The notes beneath the pieces were generated by a model. That model searched no databases. It had not been told where the DNA came from and saw only the letters and a list, made by a program, of their open reading frames with translations. A stretch of 46,485 nucleotides of DNA from an uncultured marine group III euryarchaeote (lineage in GTDB: Archaea; Thermoplasmatota; Poseidoniia; MGIII; CG-Epi1). How positions within the stretch are numbered: the stretch's first letter is position 1; every line of letters begins with the position of its first letter. Location of the stretch: positions 1-46,485 of the forward strand of contig CACALG010000003.1 in assembly GCA_902533295.1 (NCBI GenBank), in the 5' to 3' direction. Of the stretch, positions 1 to 46,485 are shown in pieces. The position numbers and the translations under genes were made by a program.

Positions 1-390
1 TCTAATTCTATAATCACCTTTAACACCTAAATCTAAAGCAACCTTGCTAATATTTTTGTGGCTTTCTAAAAGAGCTTGAGATATAATCTCAGAAAAATCC
101 ATTAATTCATCTGACAACTTAATAATTGCAATATCTCCAAAAATATCAAATGCTCTGGGCGCTATCTCTTGGATTTCTAATGGCAATCTAAGCCTATAAT
201 CCCTAGATATCCTAGTTGCTTTAACTCCCTCACATTCTATTATGTCTCCATCAACTTCAAAATTTAATGGCCATAATATATATCCCTCTTTTTTTATAGG
301 TAAAAATGAAATATTTAAAGCTCGAGATTCTTCAAGAAAAGATTTAGCTTCCTGTGCTTTATTATCAGGTACTTTAAGGTGCTTAATCAA
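1..390 (-). CDS. trm5: tRNA (guanine37-N1)-methyltransferase Trm5, N-terminal part (cut by window edge)
   Basis: Class I SAM-dependent methyltransferase that makes m1G37 next to the anticodon, preventing frameshifts. The visible 130 codons match the N-terminal D1/D2 region of archaeal Trm5: a run FDIFGDIAIIKL near residue 80, then SKVALDLGVKGDYRIR at the window edge, which corresponds to the family's G-x-[FY]-R signature. The catalytic Rossmann domain lies beyond base 1. The frame is closed by a TAA at 393-391, so the first possible start is TTG at 390-388; no ATG or GTG occurs nearby. The gene therefore overlaps the end of gcvH by 8 bases and is probably translationally coupled to it. The identification rests on this N-terminal part alone. 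Confidence 0.72.
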   Translation of the reverse strand, partial: MIKHLKVPDNKAQEAKSFLEESRALNISFLPIKKEGYILWPLNFEVDGDIIECEGVKATRISRDYRLRLPLEIQEIAPRAFDIFGDIAIIKLSDELMDFSEIISQALLESHKNISKVALDLGVKGDYRIR

Positions 391-760
391 TTATTTCTCT
401 ATAGGAATTGGAATCCAGTAAATTTTCTAATTCTTCATTGGGTTCAATGACTACCATCCAACCAAAATCATAAGGAGATTCATTAATTAGTTCAGGTGAT
501 TCCTCAAGTTTTGTATTCACTGAAATTATCTTGCCTGAAACTGGTGCATAGATATCACTTGCCGCTTTAACTGATTCGGCAACAGCCATAGTATCTCCTT
601 TTGAAATTTCTAAACCGATATCAGGCAATTCTACAAAAACAACATCAGAAAGTGCATCCTGAGCGTGATCTGTTATGCCAACCTTAGCATTACCATCCTC
701 TTGTAAACTGACCCATTCATGCTCTTTAGTATACGATAGATTCTCAGGTATTTCGCTCAT
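383..760 (-). CDS. gcvH: Glycine cleavage system H protein
   Basis: Lipoyl carrier protein that shuttles the aminomethyl group between the P, T and L proteins of the glycine cleavage system in the cytoplasm. At 125 residues it has the normal family length. The start SYTKEHEWV and the lipoylation site ESVKAASDIYAP are typical; the lipoyl lysine should be K65. Its ATG overlaps the gcvT stop by 4 bases (757-760), so the two are cotranscribed. No P protein or lipoate-attachment enzyme is visible in the window. Confidence 0.96.
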   Translation of the reverse strand: MSEIPENLSYTKEHEWVSLQEDGNAKVGITDHAQDALSDVVFVELPDIGLEISKGDTMAVAESVKAASDIYAPVSGKIISVNTKLEESPELINESPYDFGWMVVIEPNEELENLLDSNSYREIID

Positions 761-1794
761 AGGAATGGCATTCGCACCACGCGCCCATTTAAGTGATTAC
801 CGCGTACTTCTACTGTTACAGATTCACCAATATCTAAGTCAAGATATGCCATGCCTATTCCCTTTCTGATTGATGGAGATAATGTACCACTAGTAAGAGA
901 AGAAACTTTTTCGCCTTGATAAAAAACCGAATTACCTGGCCTAATAATTCCCCTATCTTCTATCAAAATTCCTCTTAATTTAGAATAATGACGTTTTTTA
1001 ATATCCAATAAAGCGTCTTTACCAATGAAATCATGATTCCAATCAATAACCCAAGAATATCCTGTCTCAATAGTTGTTTGACTTCCATTAAAATCTTGGC
1101 CCGATAATAAATATCCTTTCTCTAGACGAAGTGTGTCACGTGCTCCTAAACCAATAGGCACTGCACCCATTTCAACTAATGCTTCCCAATGATCTATGAC
1201 TTCACTCAATGGACCTATAATCTCACACCCCTTTTCACCAGTATAACCAGTCCCACTAACAATAGTTTTATCAAAAGTTACCAATTGAAATGAACCTACT
1301 GTTGTGTTAAGATGCTGACCCAAAAGTCTTGGAGCATCAGGACCTTGTAAAGCTAAACAAAAATAATCGTTTGACAGATTCTCAAGGGAAACATCAAAAT
1401 CACTTGAATTAGACAAAAGCCAATCATATATCTTATCTACCCTTGAAGCATTAGGCACCAACATGTAATTATCATCTGATAAAGTATAAACAATGGTATC
1501 ATCAATAATAGTCCCATCCTTATTCAAAATGTGACAATATCTACAATCTCCTTTCTTCTGCCTGCTCATGTCCCAAGTAGTAACATACGAAAGAAAGGCA
1601 ACTGTTTCTTTACCTTGTATAAATATTTGACCCATGTGAGAAACATCAAATATACCTACATTTTCTCTAACAGATTTGTGCTCAGAAAGTATACTTGTAT
1701 ATTGTATTGGCATTTCCCAACCTGCAAAATCAACTATTTTCGCCCCACTTTCTTTGTGATGATTGAAAAGCGGAGTTTGATTGAGACTCATCAT
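757..1794 (-). CDS. gcvT: Glycine cleavage system T protein (aminomethyltransferase)
   Basis: Tetrahydrofolate-dependent aminomethyltransferase that releases ammonia and 5,10-methylene-THF from the aminomethyl-lipoyl H protein. The 345-residue protein covers the GcvT fold: an N-terminal FAGWEMPIQY block, the VSHMGQIFI and GYTGEKGCEI segments, a GARDTLRLEKGYLL block near residue 230, and a C-terminal barrel ending RMPFL. Two consecutive ATG codons open the frame (1794 and 1791); either may be used. It heads a gcvT-gcvH-trm5 run. A possible TATA element (CTTATGG, read on the minus strand at 1820-1814) lies about 23 bases upstream, which would give a leaderless mRNA. Confidence 0.95.
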   Translation of the reverse strand: MMSLNQTPLFNHHKESGAKIVDFAGWEMPIQYTSILSEHKSVRENVGIFDVSHMGQIFIQGKETVAFLSYVTTWDMSRQKKGDCRYCHILNKDGTIIDDTIVYTLSDDNYMLVPNASRVDKIYDWLLSNSSDFDVSLENLSNDYFCLALQGPDAPRLLGQHLNTTVGSFQLVTFDKTIVSGTGYTGEKGCEIIGPLSEVIDHWEALVEMGAVPIGLGARDTLRLEKGYLLSGQDFNGSQTTIETGYSWVIDWNHDFIGKDALLDIKKRHYSKLRGILIEDRGIIRPGNSVFYQGEKVSSLTSGTLSPSIRKGIGMAYLDLDIGESVTVEVRGNHLNGRVVRMPFL

Positions 1795-1835
1795 TACTGA
1801 GATGGAAAGGGCGCCATAAGGGCTAGGGCGACAAT

Positions 1836-1845
1836 CTTATATGGG
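1836..1845 (+). promoter_or_regulatory. TATA element of the aIF1A unit
   Basis: CTTATATGGG lies about 24 bases before the GTG start at 1865, the spacing expected for an archaeal TATA box followed by a leaderless transcript. The same core, CTTATATGGG, precedes purE at 8150. Confidence 0.6.
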
Positions 1846-1864
1846 AACTGTTTAGAACGCGAGT

Positions 1865-2269
1865 GTGACGTCGTCAGAAGATGAACAAGTGCAAGAGACT
1901 TCCGAAGAAGAAGAAGTGAAAGTGAAAAAAGTAGAAAATAAAAAATCAAAGAAAGGTCAAAATCAGGAAAATGAAGCAAATTTAAGAGTCACACTACCTT
2001 ACAAACCAAAAGGTGAAATGTTTGCTGTTGCAGAAACTTTTCAAGGTGGATCTAGATTACAATTAATTTGTGAAGATGGGGAAAGAAGAATGGGACGTAT
2101 TCCTGGTAAATTAAGAAGGAGAATGTGGGTTAGAGAAAACGATCTTTTGATAGTTGTTCCATGGTCTTTCCAGGATAGTAAAGCTGATGTAAAATTTAGA
2201 TATACTCCTACCCAAACATCAAACTTGAAGCGCAGAGGTAAAATTCCTGAAATATTAGATATCTATTAA
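1865..2269 (+). CDS. eif1A: Translation initiation factor 1A (aIF1A)
   Basis: OB-fold initiation factor that binds the small-subunit A site and stimulates initiator tRNA delivery. The 134-residue protein has an acidic and lysine-rich N-terminal tail (residues 1-38), then the OB fold with LRVTLPYKPKGEMFAVAE, the RNA-binding segment GKLRRRMWVRENDLLIV and the C-terminal strand. The N-terminal tail is longer than in most archaeal aIF1A. The start is GTG at 1865, chosen because the TATA element sits at leaderless spacing. Its TAA shares a base with the ATG of the RIO1 gene (TAATG). Confidence 0.95.
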   Translation: MTSSEDEQVQETSEEEEVKVKKVENKKSKKGQNQENEANLRVTLPYKPKGEMFAVAETFQGGSRLQLICEDGERRMGRIPGKLRRRMWVRENDLLIVVPWSFQDSKADVKFRYTPTQTSNLKRRGKIPEILDIY

Positions 2270-3006
2270 TGAGAAATAATGTAGAAACCTTGGACTGGAA
2301 TTTAGGAAATATTAATGATTCTAAAGGTAAAGATGGAAGAAAAACTATAGATGATGTTTTTGATGAAGCTACTCTAAAAAATATTCAGCAATTATTCAGT
2401 AGAGGAATTATTTCTACTTTAGAGAATATTATAGCAACTGGTAAAGAAGCAAATATTTTTCGTGCAAAGACTATTGATGGACGAAATCGGGCGGTGAAGA
2501 TTTACCGTTTAAATACTGCAACTTTTCGTAAACTAGAAAAATATATTGATGGCGATCCTAGATTCAAAAATAGTGGAAATAATCCAAGAGAAAGAGTTTT
2601 TACTTGGGCGCAAAAAGAATACAAGAATTTACACTCAATGATAGCTGGAGGTGCAAACGTCCCCAAACCATATCATGTTCATAAAAATATTGTAGTAATG
2701 CAATATCTTGGTTGGAGATATAGACCCTATCCTATAGTCAAAGATTTGATTCCTGATAATCCAGAAAAATTTTTGGGTTACCTATTGGAATCAATAAGAT
2801 CATACCGTTCGATGAATTTGAGTCATGGTGACCTCAGTGAATACAATATCCTTAATGTAAGAGAGAAACCACAAATAATTGATGTAGGACAAGCCGTACC
2901 AAAAGAACATCCTATGTATGATGAACTGCATAAAAGAGACATGAAAAATATGTATAGATTTTGGAAAAAATATATCCAAGGGCTAAATTTGGAGGATTTG
3001 AAATAG
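2269..3006 (+). CDS. rio1: RIO1-type serine/threonine protein kinase
   Basis: Atypical kinase/ATPase of small-subunit ribosome maturation. Visible motifs: a nucleotide-binding loop TGKEANIF (57-64), the ATP-anchoring lysine in AVKIYR (K77), the catalytic loop HGDLSEYNIL (D188, N193) and the metal-binding loop IIDVGQAV (D205). RIO1 members usually read IDVSQ, so the serine is a glycine here. The 245-residue length is normal for an archaeal RIO1, and the N-terminal winged helix of RIO2 is absent. It sits between aIF1A and a Pno1-like KH protein, and its stop overlaps that start by one base. The grouping points to 30S biogenesis. Confidence 0.93.
   Translation: MRNNVETLDWNLGNINDSKGKDGRKTIDDVFDEATLKNIQQLFSRGIISTLENIIATGKEANIFRAKTIDGRNRAVKIYRLNTATFRKLEKYIDGDPRFKNSGNNPRERVFTWAQKEYKNLHSMIAGGANVPKPYHVHKNIVVMQYLGWRYRPYPIVKDLIPDNPEKFLGYLLESIRSYRSMNLSHGDLSEYNILNVREKPQIIDVGQAVPKEHPMYDELHKRDMKNMYRFWKKYIQGLNLEDLK
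2991..2997 (+). promoter_or_regulatory. Shine-Dalgarno motif fixing the KH-protein start
   Basis: GGAGGAT lies inside the end of the RIO1 gene, 10 bases before GTG at 3006. It supports that GTG rather than the in-frame ATG at 2961. Confidence 0.6.
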
Positions 3007-3527
3007 TGGATTACGTCAAAATCCCTCTTTCAAGAGTAGGAGCTATAATTGGGCCAAAAGGTGAAACAAAAAAAAAGATTGAGGATTTGAGTGGTTGTGA
3101 AATTAATATCGATTCTGATGAAGGTATAATAGAGATAAAATCTAAAAATGTAAAGGATCCGCTCAGAAATTTACAGTTAATCAGTACTGCAAAAGCAATT
3201 GGAAGAGGATTCACACCTGAAAAGGCAATCCAACTTCTAGAAATGGAATATTACCTGGAAATTGTTGATATCAGAGATTATGTTGGAAGATCAAAGAAAA
3301 GATTAGCAACCATAAGAGGCAGAATAATTGGAAAAGCTGGAAAGACTAGAAAAATTATTGAGGATATGACTGGGGCCGATTTAGCAATTCAAGGACATAC
3401 TGTTTCAGTAATCTCAGATTTAGAAGGATTAGAGGCCGCAAAAGTTGCAATATCTATGGTTTTAGCAGGTTCTGAACATGGTGCCGTATACAAATATTTA
3501 GAAAGCTTCAGAAGACGTCTTAGATAA
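3006..3527 (+). CDS. KH-domain RNA-binding protein, archaeal Pno1/Dim2 homologue
   Basis: Two KH domains in tandem form a protein of 173 residues. The first GxxG loop is IIGPKG (14-19) and the second IIGKAGKTRKIIED (107-120), as in the universal archaeal KH protein related to eukaryotic Pno1/Dim2, which binds the 3' end of small-subunit rRNA. The open frame reaches back to an ATG at 2961, but that would overlap RIO1 by 46 bases. GTG at 3006 shares one base with the RIO1 stop, follows a GGAGG motif, and yields the family-typical start MDYVKIPLSRVGAIIG. The RIO1-KH order is common in archaea and suggests joint action on 30S maturation. Confidence 0.92.
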   Translation: MDYVKIPLSRVGAIIGPKGETKKKIEDLSGCEINIDSDEGIIEIKSKNVKDPLRNLQLISTAKAIGRGFTPEKAIQLLEMEYYLEIVDIRDYVGRSKKRLATIRGRIIGKAGKTRKIIEDMTGADLAIQGHTVSVISDLEGLEAAKVAISMVLAGSEHGAVYKYLESFRRRLR

Positions 3528-3564
3528 CTTTTTCCAAAGTATTTCATAAAGGTTGCTGCTTAAT

Positions 3565-3573
3565 TTTATATAT
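3565..3573 (+). promoter_or_regulatory. TATA element upstream of the RNase Z-like unit
   Basis: TTTATATAT within a T/A-rich run (3561-3575). A transcript starting about 25 bases downstream would begin near 3595-3602 and carry a leader of about 120 bases before 3721, unlike most units in this window. Confidence 0.5.
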
Positions 3574-3601
3574 TTGGGGTGTGTGTAAAGAATACCAATT
3601 C

Positions 3602-3637
3602 ATGCAAATTTTACGATTTGCAGTTCTTGTAAGGTGA
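3602..3637 (+). CDS. Possible 11-residue leader ORF
   Basis: ATG at 3602 opens MQILRFAVLVR and stops at TGA 3635-3637. Its only support is its position close to the predicted transcription start; its stop lies within the Shine-Dalgarno-like AAGGTGA of the next small ORF. It may be chance. Confidence 0.2.
   Translation: MQILRFAVLVR
3631..3637 (+). promoter_or_regulatory. Shine-Dalgarno-like motif before the 26-residue ORF
   Basis: AAGGTGA, with GGTGA complementary to the usual 16S 3' end, lies 6 bases before ATG 3644. A second motif, GAGAGG (3709-3714), precedes ATG 3721 of the following gene. Confidence 0.4.
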
Positions 3638-3643
3638 AAAATA

Positions 3644-3724
3644 ATGAAAACGAACAACGTTTTGAATGATGTAAAAAAAGTAAGCATTATACGAAGTGAT
3701 TTGAATGAGAGGTTATATTCATGA
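3644..3724 (+). CDS. Possible 26-residue small protein coupled to the RNase Z-like gene
   Basis: ATG 3644 to TGA 3724 encodes MKTNNVLNDVKKVSIIRSDL and six further residues ending RLYS. It has a Shine-Dalgarno-like motif at good spacing, and its TGA overlaps the next ATG as ATGA, the same coupling used by real genes here. It could be a genuine small protein or a leader peptide that controls the downstream gene. I recognise no family, and chance cannot be excluded. Confidence 0.4.
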   Translation: MKTNNVLNDVKKVSIIRSDLNERLYS

Positions 3725-4497
3725 AAATTACTTTTTTGGGTGTTGGCGAGGCATTTGACGAAGACTATACACATACTTGTATCTTAGTGGAAGCGGCCGG
3801 AAGAAGAATGTTAGTTGATTGTGGAGCGACAGCTCCGCCATCTGTATGGCATCAATCAAAAAGACCGGACTATCTTGATGGAATATTTATTTCACATTTT
3901 CACGCAGATCATGTTTTTGGATTGCCTGCACTAATGAAAAGAATGGAAGAAGATGGTAGAACTAGGCCATTCTATTTGTTCGGACCTGTTGGAACTCAAC
4001 GAAATGTTGAGCGTTTAATGGAAGTTGCATATCCTGGAATGGTTGCTCATCTCCCATTTACTCTAAGATTTAGAGAATTACAGCGTTCGCATCGTTGGGA
4101 TGATTGGAACCTAAGAGTAGTTAATACTAGACATACTGTTCAGAATCTTGGATTGAGATTAGAAGCTGGAAGTCCTACCAAAGTTTTCTGTTACTCTGGA
4201 GATGGAATGTTCACTCCAACTGCATCAAAACTTTACACAAATTCTGATTTGCTAGTACATGATGCATACACTATGGATGGAACTGTTGTAAATCCAAGAG
4301 GTGAGACAATTAATATCGGAACAAAAACTCATTGTTCTGTACAACAATTAGAAAGATTAGATGATATGGCAAGACCAAAAAAGATGGCATTGATACATCT
4401 CAATCGAACTTTACGTAAAGACAAAGCGGACATTCTAAAGAAATATAAGCAAAGAAGATGGATTATCCCCGAACCTAGGGATGTAATCGAACTTTAG
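3721..4497 (+). CDS. Metallo-beta-lactamase-fold hydrolase, RNase Z-like
   Basis: A 258-residue zinc hydrolase of the metallo-beta-lactamase fold. Ligands seen: HFHADH (H59, H61, D63, H64), H138, the bridging aspartate in YSGDG (D161), and H226 in the last strand; H180 and H204 are further candidates. The order and the ISHFHADHVFGLPAL block resemble tRNase Z, which removes tRNA 3' trailers, but the family's usual SGDTRP reads SGDGMF here and an exosite arm is not obvious. It may therefore be a paralogue acting on another phosphodiester. It starts inside the ATGA overlap with the small ORF, and its TAG abuts the next gene. Confidence 0.78.
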   Translation: MKITFLGVGEAFDEDYTHTCILVEAAGRRMLVDCGATAPPSVWHQSKRPDYLDGIFISHFHADHVFGLPALMKRMEEDGRTRPFYLFGPVGTQRNVERLMEVAYPGMVAHLPFTLRFRELQRSHRWDDWNLRVVNTRHTVQNLGLRLEAGSPTKVFCYSGDGMFTPTASKLYTNSDLLVHDAYTMDGTVVNPRGETINIGTKTHCSVQQLERLDDMARPKKMALIHLNRTLRKDKADILKKYKQRRWIIPEPRDVIEL

Positions 4498-4857
4498 ATG
4501 CATAGATTAGTACAAACTATACGATTTGAATCTGCACGTAAACTTACAAAGGTTCCAAAAGGACATCCATGTAGTAATTTGTATGGCTTGGCCTTCAAAC
4601 TAGAAATACATTTAGAGGGTGAAATGAGTCATTCAACCGGTTTTGTTATAGATTTTAATACGATTGAAAAAGAATTTGATTCAATTAGGAAACAGTTAGA
4701 TCATAACTATCTGAATGATATAAAAGGTTTAGAAAATCCAACAAGTGAGATTTTAGTTGAATGGATATGGAATAAGCTAAAACCAAAATTAGAAGGACTC
4801 GTAAAACTTGTATTATGGGAAAATGAAGTCTCGAGAGTTGAATTTAAGGGAACTTAA
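4498..4857 (+). CDS. QueD/6-pyruvoyltetrahydropterin synthase-like protein lacking the zinc histidines
   Basis: A tunnelling-fold (T-fold) protein of 119 residues. QueD normally makes 6-carboxytetrahydropterin for 7-deazaguanine (queuosine/archaeosine) synthesis. Retained features: C25 in GHPCSNL, the D68-H69 pair in LDHNYL, the substrate motif PTSEILVEW (81-89) and the late glutamate E108. The three zinc histidines are not seen: the FxxAH histidine is R14, and the HGH pair is Y29-G30-L31. The protein may be inactive, use another metal site, or have a different role. It begins directly after the RNase Z-like stop (TAGATG) and overlaps the convergent protease gene by 4 bases. Confidence 0.75.
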   Translation: MHRLVQTIRFESARKLTKVPKGHPCSNLYGLAFKLEIHLEGEMSHSTGFVIDFNTIEKEFDSIRKQLDHNYLNDIKGLENPTSEILVEWIWNKLKPKLEGLVKLVLWENEVSRVEFKGT

Positions 4858-7800
4858 GGCCTACGCCAAATTGAAATTAAACCAATAGTTGAGATTACAG
4901 AGACTAAATTCAAAGCTGGGAGTGGTGAAGATTCAGTAGGTTGTTCATTAACTAACAATATCGTTATCTGTACCGAAACCATATCTGAGCCTCCATTAGA
5001 ATCTGAAACTGTGAGGGTTATCAAATGAACACCATCACTCAAGAAACTTTCTGCAAAAAAGCTAGGCGTTGTATAAATTTCTCCATCTAAACTACTCGAC
5101 CAAGTAAAAAGTAATTCATCTCCATCCATGTCTATAGAACCTTGAGATGAAAATTGAATTAGGTGATTTGTGTCAAACGTACTTCCTGTTTGAGGAGAAT
5201 TAATGACTGCTACAGGATTATTATTCTCTGGCTTGTCAATAATTCTTATAGTTAAACTATCTGCTGAGGATGATCTAACTCCTTCATCGTCTTCGACATA
5301 CAGTTCCACTATGTAGTCACCAGGTTCTTCATAGTAATATTCTACCCAAGATTGAGTAATCCAATCCGTCTCTTTTGAATCACCAAAATTAAACTGATAT
5401 TTAGTAACTTGAGAATCATCTGTGGAAGTATTTCCTGAAAAAATTATTTTTTCATTAACATATAGTTCATTGAAATTTGAATTCAATGAAGCTGTAGGTC
5501 TTCTATTAGCACCATCATTAGTAACCTCAACTTCCACTCTATATATTGATGAATAATTAAGTCCATCAAATGAACGAGCTTCTATTGTGTAACGTCCGTT
5601 AAGATCCTCACTAGTATTCCATGCCCATGCCCAATTCTGAAATCCATTCGCTCTTTCCCAATCTTTAGGTGCAATTCTTACTTCTACTTTTTCAATATCA
5701 TTATTATCGCTAGCAGTACCTTTAACAACAACTAAATTAGAAACAATCTCATTTTGATATGGCTCCGTTATAAAAACAATTGGAAGTTGAGAATCTACGA
5801 AACCTCTAACTTGGACTTGAATCTGAGCCTCATGGTTTGTCTCATCCTCATCCTGAGGACTAATTTCAGTAATCTTCACTGCTATTTCATGAAGCCCCTC
5901 TTCAGCAACCCATTTGGATTGAATATTAACGGCCTCATTCGAATCTAACTTTTCTGAGGAGGAAATTGTCTGATAAAGCTCATTATCATTATAAAATTCG
6001 ACATGGAATTTCTTAGCAGGTCCTGGTCCTTGATTGACTATTCGAGCAGTCACAGATACTTCCTGTCCTTCAGAAAGTGTAGTGGGTAATAGAATTTCTT
6101 CAACAAATAAATCCGGGAGATCGGTGAATGAAGAAACTGTCATTTCTTGAGTTTGTGCTTGCATATCATTCAAAAAATATTCCACGTTTACATCAATAGT
6201 ATCATCAAAATTAGGTGCTTCAATATCAAATTTAAATTCTGGAAAGCTAGTCACAATTGTCCCTGAACTCAACTGTGCACTATAATTGAATGTGGCTTCG
6301 AGAATCCACTTGTCATCAACTTCAGATACAATTTTTAAGCCTGAATCTGCCTCAACACCATTACCCTCATTGGCATCAACAGAAAACTTTGATGGTTTTG
6401 GCCAAGAACTTGAATATTTTGCAACTATTCGAATTTCATCAGGGATTTGGCTTCCTGTAACAAAATTCTGAATAGTACCACCATCCTTTCCTCTATTTGT
6501 GTACTCTGTCATTGTATGCTCCATTGAAGCTGTAAATGTTTCATTTGTTTGCGTTTGAATACCTAAGGTACCCTCTAAATCTGTAGAAGACAAATCTTGG
6601 GAACGAGAAACTGCACCAATTAATTCAACAGTTCCCCAACCATAACAATTGTTAGGTGTGAATAATTCTCCACAGTCTATGTCTAGTGGGATTTTATGAT
6701 CACTAGTTTCTCTTAGAATTTGCTTAACATAATCTGAATCTGAAGTCGGTGCAACATTAGGATTTGCTTGAATCATTAATGCAGCAACGCCTGCAACATG
6801 TGGTGTTGCCATTGATGTTCCAGAATAGGATACATAACCATCACCTGAACCTGCACTTGCTGACATTATAGCCCCACCTGGAGCCATAACGTCGGGTTTT
6901 AGTCTTCCATCTCCTGTAGGTCCTCTGGAAGAATAAATTTCCCTATTGTGATCATCATTAACAGACCCTACAGTTATTGCCTTGACACTGTCGCCAGGAT
7001 ATGACGCTGATGCAGGATGTGCTGCAATACCTAAGTTACCATTTCCGATGGCGACTACCGTTACTATACCTGCTTCAACTGCAACGTCAAGAGCCTGAGA
7101 AATTGATGAATCACCGTTATTTGTAGCACCTGGAATTACTATTGGGCCTCCTAAGGATAATGACATCACATCTATTGAGAATCTTTCTTTATTTTCTATG
7201 GTCCAATCAACAGCCCTTAGCAAATCCCCTTCATCTCCTGAACCCCCATCTAAAGCAATAACTCCAACTAAATTTGCTTGAGGTGCAACACCTGCATAAT
7301 TCCCACTGGGGCCACCAGTACCTGCTGCAATACCTGCACAATGCGTTCCATGACTGCCTGAATCATGAGGTTGTTCATCAGGATATTCTTTATCGGTATT
7401 TGCATTGTAAAATGCTAACATACCATCAGAATCAACTGCAATCTTTGGATCATCAGTATCCGGATCATCATCCAAATCATCTAATGATTCATGATTAAAA
7501 TCAACACCAGTATCTAATATTGCAATCGTAGTATCTTCACCCCTAAAACCAAATTGATTCCAAATTACATCCGTTCCTATTGAATCAACACTGTTGTCCA
7601 ATGAGGGGTAAAATAATACATCTGCTTCTAACCAAGTTAATTCTGGTAAATATGTTACCTCAGGAACTTTTTCTATAGGAAGTACAAAACATACTGTATT
7701 AAATCTAGGAAAACTTGAAGTTATTTCACCACCTAATTGTTGAATAAAGTGATGATGATCTTTACTCAAATATTCAACCTGAGCAACCAAATTTATTTTT

Positions 7801-7991
7801 CCTTCGTCAGCAGGTGACAAACCCAATTCATAAGCTCTTTCAGGATTTTGATATACTAATTGCAACCTTATATCAACTAAATCTATGTTTTCTATAGGTA
7901 TAATTTCAGGTTCCTCTGATGTTTGAACAAGTGGACTGAATATTGATGCCAAGAAAATGGCAGATATCAAATAATAAAGGGAACGAGTCAC
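4854..7991 (-). CDS. Secreted subtilisin-family (S8) protease with CARDB- and PKD-like domains
   Basis: Large extracellular protease, 1045 residues. A signal peptide (about 1-24) is followed by an inhibitor-I9-like propeptide (about 30-125) and the S8 catalytic domain (about 145-460) with D160 (ILDTGVD), H214 (HGTHCAG), oxyanion N317 and S393 (GTSMATPHVAG). Then come a CARDB-like segment (about 630-735), an Ig-like segment (about 740-830), and two PKD-like domains (about 830-915 and 925-1010). The last residues form a proline/serine stretch, a hydrophobic segment and a terminal arginine pair (1024-1045), resembling a sorting or anchoring tail. It probably degrades particulate protein at the cell surface. 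It is monocistronic; the tRNA lies upstream. Confidence 0.94.
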   Translation of the reverse strand: MTRSLYYLISAIFLASIFSPLVQTSEEPEIIPIENIDLVDIRLQLVYQNPERAYELGLSPADEGKINLVAQVEYLSKDHHHFIQQLGGEITSSFPRFNTVCFVLPIEKVPEVTYLPELTWLEADVLFYPSLDNSVDSIGTDVIWNQFGFRGEDTTIAILDTGVDFNHESLDDLDDDPDTDDPKIAVDSDGMLAFYNANTDKEYPDEQPHDSGSHGTHCAGIAAGTGGPSGNYAGVAPQANLVGVIALDGGSGDEGDLLRAVDWTIENKERFSIDVMSLSLGGPIVIPGATNNGDSSISQALDVAVEAGIVTVVAIGNGNLGIAAHPASASYPGDSVKAITVGSVNDDHNREIYSSRGPTGDGRLKPDVMAPGGAIMSASAGSGDGYVSYSGTSMATPHVAGVAALMIQANPNVAPTSDSDYVKQILRETSDHKIPLDIDCGELFTPNNCYGWGTVELIGAVSRSQDLSSTDLEGTLGIQTQTNETFTASMEHTMTEYTNRGKDGGTIQNFVTGSQIPDEIRIVAKYSSSWPKPSKFSVDANEGNGVEADSGLKIVSEVDDKWILEATFNYSAQLSSGTIVTSFPEFKFDIEAPNFDDTIDVNVEYFLNDMQAQTQEMTVSSFTDLPDLFVEEILLPTTLSEGQEVSVTARIVNQGPGPAKKFHVEFYNDNELYQTISSSEKLDSNEAVNIQSKWVAEEGLHEIAVKITEISPQDEDETNHEAQIQVQVRGFVDSQLPIVFITEPYQNEIVSNLVVVKGTASDNNDIEKVEVRIAPKDWERANGFQNWAWAWNTSEDLNGRYTIEARSFDGLNYSSIYRVEVEVTNDGANRRPTASLNSNFNELYVNEKIIFSGNTSTDDSQVTKYQFNFGDSKETDWITQSWVEYYYEEPGDYIVELYVEDDEGVRSSSADSLTIRIIDKPENNNPVAVINSPQTGSTFDTNHLIQFSSQGSIDMDGDELLFTWSSSLDGEIYTTPSFFAESFLSDGVHLITLTVSDSNGGSDMVSVQITILLVNEQPTESSPLPALNLVSVISTIGLISIWRRP

Positions 7992-8025
7992 AACTTCTTA
8001 CTGCGTATGCATTAAAAGAATATGG

Positions 8026-8098
8026 CGCCCAGACCGGGATTCGAACCCGGGTTTGAAGCTCCGCAGGCTTCTGTGATTCCAAGCTACACCATCCGGGC
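8026..8098 (-). tRNA. tRNA-Arg (anticodon GCG)
   Basis: Cloverleaf on the minus strand: acceptor GCCCGGA (8098-8092) pairs with TCTGGGC (8033-8027); the anticodon stem GAAGC/GCTTC encloses loop CTGCGGA (8066-8060), giving anticodon GCG for CGC/CGU codons; the T arm is CCGGG-TTCGAAT-CCCGG. The discriminator is G (8026), and CCA follows in the DNA (8025-8023). No intron is present. The D stem has one mismatch (13-22). Confidence 0.88.
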
Positions 8099-8120
8099 GC
8101 AACTGCGCACTGACGGCCTC

Positions 8121-8129
8121 TCTTAAAGA
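8121..8129 (-). promoter_or_regulatory. TATA element of the tRNA-Arg gene
   Basis: Read on the minus strand, TCTTTAAGA ends 23 bases before the tRNA 5' end at 8098, the usual archaeal spacing. Confidence 0.5.
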
Positions 8130-8149
8130 CTGACATAACAGTAGAATTT

Positions 8150-8159
8150 CTTATATGGG
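8150..8159 (+). promoter_or_regulatory. TATA element of purE
   Basis: CTTATATGGG is centred about 21 bases before the purE ATG at 8175, which predicts a leaderless or nearly leaderless mRNA. It is identical to the aIF1A element at 1836. Confidence 0.6.
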
Positions 8160-8174
8160 GTTCCTTTCCGAATT

Positions 8175-8636
8175 ATGGCACAAGTAGTTATTGTAATGGG
8201 GTCAGCAACAGATAGGCCCACTGCACAGAAAGCTGAAAAGATTTTAGCAAAGTTCGATATTACCTATGAGACATTTGTGGCATCTGCACATCGAACTCCT
8301 GATAGAGTCGTCGAAATTGTTATAAATTCTGAGGCGGATGTTTTCATCGCATTGGCTGGCCTTTCGGCTGCTTTACCTGGTGTGGTGGCTGCACATACTC
8401 TAAAACCAGTAATAGGTGTACCATGTGCTTCAAGCAGTTCTCCTGCAAATTTAGATTCCTTGTTATCTGTCGTTCAAATGCCTCCTGGCGTACCTGTAGG
8501 TGGTGTTGGAATAGGAAGAGGCGAAAATGCAGCCCTACTAACTGCAAGAATAATGGGCATCTCTAATGAATCAATTGCTAATTCATTAGAAGATTACAGG
8601 AAAGAATTAGAACAAAAAACTTTAGACTCTAATTAA
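8175..8636 (+). CDS. purE: PurE-family carboxyaminoimidazole ribonucleotide mutase
   Basis: Purine biosynthesis enzyme that forms CAIR. The 153-residue protein carries the phosphate-binding VIVMGSATDRP block (5-14), the catalytic-histidine motif SAHRTP (H39), and LSVVQMPPGVPVGGVGIG (97-114) as in class I PurE. One oddity: class I enzymes usually read AAHLPG at the second active-site loop, whereas this one reads SAALPG (64-69), so the histidine there is alanine. It may thus use a modified mechanism or be a class of its own. It stands alone, convergent with pcm with a 4-base overlap. Confidence 0.88.
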   Translation: MAQVVIVMGSATDRPTAQKAEKILAKFDITYETFVASAHRTPDRVVEIVINSEADVFIALAGLSAALPGVVAAHTLKPVIGVPCASSSSPANLDSLLSVVQMPPGVPVGGVGIGRGENAALLTARIMGISNESIANSLEDYRKELEQKTLDSN

Positions 8637-9268
8637 CTTTCAAATGCATTAGTACCAATCATAGGCACAAAAGCGACGCCGGGACGTCTGTTAACCTCAA
8701 TACCCACTTTAGTGCGCTTTATTGTTAACAATTCTTGGGCAACACGACCTCCAACGGGTATAACCATTAAACCATCAAAATCCAATTGATCAACAAGTGG
8801 TTTAGGAACTTGAGGTGAACCACATGTTACCATTATCTTCTGATATGGTGCATTATCCATAAAACCAAGAGATCCATCTCCATGTATAATTTCTATATTC
8901 TTATAATTTTCAAGATTTTTACATGCTAATTCATAAATATATTTTATTCTTTCAACTGTTGTAACTTTAGAAACCATTTTTGATACAACTGCTGCATGAT
9001 AACCACAACCGCTACCAATTTCAAGAAGATTATCATCTTTTTCTAACAATAATTCTTCAAGCATCATAGCAACCATATGTGGGGCTGATATTGTTTGACC
9101 CTGGCCTATAGATAAAGGAGTATCATCATAGGCAGAAGCTCTATCTGAGGTTCTAACAAAAGCTTCTCTATCTACTTTTTCCATTGCCTTTCTCACCTCA
9201 GAAGTTTTTAGATATTCATTACGCTCGAGGTAATCCAATAATTTTGTTCGGGAGTCAATTTTAGACAT
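8633..9268 (-). CDS. pcm: Protein-L-isoaspartate O-methyltransferase
   Basis: SAM-dependent repair enzyme that methylates isoaspartyl residues in damaged proteins. The 211-residue protein has the N-terminal substrate segment IGQGQTISAPHMVAMMLE (53-70), the SAM-binding motif LLEIGSGCGYHAAV, and the late block VTCGSPQVPKPLVDQLDFDGLMVIPVGG. The family usually has an alanine/threonine-rich TAAA motif where this has VTCGSP. The ATG follows the rnp4 stop with no spare bases between the genes beyond a short spacer, so the two are probably cotranscribed. Confidence 0.94.
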   Translation of the reverse strand: MSKIDSRTKLLDYLERNEYLKTSEVRKAMEKVDREAFVRTSDRASAYDDTPLSIGQGQTISAPHMVAMMLEELLLEKDDNLLEIGSGCGYHAAVVSKMVSKVTTVERIKYIYELACKNLENYKNIEIIHGDGSLGFMDNAPYQKIMVTCGSPQVPKPLVDQLDFDGLMVIPVGGRVAQELLTIKRTKVGIEVNRRPGVAFVPMIGTNAFES

Positions 9269-9270
9269 TA

Positions 9271-9594
9271 TTAATCACTATGAGATAAACCATGACGGAT
9301 AATAGAACCACAATCCAAACATGTAATTGTTTTCCAACCTTTAGAAGATATACGATTCTTTGAAGTGTTAGAATCCAAGAACGAATTACATTTTCTACAA
9401 ATTTGAAGCCGTTGAATCTTTGTTAATCTTTGATTATATCTCTTACTTATCAATAAAGCCAGTTCAACAAATCTTTTAGACTGTTCATATTCTTTATCCT
9501 GTGAACTTTTCCTCGCTAAATCTAGCAACTTATCAATTCTATCTATTGCAATTTTTTCTTGACTCTTGGTCCTACGTCCTGTTCTCCTTGGCAC
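9271..9594 (-). CDS. rnp4: RNase P protein component 4 (Rpp21/Rpr2 family)
   Basis: Zinc-binding protein subunit of archaeal RNase P, acting with Rpp29 on the specificity domain of the RNA to mature tRNA 5' ends. The 107-residue protein has a basic N-terminus, two amphipathic helices (about 15-63) and a zinc ribbon with C66, C69, C92 and C95. The start is GTG at 9594. A TTAAAAAAAG element about 22 bases upstream suggests a leaderless transcript. The RNA partner is also in this window at 12735-13031. Confidence 0.93.
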   Translation of the reverse strand: MPRRTGRRTKSQEKIAIDRIDKLLDLARKSSQDKEYEQSKRFVELALLISKRYNQRLTKIQRLQICRKCNSFLDSNTSKNRISSKGWKTITCLDCGSIIRHGLSHSD

Positions 9595-9610
9595 AATAGG
9601 TCATTAGTTG

Positions 9611-9621
9611 CTTTTTTTAAC
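9611..9621. promoter_or_regulatory. Possible shared AT element of two divergent genes
   Basis: CTTTTTTTAAC is the only AT-rich run in the 52-base gap between rnp4 (start 9594, minus) and the membrane protein (start 9647, plus). It lies about 22 bases from the first start and about 29 from the second, so it could seat TBP for both directions. Confidence 0.4.
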
Positions 9622-9646
9622 ACCCTCCTCTAGCCAACATAGTAGC

Positions 9647-10372
9647 ATGTTAACGGACTACTTCTCGTGGGAGACGCCTTGGGAATTATATTTCCACATA
9701 CTGATTTTCATACCTATTTTACAGAGACTTATATTCTTAGGAGAACCTGCTTTAAAGGCAATACAAATTCATGGACACCACTTAAAGTGGTTGTTTGAAA
9801 GGTTAAAAGAAATTCCAAAAGGATATTCAATTGCAGCTAAATTCACTGTAGGATTGTTAGTCCCAGCAACTATTGCATTGATGAGATTTATTATCTTTGA
9901 ACCAAATGAGGCTGGAGAAGTAGAGGTTTTTGGTGAAACTCTGAGACCTCCTGGCTGGGGTGACACACCTGAGTGGCAACTATTTGCAATAATTGTATTT
10001 TTTGTAGGCCATACCTACTTAGATTGGAGACGCGTATGGGATACGAGAAATATGGCAATAAGGATTATAAAAATTGATGTGGGAAAATACAGACCAATGG
10101 TAGATCGGATGTTACAGATGGGAGATTGGCTAAAAGGTAATGAAGAAAAAGGAAAAGATGCGTTACCACATGAAAGAGTAGCAAGATTCGTAGGTTTCTT
10201 TGCAGGAAAACTTAGAGACACAACAAATACTGTTGTAGACAAAGTAATGGAAATGCCAAATAATTTTGCGGGGAGATGGATGGTCATAAACGTAGCTTTT
10301 GGAATGGCTTTCCACTTACTACCAATTGCATTTATGTTCTTCTTAACTGCAACTTATAATTATAATATCTAA
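9647..10372 (+). CDS. Four-helix membrane protein of unknown function
   Basis: I do not recognise the family. From ATG 9647 the protein has 241 residues. Four hydrophobic segments stand out: about 10-30, 51-73, 103-120 and 212-236. Between the third and fourth lies a charged, probably cytoplasmic stretch of about 90 residues rich in lysine, arginine and methionine. The open frame extends upstream to a TTG at 9608, but that would place the start before the likely TATA element, so ATG 9647 is preferred. It is flanked by divergent rnp4 and a convergent kinase gene. Confidence 0.72.
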   Translation: MLTDYFSWETPWELYFHILIFIPILQRLIFLGEPALKAIQIHGHHLKWLFERLKEIPKGYSIAAKFTVGLLVPATIALMRFIIFEPNEAGEVEVFGETLRPPGWGDTPEWQLFAIIVFFVGHTYLDWRRVWDTRNMAIRIIKIDVGKYRPMVDRMLQMGDWLKGNEEKGKDALPHERVARFVGFFAGKLRDTTNTVVDKVMEMPNNFAGRWMVINVAFGMAFHLLPIAFMFFLTATYNYNI

Positions 10373-10933
10373 CTATATATTATCAATAATTTTACTTATT
10401 TTGTTTTCTAAATCTGATAATGAACCACTGTTATCAATATGGTAATCAGCCTCATTAATTGTTGCAAATAATTGCTGTTTATTTGGATCAGAACTACTTT
10501 CTTCCAATTTTTCTTGAGCTAAAAATTCTTTCCACGATGAACTATCACCTATACGATCCCTTTGCTTCAAACGCTCATACCGTATTTCTGGCTTAGCATC
10601 AATAGAAATTAAACTAAAAATGTGATTATCGTATTCTCTTCTAAGAGATTTAACTTCTAGAGGGTTGCGTATAGAATCCACAATGTGATTTTCAAGAGAG
10701 GTAAGATTGGAAATCATTAAATCTGCTAGAATCCCTGGACCTCCATCTTCCCGAAGACTATTACCAATCATTATCAAATTGTCACGATTTTCCTCTAATT
10801 TTCTTCTCTTAAGTTCTTCTCTTAATGTATCTGAGAGTGAATGGTAAACAAAAGATGATTTTTTCAAAAAAGAAGCAACTGTTCCCTTACCTGATGCATT
10901 TCTACCAGTTAACCCAATTATGTGATAAACCAA
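10373..10933 (-). CDS. P-loop kinase of the UPF0200 / dephospho-CoA kinase-like family
   Basis: A nucleotide-dependent phosphotransferase with the P-loop GLTGRNASGKGT (7-18), the segment LREDGGPGILADLM that is typical of the archaeal UPF0200 group, a VDSIRNPLEVKSLR block, and a lid-like RYERLKQRDR. UPF0200 proteins are often labelled dephospho-CoA kinase by similarity to CoaE; the true substrate is uncertain. The open frame reaches back to 11005 inside the mutase gene. The TTG at 10933 gives MVYHIIGLTG, starts 11 bases after the mutase stop, and is the best start, for 186 residues. Confidence 0.75.
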   Translation of the reverse strand: MVYHIIGLTGRNASGKGTVASFLKKSSFVYHSLSDTLREELKRRKLEENRDNLIMIGNSLREDGGPGILADLMISNLTSLENHIVDSIRNPLEVKSLRREYDNHIFSLISIDAKPEIRYERLKQRDRIGDSSSWKEFLAQEKLEESSSDPNKQQLFATINEADYHIDNSGSLSDLENKISKIIDNI

Positions 10934-10943
10934 GATTATAGCC

Positions 10944-12659
10944 TCAGAAATCAGAACCTTCTCTATACTCGCCAAATACACCGCGCAATACGTCACACAT
11001 TTCACCTAATGTTGCCTTCGCTTTTGCAGCTTCAATAAAATGTGGCATTAGATTATCATCACCTTCTGCAGCTTTTTCAATTGCACTGATAGCTGCTGAA
11101 TGTTTAGCCTTATCTCGATTCTTACGTAAATTTTTCAATCTCTCACACTGCCTTTCAAATCCTTCTGGGTCCATTTCCAAGATAGGAATCTCAACATTTT
11201 CATCAGATGTATATTGGTTAACACCTACCACAACTCTTTCATTATTGTCTATTTCCTGCTGATAACGATATGATGCTGAAGCTATCTCTTTTTGGAAAAA
11301 TCCTTTTTCAATTGCTGGAACAACACCACCTAAAGAATCAATACGATCAAAATAATCTCTAGCCTGTCTTTCCATATCATCCGTAAGCCATTCCAAATAG
11401 TAACTACCTCCTAAAGGATCTATTACATTAGCTACGCCAGATTCATGTGCTATTACCTGTTGTGTCCTCAATGCAATCTGAACTGCCTTTTCAGAAGGAA
11501 GAGCCAAAGCCTCATCCATTGAATCTGTATGAAGTGATTGAGTTCCTCCCAATACACCAGCCATCGCTTGAATTGCAACTCTTACAATATTGATTTCAGG
11601 CTGCTGTGCTGTCAAACTACAACCTGCTGTTTGTGTATGGAAACGCAGTGTCCAACTTCTTGGGTCTTTAGCTCCATACTTATCTTTCATATCTCTAGCC
11701 CAAATTCTTCTTGCTGCACGATATTTGGCTATTTCTTCGAAGAAATCATTATGTGCATTAAAGAAGAAGCTGAATCTAGGAGCAAATTGATCAATATTCA
11801 AACCCCTCTCAATTGCCCAATCTGCATATGCATAACCATCTGCAAGAGTAAATGCCAATTCTTGAACTGCAGTTGAACCTGCTTCTCGTATATGGTATCC
11901 TGAAATAGAAATTGTATTCCATTTCGGCATATATTTGGTACCATATTCGACTGTATCTGTAACTAATCTCATAGAAGGAAGTGGTGGAAAAATATATTCC
12001 TTCTGAGCAATATATTCTTTTAGAATATCATTTTGTATCGTTCCACCCAAATTTGCCTTAGGAATTCCTCGATTTTCTGCATTTGCAATATACATCGCCC
12101 AAGTCATAGCTGCGGGTGAATTGATAGTCATAGACGTTGTAACTTTATCCAAAGGAATATCATTAAACAGAATTGACATATCTTCTAAACTGCTAACGCC
12201 TACACCACATTCTCCAAATTCTCCTGCAGCCATTGGTGAATCACTATCATATCCATATAATGTTGGTAAATCAAATGCAGTGCTGAGACCTGTTTGGCCC
12301 TGCTCAAGAAGATATTTGAAGCGTGAATTGGTTTCTTCAGCTGAACCAAAACCTGCAAACATACGCATTGTCCATAGTCTACCTCTGTACATTGTTGAAT
12401 GAATACCTCGCGTATATGGAAATTCTCCAGGATAGGAAATATCTCTTTGAAAGTCTATATGTGAATTATCTAAGGGTGTATACAACCTGTCTACTTTCTG
12501 ACTAGATGTTGTCATAAATTCCTTCAATCTTTCAGGATTTTTTTCTAGTGATGGTTTCAGAACTTCTTCTTTCCATTTATCATAAGCTTTTTGATAATCT
12601 GTAGTCTTATGAAAATTGGATTTATTGATATCTTTTGTATCTTTACCTTCGTTAGGCAT
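10944..12659 (-). CDS. mutA: Methylmalonyl-CoA mutase, catalytic large subunit
   Basis: B12-dependent isomerase subunit that interconverts methylmalonyl-CoA and succinyl-CoA, linking propionyl-CoA from odd-chain fatty acids and branched amino acids to the TCA cycle. The 571 residues match the separate large subunit of archaea: [20 protein letters not shown] near residue 80, [15 protein letters not shown], and a typical [20 protein letters not shown] block near residue 380. The cobalamin-binding domain is not fused and its gene is not in the window. An acyl-CoA dehydrogenase and a biotin ligase lie nearby. A TATA-like CCTTATTT sits about 25 bases upstream on the minus strand. Confidence 0.94.
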
Positions 12660-12680
12660 TGATTGCGAACATTACCTGTA

Positions 12681-12688
12681 AATAAGGA
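12681..12688 (-). promoter_or_regulatory. TATA element of the mutase gene
   Basis: CCTTATTT on the minus strand, centred 25 bases before ATG 12659, consistent with a leaderless transcript. Confidence 0.5.
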
Positions 12689-12703
12689 TTTACCACACCG
12701 TGA

Positions 12704-12712
12704 ACTATATAT
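12704..12712 (+). promoter_or_regulatory. TATA element of RNase P RNA
   Basis: ACTATATAT ends 23 bases before the predicted RNA 5' end at 12735. It is divergent from the mutase promoter in the same 75-base gap. Confidence 0.6.
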
Positions 12713-12734
12713 TCTCTGCAAAAATAATCGATTA

Positions 12735-13031
12735 GTCAGGAGATGGAGGGCGACCGACGGTCTTAGGCTGAGGAAAGTCCCCTCTCCATGAGCAAAGCAG
12801 CCGCAAGGGGCCCGAGAGGGTCGGCACTGAAACAGAAACGACACAGCCCCATCATATGGAATGATCGTCTAGGACGTGACATCGATGGAGGATTTGATGA
12901 AACGAACATCCCTGCTGGAGCAATTCCAAGTAACCGCATCGACCTGCTCAGGAGCGGTAGGTAGGAAGCATAGCTAAATGTCGCCAACCGTTTTTCGGTT
13001 AACAGAAAGGGGCTTACTCCCATCACCTGAC
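12735..13031 (+). ncRNA. rnpB: RNase P RNA (archaeal type A-like)
   Basis: Catalytic RNA of RNase P. Helix P1 is formed by GTCAGG-A-GATGG at 12735-12746 and CCATC-A-CCTGAC at 13020-13031, with one bulged pair position. Universally conserved elements are present in order: GAGGAAAGTCC (12770-12780), ACAGAAAC (12832-12839), GGTAGGTAGGAAGC around 12956-12969, and the pseudoknot-forming strand ACAGAAAGGGGCTTACT (13002-13018). A hairpin AACCG-TTTTT-CGGTT (12986-13000) precedes the last element. The size, about 297 bases, fits archaeal type A RNAs. The ends are inferred from P1. Confidence 0.95.
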
Positions 13032-13037
13032 AAATAT

Positions 13038-13046
13038 GTATTTTTC
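13038..13046 (+). terminator. Possible T-rich terminator of RNase P RNA
   Basis: GTATTTTTC begins seven bases after the P1 helix. Archaeal RNA polymerase stops at T runs without needing a hairpin. A five-T run is short, so this is tentative. Confidence 0.3.
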
Positions 13047-13055
13047 CGAGGATAG

Positions 13056-13065
13056 CTATATAAAG
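13056..13065 (+). promoter_or_regulatory. TATA element of the 42-residue ORF
   Basis: CTATATAAAG is centred about 29 bases before ATG 13090 and just past the RNase P RNA terminator candidate. Confidence 0.5.
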
Positions 13066-13089
13066 AGGCCTTACTCCGCGGCGAACATA

Positions 13090-13218
13090 ATGGCAGCAGA
13101 CTATTCTGAAGAACCAAAATGCACGCAAAAAGGGACTGGATGGGTCACGTTTGACACTAGTTCTAGACCTAGAAAAAAGAAAATTCTCAGAAAAGTAATT
13201 CGAAAAATGAAGCTTTAG
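13090..13218 (+). CDS. Small basic protein of 42 residues, unknown function
   Basis: ATG 13090 encodes a peptide beginning MAADYSEEPKCTQKGTGWVT and ending in a strongly basic stretch (RPRKKKILRKVIRKMK). It has one cysteine and an acidic start. The frame is open upstream to ATG 13036, but a clear TATA element at 13056-13065 favours 13090 as a leaderless start. No family is recognised. The basic tail would suit RNA or ribosome binding, which is inference. Its stop is one base from the convergent metalloprotease gene. Confidence 0.55.
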   Translation: MAADYSEEPKCTQKGTGWVTFDTSSRPRKKKILRKVIRKMKL

Positions 13219-13219
13219 A

Positions 13220-13954
13220 TTACAGTTTACCCTGCTTCATAAGATTCAAGTCGTCAAGATCATAACTATCAAAGTTATTCGGTGGTTCACCATCAATCTG
13301 ATTAGCTATATCTTGGCTTTCAATAGCCCAATACATAACGGAGTCTTCATTGTTTGAATGATGAGGATGCTGAGGATCCTCATGATCATGTGGTGATTGA
13401 TATCCATTATTTACTAAACCAAGTAAATGACCAAATTCATGAACAATTACTGATTTCTCAATGTCTTTGGCGGAAATAAGTAAAAAAGCCGCATCTTCGA
13501 TTTTTTCTTTAAACATAACAAATGAAGTGCCTGAATAAGCTAAACCTAAAGTTTGATCATTATCTTTGTACTCTCCATTTAGGTACAAAATATGAATGAC
13601 AAAAGTGTTGCCACTCTTGAAACGAGTGCGTTCCTCCTCCTCAATTTCTAATATCTCTTCTAATGTATAACTATTTTGAGTACTGCCAAAACTATTCTGA
13701 TTAACAGTAACTGTTGATTTATCTGTAACTTCTTTTATTCTTTGTTTCAAAAGATTTAATGCATCTGAATCAGGTGAATTCCCAGTTACATAATTAATCT
13801 CAAGATGAATCGTTGAATATTCATTTGCTTTTAATATTTCATACCTGCATTGACCAGTGACGTTATCACAGCTAACTAAATCATCCTTCAGACTATCTAA
13901 ACATCCTGGTGTGGCTAAAACCAGCATAATAGTGATGACCAGTAGTTTATGCAT
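13220..13954 (-). CDS. Lipoprotein zinc metalloprotease, metzincin-like
   Basis: From ATG 13954 the product has 244 residues. A short lipoprotein signal ends LATPGC, with the cysteine at residue 18 as the likely lipidation site, so it should be anchored outside the membrane. The zinc motif is HEFGHLLGLVN (172-182), and SVMYW about 24 residues later resembles the Met-turn of metzincins. The third ligand position of HExxHxxGxxH/D is asparagine here; a histidine-rich stretch HDHEDPQHPHH (189-199) could supply a ligand. The frame also allows a TTG at 13966, but the TATA-like TTTTTAAT around 13977-13984 fits ATG 13954. Substrate unknown. Confidence 0.8.
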   Translation of the reverse strand: MHKLLVITIMLVLATPGCLDSLKDDLVSCDNVTGQCRYEILKANEYSTIHLEINYVTGNSPDSDALNLLKQRIKEVTDKSTVTVNQNSFGSTQNSYTLEEILEIEEEERTRFKSGNTFVIHILYLNGEYKDNDQTLGLAYSGTSFVMFKEKIEDAAFLLISAKDIEKSVIVHEFGHLLGLVNNGYQSPHDHEDPQHPHHSNNEDSVMYWAIESQDIANQIDGEPPNNFDSYDLDDLNLMKQGKL

Positions 13955-13975
13955 ATTTGTATACAAAATAGCTTG

Positions 13976-13984
13976 ATTAAAAAG
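13976..13984 (-). promoter_or_regulatory. TATA element of the metalloprotease gene
   Basis: TTTTTAATC on the minus strand, about 26 bases before ATG 13954. Confidence 0.4.
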
Positions 13985-13999
13985 TTACCAAGACCATTC

Positions 14000-14599
14000 T
14001 CAATAAAGTGGCCCTAAAATTAATCTTGGATCTGGATAATCCTGCAATGCCTGTAATCTATCCTCAGGAGCGACTACTCCTGGTAAATCATGTGTTTTCG
14101 GTTCTATCAATGATAGTTGAAAATGGAGATGCGGTTCCCAGCCACCATTCTCAGTTTCAGGACCAAACCAAGCAATATTCTCACTCCTATGGATTTTTTG
14201 CCCTATTGATTTACCAGCTACAGAATCTGAACTCAAATGTCCATATAAGGCCCAAATATTAATCCCTGATATATTATGATTTGTAATTATTACATATCCA
14301 TAATCTCCAGGTTCTGAATTATAACCAAAATGTGTAATTTTACCGTCTGCGAAAGCCATACATGGTGTTCCAATAGGTCCATTAATGTCAATTCCAACAT
14401 GAATATTGCGAACTCCTCCAAAAATAGGTGTTGTGTACATGTCTGGCCTAACTTCATCATATTTTCCGATGCTAAATTCAGTTTTTGATGGAGTCCAAGG
14501 ATTCACGCTAAGATCTAAAACACTATAATTATCAGGTAATGCAACAACAGGATGATAATCATTCTTTTTCCAATCTAGAATTGATTCAATTTCTTTCAA
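14000..14599 (-). CDS. M23-family (LytM-type) metallopeptidase
   Basis: A 199-residue protein whose centre is an M23 domain: H67 and D71 in HVGID, H121 in LYGHL, and H157/H159 in PHLHFQ are the expected zinc and catalytic residues, all present. M23 enzymes usually cut glycine-rich or peptidoglycan cross-bridges, yet archaea have no murein and no signal peptide is visible here, so the target is unclear; an intracellular or non-murein role is likely. The start is TTG at 14599, overlapping the biotin ligase gene by 14 bases. No closer ATG exists before the domain. Confidence 0.82.
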   Translation of the reverse strand: MKEIESILDWKKNDYHPVVALPDNYSVLDLSVNPWTPSKTEFSIGKYDEVRPDMYTTPIFGGVRNIHVGIDINGPIGTPCMAFADGKITHFGYNSEPGDYGYVIITNHNISGINIWALYGHLSSDSVAGKSIGQKIHRSENIAWFGPETENGGWEPHLHFQLSLIEPKTHDLPGVVAPEDRLQALQDYPDPRLILGPLY

Positions 14600-15224
14600 G
14601 ATGTACCTCTTCTGAATACAAATTTAATTCTTTTTTATTTGATTCAACTACTAAAGAACCATCCAAAGCTATAGATTTTGCAATGCCAAATGAATCTTTC
14701 CAAAAAACTTCATTACCAATGAGACAGTCATATTCAGTGAAATTATCTATTATCTCCTCTGAAGTTAACAATGAATTAATATCAAAGTTGTACAAAAACG
14801 ATGCCAAAAAGGAAGATTTGTCAATTGATATATTATTAGAAATAAGATTTGTTGAATTATCTATACCTAGTTCATTTTCAAAATTAATTCCAATCCCTAT
14901 AATACTAAAATCTCCAAAATCTTCGCATAGTATTCCTCCTAATTTCTTTCCTTGCAAAATAATATCATTAGGCCATTTGAGATACAACCCTTTGCAATCC
15001 TTTTCTAAGACTTTCATTATACTTATTCCTACTACAAATGGTAAAAGTTTATGATTAGAAGATACTGTTGAAAGATAAAAACCCCCTATCTGAGATTCCC
15101 AAGTATTGCCATGTCGTCCTTTTCCTTTTGATTGCTTTATTGCCAGGATAGTATCAGCCATTTCAGAATAATACCTTGCTAACCAATCATTAGTGGAAGA
15201 GATACTATCTACAATGTGTATCAA
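14586..15224 (-). CDS. birA: Biotin--[acetyl-CoA carboxylase] ligase
   Basis: Attaches biotin to the carrier lysine of biotin-dependent carboxylases. The 212 residues hold the catalytic BPL domain: GKGRHGNTW (34-42, the biotinyl-AMP loop; bacterial enzymes have GRGRxGRxW), LKWPNDI (82-88), GKKLGGILCE (92-101) and a SIIGIGINF strand. There is no N-terminal DNA-binding domain, so it is not a repressor. It starts at TTG 15224, overlapping the DP2 stop as TTGA. With the mutase it suits a propionyl-CoA carboxylase pathway, although the carboxylase is outside the window. Confidence 0.92.
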   Translation of the reverse strand: MIHIVDSISSTNDWLARYYSEMADTILAIKQSKGKGRHGNTWESQIGGFYLSTVSSNHKLLPFVVGISIMKVLEKDCKGLYLKWPNDIILQGKKLGGILCEDFGDFSIIGIGINFENELGIDNSTNLISNNISIDKSSFLASFLYNFDINSLLTSEEIIDNFTEYDCLIGNEVFWKDSFGIAKSIALDGSLVVESNKKELNLYSEEVHLERN

Positions 15225-18200
15225 AGAAATGCTCCAAGATCCATTTGTTTAATTTGCTCATTTTCAAGTGTATCTTCTATTGATTTGAAAGCTAACTCCA
15301 ACCTTTGCTTGATGAATGGTCGAGAACCATAGCGTTCTGATATTTCTGTTGCAATTTTCCTATATTTAGCTACAGATGCAGGAGATATATTGAGTTGTAA
15401 TTTGCCTCCACAAGAACACGTATCTCTGAGTGGAGGGCGCCTGAATTTAGTATTACATTTTTTACACCTTACACCTTGTGTAGAAAATGAGCGAAGATTT
15501 CCAATTATATCTCTGATAAAATGCTTTTCAATTGTTTGCTCTGCGACATATGTAGCATTTGAAGCGCGTGTTCGGGACGCCAACTCAAGTGATGCCAATG
15601 CTTTGTCTGCCATTGAATCTAAAGTCACATATTTTGATTCCACAGGGCCCATGTTTATACTTGAAGACTCATGTGAAAAATTATAATTTTCATATTGCTC
15701 TGGACTATCTAATCTATTCGACACCATATCCAACAATTCTGAAACTGAATTTGATACAACTTTCTTCTCAGAATTCTCATAAAATTCAAGTGGATAATTA
15801 CTATTCAATTCTACATTGTGAGCTTCACTATCTATCTCAATAGGATCAATACGTGTTGACAATACTCTAGGGATGTCCATAGTACCTCCTCGTGTAGTTG
15901 GTACAAAACTATCTGAATAATTTAACAACCCATCAACAAGAAGCATTATTGAATCTTCATCACCATCACAATTTCTTCTCTTTGCAGCATGCAAAAAAGG
16001 ATGGCCATATTGAGCTTTAGCAGAAGTAAAACCAATTAAACGCGTTAGAACTCCTGCTGAAGTGTGTGGACTCAAACAAATCAAAAGATTTCCTATTAAT
16101 TCTTCAGGTTGAGAATTAGGTTCAAGGTTGTAAAAAGGTTTCATTCCATAAAGTTTAGATAATTCATCATCAACAAAATTAGAAACTTTAACCAACCAAT
16201 TTCCAGCTCTCTCCGAAACAATTAAATCTTGTACTTTTAGCTCTAGTAATTGATCTGTAGATACTAAATCATTTCCATCAACATCCTTTGTGTAACCTAA
16301 TTCATTAGCTTTCTTCAGACTTAGGCCAATTTCTTTTGGATAGAAATGAGTTAAAGGTAAATCTATCATATCATAGCGTAATGTTCCATCTTTGTATACT
16401 CGAAGATCCCTTTTTGCTCTTAGAATACCTTTCTCCAAACACTCTGGAATTTTATATTTCGACATGAGGCCTTTAACTCCCTTAATTTTTGGAAGAATAC
16501 CTGTTTTTGTGTTGTTCATTGCCTTTGTTATTAATTCTGTGACGTCAACTAAACGACGTTTAGGATCTTCTTTAGGCATCGTTTGTGATTCACAGCAGCG
16601 TACTGAAACAGTTTCATTCTGACATGTTTTACAATAGCGTAATTGCGCCTCTATTTCTATACGACCTGCTCGGCCTTGAGAAAAACCTCTATTCGATGAA
16701 CTAACTTTGAGAGCACTATTAACCAATCTTTGACTACCTCCTGCTTCACCCAAAGGAAAAAGAACATTTGGTGGAGGTTTCATACGGCGTTCGTTAGCCT
16801 TTTCTGGACGACCCATACTAGCTCCCACTCTTGTAGGGGCTCTATTCTTTATCTCAAAACCTGAAAAATGAGATATTAATTCTAAGGAATCATCAGTCTC
16901 AATAGAATCTAAAACTGAAACAATAGTATTATTTTTGACTTGAAGACCTAATTGATTAATTAAAGGACTAATTCCATCACTTAAACTCATTATTTGATTT
17001 TCTGTTTTGTAAAATATACTAAGCTTAAGAAGAATTTCCTTATAAATTAGTTTGAATTTATTTTCCATGACATTAGTAGAATCCTTAATCAATTGATTTT
17101 TTAGATCATTAATTTCTTTAACGTCTAAATCTGCCCAAAAATATGTGAATTTAGGATGCAAGGGAATGTTGTTTTTCTTGCTATATTTAGATAATGATTC
17201 AAAATCGTAATCACCCTCATATTTTTCAATATTATGACTTGCAATAATTGCTTGCCACCATTCATCACACCAACCTGATGGTTCCAAACGATGGTTATTT
17301 TCAATAAATTCACCAACTGGAATTAGAATCTCTCCTAAATCTACAATCTGCTCTACTTGGTTTACTACTTTTTTAGCATCCTCGTAATCATCTACCCTTG
17401 TGAAAGTACCATTCTTCAGAAGAACTGATGGACCTTCTATTGAATCGCAAGGATTGGCAGCTGTAGCTTTTCCAGGAAGTTGTAGTTTTATTTGAGTTCC
17501 TATTGCTGCAAACGAATCAACTATAACCATTGTAGAAGGATGTATAGACATTGAGGCGAGGCCTGATGATCTTGCACGGCCATACCTTAAGCGAAAAGCT
17601 CCTGGTTCATCAGGAAAGGCAAAAATTGGCCTACCTGCAATTACATCCTTTAGATATTTATGTTCTTTAGAGTCACTAGATGTACTACTTTTCTTCTTTT
17701 CAGTATAGGTTCTAAGAAAATCCCAACCACTTATTGATTGCTTATCTACATGTTTAAGAATCTTAGCAGCCTTAAGACAAAGGCCTTCTGCTATAACTAA
17801 ACAAGCACCACCTCTCAAAGAATTAGTCTCTACTCTAGGTAAATCTCTGTTGCCTGCAACCTCTAATTTATCTGTTCGTTCCCCGGTAATACATATTGGA
17901 CATGATGTTACAATACTTTCAATTTCTTCTGAACTAGGAACATATTGAAGATTTACAGCTCTTTTGTAAAGTGGAATTTCTTCTTTGTATCTTTCTATTT
18001 CTCCAGGAGTAGGAATATAAGCATCTAGACCTAATTCACGTCTAACAACATCTGCTATCAAAACCGATAATGCTTGTGCAGTTCCTCCAGCTGCTCGAAT
18101 AGGTCCTGCGTAATAGATTGAAGCGCAAGTTGTGCCATTATTGTTCTCTAATGTACTTATCTTTACTACTCCTTCAGTGGGTGCAACAAGAACTCCTTCT

Positions 18201-18511
18201 GTAAGTATGGAAAGAGACGTCCTAACTGCCTGCTCAAGAGCAAATGCAATGCCTTCTTTATCCTTTAAAGAACCTGCTAACTCTTTTGCTATAATTAATG
18301 CGGTGGATTCTCTGTCATTTTCTTCAGCAACCTCTCGAATTCTAGGTGCAATCCCTTTCGGTCCTACTTGAGCCTCTACTCTTTCAGCAAGATCCTTTGC
18401 CCTTGGAATTTCAGCTTCCAAAGAAGGATCAAATCCTGCCTTCCGCGCCTTGGAAACAAGATTATAACAATCATCAGCCTTCTTTTCTAAATCACGAAAA
18501 TAAGACTCCAT
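15221..18511 (-). CDS. polC: DNA polymerase D (PolD) large subunit DP2
   Basis: Catalytic subunit of the archaeal replicative polymerase PolD. About 1096 residues, the normal length without an intein. Recognisable parts: N-terminal helical region, SCPICITGERTDKLEVAGNR (zinc-associated), the RRMKPPPNVLFPLGEAGGSQ block, a CKTCQNE zinc module, the active-site motif NCDGDED with D849, D851 and D853, and a C-terminal CKKC/CSCGG ribbon. The last eight residues, QMDLGAFL, match a PCNA-binding PIP box. The frame is open to a GTG at 18535, but ATG 18511 gives the family-like start MESYFRDLEKK. Its TGA overlaps birA. The small exonuclease subunit is not in the window. Confidence 0.97.
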   Translation of the reverse strand: MESYFRDLEKKADDCYNLVSKARKAGFDPSLEAEIPRAKDLAERVEAQVGPKGIAPRIREVAEENDRESTALIIAKELAGSLKDKEGIAFALEQAVRTSLSILTEGVLVAPTEGVVKISTLENNNGTTCASIYYAGPIRAAGGTAQALSVLIADVVRRELGLDAYIPTPGEIERYKEEIPLYKRAVNLQYVPSSEEIESIVTSCPICITGERTDKLEVAGNRDLPRVETNSLRGGACLVIAEGLCLKAAKILKHVDKQSISGWDFLRTYTEKKKSSTSSDSKEHKYLKDVIAGRPIFAFPDEPGAFRLRYGRARSSGLASMSIHPSTMVIVDSFAAIGTQIKLQLPGKATAANPCDSIEGPSVLLKNGTFTRVDDYEDAKKVVNQVEQIVDLGEILIPVGEFIENNHRLEPSGWCDEWWQAIIASHNIEKYEGDYDFESLSKYSKKNNIPLHPKFTYFWADLDVKEINDLKNQLIKDSTNVMENKFKLIYKEILLKLSIFYKTENQIMSLSDGISPLINQLGLQVKNNTIVSVLDSIETDDSLELISHFSGFEIKNRAPTRVGASMGRPEKANERRMKPPPNVLFPLGEAGGSQRLVNSALKVSSSNRGFSQGRAGRIEIEAQLRYCKTCQNETVSVRCCESQTMPKEDPKRRLVDVTELITKAMNNTKTGILPKIKGVKGLMSKYKIPECLEKGILRAKRDLRVYKDGTLRYDMIDLPLTHFYPKEIGLSLKKANELGYTKDVDGNDLVSTDQLLELKVQDLIVSERAGNWLVKVSNFVDDELSKLYGMKPFYNLEPNSQPEELIGNLLICLSPHTSAGVLTRLIGFTSAKAQYGHPFLHAAKRRNCDGDEDSIMLLVDGLLNYSDSFVPTTRGGTMDIPRVLSTRIDPIEIDSEAHNVELNSNYPLEFYENSEKKVVSNSVSELLDMVSNRLDSPEQYENYNFSHESSSINMGPVESKYVTLDSMADKALASLELASRTRASNATYVAEQTIEKHFIRDIIGNLRSFSTQGVRCKKCNTKFRRPPLRDTCSCGGKLQLNISPASVAKYRKIATEISERYGSRPFIKQRLELAFKSIEDTLENEQIKQMDLGAFL

Positions 18512-18576
18512 CTTATCGGATGCAACGAGTACCACATCACAGCATAGAACGCCTATTATTATTCTATTCGCCTAAA

Positions 18577-20079
18577 CTATACACCATAACTGTCAATGAA
18601 TATGGTTCTGTACGCTGAAGCAGCAGAACGAACACCTACAAGCATTATTCCAAAAGTCATAATTATGAATATTAAACCAGCAATTAATCCAAAATTATGA
18701 TTCACAAGCATAAGAATACCTGGAATCATCAAAACAAAAATAGAGAGGAGAGCTGAAGTTCCCATTAGCATAAATTGAACTAAAATATCAGGATTACCAC
18801 GATCGCTTTCATCAAAATTAGCAAATGCAGAACCTGACCAAATGCCTAATCCTGTATTACAGAAAAGTAAAATAAAAAGACACTCACCAAAAAATATCGT
18901 GACTTTCAAGGGAAACTGGGCCAAAATACAGATAGGGAGCCAGATTGCTATCAAACCAGGAAGTGCCATCATAATTAGTGCTGCAGCTTTACCTTTCATT
19001 ATCAATACAGATTCCACAGGATTGGACTTCATAATCCATAATCTTTTACCTTCTACACCCAGTATAGTTGAACCAAGCATTGTACACTGAAGCAGAGCAC
19101 CAATAAACAAACACATTGCAAGCATTCCAGGATAATACAAAGTAATTGGAATGTCACCTATAGGCTCATTTGGTAATCCTGTTTTTAACCACCAAAAAAT
19201 TAAAATGAAAGCAAGTGAAAAAGTGGAAAAAGAAGAACTAAGAACATCACGTTCTCTTATTGAAGATATCACTTCTTTAGAACATATTGAAGAGGCTCTT
19301 ACACCAAGTATAGAATTTAACCAGTTAAATTGTAAGATTCGAATTGGATTCTTGTGGGATGAAGAATGTATCTTGTATGCTTCTAAAGCTTCAACAAACA
19401 ATCCATCCATAAAATAAAAGAATATTGATAACACAAACAAACATAGAATGCAAACAGCTATTGCTTCTTGTGGAATTGAATGTGAATCATTTGCTACTAA
19501 CATTAATACAATGAGGATAGGTGATAAAGTCATCAAAAACGTAAGCTTACGCGAAAATGGATATAATGCACCAGCTATAGAAAATATATATCCACTGAGA
19601 GAAGATAGAATACTCAAAAGGAAATATATAATCAAGAATTCGTTAGTGATAACTATACCTGATCTCATAACTATATTCCCTAAAAAGAAAACAGACAATA
19701 TCAAAAAAGAAAGAAGAAAATTAGGAATCATAATAGAATAGAACATTCCAAGCATTATCTGTCTAGATGTAACTGGTTGAACTAAATGAAGATCCATACG
19801 CTTAGATTTTATGATTTTACGATATGTAATACCCGCAGTTCTTAAAGTAAATAGAGCGAAGAATATTAACAAAAGAGTACCATAACCTTGAGTAGAACCT
19901 TCCGGAAATAATTGGGGATGATCAATAACAAATTTGATTAAATGGATACAAGCAAGGGAAAAAAAGATTCCCACAAAAAAGATTATAAATGTTCCAATTA
20001 TTCTTTTCTTAAGGGCCTGCAGATTCTTACGAAATGATGATTTTAATTCTGCCTGAAAAATTGCATATGTAACACTCAT
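18577..20079 (-). CDS. ABC-2-like multi-spanning membrane permease
   Basis: A 500-residue integral membrane protein with about 12 hydrophobic segments. An N-terminal amphipathic start (AIFQAELKSSFRKNLQALKK), a segment resembling SKRMDLHLVQPVTSRQIMLG after the third helix, and a central loop with SSICSKEVISSIRERDVL resemble ABC-2 exporter permeases of the large ABC-2 type. No ATPase gene is adjacent, so the partner must be elsewhere or the protein works alone. Its ATG overlaps the upstream small zinc protein stop as ATGA, indicating cotranscription. The substrate cannot be told. Confidence 0.68.
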   Translation of the reverse strand: MSVTYAIFQAELKSSFRKNLQALKKRIIGTFIIFFVGIFFSLACIHLIKFVIDHPQLFPEGSTQGYGTLLLIFFALFTLRTAGITYRKIIKSKRMDLHLVQPVTSRQIMLGMFYSIMIPNFLLSFLILSVFFLGNIVMRSGIVITNEFLIIYFLLSILSSLSGYIFSIAGALYPFSRKLTFLMTLSPILIVLMLVANDSHSIPQEAIAVCILCLFVLSIFFYFMDGLFVEALEAYKIHSSSHKNPIRILQFNWLNSILGVRASSICSKEVISSIRERDVLSSSFSTFSLAFILIFWWLKTGLPNEPIGDIPITLYYPGMLAMCLFIGALLQCTMLGSTILGVEGKRLWIMKSNPVESVLIMKGKAAALIMMALPGLIAIWLPICILAQFPLKVTIFFGECLFILLFCNTGLGIWSGSAFANFDESDRGNPDILVQFMLMGTSALLSIFVLMIPGILMLVNHNFGLIAGLIFIIMTFGIMLVGVRSAASAYRTIFIDSYGV

Positions 20080-20300
20080 CGACCAAGAGACTCCATTGTT
20101 CTATCTTTTTTCGTTTCCTTTTTGAATATACGATAGCAATCTGAACAAAGTTGAACTTTGCGATTAGAACCTTGGAGATTTAGTGCACCTACTTTTTCAA
20201 CTCTCTTACGAGGAATTGAACGCTTGGGACTATTATTACATCCACTAGCGTTACAAATGTCCTTATCTTCGTTTGATAAAGAGATGTCTCTATGCTTCAT
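20076..20300 (-). CDS. Small zinc-binding protein (CxxxxC...CxxC)
   Basis: A 74-residue hydrophilic, basic protein with two cysteine pairs, C16/C21 (CNASGC) and C52/C55 (CSDC), which should bind one zinc ion. Similar short proteins are widespread in archaea without assigned function; nucleic acid or protein binding is likely. It leads the permease gene with a 4-base ATGA overlap. A TTTTTAAG element (about 20325-20333, minus) lies about 27 bases before its ATG. Confidence 0.7.
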   Translation of the reverse strand: MKHRDISLSNEDKDICNASGCNNSPKRSIPRKRVEKVGALNLQGSNRKVQLCSDCYRIFKKETKKDRTMESLGR

Positions 20301-20341
20301 GTTAATTGCAATAGAAATTGTATACTTAAAAACTATGAAGG

Positions 20342-20563
20342 CTATTTTTCAAGCGAAAGACCTTCGGAATGTGATAACATATTACCACATTTAGCACAAT
20401 ATTCTACATTTTGATCTGTTATAACATAATCACATGAGGGGCATTTAATTTCCACTTTTGGAGAAATGGTGCCTCTCTTGTTTCGTAGATTTGCAAGATA
20501 GCCTAGTGCAAGTAGAACCAAAATAACTGTTTGACTGTAACAAACTATTTCCTCAAAGGCCAT
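20342..20563 (-). CDS. Membrane-anchored zinc ribbon protein
   Basis: A 73-residue protein with one hydrophobic segment (about 8-26), a basic stop (RNKRG) and a cytoplasmic zinc ribbon with CPSC (C41, C44) and CAKCG (C56, C59). The arrangement is that of small archaeal zinc-ribbon membrane proteins with no known role. A TATA-like GTTATAGGGG (20584-20591, minus) is about 24 bases upstream of ATG 20563. Confidence 0.7.
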   Translation of the reverse strand: MAFEEIVCYSQTVILVLLALGYLANLRNKRGTISPKVEIKCPSCDYVITDQNVEYCAKCGNMLSHSEGLSLEK

Positions 20564-20594
20564 GATATTGTAGAACTAATCCCCTATAACTGCG

Positions 20595-21779
20595 TTACTG
20601 CAAAGTAATATCTGGCATTAAAGGACGTGCAGCAAAACCTTTGAGAGCAAAATTGCTACCCTCCCCAACTCTACAAACAAATAAATCTCGATGATGTCTA
20701 ATCAATCCAAATTCATCTAATGAGGATACACCACCACAAATCTCCATTGCCATTGTTAAATGATCAGATGCTTTACGAGAGCATTCAATTTTCACTTTAG
20801 CTGCAGATTCTCTGTCTAAAGTATTATCATTATACCTATTTGTCAAATCAATTAACCAAGTCAAACCTTGTTCTAATGTAATATCCATATCAATTACTAC
20901 ATCCTGAACTCTTTGGAAACTACCAATAGGTACTCCAAATTGCTCTCTTTCTTGAGAATATGTTCTACATTTGTCTAATGCAAATGCCAATGAAGCCAAA
21001 GACATTCCTGCAATGAATAAACGACCACCATTCAGAGTCTGAGCCATAACCTTGAAACCTTCATTTTCTTTTCCTAGAATTGTATCATCAGAAACGCGAA
21101 CATCATCAAAGGTAATTGATCCTGTAGAGGATTGACTCCACAAATCCTTACCTGCCATTTCTTGATATGAAACATTAGGATTATCCATTGGAACAATGAA
21201 ACACGTAGTTCTGTATCCTGGTTTAGAATCTGGATCTGTCATAGCATGAACTACAACATGACTAGCCCATTTTGCATTCGTAGACCAACATTTTTCACCT
21301 TTGATAACCCATTCATTACCATCTTTCTTAGCTGTGACTTGTGGATTAGTAGCGTCTGAACCTCTTCCTGGTTCTGATAAACCAAAAACAAACATTCTCT
21401 TTCCAGTTGCTAAATCTGGAAGGTGGGCTGCTTTTTGCTCTTCTGTTCCGAATAATTGTAATGGTTTAGCCCCCAAAGACATCGCCGCACCTGGAGTTAT
21501 CGCCAAGGATTGAGAATGATAACCAAGAGCTAATCCCATCAAAATTAAATCTAATTGATTTCCTCCTTGTCCACCATATTCTTCAGATACTGTAACTCCA
21601 AAAAGACCCATTTGCCCCATTTCATCAATAATGTCTTGAGGAAGTAAGCCATGATTTCTTTCCCATTCAAGATAATTAGGTTCAATTCTTTCATCAGCAA
21701 AATCACATAATGCTTTGTAGAAAGTCATTGAATCGGGAGATACTAATCTCTCCAAATAGTGGTCTAAGCGACGTTCCAT
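20595..21779 (-). CDS. Acyl-CoA dehydrogenase
   Basis: FAD-dependent enzyme for the first step of beta-oxidation or branched-chain acyl-CoA breakdown. From ATG 21779 the product has 394 residues, standard for the family. Seen: GLFGVTVSEEYGGQGG in the N-terminal helical domain, FGLSEPGRGSDATNPQVTA and KGEKCWSTNA in the flavin-binding beta domain, and EREQFGVPIGSFQRVQD with AMEICGGVSSLDEFGLIRHHRD in the C-terminal domain. The open frame runs back to 21923 inside the transporter gene; ATG 21779 lies 31 bases after that gene's stop. The acyl-chain preference cannot be read. Confidence 0.93.
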   Translation of the reverse strand: MERRLDHYLERLVSPDSMTFYKALCDFADERIEPNYLEWERNHGLLPQDIIDEMGQMGLFGVTVSEEYGGQGGNQLDLILMGLALGYHSQSLAITPGAAMSLGAKPLQLFGTEEQKAAHLPDLATGKRMFVFGLSEPGRGSDATNPQVTAKKDGNEWVIKGEKCWSTNAKWASHVVVHAMTDPDSKPGYRTTCFIVPMDNPNVSYQEMAGKDLWSQSSTGSITFDDVRVSDDTILGKENEGFKVMAQTLNGGRLFIAGMSLASLAFALDKCRTYSQEREQFGVPIGSFQRVQDVVIDMDITLEQGLTWLIDLTNRYNDNTLDRESAAKVKIECSRKASDHLTMAMEICGGVSSLDEFGLIRHHRDLFVCRVGEGSNFALKGFAARPLMPDITLQ

Positions 21780-21810
21780 GAAGTTGTCACAAAGATATCT
21801 GTTAAAGTGG

Positions 21811-23370
21811 TTATCGTGACCTTCCAATTGCACCACGTGGCGGCTCTGGTTCATAATCTGCCTGTAATTCAGCAGGCCATTTGCGTGGTTTATCATCCAC
21901 ACCTTGGAGAATAATATATCCAATAATCATAATTATTAGAAGGAAAGTTATCGCTGCAGGCCTTGAAAATTCTAATTCATCCACAATTATTGCCCAAGAC
22001 AACGGGCCAATAATAGTAGCAAAACGACCGACCATACTATACAATCCATAGAATTGCCCAATATAGCGTGGTGGAGTCAAGACTAACATATATGGTCTAT
22101 CGGCACACCACATTCCTCCTAACGCTATACCTGCTAGGAACGGAGCAATCCATATCATCCAAGTTGGCAATCCTAACCAAACTGTAGAAATTAACAAGGA
22201 AAATGTAGCAAACCAAACCCATAGTACCATATTCAATGTGATTTTAGGGCCTATAATATCTACCAAATATCCCCAAAGAAAAGCACTTACAATAGATGAG
22301 AAAACACCAATCATAGTGTAAATTGCTATTTCGGTATCTGTCATACCAAATTCTTTGGAGACGTAAATTGCTGCAAATGTAATGGATGTGTTTGCAGCAT
22401 CTGTGTAAAATACACGTCCTACTAAAAATCGAGAGAGACCAGGAAACTCACCAAGCATAGATAATGTCTTTTTCAATTGACTAAAAGTTCCATTCATCGC
22501 TTCAAAAATTGACCCGTCACGGAATAATGGTGTTGTTTTTGTATTCATAGATGAAACTGCACAAAAAAGCGCGAAAATTATCAAACTATATCTGATTAGT
22601 GTACCTTCAAATAACCAAGAATTAAGTCCTAGTAAAATAGCCATTAAAATCATTAAACTAGGCCAAAAATTATCTTCAGGTGTTTCTTTTACAAAAATAA
22701 AACAAGGTATTGCAAAAATTAAGAATAGCATAGCTGTTGCTTGAAAAACTGCCTGATATGGAAATCCTAAAACTGTAGTTAGGAATAAAGCTGATAAAAT
22801 ACCTATGAATGAACCAACATATCCTATCCCAATACCTATACCTCCTATTCGCCCTCTATTTCCTGGAGTAGAAATTGTGGCTAAAGTCGAATCATAAAAA
22901 ATTAAACCGGCCTGATAAAAAAAGTTAGCAGCAACAAAGAAAACAAGAGATGCTGTAAGTATTGTGCTTTTACTCCAACCTTCTTTTTCATATCCTAATA
23001 ATGCAGTAAAAGCAACACAAATAAGAGTTGTAATGAAGAGAAATGGCATACGACGCCTTGCTTGATCAGAAAGTGCACCAAGCAGTGGTGCTGTAAGAAA
23101 AACCAAAGCCATTGACAATGCATTTGCATATCCATAATCACCATCAGAACCACCTACTTCATCACTAACAACCCAGAGACTAAAATAAAATGAAACAATC
23201 AATACTGAGAATATTGTGTTTCCAAGGTCGTAAAAGGCCCAAGAAAAAATGCTAAACATCGAAGCTTTAGTTGTGATAGGTTCCTTCGGTTTTTTCCTCT
23301 CTTCATTGAAATCCTTTAATTTTTCTCTAATCTTCTTTGGCGCATCCAAAATCTTTTGTGAACGACTCAT
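21811..23370 (-). CDS. MFS transporter, UMF1/Atg22-like family (first copy)
   Basis: A 519-residue polytopic transporter with about 12 membrane segments. The start FSWAFYDLGNTIFSVLIVSFYFSLWV, and the loop LLGALSDQARRRMPFL after helix 3, are typical of the UMF1 (vacuole effluxer Atg22-like) branch of the major facilitator superfamily. Middle and C-terminal segments such as RVFYTDAANTSITFAAIYVSKEFG and PPRYIGQFYGLYSMVGR agree. A charged N-terminal tail of about 38 residues precedes helix 1. Substrate unknown; amino acids or peptides are plausible from Atg22. It begins 3 bases after the second copy's stop. Confidence 0.85.
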   Translation of the reverse strand: MSRSQKILDAPKKIREKLKDFNEERKKPKEPITTKASMFSIFSWAFYDLGNTIFSVLIVSFYFSLWVVSDEVGGSDGDYGYANALSMALVFLTAPLLGALSDQARRRMPFLFITTLICVAFTALLGYEKEGWSKSTILTASLVFFVAANFFYQAGLIFYDSTLATISTPGNRGRIGGIGIGIGYVGSFIGILSALFLTTVLGFPYQAVFQATAMLFLIFAIPCFIFVKETPEDNFWPSLMILMAILLGLNSWLFEGTLIRYSLIIFALFCAVSSMNTKTTPLFRDGSIFEAMNGTFSQLKKTLSMLGEFPGLSRFLVGRVFYTDAANTSITFAAIYVSKEFGMTDTEIAIYTMIGVFSSIVSAFLWGYLVDIIGPKITLNMVLWVWFATFSLLISTVWLGLPTWMIWIAPFLAGIALGGMWCADRPYMLVLTPPRYIGQFYGLYSMVGRFATIIGPLSWAIIVDELEFSRPAAITFLLIIMIIGYIILQGVDDKPRKWPAELQADYEPEPPRGAIGRSR

Positions 23371-23372
23371 TC

Positions 23373-25301
23373 TTATTCTGGTTTAGAGTCTGAGTCTGAT
23401 AATAATTCTAAATTCTTTCTTATACGTTTGTCCTCTTTCTCTGCATCCCTTATTCCTGCCTCTACATCTACCATATATAGTAAAATTGCACCCAATAAAA
23501 GTAGTATGGCAATACTAAAGATACCTGCACGACTATCATAAGCAACAGTCATGAAAAGATAAAGAGTAGGACCTAAGAAAGCTGCAACTTTGTTAAAAAA
23601 TCCTAAGAAACTGTAAAATTCAGTACTACGCGTTTCCGGGACAATTTGACCAAATAGGCTACGTGCGAGCCCCTGTGAGCCTCCAAGTAAAGTACCCATC
23701 AAACAACCAAGAATAACAAATTGAAGAAATACAGTTAAACCCAATGGTTGCCAAAGATTATCCCTAGCCCATTCAGGTACCTTATCTAATACACCATCAC
23801 TTAAATCTGTAGGATGGTCAATACCTACTTCATTGGCTCCATCTAAATCACCACCTTCAACACTTACACTAAAACGTGTATCATTTATAGAATTTGTAAA
23901 GTTAAGAATATCTGATTTAGGGACTCCAGTAAGGACTACCTTGTTTGGATCCTCTTCAGACTCTCCCCATTTCCATACCAAAAGATTAGGTTCATCTTCA
24001 TTCTGTTCGGTTGGAAGAATGTAAGACCATTTACTAGCCCATGCCTGCTCATCAAATTCTTCATCCTCATAGTCTAATTTTTGGGCTAATTCAAATGTTG
24101 ACCAAGATACATGAACCGTGTATGCCTCTGTCCAAGTTCTATTACCTTCCAATGGATTCTCGCAACTAGTCTTGTTCAAATACTGAGAATCACTACAACT
24201 CTCGTTCCACTCATAAAGAATGTCATGCTGATCATGATCTTCTAATTGTAAAGGAGCAAAGGCAAGACCTGCAAAACACAAAACAACCCAACCGCATATT
24301 GAAATGAAAAGCGCTTTTTTAGTTCCTATCCTACCTGCCAATCTAGTGAAACCCACTGCAGAAGGCGCTGCCACAAACTGAACTAGAAGGACTGCAGTAA
24401 GAAGTCCCGTAAAACCAATTCCAAGAACTGTGGCCCCGTAAACGCCTGCTAGAGCCGTAATTGTATTTATTCCGTCGATAAAGAGAAAATAAGCAACTAA
24501 ATACAAAAATAAGTTAGGGAAATCCCTGTAATCTCTTAAAGTATTGCGTACCTCACCGATAGCAAAACGAGCAGCCTCTGTAAACTTCAATTTATCCATT
24601 TCCTGTTCTACAGGTGGCTCAGGAACCCACATAAATGTCAAAAGTGCAAAACCATACCACCAGACACCTGCTGTTGCCATACAGAAAGGAATAACCCAGG
24701 CCGCATCTGGCAAACTGAGATAAAGAGCAAAGTGAAGAACTAGTAAAATTCCTCCACCTAAGTACCCATAAGCAAAGGCTCTGTTCGAAATATCGTCTAA
24801 CTCATTCTCTTTACCTAAATGAGGCAAAATGGCATTGTAGAATACGCCGGCACCATTAAGACCTATATTGGCAAAAAGAAACATCACCATAAGCCAAATC
24901 CAAGAGGCATCACCAAAAAGCGGGGCGAAAGCGAGAAGGAAAGTACCGCCAGCTCCAACTATTGTAAGAATTTTAAGCCATCTCATTTTGACAAGGCGCC
25001 TATCTGCTATAACTCCGAAAGGCGGGCTCAAAATTGCTACTGAAAGGGTAGCTATTGCTATAACTAAAGCCCAGACTGCGTCTCCCGTTAATGTTCCTAA
25101 AGGCGTAGAAGCCGTTAATCCGTTTGCCTCGAGAAAAAGGATAGCATACCATATAGGAAGAATAGCTACTGTAACACTAGTCTCAAAAGCAGATTTCCCC
25201 CAATCATAGTATCCATAACCACTAATCGCTTTCTCTTTTTCCTCTGGAAGATCTTGTAATTTGGAACCTAAACTAAACAATCTAGCAATTATATCAGCCA
25301 T
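23373..25301 (-). CDS. MFS transporter, UMF1-like, with a large extracytoplasmic insert (second copy)
   Basis: A 642-residue relative of the downstream transporter, sharing the GYGYYDWGKSAFETSV start and the SPPFGVIADRR loop. It carries about 12 membrane segments but also a hydrophilic insert of about 160 residues (roughly 350-510) between the seventh and eighth segments. The insert contains two cysteines (CSDSQYLNKTSC), several N-x-S/T sites and many acidic and tryptophan residues, and should face outward. It may bind substrate. A TATA-like CTTTTAA (around 25322-25328, minus) lies about 24 bases upstream. Confidence 0.82.
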   Translation of the reverse strand: MADIIARLFSLGSKLQDLPEEKEKAISGYGYYDWGKSAFETSVTVAILPIWYAILFLEANGLTASTPLGTLTGDAVWALVIAIATLSVAILSPPFGVIADRRLVKMRWLKILTIVGAGGTFLLAFAPLFGDASWIWLMVMFLFANIGLNGAGVFYNAILPHLGKENELDDISNRAFAYGYLGGGILLVLHFALYLSLPDAAWVIPFCMATAGVWWYGFALLTFMWVPEPPVEQEMDKLKFTEAARFAIGEVRNTLRDYRDFPNLFLYLVAYFLFIDGINTITALAGVYGATVLGIGFTGLLTAVLLVQFVAAPSAVGFTRLAGRIGTKKALFISICGWVVLCFAGLAFAPLQLEDHDQHDILYEWNESCSDSQYLNKTSCENPLEGNRTWTEAYTVHVSWSTFELAQKLDYEDEEFDEQAWASKWSYILPTEQNEDEPNLLVWKWGESEEDPNKVVLTGVPKSDILNFTNSINDTRFSVSVEGGDLDGANEVGIDHPTDLSDGVLDKVPEWARDNLWQPLGLTVFLQFVILGCLMGTLLGGSQGLARSLFGQIVPETRSTEFYSFLGFFNKVAAFLGPTLYLFMTVAYDSRAGIFSIAILLLLGAILLYMVDVEAGIRDAEKEDKRIRKNLELLSDSDSKPE

Positions 25302-25321
25302 GAATAACTAAAGAACCCCAG

Positions 25322-25328
25322 TTAAAAG
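25322..25328 (-). promoter_or_regulatory. TATA element of the transporter pair
   Basis: CTTTTAA on the minus strand, followed by CTGGGG, about 24 bases before ATG 25301. Confidence 0.4.
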
Positions 25329-25361
25329 CAATTAACCTCGTGTTTCAATAAAAAAAACAGT

Positions 25362-25955
25362 CTATTCTTTATTCCATTCCAGAGCTTTATTCAGAAAATT
25401 CTGAAAGAGTTCCGAGCCATATTCACTATGCTCAACTTCTGGATGATATTGTACACCTGCATATGGTAATGTTTCGTGCTCTATTACTTGAACTTGACAA
25501 GCATCTGAGGATGCTAATAATCTAAATCCTTTTGGCATCTTATGGACTTCATCATTATGTGATTCCCAAACATTAAACTCTTTTGGAAAACCTGCCAAAA
25601 TCCATCCCTCATCAATCAAAGTCAATAATGATGAACCAAATTCAGGAATTTCTGCAGGTCCTGCTTTACCGCCAAAATGGTTAGCCATATATTGGTGACC
25701 AACACAAATACCCAATATTGGCCATTTTTCAGAATCAATGTATTCTGAAGTTAAACCAAGAGCTTCGGATTCTGTTTCAATTCTTGGAGCACCTCCCGAA
25801 AGTACAAGTGCCTTAAAACGCTCTAATTCTTCGATTGGAGTAACATTTGAGACAATTTCTGCTCTGCAACCCAAATAATTGAGAACCCTATATTCCCTGT
25901 GAGTCCATTGACCTCCGTTATCAACAACGGCTATTGGGAAATTTTCGTAAGACAT
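25362..25955 (-). CDS. guaAA: GMP synthase glutamine amidotransferase subunit A
   Basis: Class I glutaminase that feeds ammonia to the separate GMP synthase ATP-pyrophosphatase subunit. The 197 residues include the catalytic cysteine in GICVGHQ (C84) and the H171-P-E173 dyad partner in QYHPEVEHSEYG, a tail typical of GuaA rather than of other amidotransferases. In archaea the two GMP synthase domains are separate, and the partner is not here. Its ATG overlaps the transketolase stop as TAATG, so translation is coupled to an unrelated pathway gene. Confidence 0.92.
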   Translation of the reverse strand: MSYENFPIAVVDNGGQWTHREYRVLNYLGCRAEIVSNVTPIEELERFKALVLSGGAPRIETESEALGLTSEYIDSEKWPILGICVGHQYMANHFGGKAGPAEIPEFGSSLLTLIDEGWILAGFPKEFNVWESHNDEVHKMPKGFRLLASSDACQVQVIEHETLPYAGVQYHPEVEHSEYGSELFQNFLNKALEWNKE

Positions 25956-28276
25956 TAATCTGAGGTTGGAAGTTGGTTGTTAAGTCTTTCTAATCGATTA
26001 TTTCTTTCAGAAGCAAATTTTTCTATTGCTTGCATAACCCATCTAGGGCTTAAATGTGCTTCATCAATAATTTCATCAACACTGCCACCTGTTCTCCAAT
26101 TATTATCCCAATCAGGTGAAACAGAGTATTCAGACACTATACGATTTGAAATCCATTTATGCATAATTCTAAGACCTGTATTAGTAACAATCATAGAATC
26201 TGACCATTCTTGTTCGGAAATAATAGAATCTCTGTATGATTTACTTTGTCTTTGAAACAATTCCCATGAGATTGCCGATACAATTTTTACATTATGCTTT
26301 TTACCCAATTCTTCAAGAATTGAAATAATTGTATTCGTTGAGCTAGTGCCCCTTACAATGACTACTCCCTCCTTAGGTCTAGAATCATAATCTCGAATCA
26401 AATATGCTCCTTTTGAAGCATTCAAATAACTTGCAATGCCCAATTTTTCTCTATCTGGAACCTCAATTGGAGGTCTTGTCAAGTGTAAAGCAACAATCGG
26501 AACGTCTGTAGCGAAAGCAGCTGCAAGAGACGGTGCAACATCATTGTGCTCCCAAGGATGCAAATTGATTATGTGACCATCTGGAAATAACTGAGTAACA
26601 CCTGGTGCAAAGATACCAAAATGAGTGCGGCTATCCTCTGCAGTTTCGGGACCTGAGTGTCCTGCAATCCACAGTAATTTTCCTACTTTAATTTGTGAAT
26701 CTTGTGCAACCTGACTAAATAATCTAATTGTACCATATTTTAGATAACTAAATGATCCATATGTACTAAATGATCCAATGAATCCATTAAACTCTTCTAA
26801 TGTATCTGTATTGAAATTTACAGTTGATAAACCTGCCATCATACCTGAATTCGCAAATTCAGTTATACCTTGTGGCATCAATGGAGAATTTGTGTTTGTA
26901 ATCTTATCATACATCCCTAAATCTTCCATATCTCCCCAACCCTTTGCGAATCCTGAAATATTTGTTGAGCCGGCAAGATCTGCAGACATTGCAACAAACA
27001 ATGGCCTCCCATATTTTTTACGGCTATGTGAATTAATCCAGGAAGCAATCTTAGAAAAGCCAACACGATTTGGTATATTAGTACCTGGTTCTGCAAATAA
27101 TTCACTAGGATAATTTTCAAAATCAAAGATTTCCTTGTCGTTTAAAGGATTAGACTCAGTAATCTTGCATTCTTTTATATCTTTAGGAACTGAATCGCCT
27201 AATTCAACTAATCTGTCAGCTAAATAATCAACTAATTCTTGGTTATTGTGTAATACTGAAACTACCGTTTCGAAATAATTTCTTGCTTGTTCAACTTGTT
27301 CCTCACGAGTTTCTGATGCACCTTCACCAGAATTGTTAAATGAAATCTCATATTTTTCTTCAAAATCTGTCTTAGTTTTCCAAAACAACTCCGAATTACG
27401 TTTATGAGGAACTCCGTGTGATTTTTCATCGAAAACGTGATAGCCTCGTCCTTTGCGTGATTTAGCGTAAATCATCTTTGGAATATTATCTTGAGCATTA
27501 CCTACTAATAAATCATAATATGCCTCAGTGAAAGATGACCAATTTTCATTATCTTCAGTTCCTTCAACATGCCAACCACTAGTTTCAAACAATTCTTTAG
27601 GGGTAGATTTTACTATAGAACTGAATGGACGGCTGTCAATACCATAGTCATTCCAATCAATGTAGTAAATTATATTTCCAAGTCCCAAACCCCAAGAAGA
27701 ATTCAAAGTTTCGTGAGTAGCGCCAGTACTCAAACCACCTTCTCCCTCAAATGCAAAAACCTTGACCTCATCAGTACCTGCTAATTTGTGTGCTAGGGCT
27801 TCACCAGCAGCTGGTGGTGAACCATGACCACTTGGACCTGTATTAAACTTGAAAAATAGAGTTTTACCCTCCATTTCAGCATGACCTGGTAATCCTTTAT
27901 TCTTACGAAGAGTGAGTAAATCTTCCCATACTAATTGAAATTCCTCCTCATTTCTAACTTGATATTTAGAATCTCCAGTTTGTTTATACTTTACCCTTAA
28001 TGCTTCATTTAGTACTGCTAATGTTGCATATACCATAGGATTATCATGACCTGCAACCAGAACGAATCTATCTGCAAATCTCTTTGTTGGATCTCTAATA
28101 TCCCATCTCATAGCTCCAGATAGAAGAGTTATCAGCATCCCATGAACCTTAGAACGTGAACCTCCTGGATGTCCACTTTGGCTTAAATTAAGTGTAATAT
28201 CTATACACTGATCAATTAAATCCTTTGTAATTTCCCAATATTCGTAATTATTTTTTAATTTAGAAGGACTATCCAT
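25955..28276 (-). CDS. Transketolase-family thiamine-diphosphate enzyme
   Basis: Single-chain enzyme of 773 residues with the pyrophosphate half (SGHPGGSRSK near 33-42, SGHGSPPAAGEALAHKL near 148-164, the TPP segment FEGEGGLSTGATHETLN), the pyrimidine half (ADLAGSTNISG, PQGITEFANSGMMAGLSTVN) and a C-terminal domain. Most transketolases read GDG at the TPP motif; here it is GEG. It is about 100 residues longer than usual, and many archaea split the enzyme in two. It most likely serves the non-oxidative pentose phosphate pathway, but the exact substrates are unsure. It begins a pair with guaAA. Confidence 0.8.
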   Translation of the reverse strand: MDSPSKLKNNYEYWEITKDLIDQCIDITLNLSQSGHPGGSRSKVHGMLITLLSGAMRWDIRDPTKRFADRFVLVAGHDNPMVYATLAVLNEALRVKYKQTGDSKYQVRNEEEFQLVWEDLLTLRKNKGLPGHAEMEGKTLFFKFNTGPSGHGSPPAAGEALAHKLAGTDEVKVFAFEGEGGLSTGATHETLNSSWGLGLGNIIYYIDWNDYGIDSRPFSSIVKSTPKELFETSGWHVEGTEDNENWSSFTEAYYDLLVGNAQDNIPKMIYAKSRKGRGYHVFDEKSHGVPHKRNSELFWKTKTDFEEKYEISFNNSGEGASETREEQVEQARNYFETVVSVLHNNQELVDYLADRLVELGDSVPKDIKECKITESNPLNDKEIFDFENYPSELFAEPGTNIPNRVGFSKIASWINSHSRKKYGRPLFVAMSADLAGSTNISGFAKGWGDMEDLGMYDKITNTNSPLMPQGITEFANSGMMAGLSTVNFNTDTLEEFNGFIGSFSTYGSFSYLKYGTIRLFSQVAQDSQIKVGKLLWIAGHSGPETAEDSRTHFGIFAPGVTQLFPDGHIINLHPWEHNDVAPSLAAAFATDVPIVALHLTRPPIEVPDREKLGIASYLNASKGAYLIRDYDSRPKEGVVIVRGTSSTNTIISILEELGKKHNVKIVSAISWELFQRQSKSYRDSIISEQEWSDSMIVTNTGLRIMHKWISNRIVSEYSVSPDWDNNWRTGGSVDEIIDEAHLSPRWVMQAIEKFASERNNRLERLNNQLPTSD

Positions 28277-28324
28277 ACGACATATTACAGATGAGTGTGT
28301 TTTTGAAGTTTCTGCTTTAGAAAT

Positions 28325-29170
28325 TCAATCTTCAACTTGCCTAGCTAAATAACCTCTAGAAAATAATGTCTGAAGAACTGCCCAAATCATAAAGAAGACT
28401 AAAACTGATAAGGCTTGACCATAAATTGTGTTAAATTCTATAGAATTACTAAAACTGTAAGGAAGCAATTCACTTAGGAAATCATGGAATAAGAATGCTA
28501 CAGACGTTAAGGCAGTAGTCAAAGCCAAGGTAACTACCAAAGTAGTCAAAAACCATTGTAAAACAGTCTCATATTCTTTTGAATAATACATAACTCTTGC
28601 TAATCTACTATAGCGAGTGTGCCCATAGCTTAATTCAATAAATAGCATAAATGAGAAAACAAAACCCAAAATTGGATAAATCTGATCATTAGTATTTCCT
28701 GACAAACCAAGTGGCATAACCAATACCAAAAACGCGGCAACAATCTGATTTCCGATATAATCCTGCCATATACCTACAAGACCTATTGATATAGGTAAAC
28801 CAATCCAAAGCCAAAGAAATAATTGTTGAGTTACTTGATAAGGAAATGCATCAAAGTTCCTAATATCTGCAACAAATATTAATATAACCGAAAGAAAAAT
28901 GAAAAGCATTGTATAATCATAAACTTTCTTATTAATACTCAAGAAAATAAATGATGTGCCACTAAAAAGTCCAACTATCATGCCTGCTACTGCTGAATTA
29001 TTTAATTTTGAAAGAACCTCATCACCATAAATTCCTGAAATTATACTATCTAATGCCTTAAAGAAAAGTGAATCTTCCATAGGGTTGATAACGTATGCCA
29101 AACCAAGACTAAACATCAATGAGAAAGTTGCGACTGATTGCATCAATGACAAACTATTATTTGTATTCAT
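28325..29170 (-). CDS. Polytopic membrane protein of the MoxR-DUF58 unit
   Basis: Last gene of the six-gene run, 281 residues, with about seven hydrophobic segments and little extramembrane sequence. I do not recognise the family. The frame is open up to 29221, but ATG 29170 overlaps the DUF58 stop as TAATG and gives the sensible start MNTNNSLSLMQSVATFSLMF. Its position suggests a membrane component of the same system, perhaps scaffolding DUF58. Confidence 0.75.
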   Translation of the reverse strand: MNTNNSLSLMQSVATFSLMFSLGLAYVINPMEDSLFFKALDSIISGIYGDEVLSKLNNSAVAGMIVGLFSGTSFIFLSINKKVYDYTMLFIFLSVILIFVADIRNFDAFPYQVTQQLFLWLWIGLPISIGLVGIWQDYIGNQIVAAFLVLVMPLGLSGNTNDQIYPILGFVFSFMLFIELSYGHTRYSRLARVMYYSKEYETVLQWFLTTLVVTLALTTALTSVAFLFHDFLSELLPYSFSNSIEFNTIYGQALSVLVFFMIWAVLQTLFSRGYLARQVED

Positions 29171-30417
29171 TAACGAATCACCTCTGCTAATGATGTTGAC
29201 AGAACATTTTCGGGATCCCAACGCATAGCTCTTGCCCCAAGAGACCTAGCCTCTGTAATTTTATTATCAAGAGATGCTGATGCCGTAAAATATACTGTTG
29301 GAGAAATTATGCGTGATTCTCTATCATAATCCAAGGTATCTGGTGCTATTACCGTTAATTTGAAGCCTCGGGCTGTTATTTCTCTAAGAGCATTGGTACT
29401 AGTTGGATCATTTTCAAGTGTTGAAAGAACCATAACTGGTGAACGAGGCGTGAAATTACGAAGATCACCAAGGACTGTATGAAGTCCTAAAGAACCTCCT
29501 GCCTTTACTTCAGCTAAAGCTGTTAAAATACGATACAGATGCCTTTCTCCCGTATCTGGTGAAATCACATTTACCGTTTCCCCATATATGGTCAAACCAA
29601 CCCGATTACGTGCTCTCAAAAAGAAACTAGTTAAGGATGCTGCAGCTCTGCAAGAATAATTAAGAGGATTGCGCAAAATTGTTCCAGTTCCTGAAATTTC
29701 CCTTGCATCAAGAACAAACATAATGTCTGAAATATCTTCTCTTTCAAACTGATTTACCATCAATTTTCTTGTACGTCCAAAAACCCTCCAATTAATGTTC
29801 TTAAAATCGTCTCCTGGAAAGTACTCACGAATTCCATAAAATTCACCACTAGTTCCAATACGTCTTATTGGCATAGCTCCTTGATACATTTTTGGAAAAT
29901 CTGTTGAAAGGTCTATACCTTCTATCTGCTCAATTTGAGGCAATACAACTAAGCTAGATTTTGATTCAATATCTGCTTCATAATAAAATAAAAATGAAGG
30001 ATTATAAATTCTCAAACTAGGATTGCCAAGCCTATATTGTCCTCTCAAACGACATTCAAGATGATATTTGTTAACTACTAATTCATCTTTTTTAAGCCTA
30101 ATTATAGTGTGATTAGAACCGTTATTTACTTCAACTTCCGAAGGTAAGTTATCATATATTTCTAGAAACCCAACTGAACGTCCTTTATTCTGAATTATTA
30201 AATCAATTGTAACATCACTATTTTCAAAAACTTGATCTGATTCAAAACTCCTAGTTATTTTAACATCAATGGGTCTTGTATTGACTAAACTGTGAACTGC
30301 AACAAAACCAAGAATAGTGGTACCTAACAAAAAGAGTTGAAGATTATTTATAAATGGGGAAAAAAGAACTAAGATTGTACCAAGGCCAACATATACTACG
30401 GCCTTACGAGTCCACAT
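29170..30417 (-). CDS. DUF58 (vWA-like) membrane protein
   Basis: A 415-residue protein: two hydrophobic segments at the N-terminus (about 5-45), an extended beta-rich domain (about 50-170), then the DUF58 signature REYFPGDDFKNINWRVFGRTRKL (around 195-218) and the vWA-like strand SDIMFVLDARE. DUF58 proteins almost always pair with MoxR AAA+ ATPases, as here with a 7-base gap. The vWA-like domain may be the substrate adaptor of the ATPase. The cytoplasmic placement of the domain follows from the two-helix hairpin. Confidence 0.93.
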   Translation of the reverse strand: MWTRKAVVYVGLGTILVLFSPFINNLQLFLLGTTILGFVAVHSLVNTRPIDVKITRSFESDQVFENSDVTIDLIIQNKGRSVGFLEIYDNLPSEVEVNNGSNHTIIRLKKDELVVNKYHLECRLRGQYRLGNPSLRIYNPSFLFYYEADIESKSSLVVLPQIEQIEGIDLSTDFPKMYQGAMPIRRIGTSGEFYGIREYFPGDDFKNINWRVFGRTRKLMVNQFEREDISDIMFVLDAREISGTGTILRNPLNYSCRAAASLTSFFLRARNRVGLTIYGETVNVISPDTGERHLYRILTALAEVKAGGSLGLHTVLGDLRNFTPRSPVMVLSTLENDPTSTNALREITARGFKLTVIAPDTLDYDRESRIISPTVYFTASASLDNKITEARSLGARAMRWDPENVLSTSLAEVIR

Positions 30418-30424
30418 TTTCTTA

Positions 30425-31411
30425 TTATTCCACAGTAACAGCAGGAACTTCTACTGTCATTAATAATTCAGATAGAATTTCTTCAACCTTAACACCACGA
30501 ATACGTGCTTCAGGTTTCAGAATAACTCTATGGCCAAGAACAGGTATTGTGGCTCTCTTGATGTCATCAGGAACTACATAATCCCTACCAGCTAAAACTG
30601 CCAAAGCTCTTGACAATTTGAATAATCCCAAACTTCCACGTGGACTTGAACCAACTGCGACTCTAGGATCCCTACGTGTTGCTTGAACTAAATTTACAAT
30701 ATATCTCATTACTTCTTTCTTAACATATACTTCTTCAACAGAATCATGCATTGCCACTACTTTTTCCGGTGAAGCACGAGCTTTAACTGTAAAAGAATCC
30801 TTCTTACGTTCTGAACGACCTTGAAGAATGCCAGTCTCAACTTCTTCATCTGGGTAACCAACACTCAATTTAATCAAAAATCGGTCCATCTGAGCTTCAG
30901 GTAACGGATATGTTCCTTCATACTCAATAGGATTCTGTGTTGCAAGAACAATAAATGGTCTTGACAATTTATGCGTTGTCCCTTCAATAGTTATTTGCTT
31001 TTCTTGCATTGCCTCAAGCAAAGCTGCCTGTGTTTTAGGAGGTGCACGATTTATTTCATCAGCTAACAAAATATTACAAAATATTGGCCCTTCTCTGAAG
31101 GTGAATTTGTTCTTTTCAGGATCATAAAAATAAGAACCTGTAATATCTGCAGGCAATAAATCAGGAGTAAATTGAATTCTTTTGAATACGCAACCTAATG
31201 CATCTGCTAAGGTATTAGACATCAAAGTTTTCGCCAAACCTGGAAAATCTTCGAATAAAATATTACCGTTAGCTAGAACTCCAGCCATAACCATCTCAAT
31301 GGTCTGTTCTTTGCCTAATACAACATTGGATACTTCATCAGTTATAGATTTAGCTGCTTTATTTGCATCCTCAATTGATAGGTTACTTTTTTTGTTACTC
31401 AACTTTACCAC
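30425..31411 (-). CDS. MoxR-family AAA+ ATPase
   Basis: A 328-residue cytoplasmic AAA+ protein of the MoxR group, thought to act as a chaperone for assembly or maturation of protein complexes. Walker A is FEDFPGLAKT (53-62, K61), Walker B LLADE (115-119), sensor 1 N160, and the arginine in MDRF (R177) belongs to the family's PLPEAQMDRF signature. A lid with SPRGSLGLFKLSRALA follows. The start is GTG at 31411, overlapping the DUF4350-like gene by 7 bases. It sits between that gene and DUF58 in the six-gene run. Confidence 0.96.
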   Translation of the reverse strand: MVKLSNKKSNLSIEDANKAAKSITDEVSNVVLGKEQTIEMVMAGVLANGNILFEDFPGLAKTLMSNTLADALGCVFKRIQFTPDLLPADITGSYFYDPEKNKFTFREGPIFCNILLADEINRAPPKTQAALLEAMQEKQITIEGTTHKLSRPFIVLATQNPIEYEGTYPLPEAQMDRFLIKLSVGYPDEEVETGILQGRSERKKDSFTVKARASPEKVVAMHDSVEEVYVKKEVMRYIVNLVQATRRDPRVAVGSSPRGSLGLFKLSRALAVLAGRDYVVPDDIKRATIPVLGHRVILKPEARIRGVKVEEILSELLMTVEVPAVTVE

Positions 31412-32706
31412 GCACTCAGTTTTTTAGCAATGTTCCGAAGGTCATTAGGACCTAGCTTAGTAGGGGCACCAAGGAGCATCTTAAAATCATCATCTAAGGG
31501 TATATTATAACTTTTAACCAGGCTTGGAAGTAGTTTCAGCCTACCCTTCCTAGATTTTTCATCGAACTCGTAAACTTGATATTTTAACCTTATGCGCTCT
31601 AAAAGAACTTCTTGTAAAGCAAGAATTCCTGTATCTAAATTATGGCCATAAGAACGGAAAGGTCTTGGTTTGCGAATGTCAAAAATATGGAACCAACGAT
31701 TGGGCTCAGGTTGTCTGAGAGACAACGCCATAGTTAGAATTATAACTGCCACTAATACATTTAAACGAATAATCTGAAGGATTAATGTGTCTCCTGATAA
31801 AAGAAAATAAAATCCTAAGGCCGCTTGAAATAAACTAGCTCCAAATGATTCTTGTGTATGCCTAGACTCATCGAACAATACCACACCGTTACTTCCAATC
31901 ATTGATTTTACTAAATTAATTAGAAATTGTGAATTCTGACCTTCATTCCACATATTATTGATTGGTAAACTAGAATCAGATATGAAAACTGCAGAACCAA
32001 GTGGGTCTCCCATAGAACGCATGCCACAACGCATACCTAAGGTGAAACCGGAAAGTGGGGCTACTTCATCTTCTGGCGTTATAGCACCATCATCATCAGA
32101 ATCAATCCAAGAATTACTAGATGTAGTCATAAAAACATTCCGAGTCCACTCGAAACCTGTGCTCCAGAGATTTACTTCTTGAGTATCTAATGTCTTAATT
32201 GCTACAGGTTCATTCAGAAGTACACTATAGGACTGATCATCTACAAAAGCAGTAGTTTCTATCAAAGAAACATTACCTTTGTAATTTCTATCCCATAATT
32301 TATGCTTAACATATTCTATTGCAAATAAATCTGCTATTGTATTGGAATAATCAAAATCTCCAAATACAAGAATACTTCCGCCTTTCTCCATAAAACTTAC
32401 AAGGATTTCTAATTCAAGAGTTGTATAGGGAGATTCAGTACCTGCAATTACTAGTAATGTTGATGAGGGATTACTAACTTCGTCTAAGACTGCTGGATTT
32501 GACAATATAGCGCTTACATTGTAGGATGTCTCTGGTTCATTCTCAAGAGCTTCTCTAAAATTAGATATGTCATTCCAATCATCATCATAAGCCGATAATT
32601 GGGGATCCCTTTCAACAACTATTTGTAAAAGAGGGAATAGAACAAGTGTACAAACTGTGATTGTAGCAAATAAAATGAGTATCCCTGAACGGCTAGAAAC
32701 GTCCAT
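31405..32706 (-). CDS. DUF4350-like membrane protein
   Basis: A 433-residue protein: one N-terminal membrane segment (about 9-28), an outward GATase-like domain with STLLVIAGTESPYTTLELEILVSF and GGSILVFGDFDYSN, the FDESRHTQESFG block, a second membrane region (about 295-330), then a basic C-terminal cytoplasmic domain. That arrangement fits DUF4350 proteins found beside MoxR and DUF58 in haloarchaea and some bacteria. The last two codons of the upstream transglutaminase gene (GAGGAG) also form a Shine-Dalgarno sequence 5 bases from this ATG, so the two are coupled. Confidence 0.85.
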   Translation of the reverse strand: MDVSSRSGILILFATITVCTLVLFPLLQIVVERDPQLSAYDDDWNDISNFREALENEPETSYNVSAILSNPAVLDEVSNPSSTLLVIAGTESPYTTLELEILVSFMEKGGSILVFGDFDYSNTIADLFAIEYVKHKLWDRNYKGNVSLIETTAFVDDQSYSVLLNEPVAIKTLDTQEVNLWSTGFEWTRNVFMTTSSNSWIDSDDDGAITPEDEVAPLSGFTLGMRCGMRSMGDPLGSAVFISDSSLPINNMWNEGQNSQFLINLVKSMIGSNGVVLFDESRHTQESFGASLFQAALGFYFLLSGDTLILQIIRLNVLVAVIILTMALSLRQPEPNRWFHIFDIRKPRPFRSYGHNLDTGILALQEVLLERIRLKYQVYEFDEKSRKGRLKLLPSLVKSYNIPLDDDFKMLLGAPTKLGPNDLRNIAKKLSAW

Positions 32707-32707
32707 G

Positions 32708-35700
32708 TTACTCCTCTATAATTTCACTAGTTGTATCCAAACTCTCAATAATAGTTCTAAGCGATGAAACTGCATTAAGCCTGTGATCATCATCTAAACT
32801 TTTAGTTGTATAATCTGCCTCTTCATAGAGTAAAGTTAGATTAGAAACGGAAGCATGATTCAATGGCAATGCTTGTTCCAATGCCTTCTGGAATTCTCTA
32901 ACTGTTTCAAAATGTTGCCTTAGATATCCATAACCTTGCAATATTTTACACATTTCCTTATACGAATGAACTACTGAATCTCTATAGTCCATATTAGCCT
33001 CCAATGCTAAAGCCGTAGATTCTAAGATTCTTCTTATCTCTCTAAGATGTCTATCACGATACCATTTCCAACCTAGCATTACACCTGAACCACCAATCAA
33101 AGTAGCAGCCAATACTATCCACAAAGAATAGTTTGATGCTTGTGTAGGTGGCCTGTAAATAATTGTAGATTCAACTTCATTACCAAGATAATGTTCATCT
33201 CCAGTGTAAGTTACCTTAACATTCACAGGAACTGATTCATTACCTGAAAAAATTGACTGGAAAGTAGCAGACCCGTTAGAATCTGTAATAACCATAGAAG
33301 TGACACCATTTGGTTGGAATGCAACCAACAATGGAGCTCCTGACACAGGACTGCCATCAAGTGTTTGTAAAGATATATGACCTGAATATGCTTGTTGATA
33401 TTCTAAAGTACTTGGAATAGAGAGAATAATTTGTGTCTCTCCCATAATAAATATTCTAGATTCAGTCGAATTTAAGTGATATTCATTATTACCTGCAAAT
33501 GTAACTGACAAATTGTGATATCCTAAAGTCGTCCCGAAAGGAACTTCTAGAGGTATAGTGAATTGACCATTGCTATCAGTTACTCCATCAATCGGAAGAA
33601 ACTCTGAATCTGGAAGGAAATTAGAATTCATTACTAATCTAACATTTAGTCCTTCAATTGGCCTATCTGCTTTGTCGTATACAAACCCTGTGATTGGAAT
33701 AGTAGAATTCAGTAGACCGTCAAATTCATCCATCTCAATTCGCGTATCATGTTTTACTTGAATCATTAATATTGATGATGAAGGTAGATAAAATTCCTCT
33801 GCGACATATTGAACTGTTACTGTGTTCGCTCCAGCTTCTGTGTAATGTGGAACCATATATTCATGAGAGAACCGTCCATCGCTGTCTGTCAATAATGTAT
33901 CAACGTATTGACCATGGAAAAGGAAGTTAAGATTAGTACTCAATGGATTGCCTACGTCATCTACTATTCTTCCGTTGAACCCAAATGAATCCCCAACAGT
34001 AACTACTGATTTGTCTGAATCAAGACTAATGAATGTTTTTGCAATAACTGCTATTGATTGATCGGTTGAGGTAGGAAGATAATACCCCTGACCATTGAAC
34101 GCCCATTGTGCAGTATACAATCCAAGAGCATGATTGGAGGAAAGTGTAATATTCTTTACAACATAGCCCTCTGAATCTGTAAACAATTGATATGTTGTGC
34201 CTACAAAGGTAACATTTATTGGCTGATTAGGCATAGGATTGCCAAGATCATCAATCAAATATCCTGTTAAGTTAAATTCTTGTAAGCGGAAAACTTCTAA
34301 AGATTCAGTAGTAAAGAAAGTATGAGCTAAAATCTCAGAATCAACATCATTCTCAGATGATAAATATAGGTATGAACCCTCAAAAACAATAGCTACATTG
34401 TGAGGTCCTAACTCCGTATTCTTATCTGTAAATAGATCATAAGAAAAAATGCCTGATTCACCAGTAGTCACATTTCCTACATATTCGCCATCGAAATAAA
34501 CATCAAGCTGATGATTTGGTAATCCAACTCCAACAACGTCACGAAGATAGCCTGAAACTATAGAACTGGAATTTCTAAAGCCTCCAAGCCATTGTACAGT
34601 GACCTCAGTTTCACGCATAACTAAAATTTCAGTATCATCAGAAGAACCTCTAAGGAAATTCTGATCATTAATCAATGCTGTCAGAGTATGATTTCCTGCA
34701 ATAGTATTTGAAGGGACAACAAAAGTACCGCTAAAATCACCATTAATTGAGTTTACTTTAGTTCTAGTTATTCCATCCCAAAGAATCGTGACTTCACGAT
34801 CTAATGGAATTTGTAAGTCATTCTCTATAAATCCTGTAAAAGTTACGTTTTCACCAGCAACAACTATACTAGATGAATCTGTAATCGTAATATTTGTATG
34901 TCCCCAAATGGTATAATTTGCAACAAAAGTGGCTGGGAGATAATAGCCAAAACCTCCAAATGAAAGTTCCACTGGAATAACACCAACTGGATGATTTGAA
35001 TCTGAACATGAATTATCTTCAGGACAAACAAAACTAAAAGTTCCATTTGAATCTCCCGTAACTCGAGTTAGATATTCATCATCCCAGAATACATTTACCT
35101 CTATTTCTTCAACTGCTTGGCCTCTGTCATCAAATATAGTTCCATTAAACCAAACAGTTTCTCCTCTAATTATTTCAAGATCTGGAAGATTAATAATTGT
35201 TTCTGAAACTACTGTAAACTTTACAGTTTTGGATGCATTATCATAGTATGGTGCTGTAGTATTATCAAAAAATACTTGAACGTCTACTTTACCAAGAACT
35301 TGGGCATTTGGTACTAAATAAGTCTTAGAATATGAACCACCAAAATTAGTTGTTGATACCTCATCTAACGTGTTTTCGCCCCAAATAAATGATAGATCAA
35401 TACCTGCAATACCTAATGATGTCTCATCTCTAGCAAAACCAGTCATTGTAATCTCAGAGTCTCTCAGAACTTGTTGTTCTTCCATAGTCAAGAAAACTTT
35501 TCTGTGAAGATAAACGTCAGTATTAGCCAAATCTTCTAAGTTATAATCAGCTTCATTATACTTAATTTCAATCGTATGAACACCGACATCTAAATATGAT
35601 GAATCTGGCGTATATTCAAAACTAAAAGTACCATTTGTTTGGAAGGATTGAAGGTAATTGCCATCAAAATAAATTGCTAAAACTCCTGGTAGCTGAGTGC

Positions 35701-38700
35701 CATTATCGAAAGTAAGGCCACCACTAAGAATCATACTTTCACCAGGATAGAAGTGCACATTATCTGATTGAACTGAAACAATTGATTGTTGAAATATTAA
35801 GGATGTTTGTGATTCACTAGAGCCTGAATGAAGATCATCACCTGCAAATTCAGCAGACCATGTTAGGTTTCCTAATTCGTGAGTAGATGGAATACTATAT
35901 GTGTAAACAAAATCTCCATCTAGTTCTGTAGTGACTGTTGCTATTGAGACTCCGTCCCATAATAGATTTACACTCTGTTCTGAAAGTGGCTGACCTAAGT
36001 GATCTTGAAGTTCACCTTCCAAAGTTACATTCTGGCCTCTAGTAAGCTTAAGTGAATCATCATCAAGCTCTATCGAACTTGTTCCGAGAACCGTGAAGTC
36101 TAGATTAACACGCTCATCAGGTAGTGTAGCACTTTCACTATTGAAAGTAACAATTATTGTGTAATTTCCTGCTGCTAAATCTGTTGGAATAAATGATTGA
36201 GTAGTCCAGTTAATTTCAGCGACACTGAATTGAGTTAGTTCAAATCCTGCAATTTCAATGGTAATAGTTCCATTCGATATTGCTACATTGTCAACAGTTC
36301 CATTAACCCAAAATTGATTACCTATGTATTCTTTTGAAGGAGAAAGTTCTGCAGTTAGATTAACTGTTGATTCAAGTATAATTAAACTTGCAGTTTCCTC
36401 TGTCTCATAGAGGTATGTTGATCCTCTAAAAAGAGACTCTATAGTATAACCATCATCTGCGTCAGGTTGCCCTTCTTCAGGTACAGTCCAACTAAAAACA
36501 AAATTTCCAAGTTCATCTGTTGTTGTAGTTCCTATATCACACCTAAATCGATTATCTCTATTACAGCGATTAGGGTTCCAGTGTTTTGGAGATTCCCAAA
36601 TTTCAAACTCGATCTCTTCTCCTTCAACAGGTACTCCACCCAAATCCAGTAGACTTCCTGAAATTACTAATTCTTGGCCTTTACCTACAGATTCTGGAGT
36701 ATTAAGTACAAGACTAGTAGATGAAAATACTTCTATTTCTTCAGGTCCATCAACACCCAAGAAACCTTGTTCATAGGATGCTGCGTAAATTTCATTCACT
36801 CCAGGCAGAGCCACTAAAAAGTCAGTTATATTAAAATCAAAATTACCTGAGGAATCTGTTAATGTTTGACCTATCTCAAATGGAGGTTTAGTATGATCCT
36901 TGTCCCACATACCAAATCCAATATTGAAATCAGGTAAACGCGTGCCATTTTGATTCTCAGCATAGCCAATGATTCGAATCGTTTCTCCTTTGTCTACTTC
37001 ATCATCGGGTGTAATTTCTGTAATTACTATCGTAACAGCCTCTCCAGTCATATTGTCAATGTCATCAGGATCCATTTCATCAAAATCAAAAGTATCTCCC
37101 TCATCTTCGTCTTCATCAGGTCTATCTAATGTGTTACTAGTTCCAGTTCCACCTAAATCAATCCTCTTCCAATGACTTGCTGAGAATGTTTCGTTGTCCT
37201 CTGGAACATAAACCTCAACAAAGGCATGAGCCTCATTAGAAACATATCTAGTCGGAGCTCCTAATGCTAATGCAGTAACAAAGAATCCAAATGAACGGTG
37301 TCTACAGGCACCAATTCCATTTATACAAATGGATTGATAAACATCCCAAGGTTCCTCTGCATCTGGAACATCTCCATCACCTTCAATAAAAGCGGAAAAG
37401 TACCATGTTAGATTATTAATTATTAAAGCTAAATTAGTTTCTGGAGTTCCATTCTCTGGCCAGAGCCAATAAAGTGGTTCATTTGCAATCGTACCATTGT
37501 CATGCTTGTATTGTAAAAAATCCTTCACATTTTCCTTAACTTGATTTGCTCCATTAATTGGCCTTATTGCTTCTTCAGGAAGGTCATCAAGTGTTAAATC
37601 ATCTGAAATAGGTCTATTGAAATACGAACCATTGGTGCCCATTCTATATTTCAAATCTATTACTATATTTTCGCTACCTTGAACATAGTAATTATCGGCC
37701 CCATCCTTGAAAAAACTGATAGTTACGCCAGTAGCATTCGGATCATAATCTATAATATCTGCATCAGGAGAAACTGAAGGAATTCTGGTATAATCGCTGG
37801 TAGTTACCTCGATACCCATCCATATCCAACCTTCAAAAATGTTTGAATAACCTTCATAATTTGTTGGGAAAATCTCATACTTATCAGAATCATAATTGTA
37901 CATTGTATACATTTGATTAGGATCCGAGGCCTGATCGTCGTAAAGTAATCCATCCATAGCATTCCATCTTTTAGCAGTGCCAAGAACAGGATCAAAGATT
38001 TCGTAAATCGTTACATTACCATCTGTGGCACCTGTATCTGGGTTACCTTCATCATCATCTCCAGGATCGACTGGTGGAGGATCTTCACCGTCTGGATCTC
38101 CATCATCATCACTATCTTCATCACAAGGATCTGTCCCTTCTTGATACTCTCTGAGATTGTCAGAACCATCACCATCAGGATCATCGAACTTGTCACTACC
38201 ATCAGTTGGATTCAGTCCACAACCATCAACTCTATCTGAGTAGAAATCCTCCCAACCATCTGGCATCCCATCCTGATCTGTGTCAGCATTGAAAGGATCT
38301 GTGTCCCAATAAAATTCAAAACTATTTTCAAGTGAATCACTATCAGAGTCTAATGAATCATCTGAAGAATTACGTGGATTAAAACCATAGTAGACTTCCC
38401 AACCATCCCAAGCTCCACCATCATCTGTATCTTCATCATTAGGATTAGTATTATTGTGATACTCTTCTAAATTCGTATACTTCTCTTCATCTGAGATTAC
38501 TCCATCTCTATTTGCATCATATCCATCACCATCATTGTCGTCATCACTATCTGGATCATTGGGATCAGAAGCACTAACTGGTAGGGTTGCTAATGGTGAA
38601 ATAAGCATTAGAGCGACCAAAAACAATGCCAATATCTTCTTCGCAAACACTTTCTCACCTACGCGTAGAATTCCGGCTCTTTGTAAATAAAGGTATTGGG

Positions 38701-38713
38701 CTGAATTATACAT
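32708..38713 (-). CDS. Giant secreted transglutaminase-like protein with Ig-like repeats, membrane anchor and DUF4129-like tail
   Basis: A 2001-residue protein read from ATG 38713, which overlaps the upstream stop as TGATG. A signal peptide (about 25-50) leads into thrombospondin-3-like acidic repeats (about 52-215), then a transglutaminase-like domain with C470 (GACRHRSFGFF), H496 (EAHAFVEVYV) and D519 (KRIDLGG) as the triad. An acidic linker near 535-565 follows. Next come about 13 Ig-like repeats of about 90-95 residues (pattern: G-x-x-L-x-D-x-x-G-x-P then a DSNG turn and a Y-L-P end). A membrane helix (about 1862-1884) precedes a 115-residue cytoplasmic tail with SYKEMCKILQGYG and FETVREFQKAL, resembling DUF4129. 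Confidence 0.88.
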   Translation of the reverse strand: MYNSAQYLYLQRAGILRVGEKVFAKKILALFLVALMLISPLATLPVSASDPNDPDSDDDNDGDGYDANRDGVISDEEKYTNLEEYHNNTNPNDEDTDDGGAWDGWEVYYGFNPRNSSDDSLDSDSDSLENSFEFYWDTDPFNADTDQDGMPDGWEDFYSDRVDGCGLNPTDGSDKFDDPDGDGSDNLREYQEGTDPCDEDSDDDGDPDGEDPPPVDPGDDDEGNPDTGATDGNVTIYEIFDPVLGTAKRWNAMDGLLYDDQASDPNQMYTMYNYDSDKYEIFPTNYEGYSNIFEGWIWMGIEVTTSDYTRIPSVSPDADIIDYDPNATGVTISFFKDGADNYYVQGSENIVIDLKYRMGTNGSYFNRPISDDLTLDDLPEEAIRPINGANQVKENVKDFLQYKHDNGTIANEPLYWLWPENGTPETNLALIINNLTWYFSAFIEGDGDVPDAEEPWDVYQSICINGIGACRHRSFGFFVTALALGAPTRYVSNEAHAFVEVYVPEDNETFSASHWKRIDLGGTGTSNTLDRPDEDEDEGDTFDFDEMDPDDIDNMTGEAVTIVITEITPDDEVDKGETIRIIGYAENQNGTRLPDFNIGFGMWDKDHTKPPFEIGQTLTDSSGNFDFNITDFLVALPGVNEIYAASYEQGFLGVDGPEEIEVFSSTSLVLNTPESVGKGQELVISGSLLDLGGVPVEGEEIEFEIWESPKHWNPNRCNRDNRFRCDIGTTTTDELGNFVFSWTVPEEGQPDADDGYTIESLFRGSTYLYETEETASLIILESTVNLTAELSPSKEYIGNQFWVNGTVDNVAISNGTITIEIAGFELTQFSVAEINWTTQSFIPTDLAAGNYTIIVTFNSESATLPDERVNLDFTVLGTSSIELDDDSLKLTRGQNVTLEGELQDHLGQPLSEQSVNLLWDGVSIATVTTELDGDFVYTYSIPSTHELGNLTWSAEFAGDDLHSGSSESQTSLIFQQSIVSVQSDNVHFYPGESMILSGGLTFDNGTQLPGVLAIYFDGNYLQSFQTNGTFSFEYTPDSSYLDVGVHTIEIKYNEADYNLEDLANTDVYLHRKVFLTMEEQQVLRDSEITMTGFARDETSLGIAGIDLSFIWGENTLDEVSTTNFGGSYSKTYLVPNAQVLGKVDVQVFFDNTTAPYYDNASKTVKFTVVSETIINLPDLEIIRGETVWFNGTIFDDRGQAVEEIEVNVFWDDEYLTRVTGDSNGTFSFVCPEDNSCSDSNHPVGVIPVELSFGGFGYYLPATFVANYTIWGHTNITITDSSSIVVAGENVTFTGFIENDLQIPLDREVTILWDGITRTKVNSINGDFSGTFVVPSNTIAGNHTLTALINDQNFLRGSSDDTEILVMRETEVTVQWLGGFRNSSSIVSGYLRDVVGVGLPNHQLDVYFDGEYVGNVTTGESGIFSYDLFTDKNTELGPHNVAIVFEGSYLYLSSENDVDSEILAHTFFTTESLEVFRLQEFNLTGYLIDDLGNPMPNQPINVTFVGTTYQLFTDSEGYVVKNITLSSNHALGLYTAQWAFNGQGYYLPTSTDQSIAVIAKTFISLDSDKSVVTVGDSFGFNGRIVDDVGNPLSTNLNFLFHGQYVDTLLTDSDGRFSHEYMVPHYTEAGANTVTVQYVAEEFYLPSSSILMIQVKHDTRIEMDEFDGLLNSTIPITGFVYDKADRPIEGLNVRLVMNSNFLPDSEFLPIDGVTDSNGQFTIPLEVPFGTTLGYHNLSVTFAGNNEYHLNSTESRIFIMGETQIILSIPSTLEYQQAYSGHISLQTLDGSPVSGAPLLVAFQPNGVTSMVITDSNGSATFQSIFSGNESVPVNVKVTYTGDEHYLGNEVESTIIYRPPTQASNYSLWIVLAATLIGGSGVMLGWKWYRDRHLREIRRILESTALALEANMDYRDSVVHSYKEMCKILQGYGYLRQHFETVREFQKALEQALPLNHASVSNLTLLYEEADYTTKSLDDDHRLNAVSSLRTIIESLDTTSEIIEE

Positions 38714-41637
38714 CAATTATCTGCCTCAAATCCGTCGCTCATTCCATCGTCATCTGTATCAGGATCCCAAGGATTTGTTTGGGCTTCTTCCTCACGCCAA
38801 TTAGGGAAATTGTGCCAAACACCCTCCCAATCTTCCCAACCATCATTATCATAATCAAGAAAACCATCAACTGAATCTAAAGGATTCAAGGTTCGTGTTT
38901 CATTATCAGGTCTGTTGTCATTCCAATATATTTCCCATCCATCAGTACAGTTATCGCCATCAGTATCTGCCTTAACGGGATTAGTGTCCATCAAAAATTC
39001 TTCATAGTTAGTAAACTTTTCATCCGGTGATAATTCACCGTCCCTATCTGAATCATAACCATCGGCATCTGAATCCCAGTCCCTGTCATCTGCCGATCTA
39101 GGATTTAGACCATAATAGCCCTCCCAACCATCAATCATACCATCACCATCTGTATCATTATTATTTGGGTCTGTACCATTCAAATACTCTTCATAATTTG
39201 TAAATTTCTCCCACTGTTCAATAGTACCATTTCTATCGAAATCCCAACCGTCATTATCTAAATCTGTTTCACCATCACTTGGGTCGAAAGGATCTAAACC
39301 ATGTAACAGTTCCCAACCATCTGGCATACCATCTCCATCTGAATCAGGATTTGAAGGATCTGTGACATAACCATCTTCTCCAAAAACGCATTCCTCTCCA
39401 TCACTAATGAGATCTCCATCCGTGTCTCTCAGCAAAGGATTCGAACCTGTTATGTTATCCATACTGTATACATTTTCCACAAAACCATCTACACGTGAAT
39501 TATCAAATTCATACAAATTTATTAATGAATCATTATCGGAATCATCGTTTGCATCGCTAGAATTTAATGGTTGAAGATCCCAATAAACTTCCCAACCGTC
39601 TGACATACCATCGCCATCTGTATCTCCATTTGTTGGATCTGTACCATTCCTATATTCATACAAATTAGCATATAATTCAAATTCTGTTACATTGTCATTC
39701 CAGTCTGCATCAAAACTATCTCCATCTAAATCAAGCAATGCATCCTCAGGATCAAGAGGATTTAATCCATATTTAACTTCCCATCCATCTGGCATACCGT
39801 CTCCGTCTGTATCACTTACTGTAGGATCTGTCAAATGAATGAACAATTCTTGACCATCTAACAGTCCATCACCATCTGTATCATTATTGTTTGGATGTGT
39901 TGTAGTTATATTATCAACTTCAATGTAAGGGCCTGCTGCCGTGTTATTGTACTCAAGTCTATTGATTACTCCATCATTATCTGTATCATAATTAGCATCT
40001 AAAGGATTCAGAGGGTTTAGACCGTAGAGCCATTCCCACCCATCCAGCATTCCGTCAGCATCAGTATCTGCAATGTAGGGGTGTGTATCTGCTTGAAATT
40101 CTAGTAAATTGTTGTGTTCTTCATCTTCTTCTAAAGTTCCATTGTAATTTGCATCAAAACCGTCTTCATCATTATCTACAGTCGAATCATAAGCATCAAG
40201 AGGATTCATATTGTAATAAACTTCCCAACCATCCCACATTCCATCACTATCTGTATCATTATTATTTGGTGCAGTATTATTCATAAATTCCTCAAGATTA
40301 GTATATTTTTCAGACTGAGTCACAAATCCATCACGATTACTATCATAACCATCGTTATCATAATCCTGATTGGCGTCACCAGAATTAGTTGGGTCCAAGT
40401 TGTAATAGCCTTCCCAACCATCTGGCATACCATCGCCATCTGTATCATTATTGGTAGGGTCTGTGCCATTAAGATATTCTTGAAGATTAGTGAACCACTC
40501 ATCACTAGTTATGTTGAAATTATAGTCGAAATCCCAACCATCATTATCTAAATCCTGATTTGCATCCAAGGCTGAAATTGGATTTAATCCATATTTCACT
40601 TCCCAGCCATCAGGCATACCATCTCCATCTGTGTCATTGCTTGTTGGATCTGTCAAATAATTGAATAACTCATCATTGTCTGAAATTGTATCTCCATCTG
40701 TATCATTATGGTCAGGCCTTGTAGTGAAGATTCCATCATTATCAACCCACCCTGTGTTGACTAAACTGTTATTATATTCATAAACATTAACAAGAGAATC
40801 TCCTTCTTTATCCTCAAAATTATCTGAAGGTCTTAAAGGTTCCAAACCAAAATAAACTTCCCAGCCATCATGCATCGTATCTCCGTCAGTATCTTTCAAA
40901 AGAGGATTAGTATCATTATAATACTCCATGTAATTGAAGTATCTTTCCTCATATTCTAATTCTGAGTTGAAATTGGAGTCCCAACCGTCTGCATCAGAGT
41001 CATACCAAGCATCTGCTGAAACCAAGGGATCTAGGCCATAATATAATTCCCAACCATCTGGCATCTTATCTCCATCTGTATCAAACTCCCAAGGATTGGT
41101 GCCTGCTAAATATTCTTCTAAATTTGTATGTTTTTCTTCTGAATTTACGTATGTATCTCGACTGGCATCATACCCATCTTCATCTCTATCATCATCTGCA
41201 TCAGAAGGTAAATGTGGATTAAAATTGTAATACACTTCCCATCCATCAGGTATTCCATCATCATCTGTATCCATGTCCGTTGGATCTGTACTATTTCCTA
41301 CTACTAAATCCATTTCATATTCCATTAAATTAGTGAAATATTCTTCAACTTCTAGAATTCCATTTCTATTCCTATCATGACCATCACCGTCTTTATCTAG
41401 TGAAGCATCGGAAGCATCATAAGGATCTAAACCAAAATCCATCTCCCACCAATCCGGCATTCCATCATTGTCACTATCTTTAGTTGGCAAATTTGAATCA
41501 GTAGTTGCAGACTGTGCATCGATATGTTGTGATGATTTGAAGGATACGAGAGGAGAAAAAGGCAGAGCTGCAAGTAGCATTATTACAACTGCTAAGACGA
41601 CATAGCGTCGACCTCCACTGGGAACTGGGTCTGCCAT
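38713..41637 (-). CDS. Secreted thrombospondin type 3-like repeat protein
   Basis: A 974-residue acidic protein with an N-terminal membrane segment or signal (about 11-30) and then almost nothing but repeats. Thirteen units of about 62-67 residues and a partial fourteenth carry the core DTDGDGMPDGWEVYYGLNP, a spaced D-x-D-x-D-G-x-D calcium-type loop, and a TNLEEYLNGTDP end. Repeats 4, 8 and 10 are followed by an extra 23-30-residue half unit containing the core-like DTDGDxxxDxxE. No catalytic domain or clear C-terminal anchor is visible. It probably is a calcium-stabilised rod on the outer surface. It is the first gene of the six-gene run. Confidence 0.9.
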   Translation of the reverse strand: MADPVPSGGRRYVVLAVVIMLLAALPFSPLVSFKSSQHIDAQSATTDSNLPTKDSDNDGMPDWWEMDFGLDPYDASDASLDKDGDGHDRNRNGILEVEEYFTNLMEYEMDLVVGNSTDPTDMDTDDDGIPDGWEVYYNFNPHLPSDADDDRDEDGYDASRDTYVNSEEKHTNLEEYLAGTNPWEFDTDGDKMPDGWELYYGLDPLVSADAWYDSDADGWDSNFNSELEYEERYFNYMEYYNDTNPLLKDTDGDTMHDGWEVYFGLEPLRPSDNFEDKEGDSLVNVYEYNNSLVNTGWVDNDGIFTTRPDHNDTDGDTISDNDELFNYLTDPTSNDTDGDGMPDGWEVKYGLNPISALDANQDLDNDGWDFDYNFNITSDEWFTNLQEYLNGTDPTNNDTDGDGMPDGWEGYYNLDPTNSGDANQDYDNDGYDSNRDGFVTQSEKYTNLEEFMNNTAPNNNDTDSDGMWDGWEVYYNMNPLDAYDSTVDNDEDGFDANYNGTLEEDEEHNNLLEFQADTHPYIADTDADGMLDGWEWLYGLNPLNPLDANYDTDNDGVINRLEYNNTAAGPYIEVDNITTTHPNNNDTDGDGLLDGQELFIHLTDPTVSDTDGDGMPDGWEVKYGLNPLDPEDALLDLDGDSFDADWNDNVTEFELYANLYEYRNGTDPTNGDTDGDGMSDGWEVYWDLQPLNSSDANDDSDNDSLINLYEFDNSRVDGFVENVYSMDNITGSNPLLRDTDGDLISDGEECVFGEDGYVTDPSNPDSDGDGMPDGWELLHGLDPFDPSDGETDLDNDGWDFDRNGTIEQWEKFTNYEEYLNGTDPNNNDTDGDGMIDGWEGYYGLNPRSADDRDWDSDADGYDSDRDGELSPDEKFTNYEEFLMDTNPVKADTDGDNCTDGWEIYWNDNRPDNETRTLNPLDSVDGFLDYDNDGWEDWEGVWHNFPNWREEEAQTNPWDPDTDDDGMSDGFEADN
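38716..41540 (-). repeat. Coding tandem repeats, about 63 residues (about 190 bases) per unit
   Basis: The repeated amino-acid motif is clear, while the DNA copies are diverged, so slippage is old or selection acts on protein. The best-kept nucleotide block encodes DGMPDGWE (for example near 39320, 39790, 40425 and 40610). Related acidic repeats continue into the next gene, around 38090-38560. Confidence 0.85.
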
Positions 41638-41659
41638 ACTAAGTCAGTCTAGAACTGGG

Positions 41660-41668
41660 CTATAAAGG
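41660..41668 (-). promoter_or_regulatory. TATA element of the six-gene surface unit
   Basis: CCTTTATAG on the minus strand lies about 26 bases before ATG 41637. No comparable element appears at the later gene junctions, which supports one long transcript. Confidence 0.5.
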
Positions 41669-41674
41669 GTTCAT

Positions 41675-42763
41675 TCATAGTGGTAAAAACACCAGATCAC
41701 GAGGTAAAGTAGTCAAACTTAAGGCAGTATCTTGTTCTAAGTAAATATCATCCTCAATTCGAATACCTCCCAAATTTGGTATATATATTCCAGGTTCTAT
41801 AGTAAAAGTCATACCTTCTTTCAATACAAAATTGTTATCTGGTTTAATGTAAGGTTCCTCATGAATCTCAAGGCCTAAACCATGCCCTGTCCTATGTGTA
41901 AAATATTTTCCAAAACCTGCACTGTCAATAATTTCTCTAGCTGCATTATCTACTAATCCTGCTTGAACTCCTGGTTTCGCTAATTTTCTTGCTGTAGAAT
42001 TGGCATTTTTGACTGCATCATAAGCGCTCTGAAGTTTAGAATTTATCTCATTCCCAAGTGCAAATGTTCTAGTTATGTCAGAAAAATATCCTTCATAATT
42101 GGCTCCCCAATCAATAATGATTAGATCACCTTTCTCAAATTCTTTATCAACTGGAAAATGGTGTGGATTAGCTGCATTAATTCCAGAAGCAACTATTGGA
42201 GAAAATGGTAATTCTGACTCTGAACCGTTTCGAAGCAACTCTATGACTAAGTCTGAAGCAAACTCTTTCTCAGTAATGCCTGGTTTTATTTTATGAATCG
42301 TGGATTCTAATGATTTCTGTGCAATCTCAACTGCCTTAACCATACATTCTTTTTCTTTTTTGGATTTTGTCATTCGTAGTTGAGCAAAGACATCAATTAC
42401 ATCAACAAATTTTGTAGCAATATTTGTTGTCTGTAATAAATCTAATTCAAGATGGCGTATAGTTCTTGATTCAATACCTAATTCTGTAAAATTGATGTTA
42501 TCTGAAAATTGCCTAAAAGCTTTGTTTGGCCCATCTTTGTCATCATAAGTAATACAATCTGCATCTAAACCTAAAACTTTAGCGCTTTCTAATTCAGGAA
42601 GAATAAAAGTTGATTTATTTTGTTCAATAATAAGAACAACGGGCCTCTCACTCAAATGGAATTTGGTTCCTGTAAGATATGACATATTAGGACCTGGAAC
42701 TACAGCTAAACCTGAGATTGAATTTTCTTGCATCAGTTTTCTCAGCTGTTCAATATTATTCAT
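41675..42763 (-). CDS. pepQ: M24 metallopeptidase, Xaa-Pro dipeptidase/aminopeptidase
   Basis: Cleaves peptides at Xaa-Pro bonds in the cytoplasm. The 362-residue protein has the creatinase-like N-terminal domain (about 1-125) and the pita-bread catalytic domain with all five metal ligands: D218 (IIDWGANY), D229 (FSDITRTF), H294 (GHGLGLE), E323 (TIEPGIY) and E337 (IRIEDD). The H201/H202 pair in NPHHFP is the usual substrate histidine region. Its end is close to the TATA element of the surface unit. The start ATG 42763 is about 25 bases from a TATA-like sequence shared with the divergent nuclease gene. Confidence 0.94.
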   Translation of the reverse strand: MNNIEQLRKLMQENSISGLAVVPGPNMSYLTGTKFHLSERPVVLIIEQNKSTFILPELESAKVLGLDADCITYDDKDGPNKAFRQFSDNINFTELGIESRTIRHLELDLLQTTNIATKFVDVIDVFAQLRMTKSKKEKECMVKAVEIAQKSLESTIHKIKPGITEKEFASDLVIELLRNGSESELPFSPIVASGINAANPHHFPVDKEFEKGDLIIIDWGANYEGYFSDITRTFALGNEINSKLQSAYDAVKNANSTARKLAKPGVQAGLVDNAAREIIDSAGFGKYFTHRTGHGLGLEIHEEPYIKPDNNFVLKEGMTFTIEPGIYIPNLGGIRIEDDIYLEQDTALSLTTLPRDLVFLPL

Positions 42764-42783
42764 AATAGCCTATAGACCCTCTC

Positions 42784-42792
42784 TCTTATTAG
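42784..42792. promoter_or_regulatory. Bidirectional TATA-like element
   Basis: TCTTATTAG is the single AT-rich block in the middle of a 48-base gap. Read on either strand (CTTATTAG or CTAATAAG) it resembles a TATA box, with GTG 42812 about 24 bases to one side and ATG 42763 about 25 bases to the other. Confidence 0.55.
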
Positions 42793-42811
42793 CTGACCCC
42801 AATAGCTTCTC

Positions 42812-43582
42812 GTGGATTTAGATACATATTACAAACTTATCGAAGAACTTGAGAAGCATCGAGGCTATGGAGTACATACTGGAGTTGAGGAAGTTTCAAA
42901 AAAAATAGGGCAACCATACGATGCAACCAGAGCTATTAGATCCCAATATTTGCAAAGAAAATCAATTAAGAATCATTACAAAGTGAAAGATAAAGCTGGT
43001 TCACTTTACAAGGAATGGAAGGAAGGGAAAACCTTGAGCGAACTTGCATTACAAGTTGATTTTCCACCAGTATTATTAGCAAACTTTTTGATGCTAAAAA
43101 TGAGATTCTCGAAAAAGAAAACTAAAGAAATAATGAAAAATACAAATTTAGTTAAGAAAAATCTACGATTAAAAAAAGAACTTGATGAAATTATAGGAAG
43201 AGATGAATTATACACTCCAAGATCCCATGATAAGCAATCGGCTGAAGGAAATCGCAGAGAAGATTTAATCGGTGAATGGTTAGATGAAAAAGAAATTGCT
43301 TATTTTACTGAAGAGGATCTTAGAGCGGGGACTGTCGAAGGTAAAACACCTGATTTCTTATTGAAGAAACCAATTAACTGGCATGGAGACGAATACAACT
43401 GGATTGAATCAAAGGCTAGTTTTGGTGATGAATATATTCATCGAAAGAATCATGGCGGTCAGGTGTCGAAATATGTTGAATTATATGGGCAAGGAATTTT
43501 AGTGTATTGGTATGGATATCTTGATTCATTGAAATCTAGAGGTTACACTATAATCGACAGAAAAGAAATGGGCCTCAAATAA
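42812..43582 (+). CDS. TPD-domain nuclease, archaeal homologue of CDIN1 (C15orf41)
   Basis: A 256-residue protein. The C-terminal half carries the TPD motif GKTPDFLLKKPINW (174-187) and NWIESKASFGDEYIH (193-207), a PD-(D/E)xK-type catalytic arrangement (D178; E195 and K197). The N-terminal half (about 1-120) is helical and basic with helix-turn-helix-like segments, probably for DNA binding. In animals CDIN1 binds codanin-1 and is altered in congenital dyserythropoietic anaemia type I; the archaeal role is unknown. The start is GTG 42812. It is convergent with the ThiF gene: its stop abuts that gene's stop. Confidence 0.85.
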   Translation: MDLDTYYKLIEELEKHRGYGVHTGVEEVSKKIGQPYDATRAIRSQYLQRKSIKNHYKVKDKAGSLYKEWKEGKTLSELALQVDFPPVLLANFLMLKMRFSKKKTKEIMKNTNLVKKNLRLKKELDEIIGRDELYTPRSHDKQSAEGNRREDLIGEWLDEKEIAYFTEEDLRAGTVEGKTPDFLLKKPINWHGDEYNWIESKASFGDEYIHRKNHGGQVSKYVELYGQGILVYWYGYLDSLKSRGYTIIDRKEMGLK

Positions 43583-44626
43583 TTACATCCCAACTTCAAA
43601 AAGCCAACTTTCGATACCACCTTGTAAATGACTTGCTGGTATCTCTTGTGATTCCAACCATGCTCTAGCAGCATTTGAACGAATTCCTAAATGGCAATAA
43701 AGTACTATATTACCAGTACGTGGAATATTGTCTACTCTCTGTGCAAAGACGTCCATAGGAATATGCATATCTGTAGCTTCAATCTTTACTTCCTCACGTT
43801 CTGCAGCCCCCCTTACATCAATTAGTATTGGAGGGTTATTGGAATCTAATCTTTCCTTTAATTCTGAAGCAGACATATGATCAGGTAATTTTTTTGGTAA
43901 TTCTTTAGCTTCTATAACTAAATCAGGGACTTCAACTTGCCTAATTGTTCCCTCTCGACTATCAAGAAAATAGAACGATGACTCCTTAATCCAACCAAGT
44001 GCTAATTGGACTGCTAACATTGCTTGATGCATACCTACCCAACCCACAAATGAACTGAGAACTCCTGTTGTAGAGCAATCTACTACTGATTCAGGTGATG
44101 GTGGTTTAGGATATAATGCCCTGTAATATCCACTACCTGGTAAGAAAACGCCAGTGTTGCCTTCATGAGCTCTTATTCCCCCATGAATAAGAGGTGTTTC
44201 TATAGCTTGACAAATGTCTGAAAGAATATAACGTGTATCTACATTATCTGTGCAATCTATTACAAAATCATGAGAACTAATTATAGTTAATGCATTTTCA
44301 TTGTTCAATACTCCTGGAAGTTCATTGATTACTGCATTTGGATTTATTTTACTCAATACTTCTTTTGCAACTTTAACTTTGTGCTTTCCAACATCTTTTT
44401 CAGAGTAGAGTGGTTGTCTTGACAAATTAGATAATTCAACTTTATCTGGATCCATTATAGTCAAATATCCAATACCTGAGCTAATCAAATAGTGGGCAAC
44501 AGGGCAACCAAGGCCCCCCATTCCAACGATAAGGACACCATGTTCTTGTAACTCTTCTTGGCCTGCCTCACCTACTTCTGGCAAAGTAATTTGGCGGGAA
44601 TATATTGTCCTTTCCTTATCGTTCAC
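43583..44626 (-). CDS. ThiF/MoeB-family adenylyltransferase fused to rhodanese
   Basis: E1-like enzyme that adenylates the C-terminal glycine of a ubiquitin-like sulfur carrier (MoaD/SAMP type), for thiolation or protein tagging. The ThiF domain (about 1-235) shows GMGGLG (35-40), the ATP-binding DPDKVELSNLSRQ (59-71), DCTDN (124-128) and the conserved C184 in VVDCSTTGVL. A rhodanese domain (about 250-345) ends the chain with active C311 in CHLGIRS. The CxxC zinc pairs of MoeB are missing: the usual first pair reads YYRA. The start is GTG 44626 with a TCTTATTT element 24 bases upstream. Confidence 0.9.
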   Translation of the reverse strand: MNDKERTIYSRQITLPEVGEAGQEELQEHGVLIVGMGGLGCPVAHYLISSGIGYLTIMDPDKVELSNLSRQPLYSEKDVGKHKVKVAKEVLSKINPNAVINELPGVLNNENALTIISSHDFVIDCTDNVDTRYILSDICQAIETPLIHGGIRAHEGNTGVFLPGSGYYRALYPKPPSPESVVDCSTTGVLSSFVGWVGMHQAMLAVQLALGWIKESSFYFLDSREGTIRQVEVPDLVIEAKELPKKLPDHMSASELKERLDSNNPPILIDVRGAAEREEVKIEATDMHIPMDVFAQRVDNIPRTGNIVLYCHLGIRSNAARAWLESQEIPASHLQGGIESWLFEVGM

Positions 44627-44645
44627 AATTAGTAGTTACTCCTGT

Positions 44646-44653
44646 AAATAAGA
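44646..44653 (-). promoter_or_regulatory. TATA element of the ThiF-rhodanese gene
   Basis: TCTTATTT on the minus strand, centred about 24 bases before GTG 44626. Confidence 0.45.
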
Positions 44654-44655
44654 AA

Positions 44656-45990
44656 TTAACCTATTTTCATTTTGTAGCGTGTTGATACTGCTATAGATAT
44701 CAAGAAAAATATCATTAATGGAGCATTAAGTAGTACTCGTTCATAGATAAATGCACCAAAAGTCCAACTATCAATCTCTCCACAACTATGGCCATCATAG
44801 TGTTCAAAGGGAGAATCAAAACAATGGGTTCCCTCTCTGAAAGCCCACCCATAATTGCCACCTGAAACTACAATATCAATTTCTTCCCACTTATCTTGGC
44901 CAACATCTCCAGTCCACAAATCTCCAGTTTCACTATCAAAACTAAACATCCAAGGATTTCTGAAACCATAAGCAAATATTTCTTCTTTGTATCCATCACT
45001 ATTTCCCACAAATGGATTATCTGAAGGAATAGTGTACGTATCTCCATCAACATCCAATCTAAGAATTGAACCCTTCAAAGTTTCTAAATTTTGTGCATGA
45101 TTAAATGCATCATTATACTTTCCACCATCTCCTAATCCAACATACAAATATCCATCAGGTCCAAAAGCAATATGTCCTCCGTTATGATTGACATATGGTT
45201 GATCTATTTCTAACAAAACAGTCTCAACACTTTCTACAAATTTAGAAAGACGCAATGTTGCTGCATCTGCCCCTAAACCTTTAACCGTGTAAGTAACAAA
45301 AAATTGGCCATTATCTTTGTAGTCTGGATGAAAGGCTAAACCAAGAAGGCCTTGTTCCCAATCTGCATTCTCTACTTGTTCAGTAATATCAAGCAGGATT
45401 TCAGTTGTATTACTACTCTCATCTATTATGTGAACTTTTCCAGCCTGCTCAATGCCAAATAAACGGTCAGAAGAATCTCCTGCATTATCAATTCCAATCA
45501 GCTGTTCAACCGATATATTTGGATTAAATTCCTCAATTATAATTTCATCTTCACTATTCTGATTAAATCCAAAGATTTTACCAGTAGTTCTATCCGAAAA
45601 ATATAGTTCACCAGCTTCTGATTCACCAAAAGCAGAGACGGATATACGTGAATTACCTGTTAGAGAAGTATTTGCCTTGCTATCATGAATCAAGGTATTA
45701 GTTTTCCCATCATCTGTAATTTCTAAAGCCCAGATTTTTCCCATAATAAAATCTGCATAGATATATTTTCCATAAAGTGAAGGAGCATTTTCTCCACGAT
45801 AAACAAAACCACCTGTAACTGAGCCATAACCACTCTCCGAATCATGCTCATAATCCCAAACGGGATTAATCAAATCTAAATCTGAACCTTCATCAACTCC
45901 TGATAGATTATCATAAAATCCATAAAGTGTTACTGAAATCAACAAGAAGAGAGTAACTGGTATTGCAGCGTTGACTTCACGTCCAATCAT
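44656..45990 (-). CDS. PQQ-type sugar (sorbosone/glucose) dehydrogenase-like beta propeller, rearranged order
   Basis: A 444-residue outward-facing protein with an N-terminal membrane segment (about 10-26) and a C-terminal one (about 415-437). The core (about 212-400) has LGLAFHPDY, NHNGGHIAFGPDGYLYVGLG, LKGSILRLDVDG, AYGFRNPWMFSFD, GDVGQDKWEEID and NYGWAFREGTHC. The blocks WDYEHD, GSVTGGFVYRG, YIYADFIMGKIWAL and SAFGESEAGELYFSD normally follow that core; here they come first (44-132). This looks like a circular permutation of the propeller. Redox activity and PQQ dependence are inferred only. A TTTAAATATC element sits about 25 bases upstream of ATG 45990. Confidence 0.8.
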   Translation of the reverse strand: MIGREVNAAIPVTLFLLISVTLYGFYDNLSGVDEGSDLDLINPVWDYEHDSESGYGSVTGGFVYRGENAPSLYGKYIYADFIMGKIWALEITDDGKTNTLIHDSKANTSLTGNSRISVSAFGESEAGELYFSDRTTGKIFGFNQNSEDEIIIEEFNPNISVEQLIGIDNAGDSSDRLFGIEQAGKVHIIDESSNTTEILLDITEQVENADWEQGLLGLAFHPDYKDNGQFFVTYTVKGLGADAATLRLSKFVESVETVLLEIDQPYVNHNGGHIAFGPDGYLYVGLGDGGKYNDAFNHAQNLETLKGSILRLDVDGDTYTIPSDNPFVGNSDGYKEEIFAYGFRNPWMFSFDSETGDLWTGDVGQDKWEEIDIVVSGGNYGWAFREGTHCFDSPFEHYDGHSCGEIDSWTFGAFIYERVLLNAPLMIFFLISIAVSTRYKMKIG

Positions 45991-46010
45991 TATTCATGTC
46001 TATCGAATCT

Positions 46011-46020
46011 GATATTTAAA
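46011..46020 (-). promoter_or_regulatory. TATA element of the sugar-dehydrogenase-like gene
   Basis: TTTAAATATC on the minus strand, about 25 bases before ATG 45990, between it and the helicase stop. Confidence 0.45.
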
Positions 46021-46026
46021 TTAGAC

Positions 46027-46485
46027 TCAATCCCAGAATCTTCGTGTTCTAGCATATGTTATTTCAGCCTCAATAATCGCTTTTACCAAATCTGAATCAT
46101 CTCCTAGTTGCTTTCTAAGAATTCTTCCAGCAGTGTCTGGTCCAATACCTCTGCCAGCAATAACCATTGCAGCTCTTGCACCATGTGACTTAGCTAATGA
46201 TGCGGATTTAGTTAATTTCTTGTTGTTGATTTCTTTGTCTACTTCCATAGGGTGCAAAATTGCTACCATTCGACTATTACATTGTGGACAAACAAGCTCA
46301 TGTTTTGTAATCGAATTTACCTTTCTTTTACGCTTGTTATTACATGAAAGACATCTCAAAGACAGATTTGTACGCATTAATCTTCTCTTTACTGCAATAA
46401 CAACAGAACTATCGGATTTAGGGGGTTTCAAATAATCTCGATAAGGATCTAAACCTGCATGACCATGAGGTGTTTTAGGAGATAA
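46027..46485 (-). CDS. Lhr-like helicase, C-terminal part (cut by window edge)
   Basis: The frame is open to the end of the window with no in-frame stop, so this is the tail of a longer gene; internal codons that look like starts should be ignored. The 152 visible residues contain a zinc ribbon with CLSC and CPQC, then the segment SLAKSHGARAAMVIAGRGIGPDTAGRIL and the end ITYARTRRFWD. These match the C-terminus of archaeal Lhr-type large helicases. The ATPase domains lie outside. Assignment is by the tail only. Confidence 0.75.
   Translation of the reverse strand, partial: LSPKTPHGHAGLDPYRDYLKPPKSDSSVVIAVKRRLMRTNLSLRCLSCNNKRKRKVNSITKHELVCPQCNSRMVAILHPMEVDKEINNKKLTKSASLAKSHGARAAMVIAGRGIGPDTAGRILRKQLGDDSDLVKAIIEAEITYARTRRFWD

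Follow-up and report, generated by a model that had tools for sequence, protein, structure and literature searches.

We identified a cluster of six genes that we read, with moderate confidence, as an envelope-spanning device for the assembly or remodelling of the cell surface. It lies in a window of 46,485 nucleotides, which is contig C3 of a 0.86 Mb genome (65% complete). The reading is supported by the computed gene order, the domain order, the conservation of the catalytic residues, a fold match, two conserved promoter-like boxes and relatives in which rod and enzyme are fused; the topology, the docking of the parts, the control by the ATPase, the substrate and the reaction are what we infer. 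A first-pass annotation of the same DNA had already tied an outside enzyme to a cytoplasmic MoxR-DUF58 pair and proposed a surface-assembly system. Both proposals are supported here, and the second had been predicted before for DUF4350-MoxR-vWA-Ig operons (PMC5898192). The features are:

41660-41672, minus strand: P1, TATA-box-like element GAACCCTTTATAG before the rod gene (column conservation)
38713-41637, minus strand: rod gene, 974 aa, TSP3_bac in Pfam
38684-38696, minus strand: P2, TATA-box-like element ATACCTTTATTTA in the rod-enzyme spacer (column conservation)
38655-38659, minus strand: Shine-Dalgarno-like GGTGA (GGTGA, GGAGG or GGTGT at the equivalent place in orthologues)
32708-38650, minus strand: giant enzyme, 1980 aa from GTG, the most likely start
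37082-37846, minus strand: transglutaminase-fold domain of the enzyme (255-residue model and fold match)
37304-37306, 37226-37228 and 37157-37159, minus strand: catalytic residues Cys449, His475 and Asp498, respectively (orthologue alignment)
33161-37018, minus strand: stalk of Ig-like repeats in the enzyme, with approximate limits (Big_3_5, CarboxypepD_reg, Big_1 and MG-type matches)
33071-33127, minus strand: membrane helix of the enzyme, residues 1842-1860 (hydropathy and charge)
32756-32962, minus strand: DUF4129 tail of the enzyme, predicted to be cytoplasmic (PF13559, just over the cut-off)
31405-32706, minus strand: DUF4350 (GldG-like) membrane protein, 433 aa (PF14258, E=7e-12)
30425-31411, minus strand: MoxR AAA+ ATPase, 328 aa (AAA_3, E=1e-63; AAA_lid_2, E=7e-23)
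29170-30417, minus strand: DUF58 protein, 415 aa, with an N-terminal membrane hairpin (PF01882, E=2e-18)
28325-29170, minus strand: membrane protein, 281 aa from the ATG at 29170, about 7 TM helices, travelling with the module

Reading the open reading frames of the 28325-41668 region gave six ORFs on the minus strand, with the coordinates and the common direction assigned to them in the first-pass annotation. For the lower five genes the 7-base overlap at 31405-31411, the TAATG at 29170 and the short gaps were also correct, and Pfam matches bear out the identities that had been proposed for the DUF4129-like tail, the DUF4350-like protein, MoxR and DUF58. The DUF4350 protein has an N-terminal TM helix plus a TM region near residues 295-326. 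For the 7-TM membrane protein we obtained no match in Pfam or NCBIfam. PADLOC matched none of the six proteins and we therefore rejected a role of the cluster in anti-phage defence.

For the gene order in relatives, on which the first-pass annotation had made its reading depend, we compared the MoxR neighbourhoods in G001-G003, G005-G009, G012, G014, G015, G018 and G019. The order rod, enzyme, DUF4350, MoxR, DUF58, membrane protein was kept in 13/13 relatives with enough contig (14 loci); the contig end cuts the rod in G009, an assembly gap falls on the rod-enzyme junction in G002 and the rod frame is split in G019. Those orthologue contigs that carry a name belong to Marine Group III (MGIII; CG-Epi1, CG-Bathy1 and others), which supports the assignment of the window to this lineage of the Poseidoniia. 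Purifying selection was strong on all six genes, with dN/dS values of 0.01-0.12 against close relatives. In another genus (L059, L060) the transketolase gene downstream lies on the opposite strand and thus the unit ends before it. Two operon copies were found in G015 (L058 and L039/L082). The diverged copy (L039, L082) has a MoxR with 73% and an enzyme with 35% identity and a rod of 1281 aa, and its downstream gene context is the window's own; the MoxR of the second copy, on a separate contig, is 93% identical. This MAG has 6% contamination, and of the two copies the one with far greater similarity to the window's genus may come from a contaminant contig.

The start of the enzyme and the transcription of the cluster had to be revised. 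The enzyme had been started at the TGATG at 38713, giving 2001 residues. That frame contains stop codons in L048, L052 and L055, and the orthologues have a common start codon, with GGTGA or GGAGG ahead of it, ∼62 nt past the rod stop. The ATG of the TGATG is therefore not the conserved start, and in the window the enzyme most likely begins at GTG 38650. A single promoter-like element at 41660 had been reported as well, serving one transcription unit. This element, P1, is invariant in 13/13 columns across 9 sequences compared to 4/24 columns in the remaining spacer, and its TTTATA is located 29 nt upstream of the rod ATG, a spacing of the leaderless type. Between rod and enzyme we detected a second conserved box, P2, with 12/13 columns invariant across 10 sequences compared to 4/49 in the remaining spacer; its TTTATT is located 41 nt upstream of the enzyme GTG. 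The two boxes contradict a single promoter for all six genes, and thus the rod and the five-gene enzyme module probably have a promoter each, though read-through from rod to enzyme may occur. As two promoters permit separate regulation of rod and enzyme, they may count against the two forming one device. An M24 peptidase gene (window 41675-42763, same strand as the rod) ends 37 nt before the rod ATG, and transcription running from it into the rod is possible.

From the N- to the C-terminus the enzyme is composed of a signal peptide, TSP3 motifs, the transglutaminase-fold domain, the Ig-like stalk, one TM helix and the DUF4129 tail. The TM helix is flanked by six K/R on its C-terminal side, and judged by hydropathy and charge the stalk would be outside and the tail inside. 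Like the TgpA type, the enzyme has a C-terminal DUF4129 behind a TM helix. Pfam found no TgpA_N (several N-terminal TM helices) in the window enzyme, which starts with a signal-peptide-like helix only.

Applied to the whole enzyme, Pfam did not call a transglutaminase domain. The excised window domain matched Transglut_core (PF01841) with E=0.0097 and 16.6 bits, below the curated cut-off of 23, and 16/21 family members matched it at E≤0.01 (best 7.6e-9). The model of the 255-residue domain, computed on a more diverse alignment, reached a pLDDT of 82.6 and a pTM of 0.75. Its best PDB fold matches in Foldseek were 3isr (1.2e-5) and the periplasmic domain of TgpA (6g49, 1.9e-4; also 6g4h), and the next were peptide N-glycanase and LapG (E 0.026-0.048 for the latter). 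TM-scores of these matches were modest (∼0.35), so the fold call leans on the Foldseek probability, the motif conservation and the Transglut_core matches within the family. A profile search for the domain against PDB sequences returned nothing significant. A 361-residue model that included an Ig domain was dropped, with a pLDDT of 61 and only Ig-like or chance matches in the fold search. As modelled, the domain is a divergent transglutaminase-fold domain that matches the periplasmic domain of TgpA and is a predicted enzyme. The transglutaminase of the first-pass annotation thus holds for the fold and for most of the family and fails as a Pfam call in the window protein; the TM-scores and the sub-threshold Pfam score would count against the device reading.

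In the alignment of 14 orthologues the Cys and the His were invariant, as were the motifs GACRHRSF and NExHAFVEVY. At the third position the window has Asp, whereas most other orthologues have Asn, so the catalytic triad proposed earlier is conserved at two positions and varies at the third. Across the phylum we found relatives of the domain in 18/390 genomes; the His and the LGG motif are retained in this wider set and the Cys is missing only in L130. The giant of family f8 (L122, 5032-6015, minus strand; L123, 7569-8309, plus strand) carries two transglutaminase-type domains, and the second, which has lost the Cys (GHGGHRS), looks like a pseudoenzyme. In papain the third catalytic residue is Asn. 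The Asn of most orthologues would therefore suit a cysteine protease sensitive to calcium, by which surface proteins are trimmed or set free, as LapG does on the LapA adhesin, and such a role would also agree with LapG being among the next fold matches and with a calcium-binding rod encoded next to the enzyme. We consider this explanation unlikely, since TgpA and 3isr are better fold matches than LapG and the third residue in the window is Asp.

The core of the cluster also occurs elsewhere in the Thermoplasmatota. Using profiles built from the families, we found DUF4350, MoxR, DUF58 and the membrane protein adjoining the enzyme in f12 (L124) and f16 (L128). MoxR and a DUF4350-like ORF are also beside the enzyme in L125 and L131, and MoxR-DUF58 adjoins it in f4, f21, f15 and f31; the f8 enzyme (∼2500 aa) has no MoxR nearby. 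In Marine Group II DUF4350-MoxR-DUF58-membrane protein is present without the enzyme. A separate rod beside a MoxR-linked enzyme was seen only in MGIII. This distribution bears on a second explanation, in which DUF4350, MoxR and DUF58 form a secretion or pilus-like machine that moves or assembles the rod, with the enzyme as an accessory. A secretion system has been predicted from DUF4350-MoxR-vWA operons that also encode Ig-like S-layer proteins (PMC5898192), but for the present cluster we find this quite improbable, since outside MGIII it is the enzyme that stays with the operon core and not a separate rod, and since Sec export should suffice for a rod and an enzyme that both have signal-peptide-like N-terminal helices.

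We compared the cluster with known systems. For TgpA of Pseudomonas aeruginosa transglutaminase activity has been measured, and its gene shares a transcript with PA2875 and PA2874 (PMC3507681). This operon, PA2875-PA2874-tgpA (MoxR-DUF58-TgpA), and the MGIII locus both encode an outside transglutaminase-fold enzyme with partner genes. The window domain fits the TgpA structure, and a second MGIII operon has Transglut_core, a partial TgpA_N and DUF4129. Unlike TgpA with its multi-TM anchor, the MGIII enzyme has a long Ig stalk, TSP3 repeats and one TM helix; the window domain is of a divergent subfamily, and the MGIII locus adds DUF4350, the membrane protein and the separate rod. Makarova et al. 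(2015) described archaeal DUF4350-MoxR-vWA-Ig/S-layer operons (arCOG01314) as a predicted secretion system (PMC5898192). Like these, the cluster unites DUF4350, MoxR, a vWA/DUF58-type partner and Ig-like surface and membrane proteins in one operon, the Ig-like surface protein being represented by the stalk of the enzyme. Transglutaminase has 0 occurrences in the main text of that paper, whereas in MGIII the surface role is taken by a giant transglutaminase-DUF4129 protein and a TSP3 rod. The Bifidobacterium PFNA cluster (pkb2, fn3, aaa-atp, duf58, tgm) encodes a large secreted FN3 protein (PMC8430577) and thus likewise combines a large secreted repeat protein with MoxR, DUF58 and transglutaminase, so a surface partner built of repeats is not in itself a new theme. 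It differs from the MGIII locus in being bacterial, in having FN3 instead of calcium repeats, in its kinase, phosphatase and FHA genes and in that DUF4350 is not named for it. For transglutaminase or TSP3 surface proteins of MGIII or Poseidoniales the searchable literature, with few subscription papers, held nothing relevant. The core is a known kind of gene set, and the split giant rod-and-enzyme architecture is undescribed in the searchable papers. What sets the locus apart is a divergent enzyme on a stalk, the fusion of DUF4129 to a giant and the split rod.

The 974-residue repeat rod of the first-pass annotation was confirmed at its position. It starts with a signal-peptide-like helix, followed by ∼30 DxDxD (TSP3-type) calcium motifs, and contains 259 D+E compared to 34 K+R; hydropathy gave no C-terminal anchor. 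Across two genera its orthologues show 64-97% identity and, in nearly all genomes, a length of 969-976 aa where complete, with a dN/dS of 0.03-0.07. In its near-constant length and low dN/dS the rod is unlike a variable adhesin. Its repeats matched the NCBIfam models CglD (E 6e-50) and MtsD (E 6e-48), with scores far under the curated cut-offs (170/400 and 164/800 bits, respectively). Both are TSP3-repeat surface proteins of gliding and cell-cell cohesion, and the likeness of the rod to them is confined to the repeats. The rod repeats also resemble the N-terminus of the enzyme (46% identity over 141 aa). Among 12 rod orthologues 0/11 Gln and 1/13 Lys were invariant compared to 77% of the Asp residues and 48% of positions overall, so Gln and Lys are the least conserved residues and together account for only 24 of 974. 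That the enzyme crosslinks the rod (and the S-layer) through Gln-Lys isopeptide bonds, as had been proposed earlier, would agree with the fold, the catalytic residues and the activity measured for Pseudomonas TgpA (PMC3507681), but with so few and so poorly conserved Gln and Lys we hold it to be very improbable and rejected the rod as crosslink substrate.

Rod and enzyme also occur as one chain. The giant of the second MGIII operon, P0001, is known from the G014 copy only; within 2660 aa it contains a partial TgpA_N (below the cut-off), Transglut_core, at least 15 TSP3 repeats, Ig domains and DUF4129, and DUF4350, MoxR, DUF58 and the membrane protein follow downstream. In most genomes the sequence of this giant gene consists of long N runs (L033, L047, L065, L079, L080, L083, L085, L086). 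The Marine Group II protein L133 (3028 aa) contains TSP3, Transglut_core, Ig, TM and DUF4129; its N-to-C order is that of the rod followed by the enzyme and its length is near their sum of 2954. Most Marine Group II genomes contain a pair of DUF4129 giants (∼2650 and ∼3000 aa; L132, L133, L134, L135). In the genomes read these giants are away from MoxR-DUF58-DUF4350 and hence the linkage is not obligatory. A 519-aa TSP3 protein (L132, 986-2545) beside one of them is a possible rod counterpart. Rod and enzyme together had been thought new, which no longer applies with single chains in the sister order and in the second MGIII operon. These chains suggest that rod and enzyme are parts of one device. 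Since TSP3 repeats look alike wherever they occur, the likeness between rod and fused chains is weak evidence when taken alone. In the DUF58 tree the main operon is apart from the second MGIII operon and Marine Group II and joins f12 (94/95), and a recent duplication of the two MGIII operons was rejected on this basis. The paralogues look old, though the tree has several weak forks and a long branch for f12.

In the surface device that we favour, the ATPase MoxR and DUF58 would act inside the cell as a chaperone pair on a membrane complex of the DUF4350 protein, the 7-TM protein and the DUF4129 tail of the enzyme. Outside, the TgpA-class Cys-His-Asp/Asn domain would be held far from the membrane on the Ig-like stalk. 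The secreted, separately promoted and calcium-stiffened TSP3 rod would dock on the N-terminal TSP3 repeats of the enzyme, and the docked pair would amount to the tower that related archaea make from a single chain. The ATPase probably governs how the outer enzyme is assembled or how active it is; this enzyme would modify other surface proteins via acyl transfer or cleavage.

Plankton of Marine Groups II and III are widespread and uncultured, and little is known of their cell envelopes. We tentatively raise the possibility that these Poseidoniia share very large surface towers of near-constant length as a class of their own, which would be driven from inside by MoxR-DUF58 and built from a TSP3 rod, a transglutaminase-fold enzyme, an Ig stalk and a DUF4129 tail, either in one chain or with rod and enzyme split into a pair. 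If true, energy from ATP would reach, through the membrane, an enzyme that sits tens of nanometres away from the cell. MoxR-DUF58-transglutaminase sets, most of them unexplained, are common in both bacteria and archaea. Split and fused versions offer natural evidence on the target of these sets, which would be an outer enzyme-bearing structure linked inward by the DUF4129 tail, and the cores conserved outside MGIII offer a way to a testable system. Marine Group II also has a second MoxR (L041, L069 and others), which lies without DUF58 beside an IF2-type GTPase and a ParA-type ATPase.
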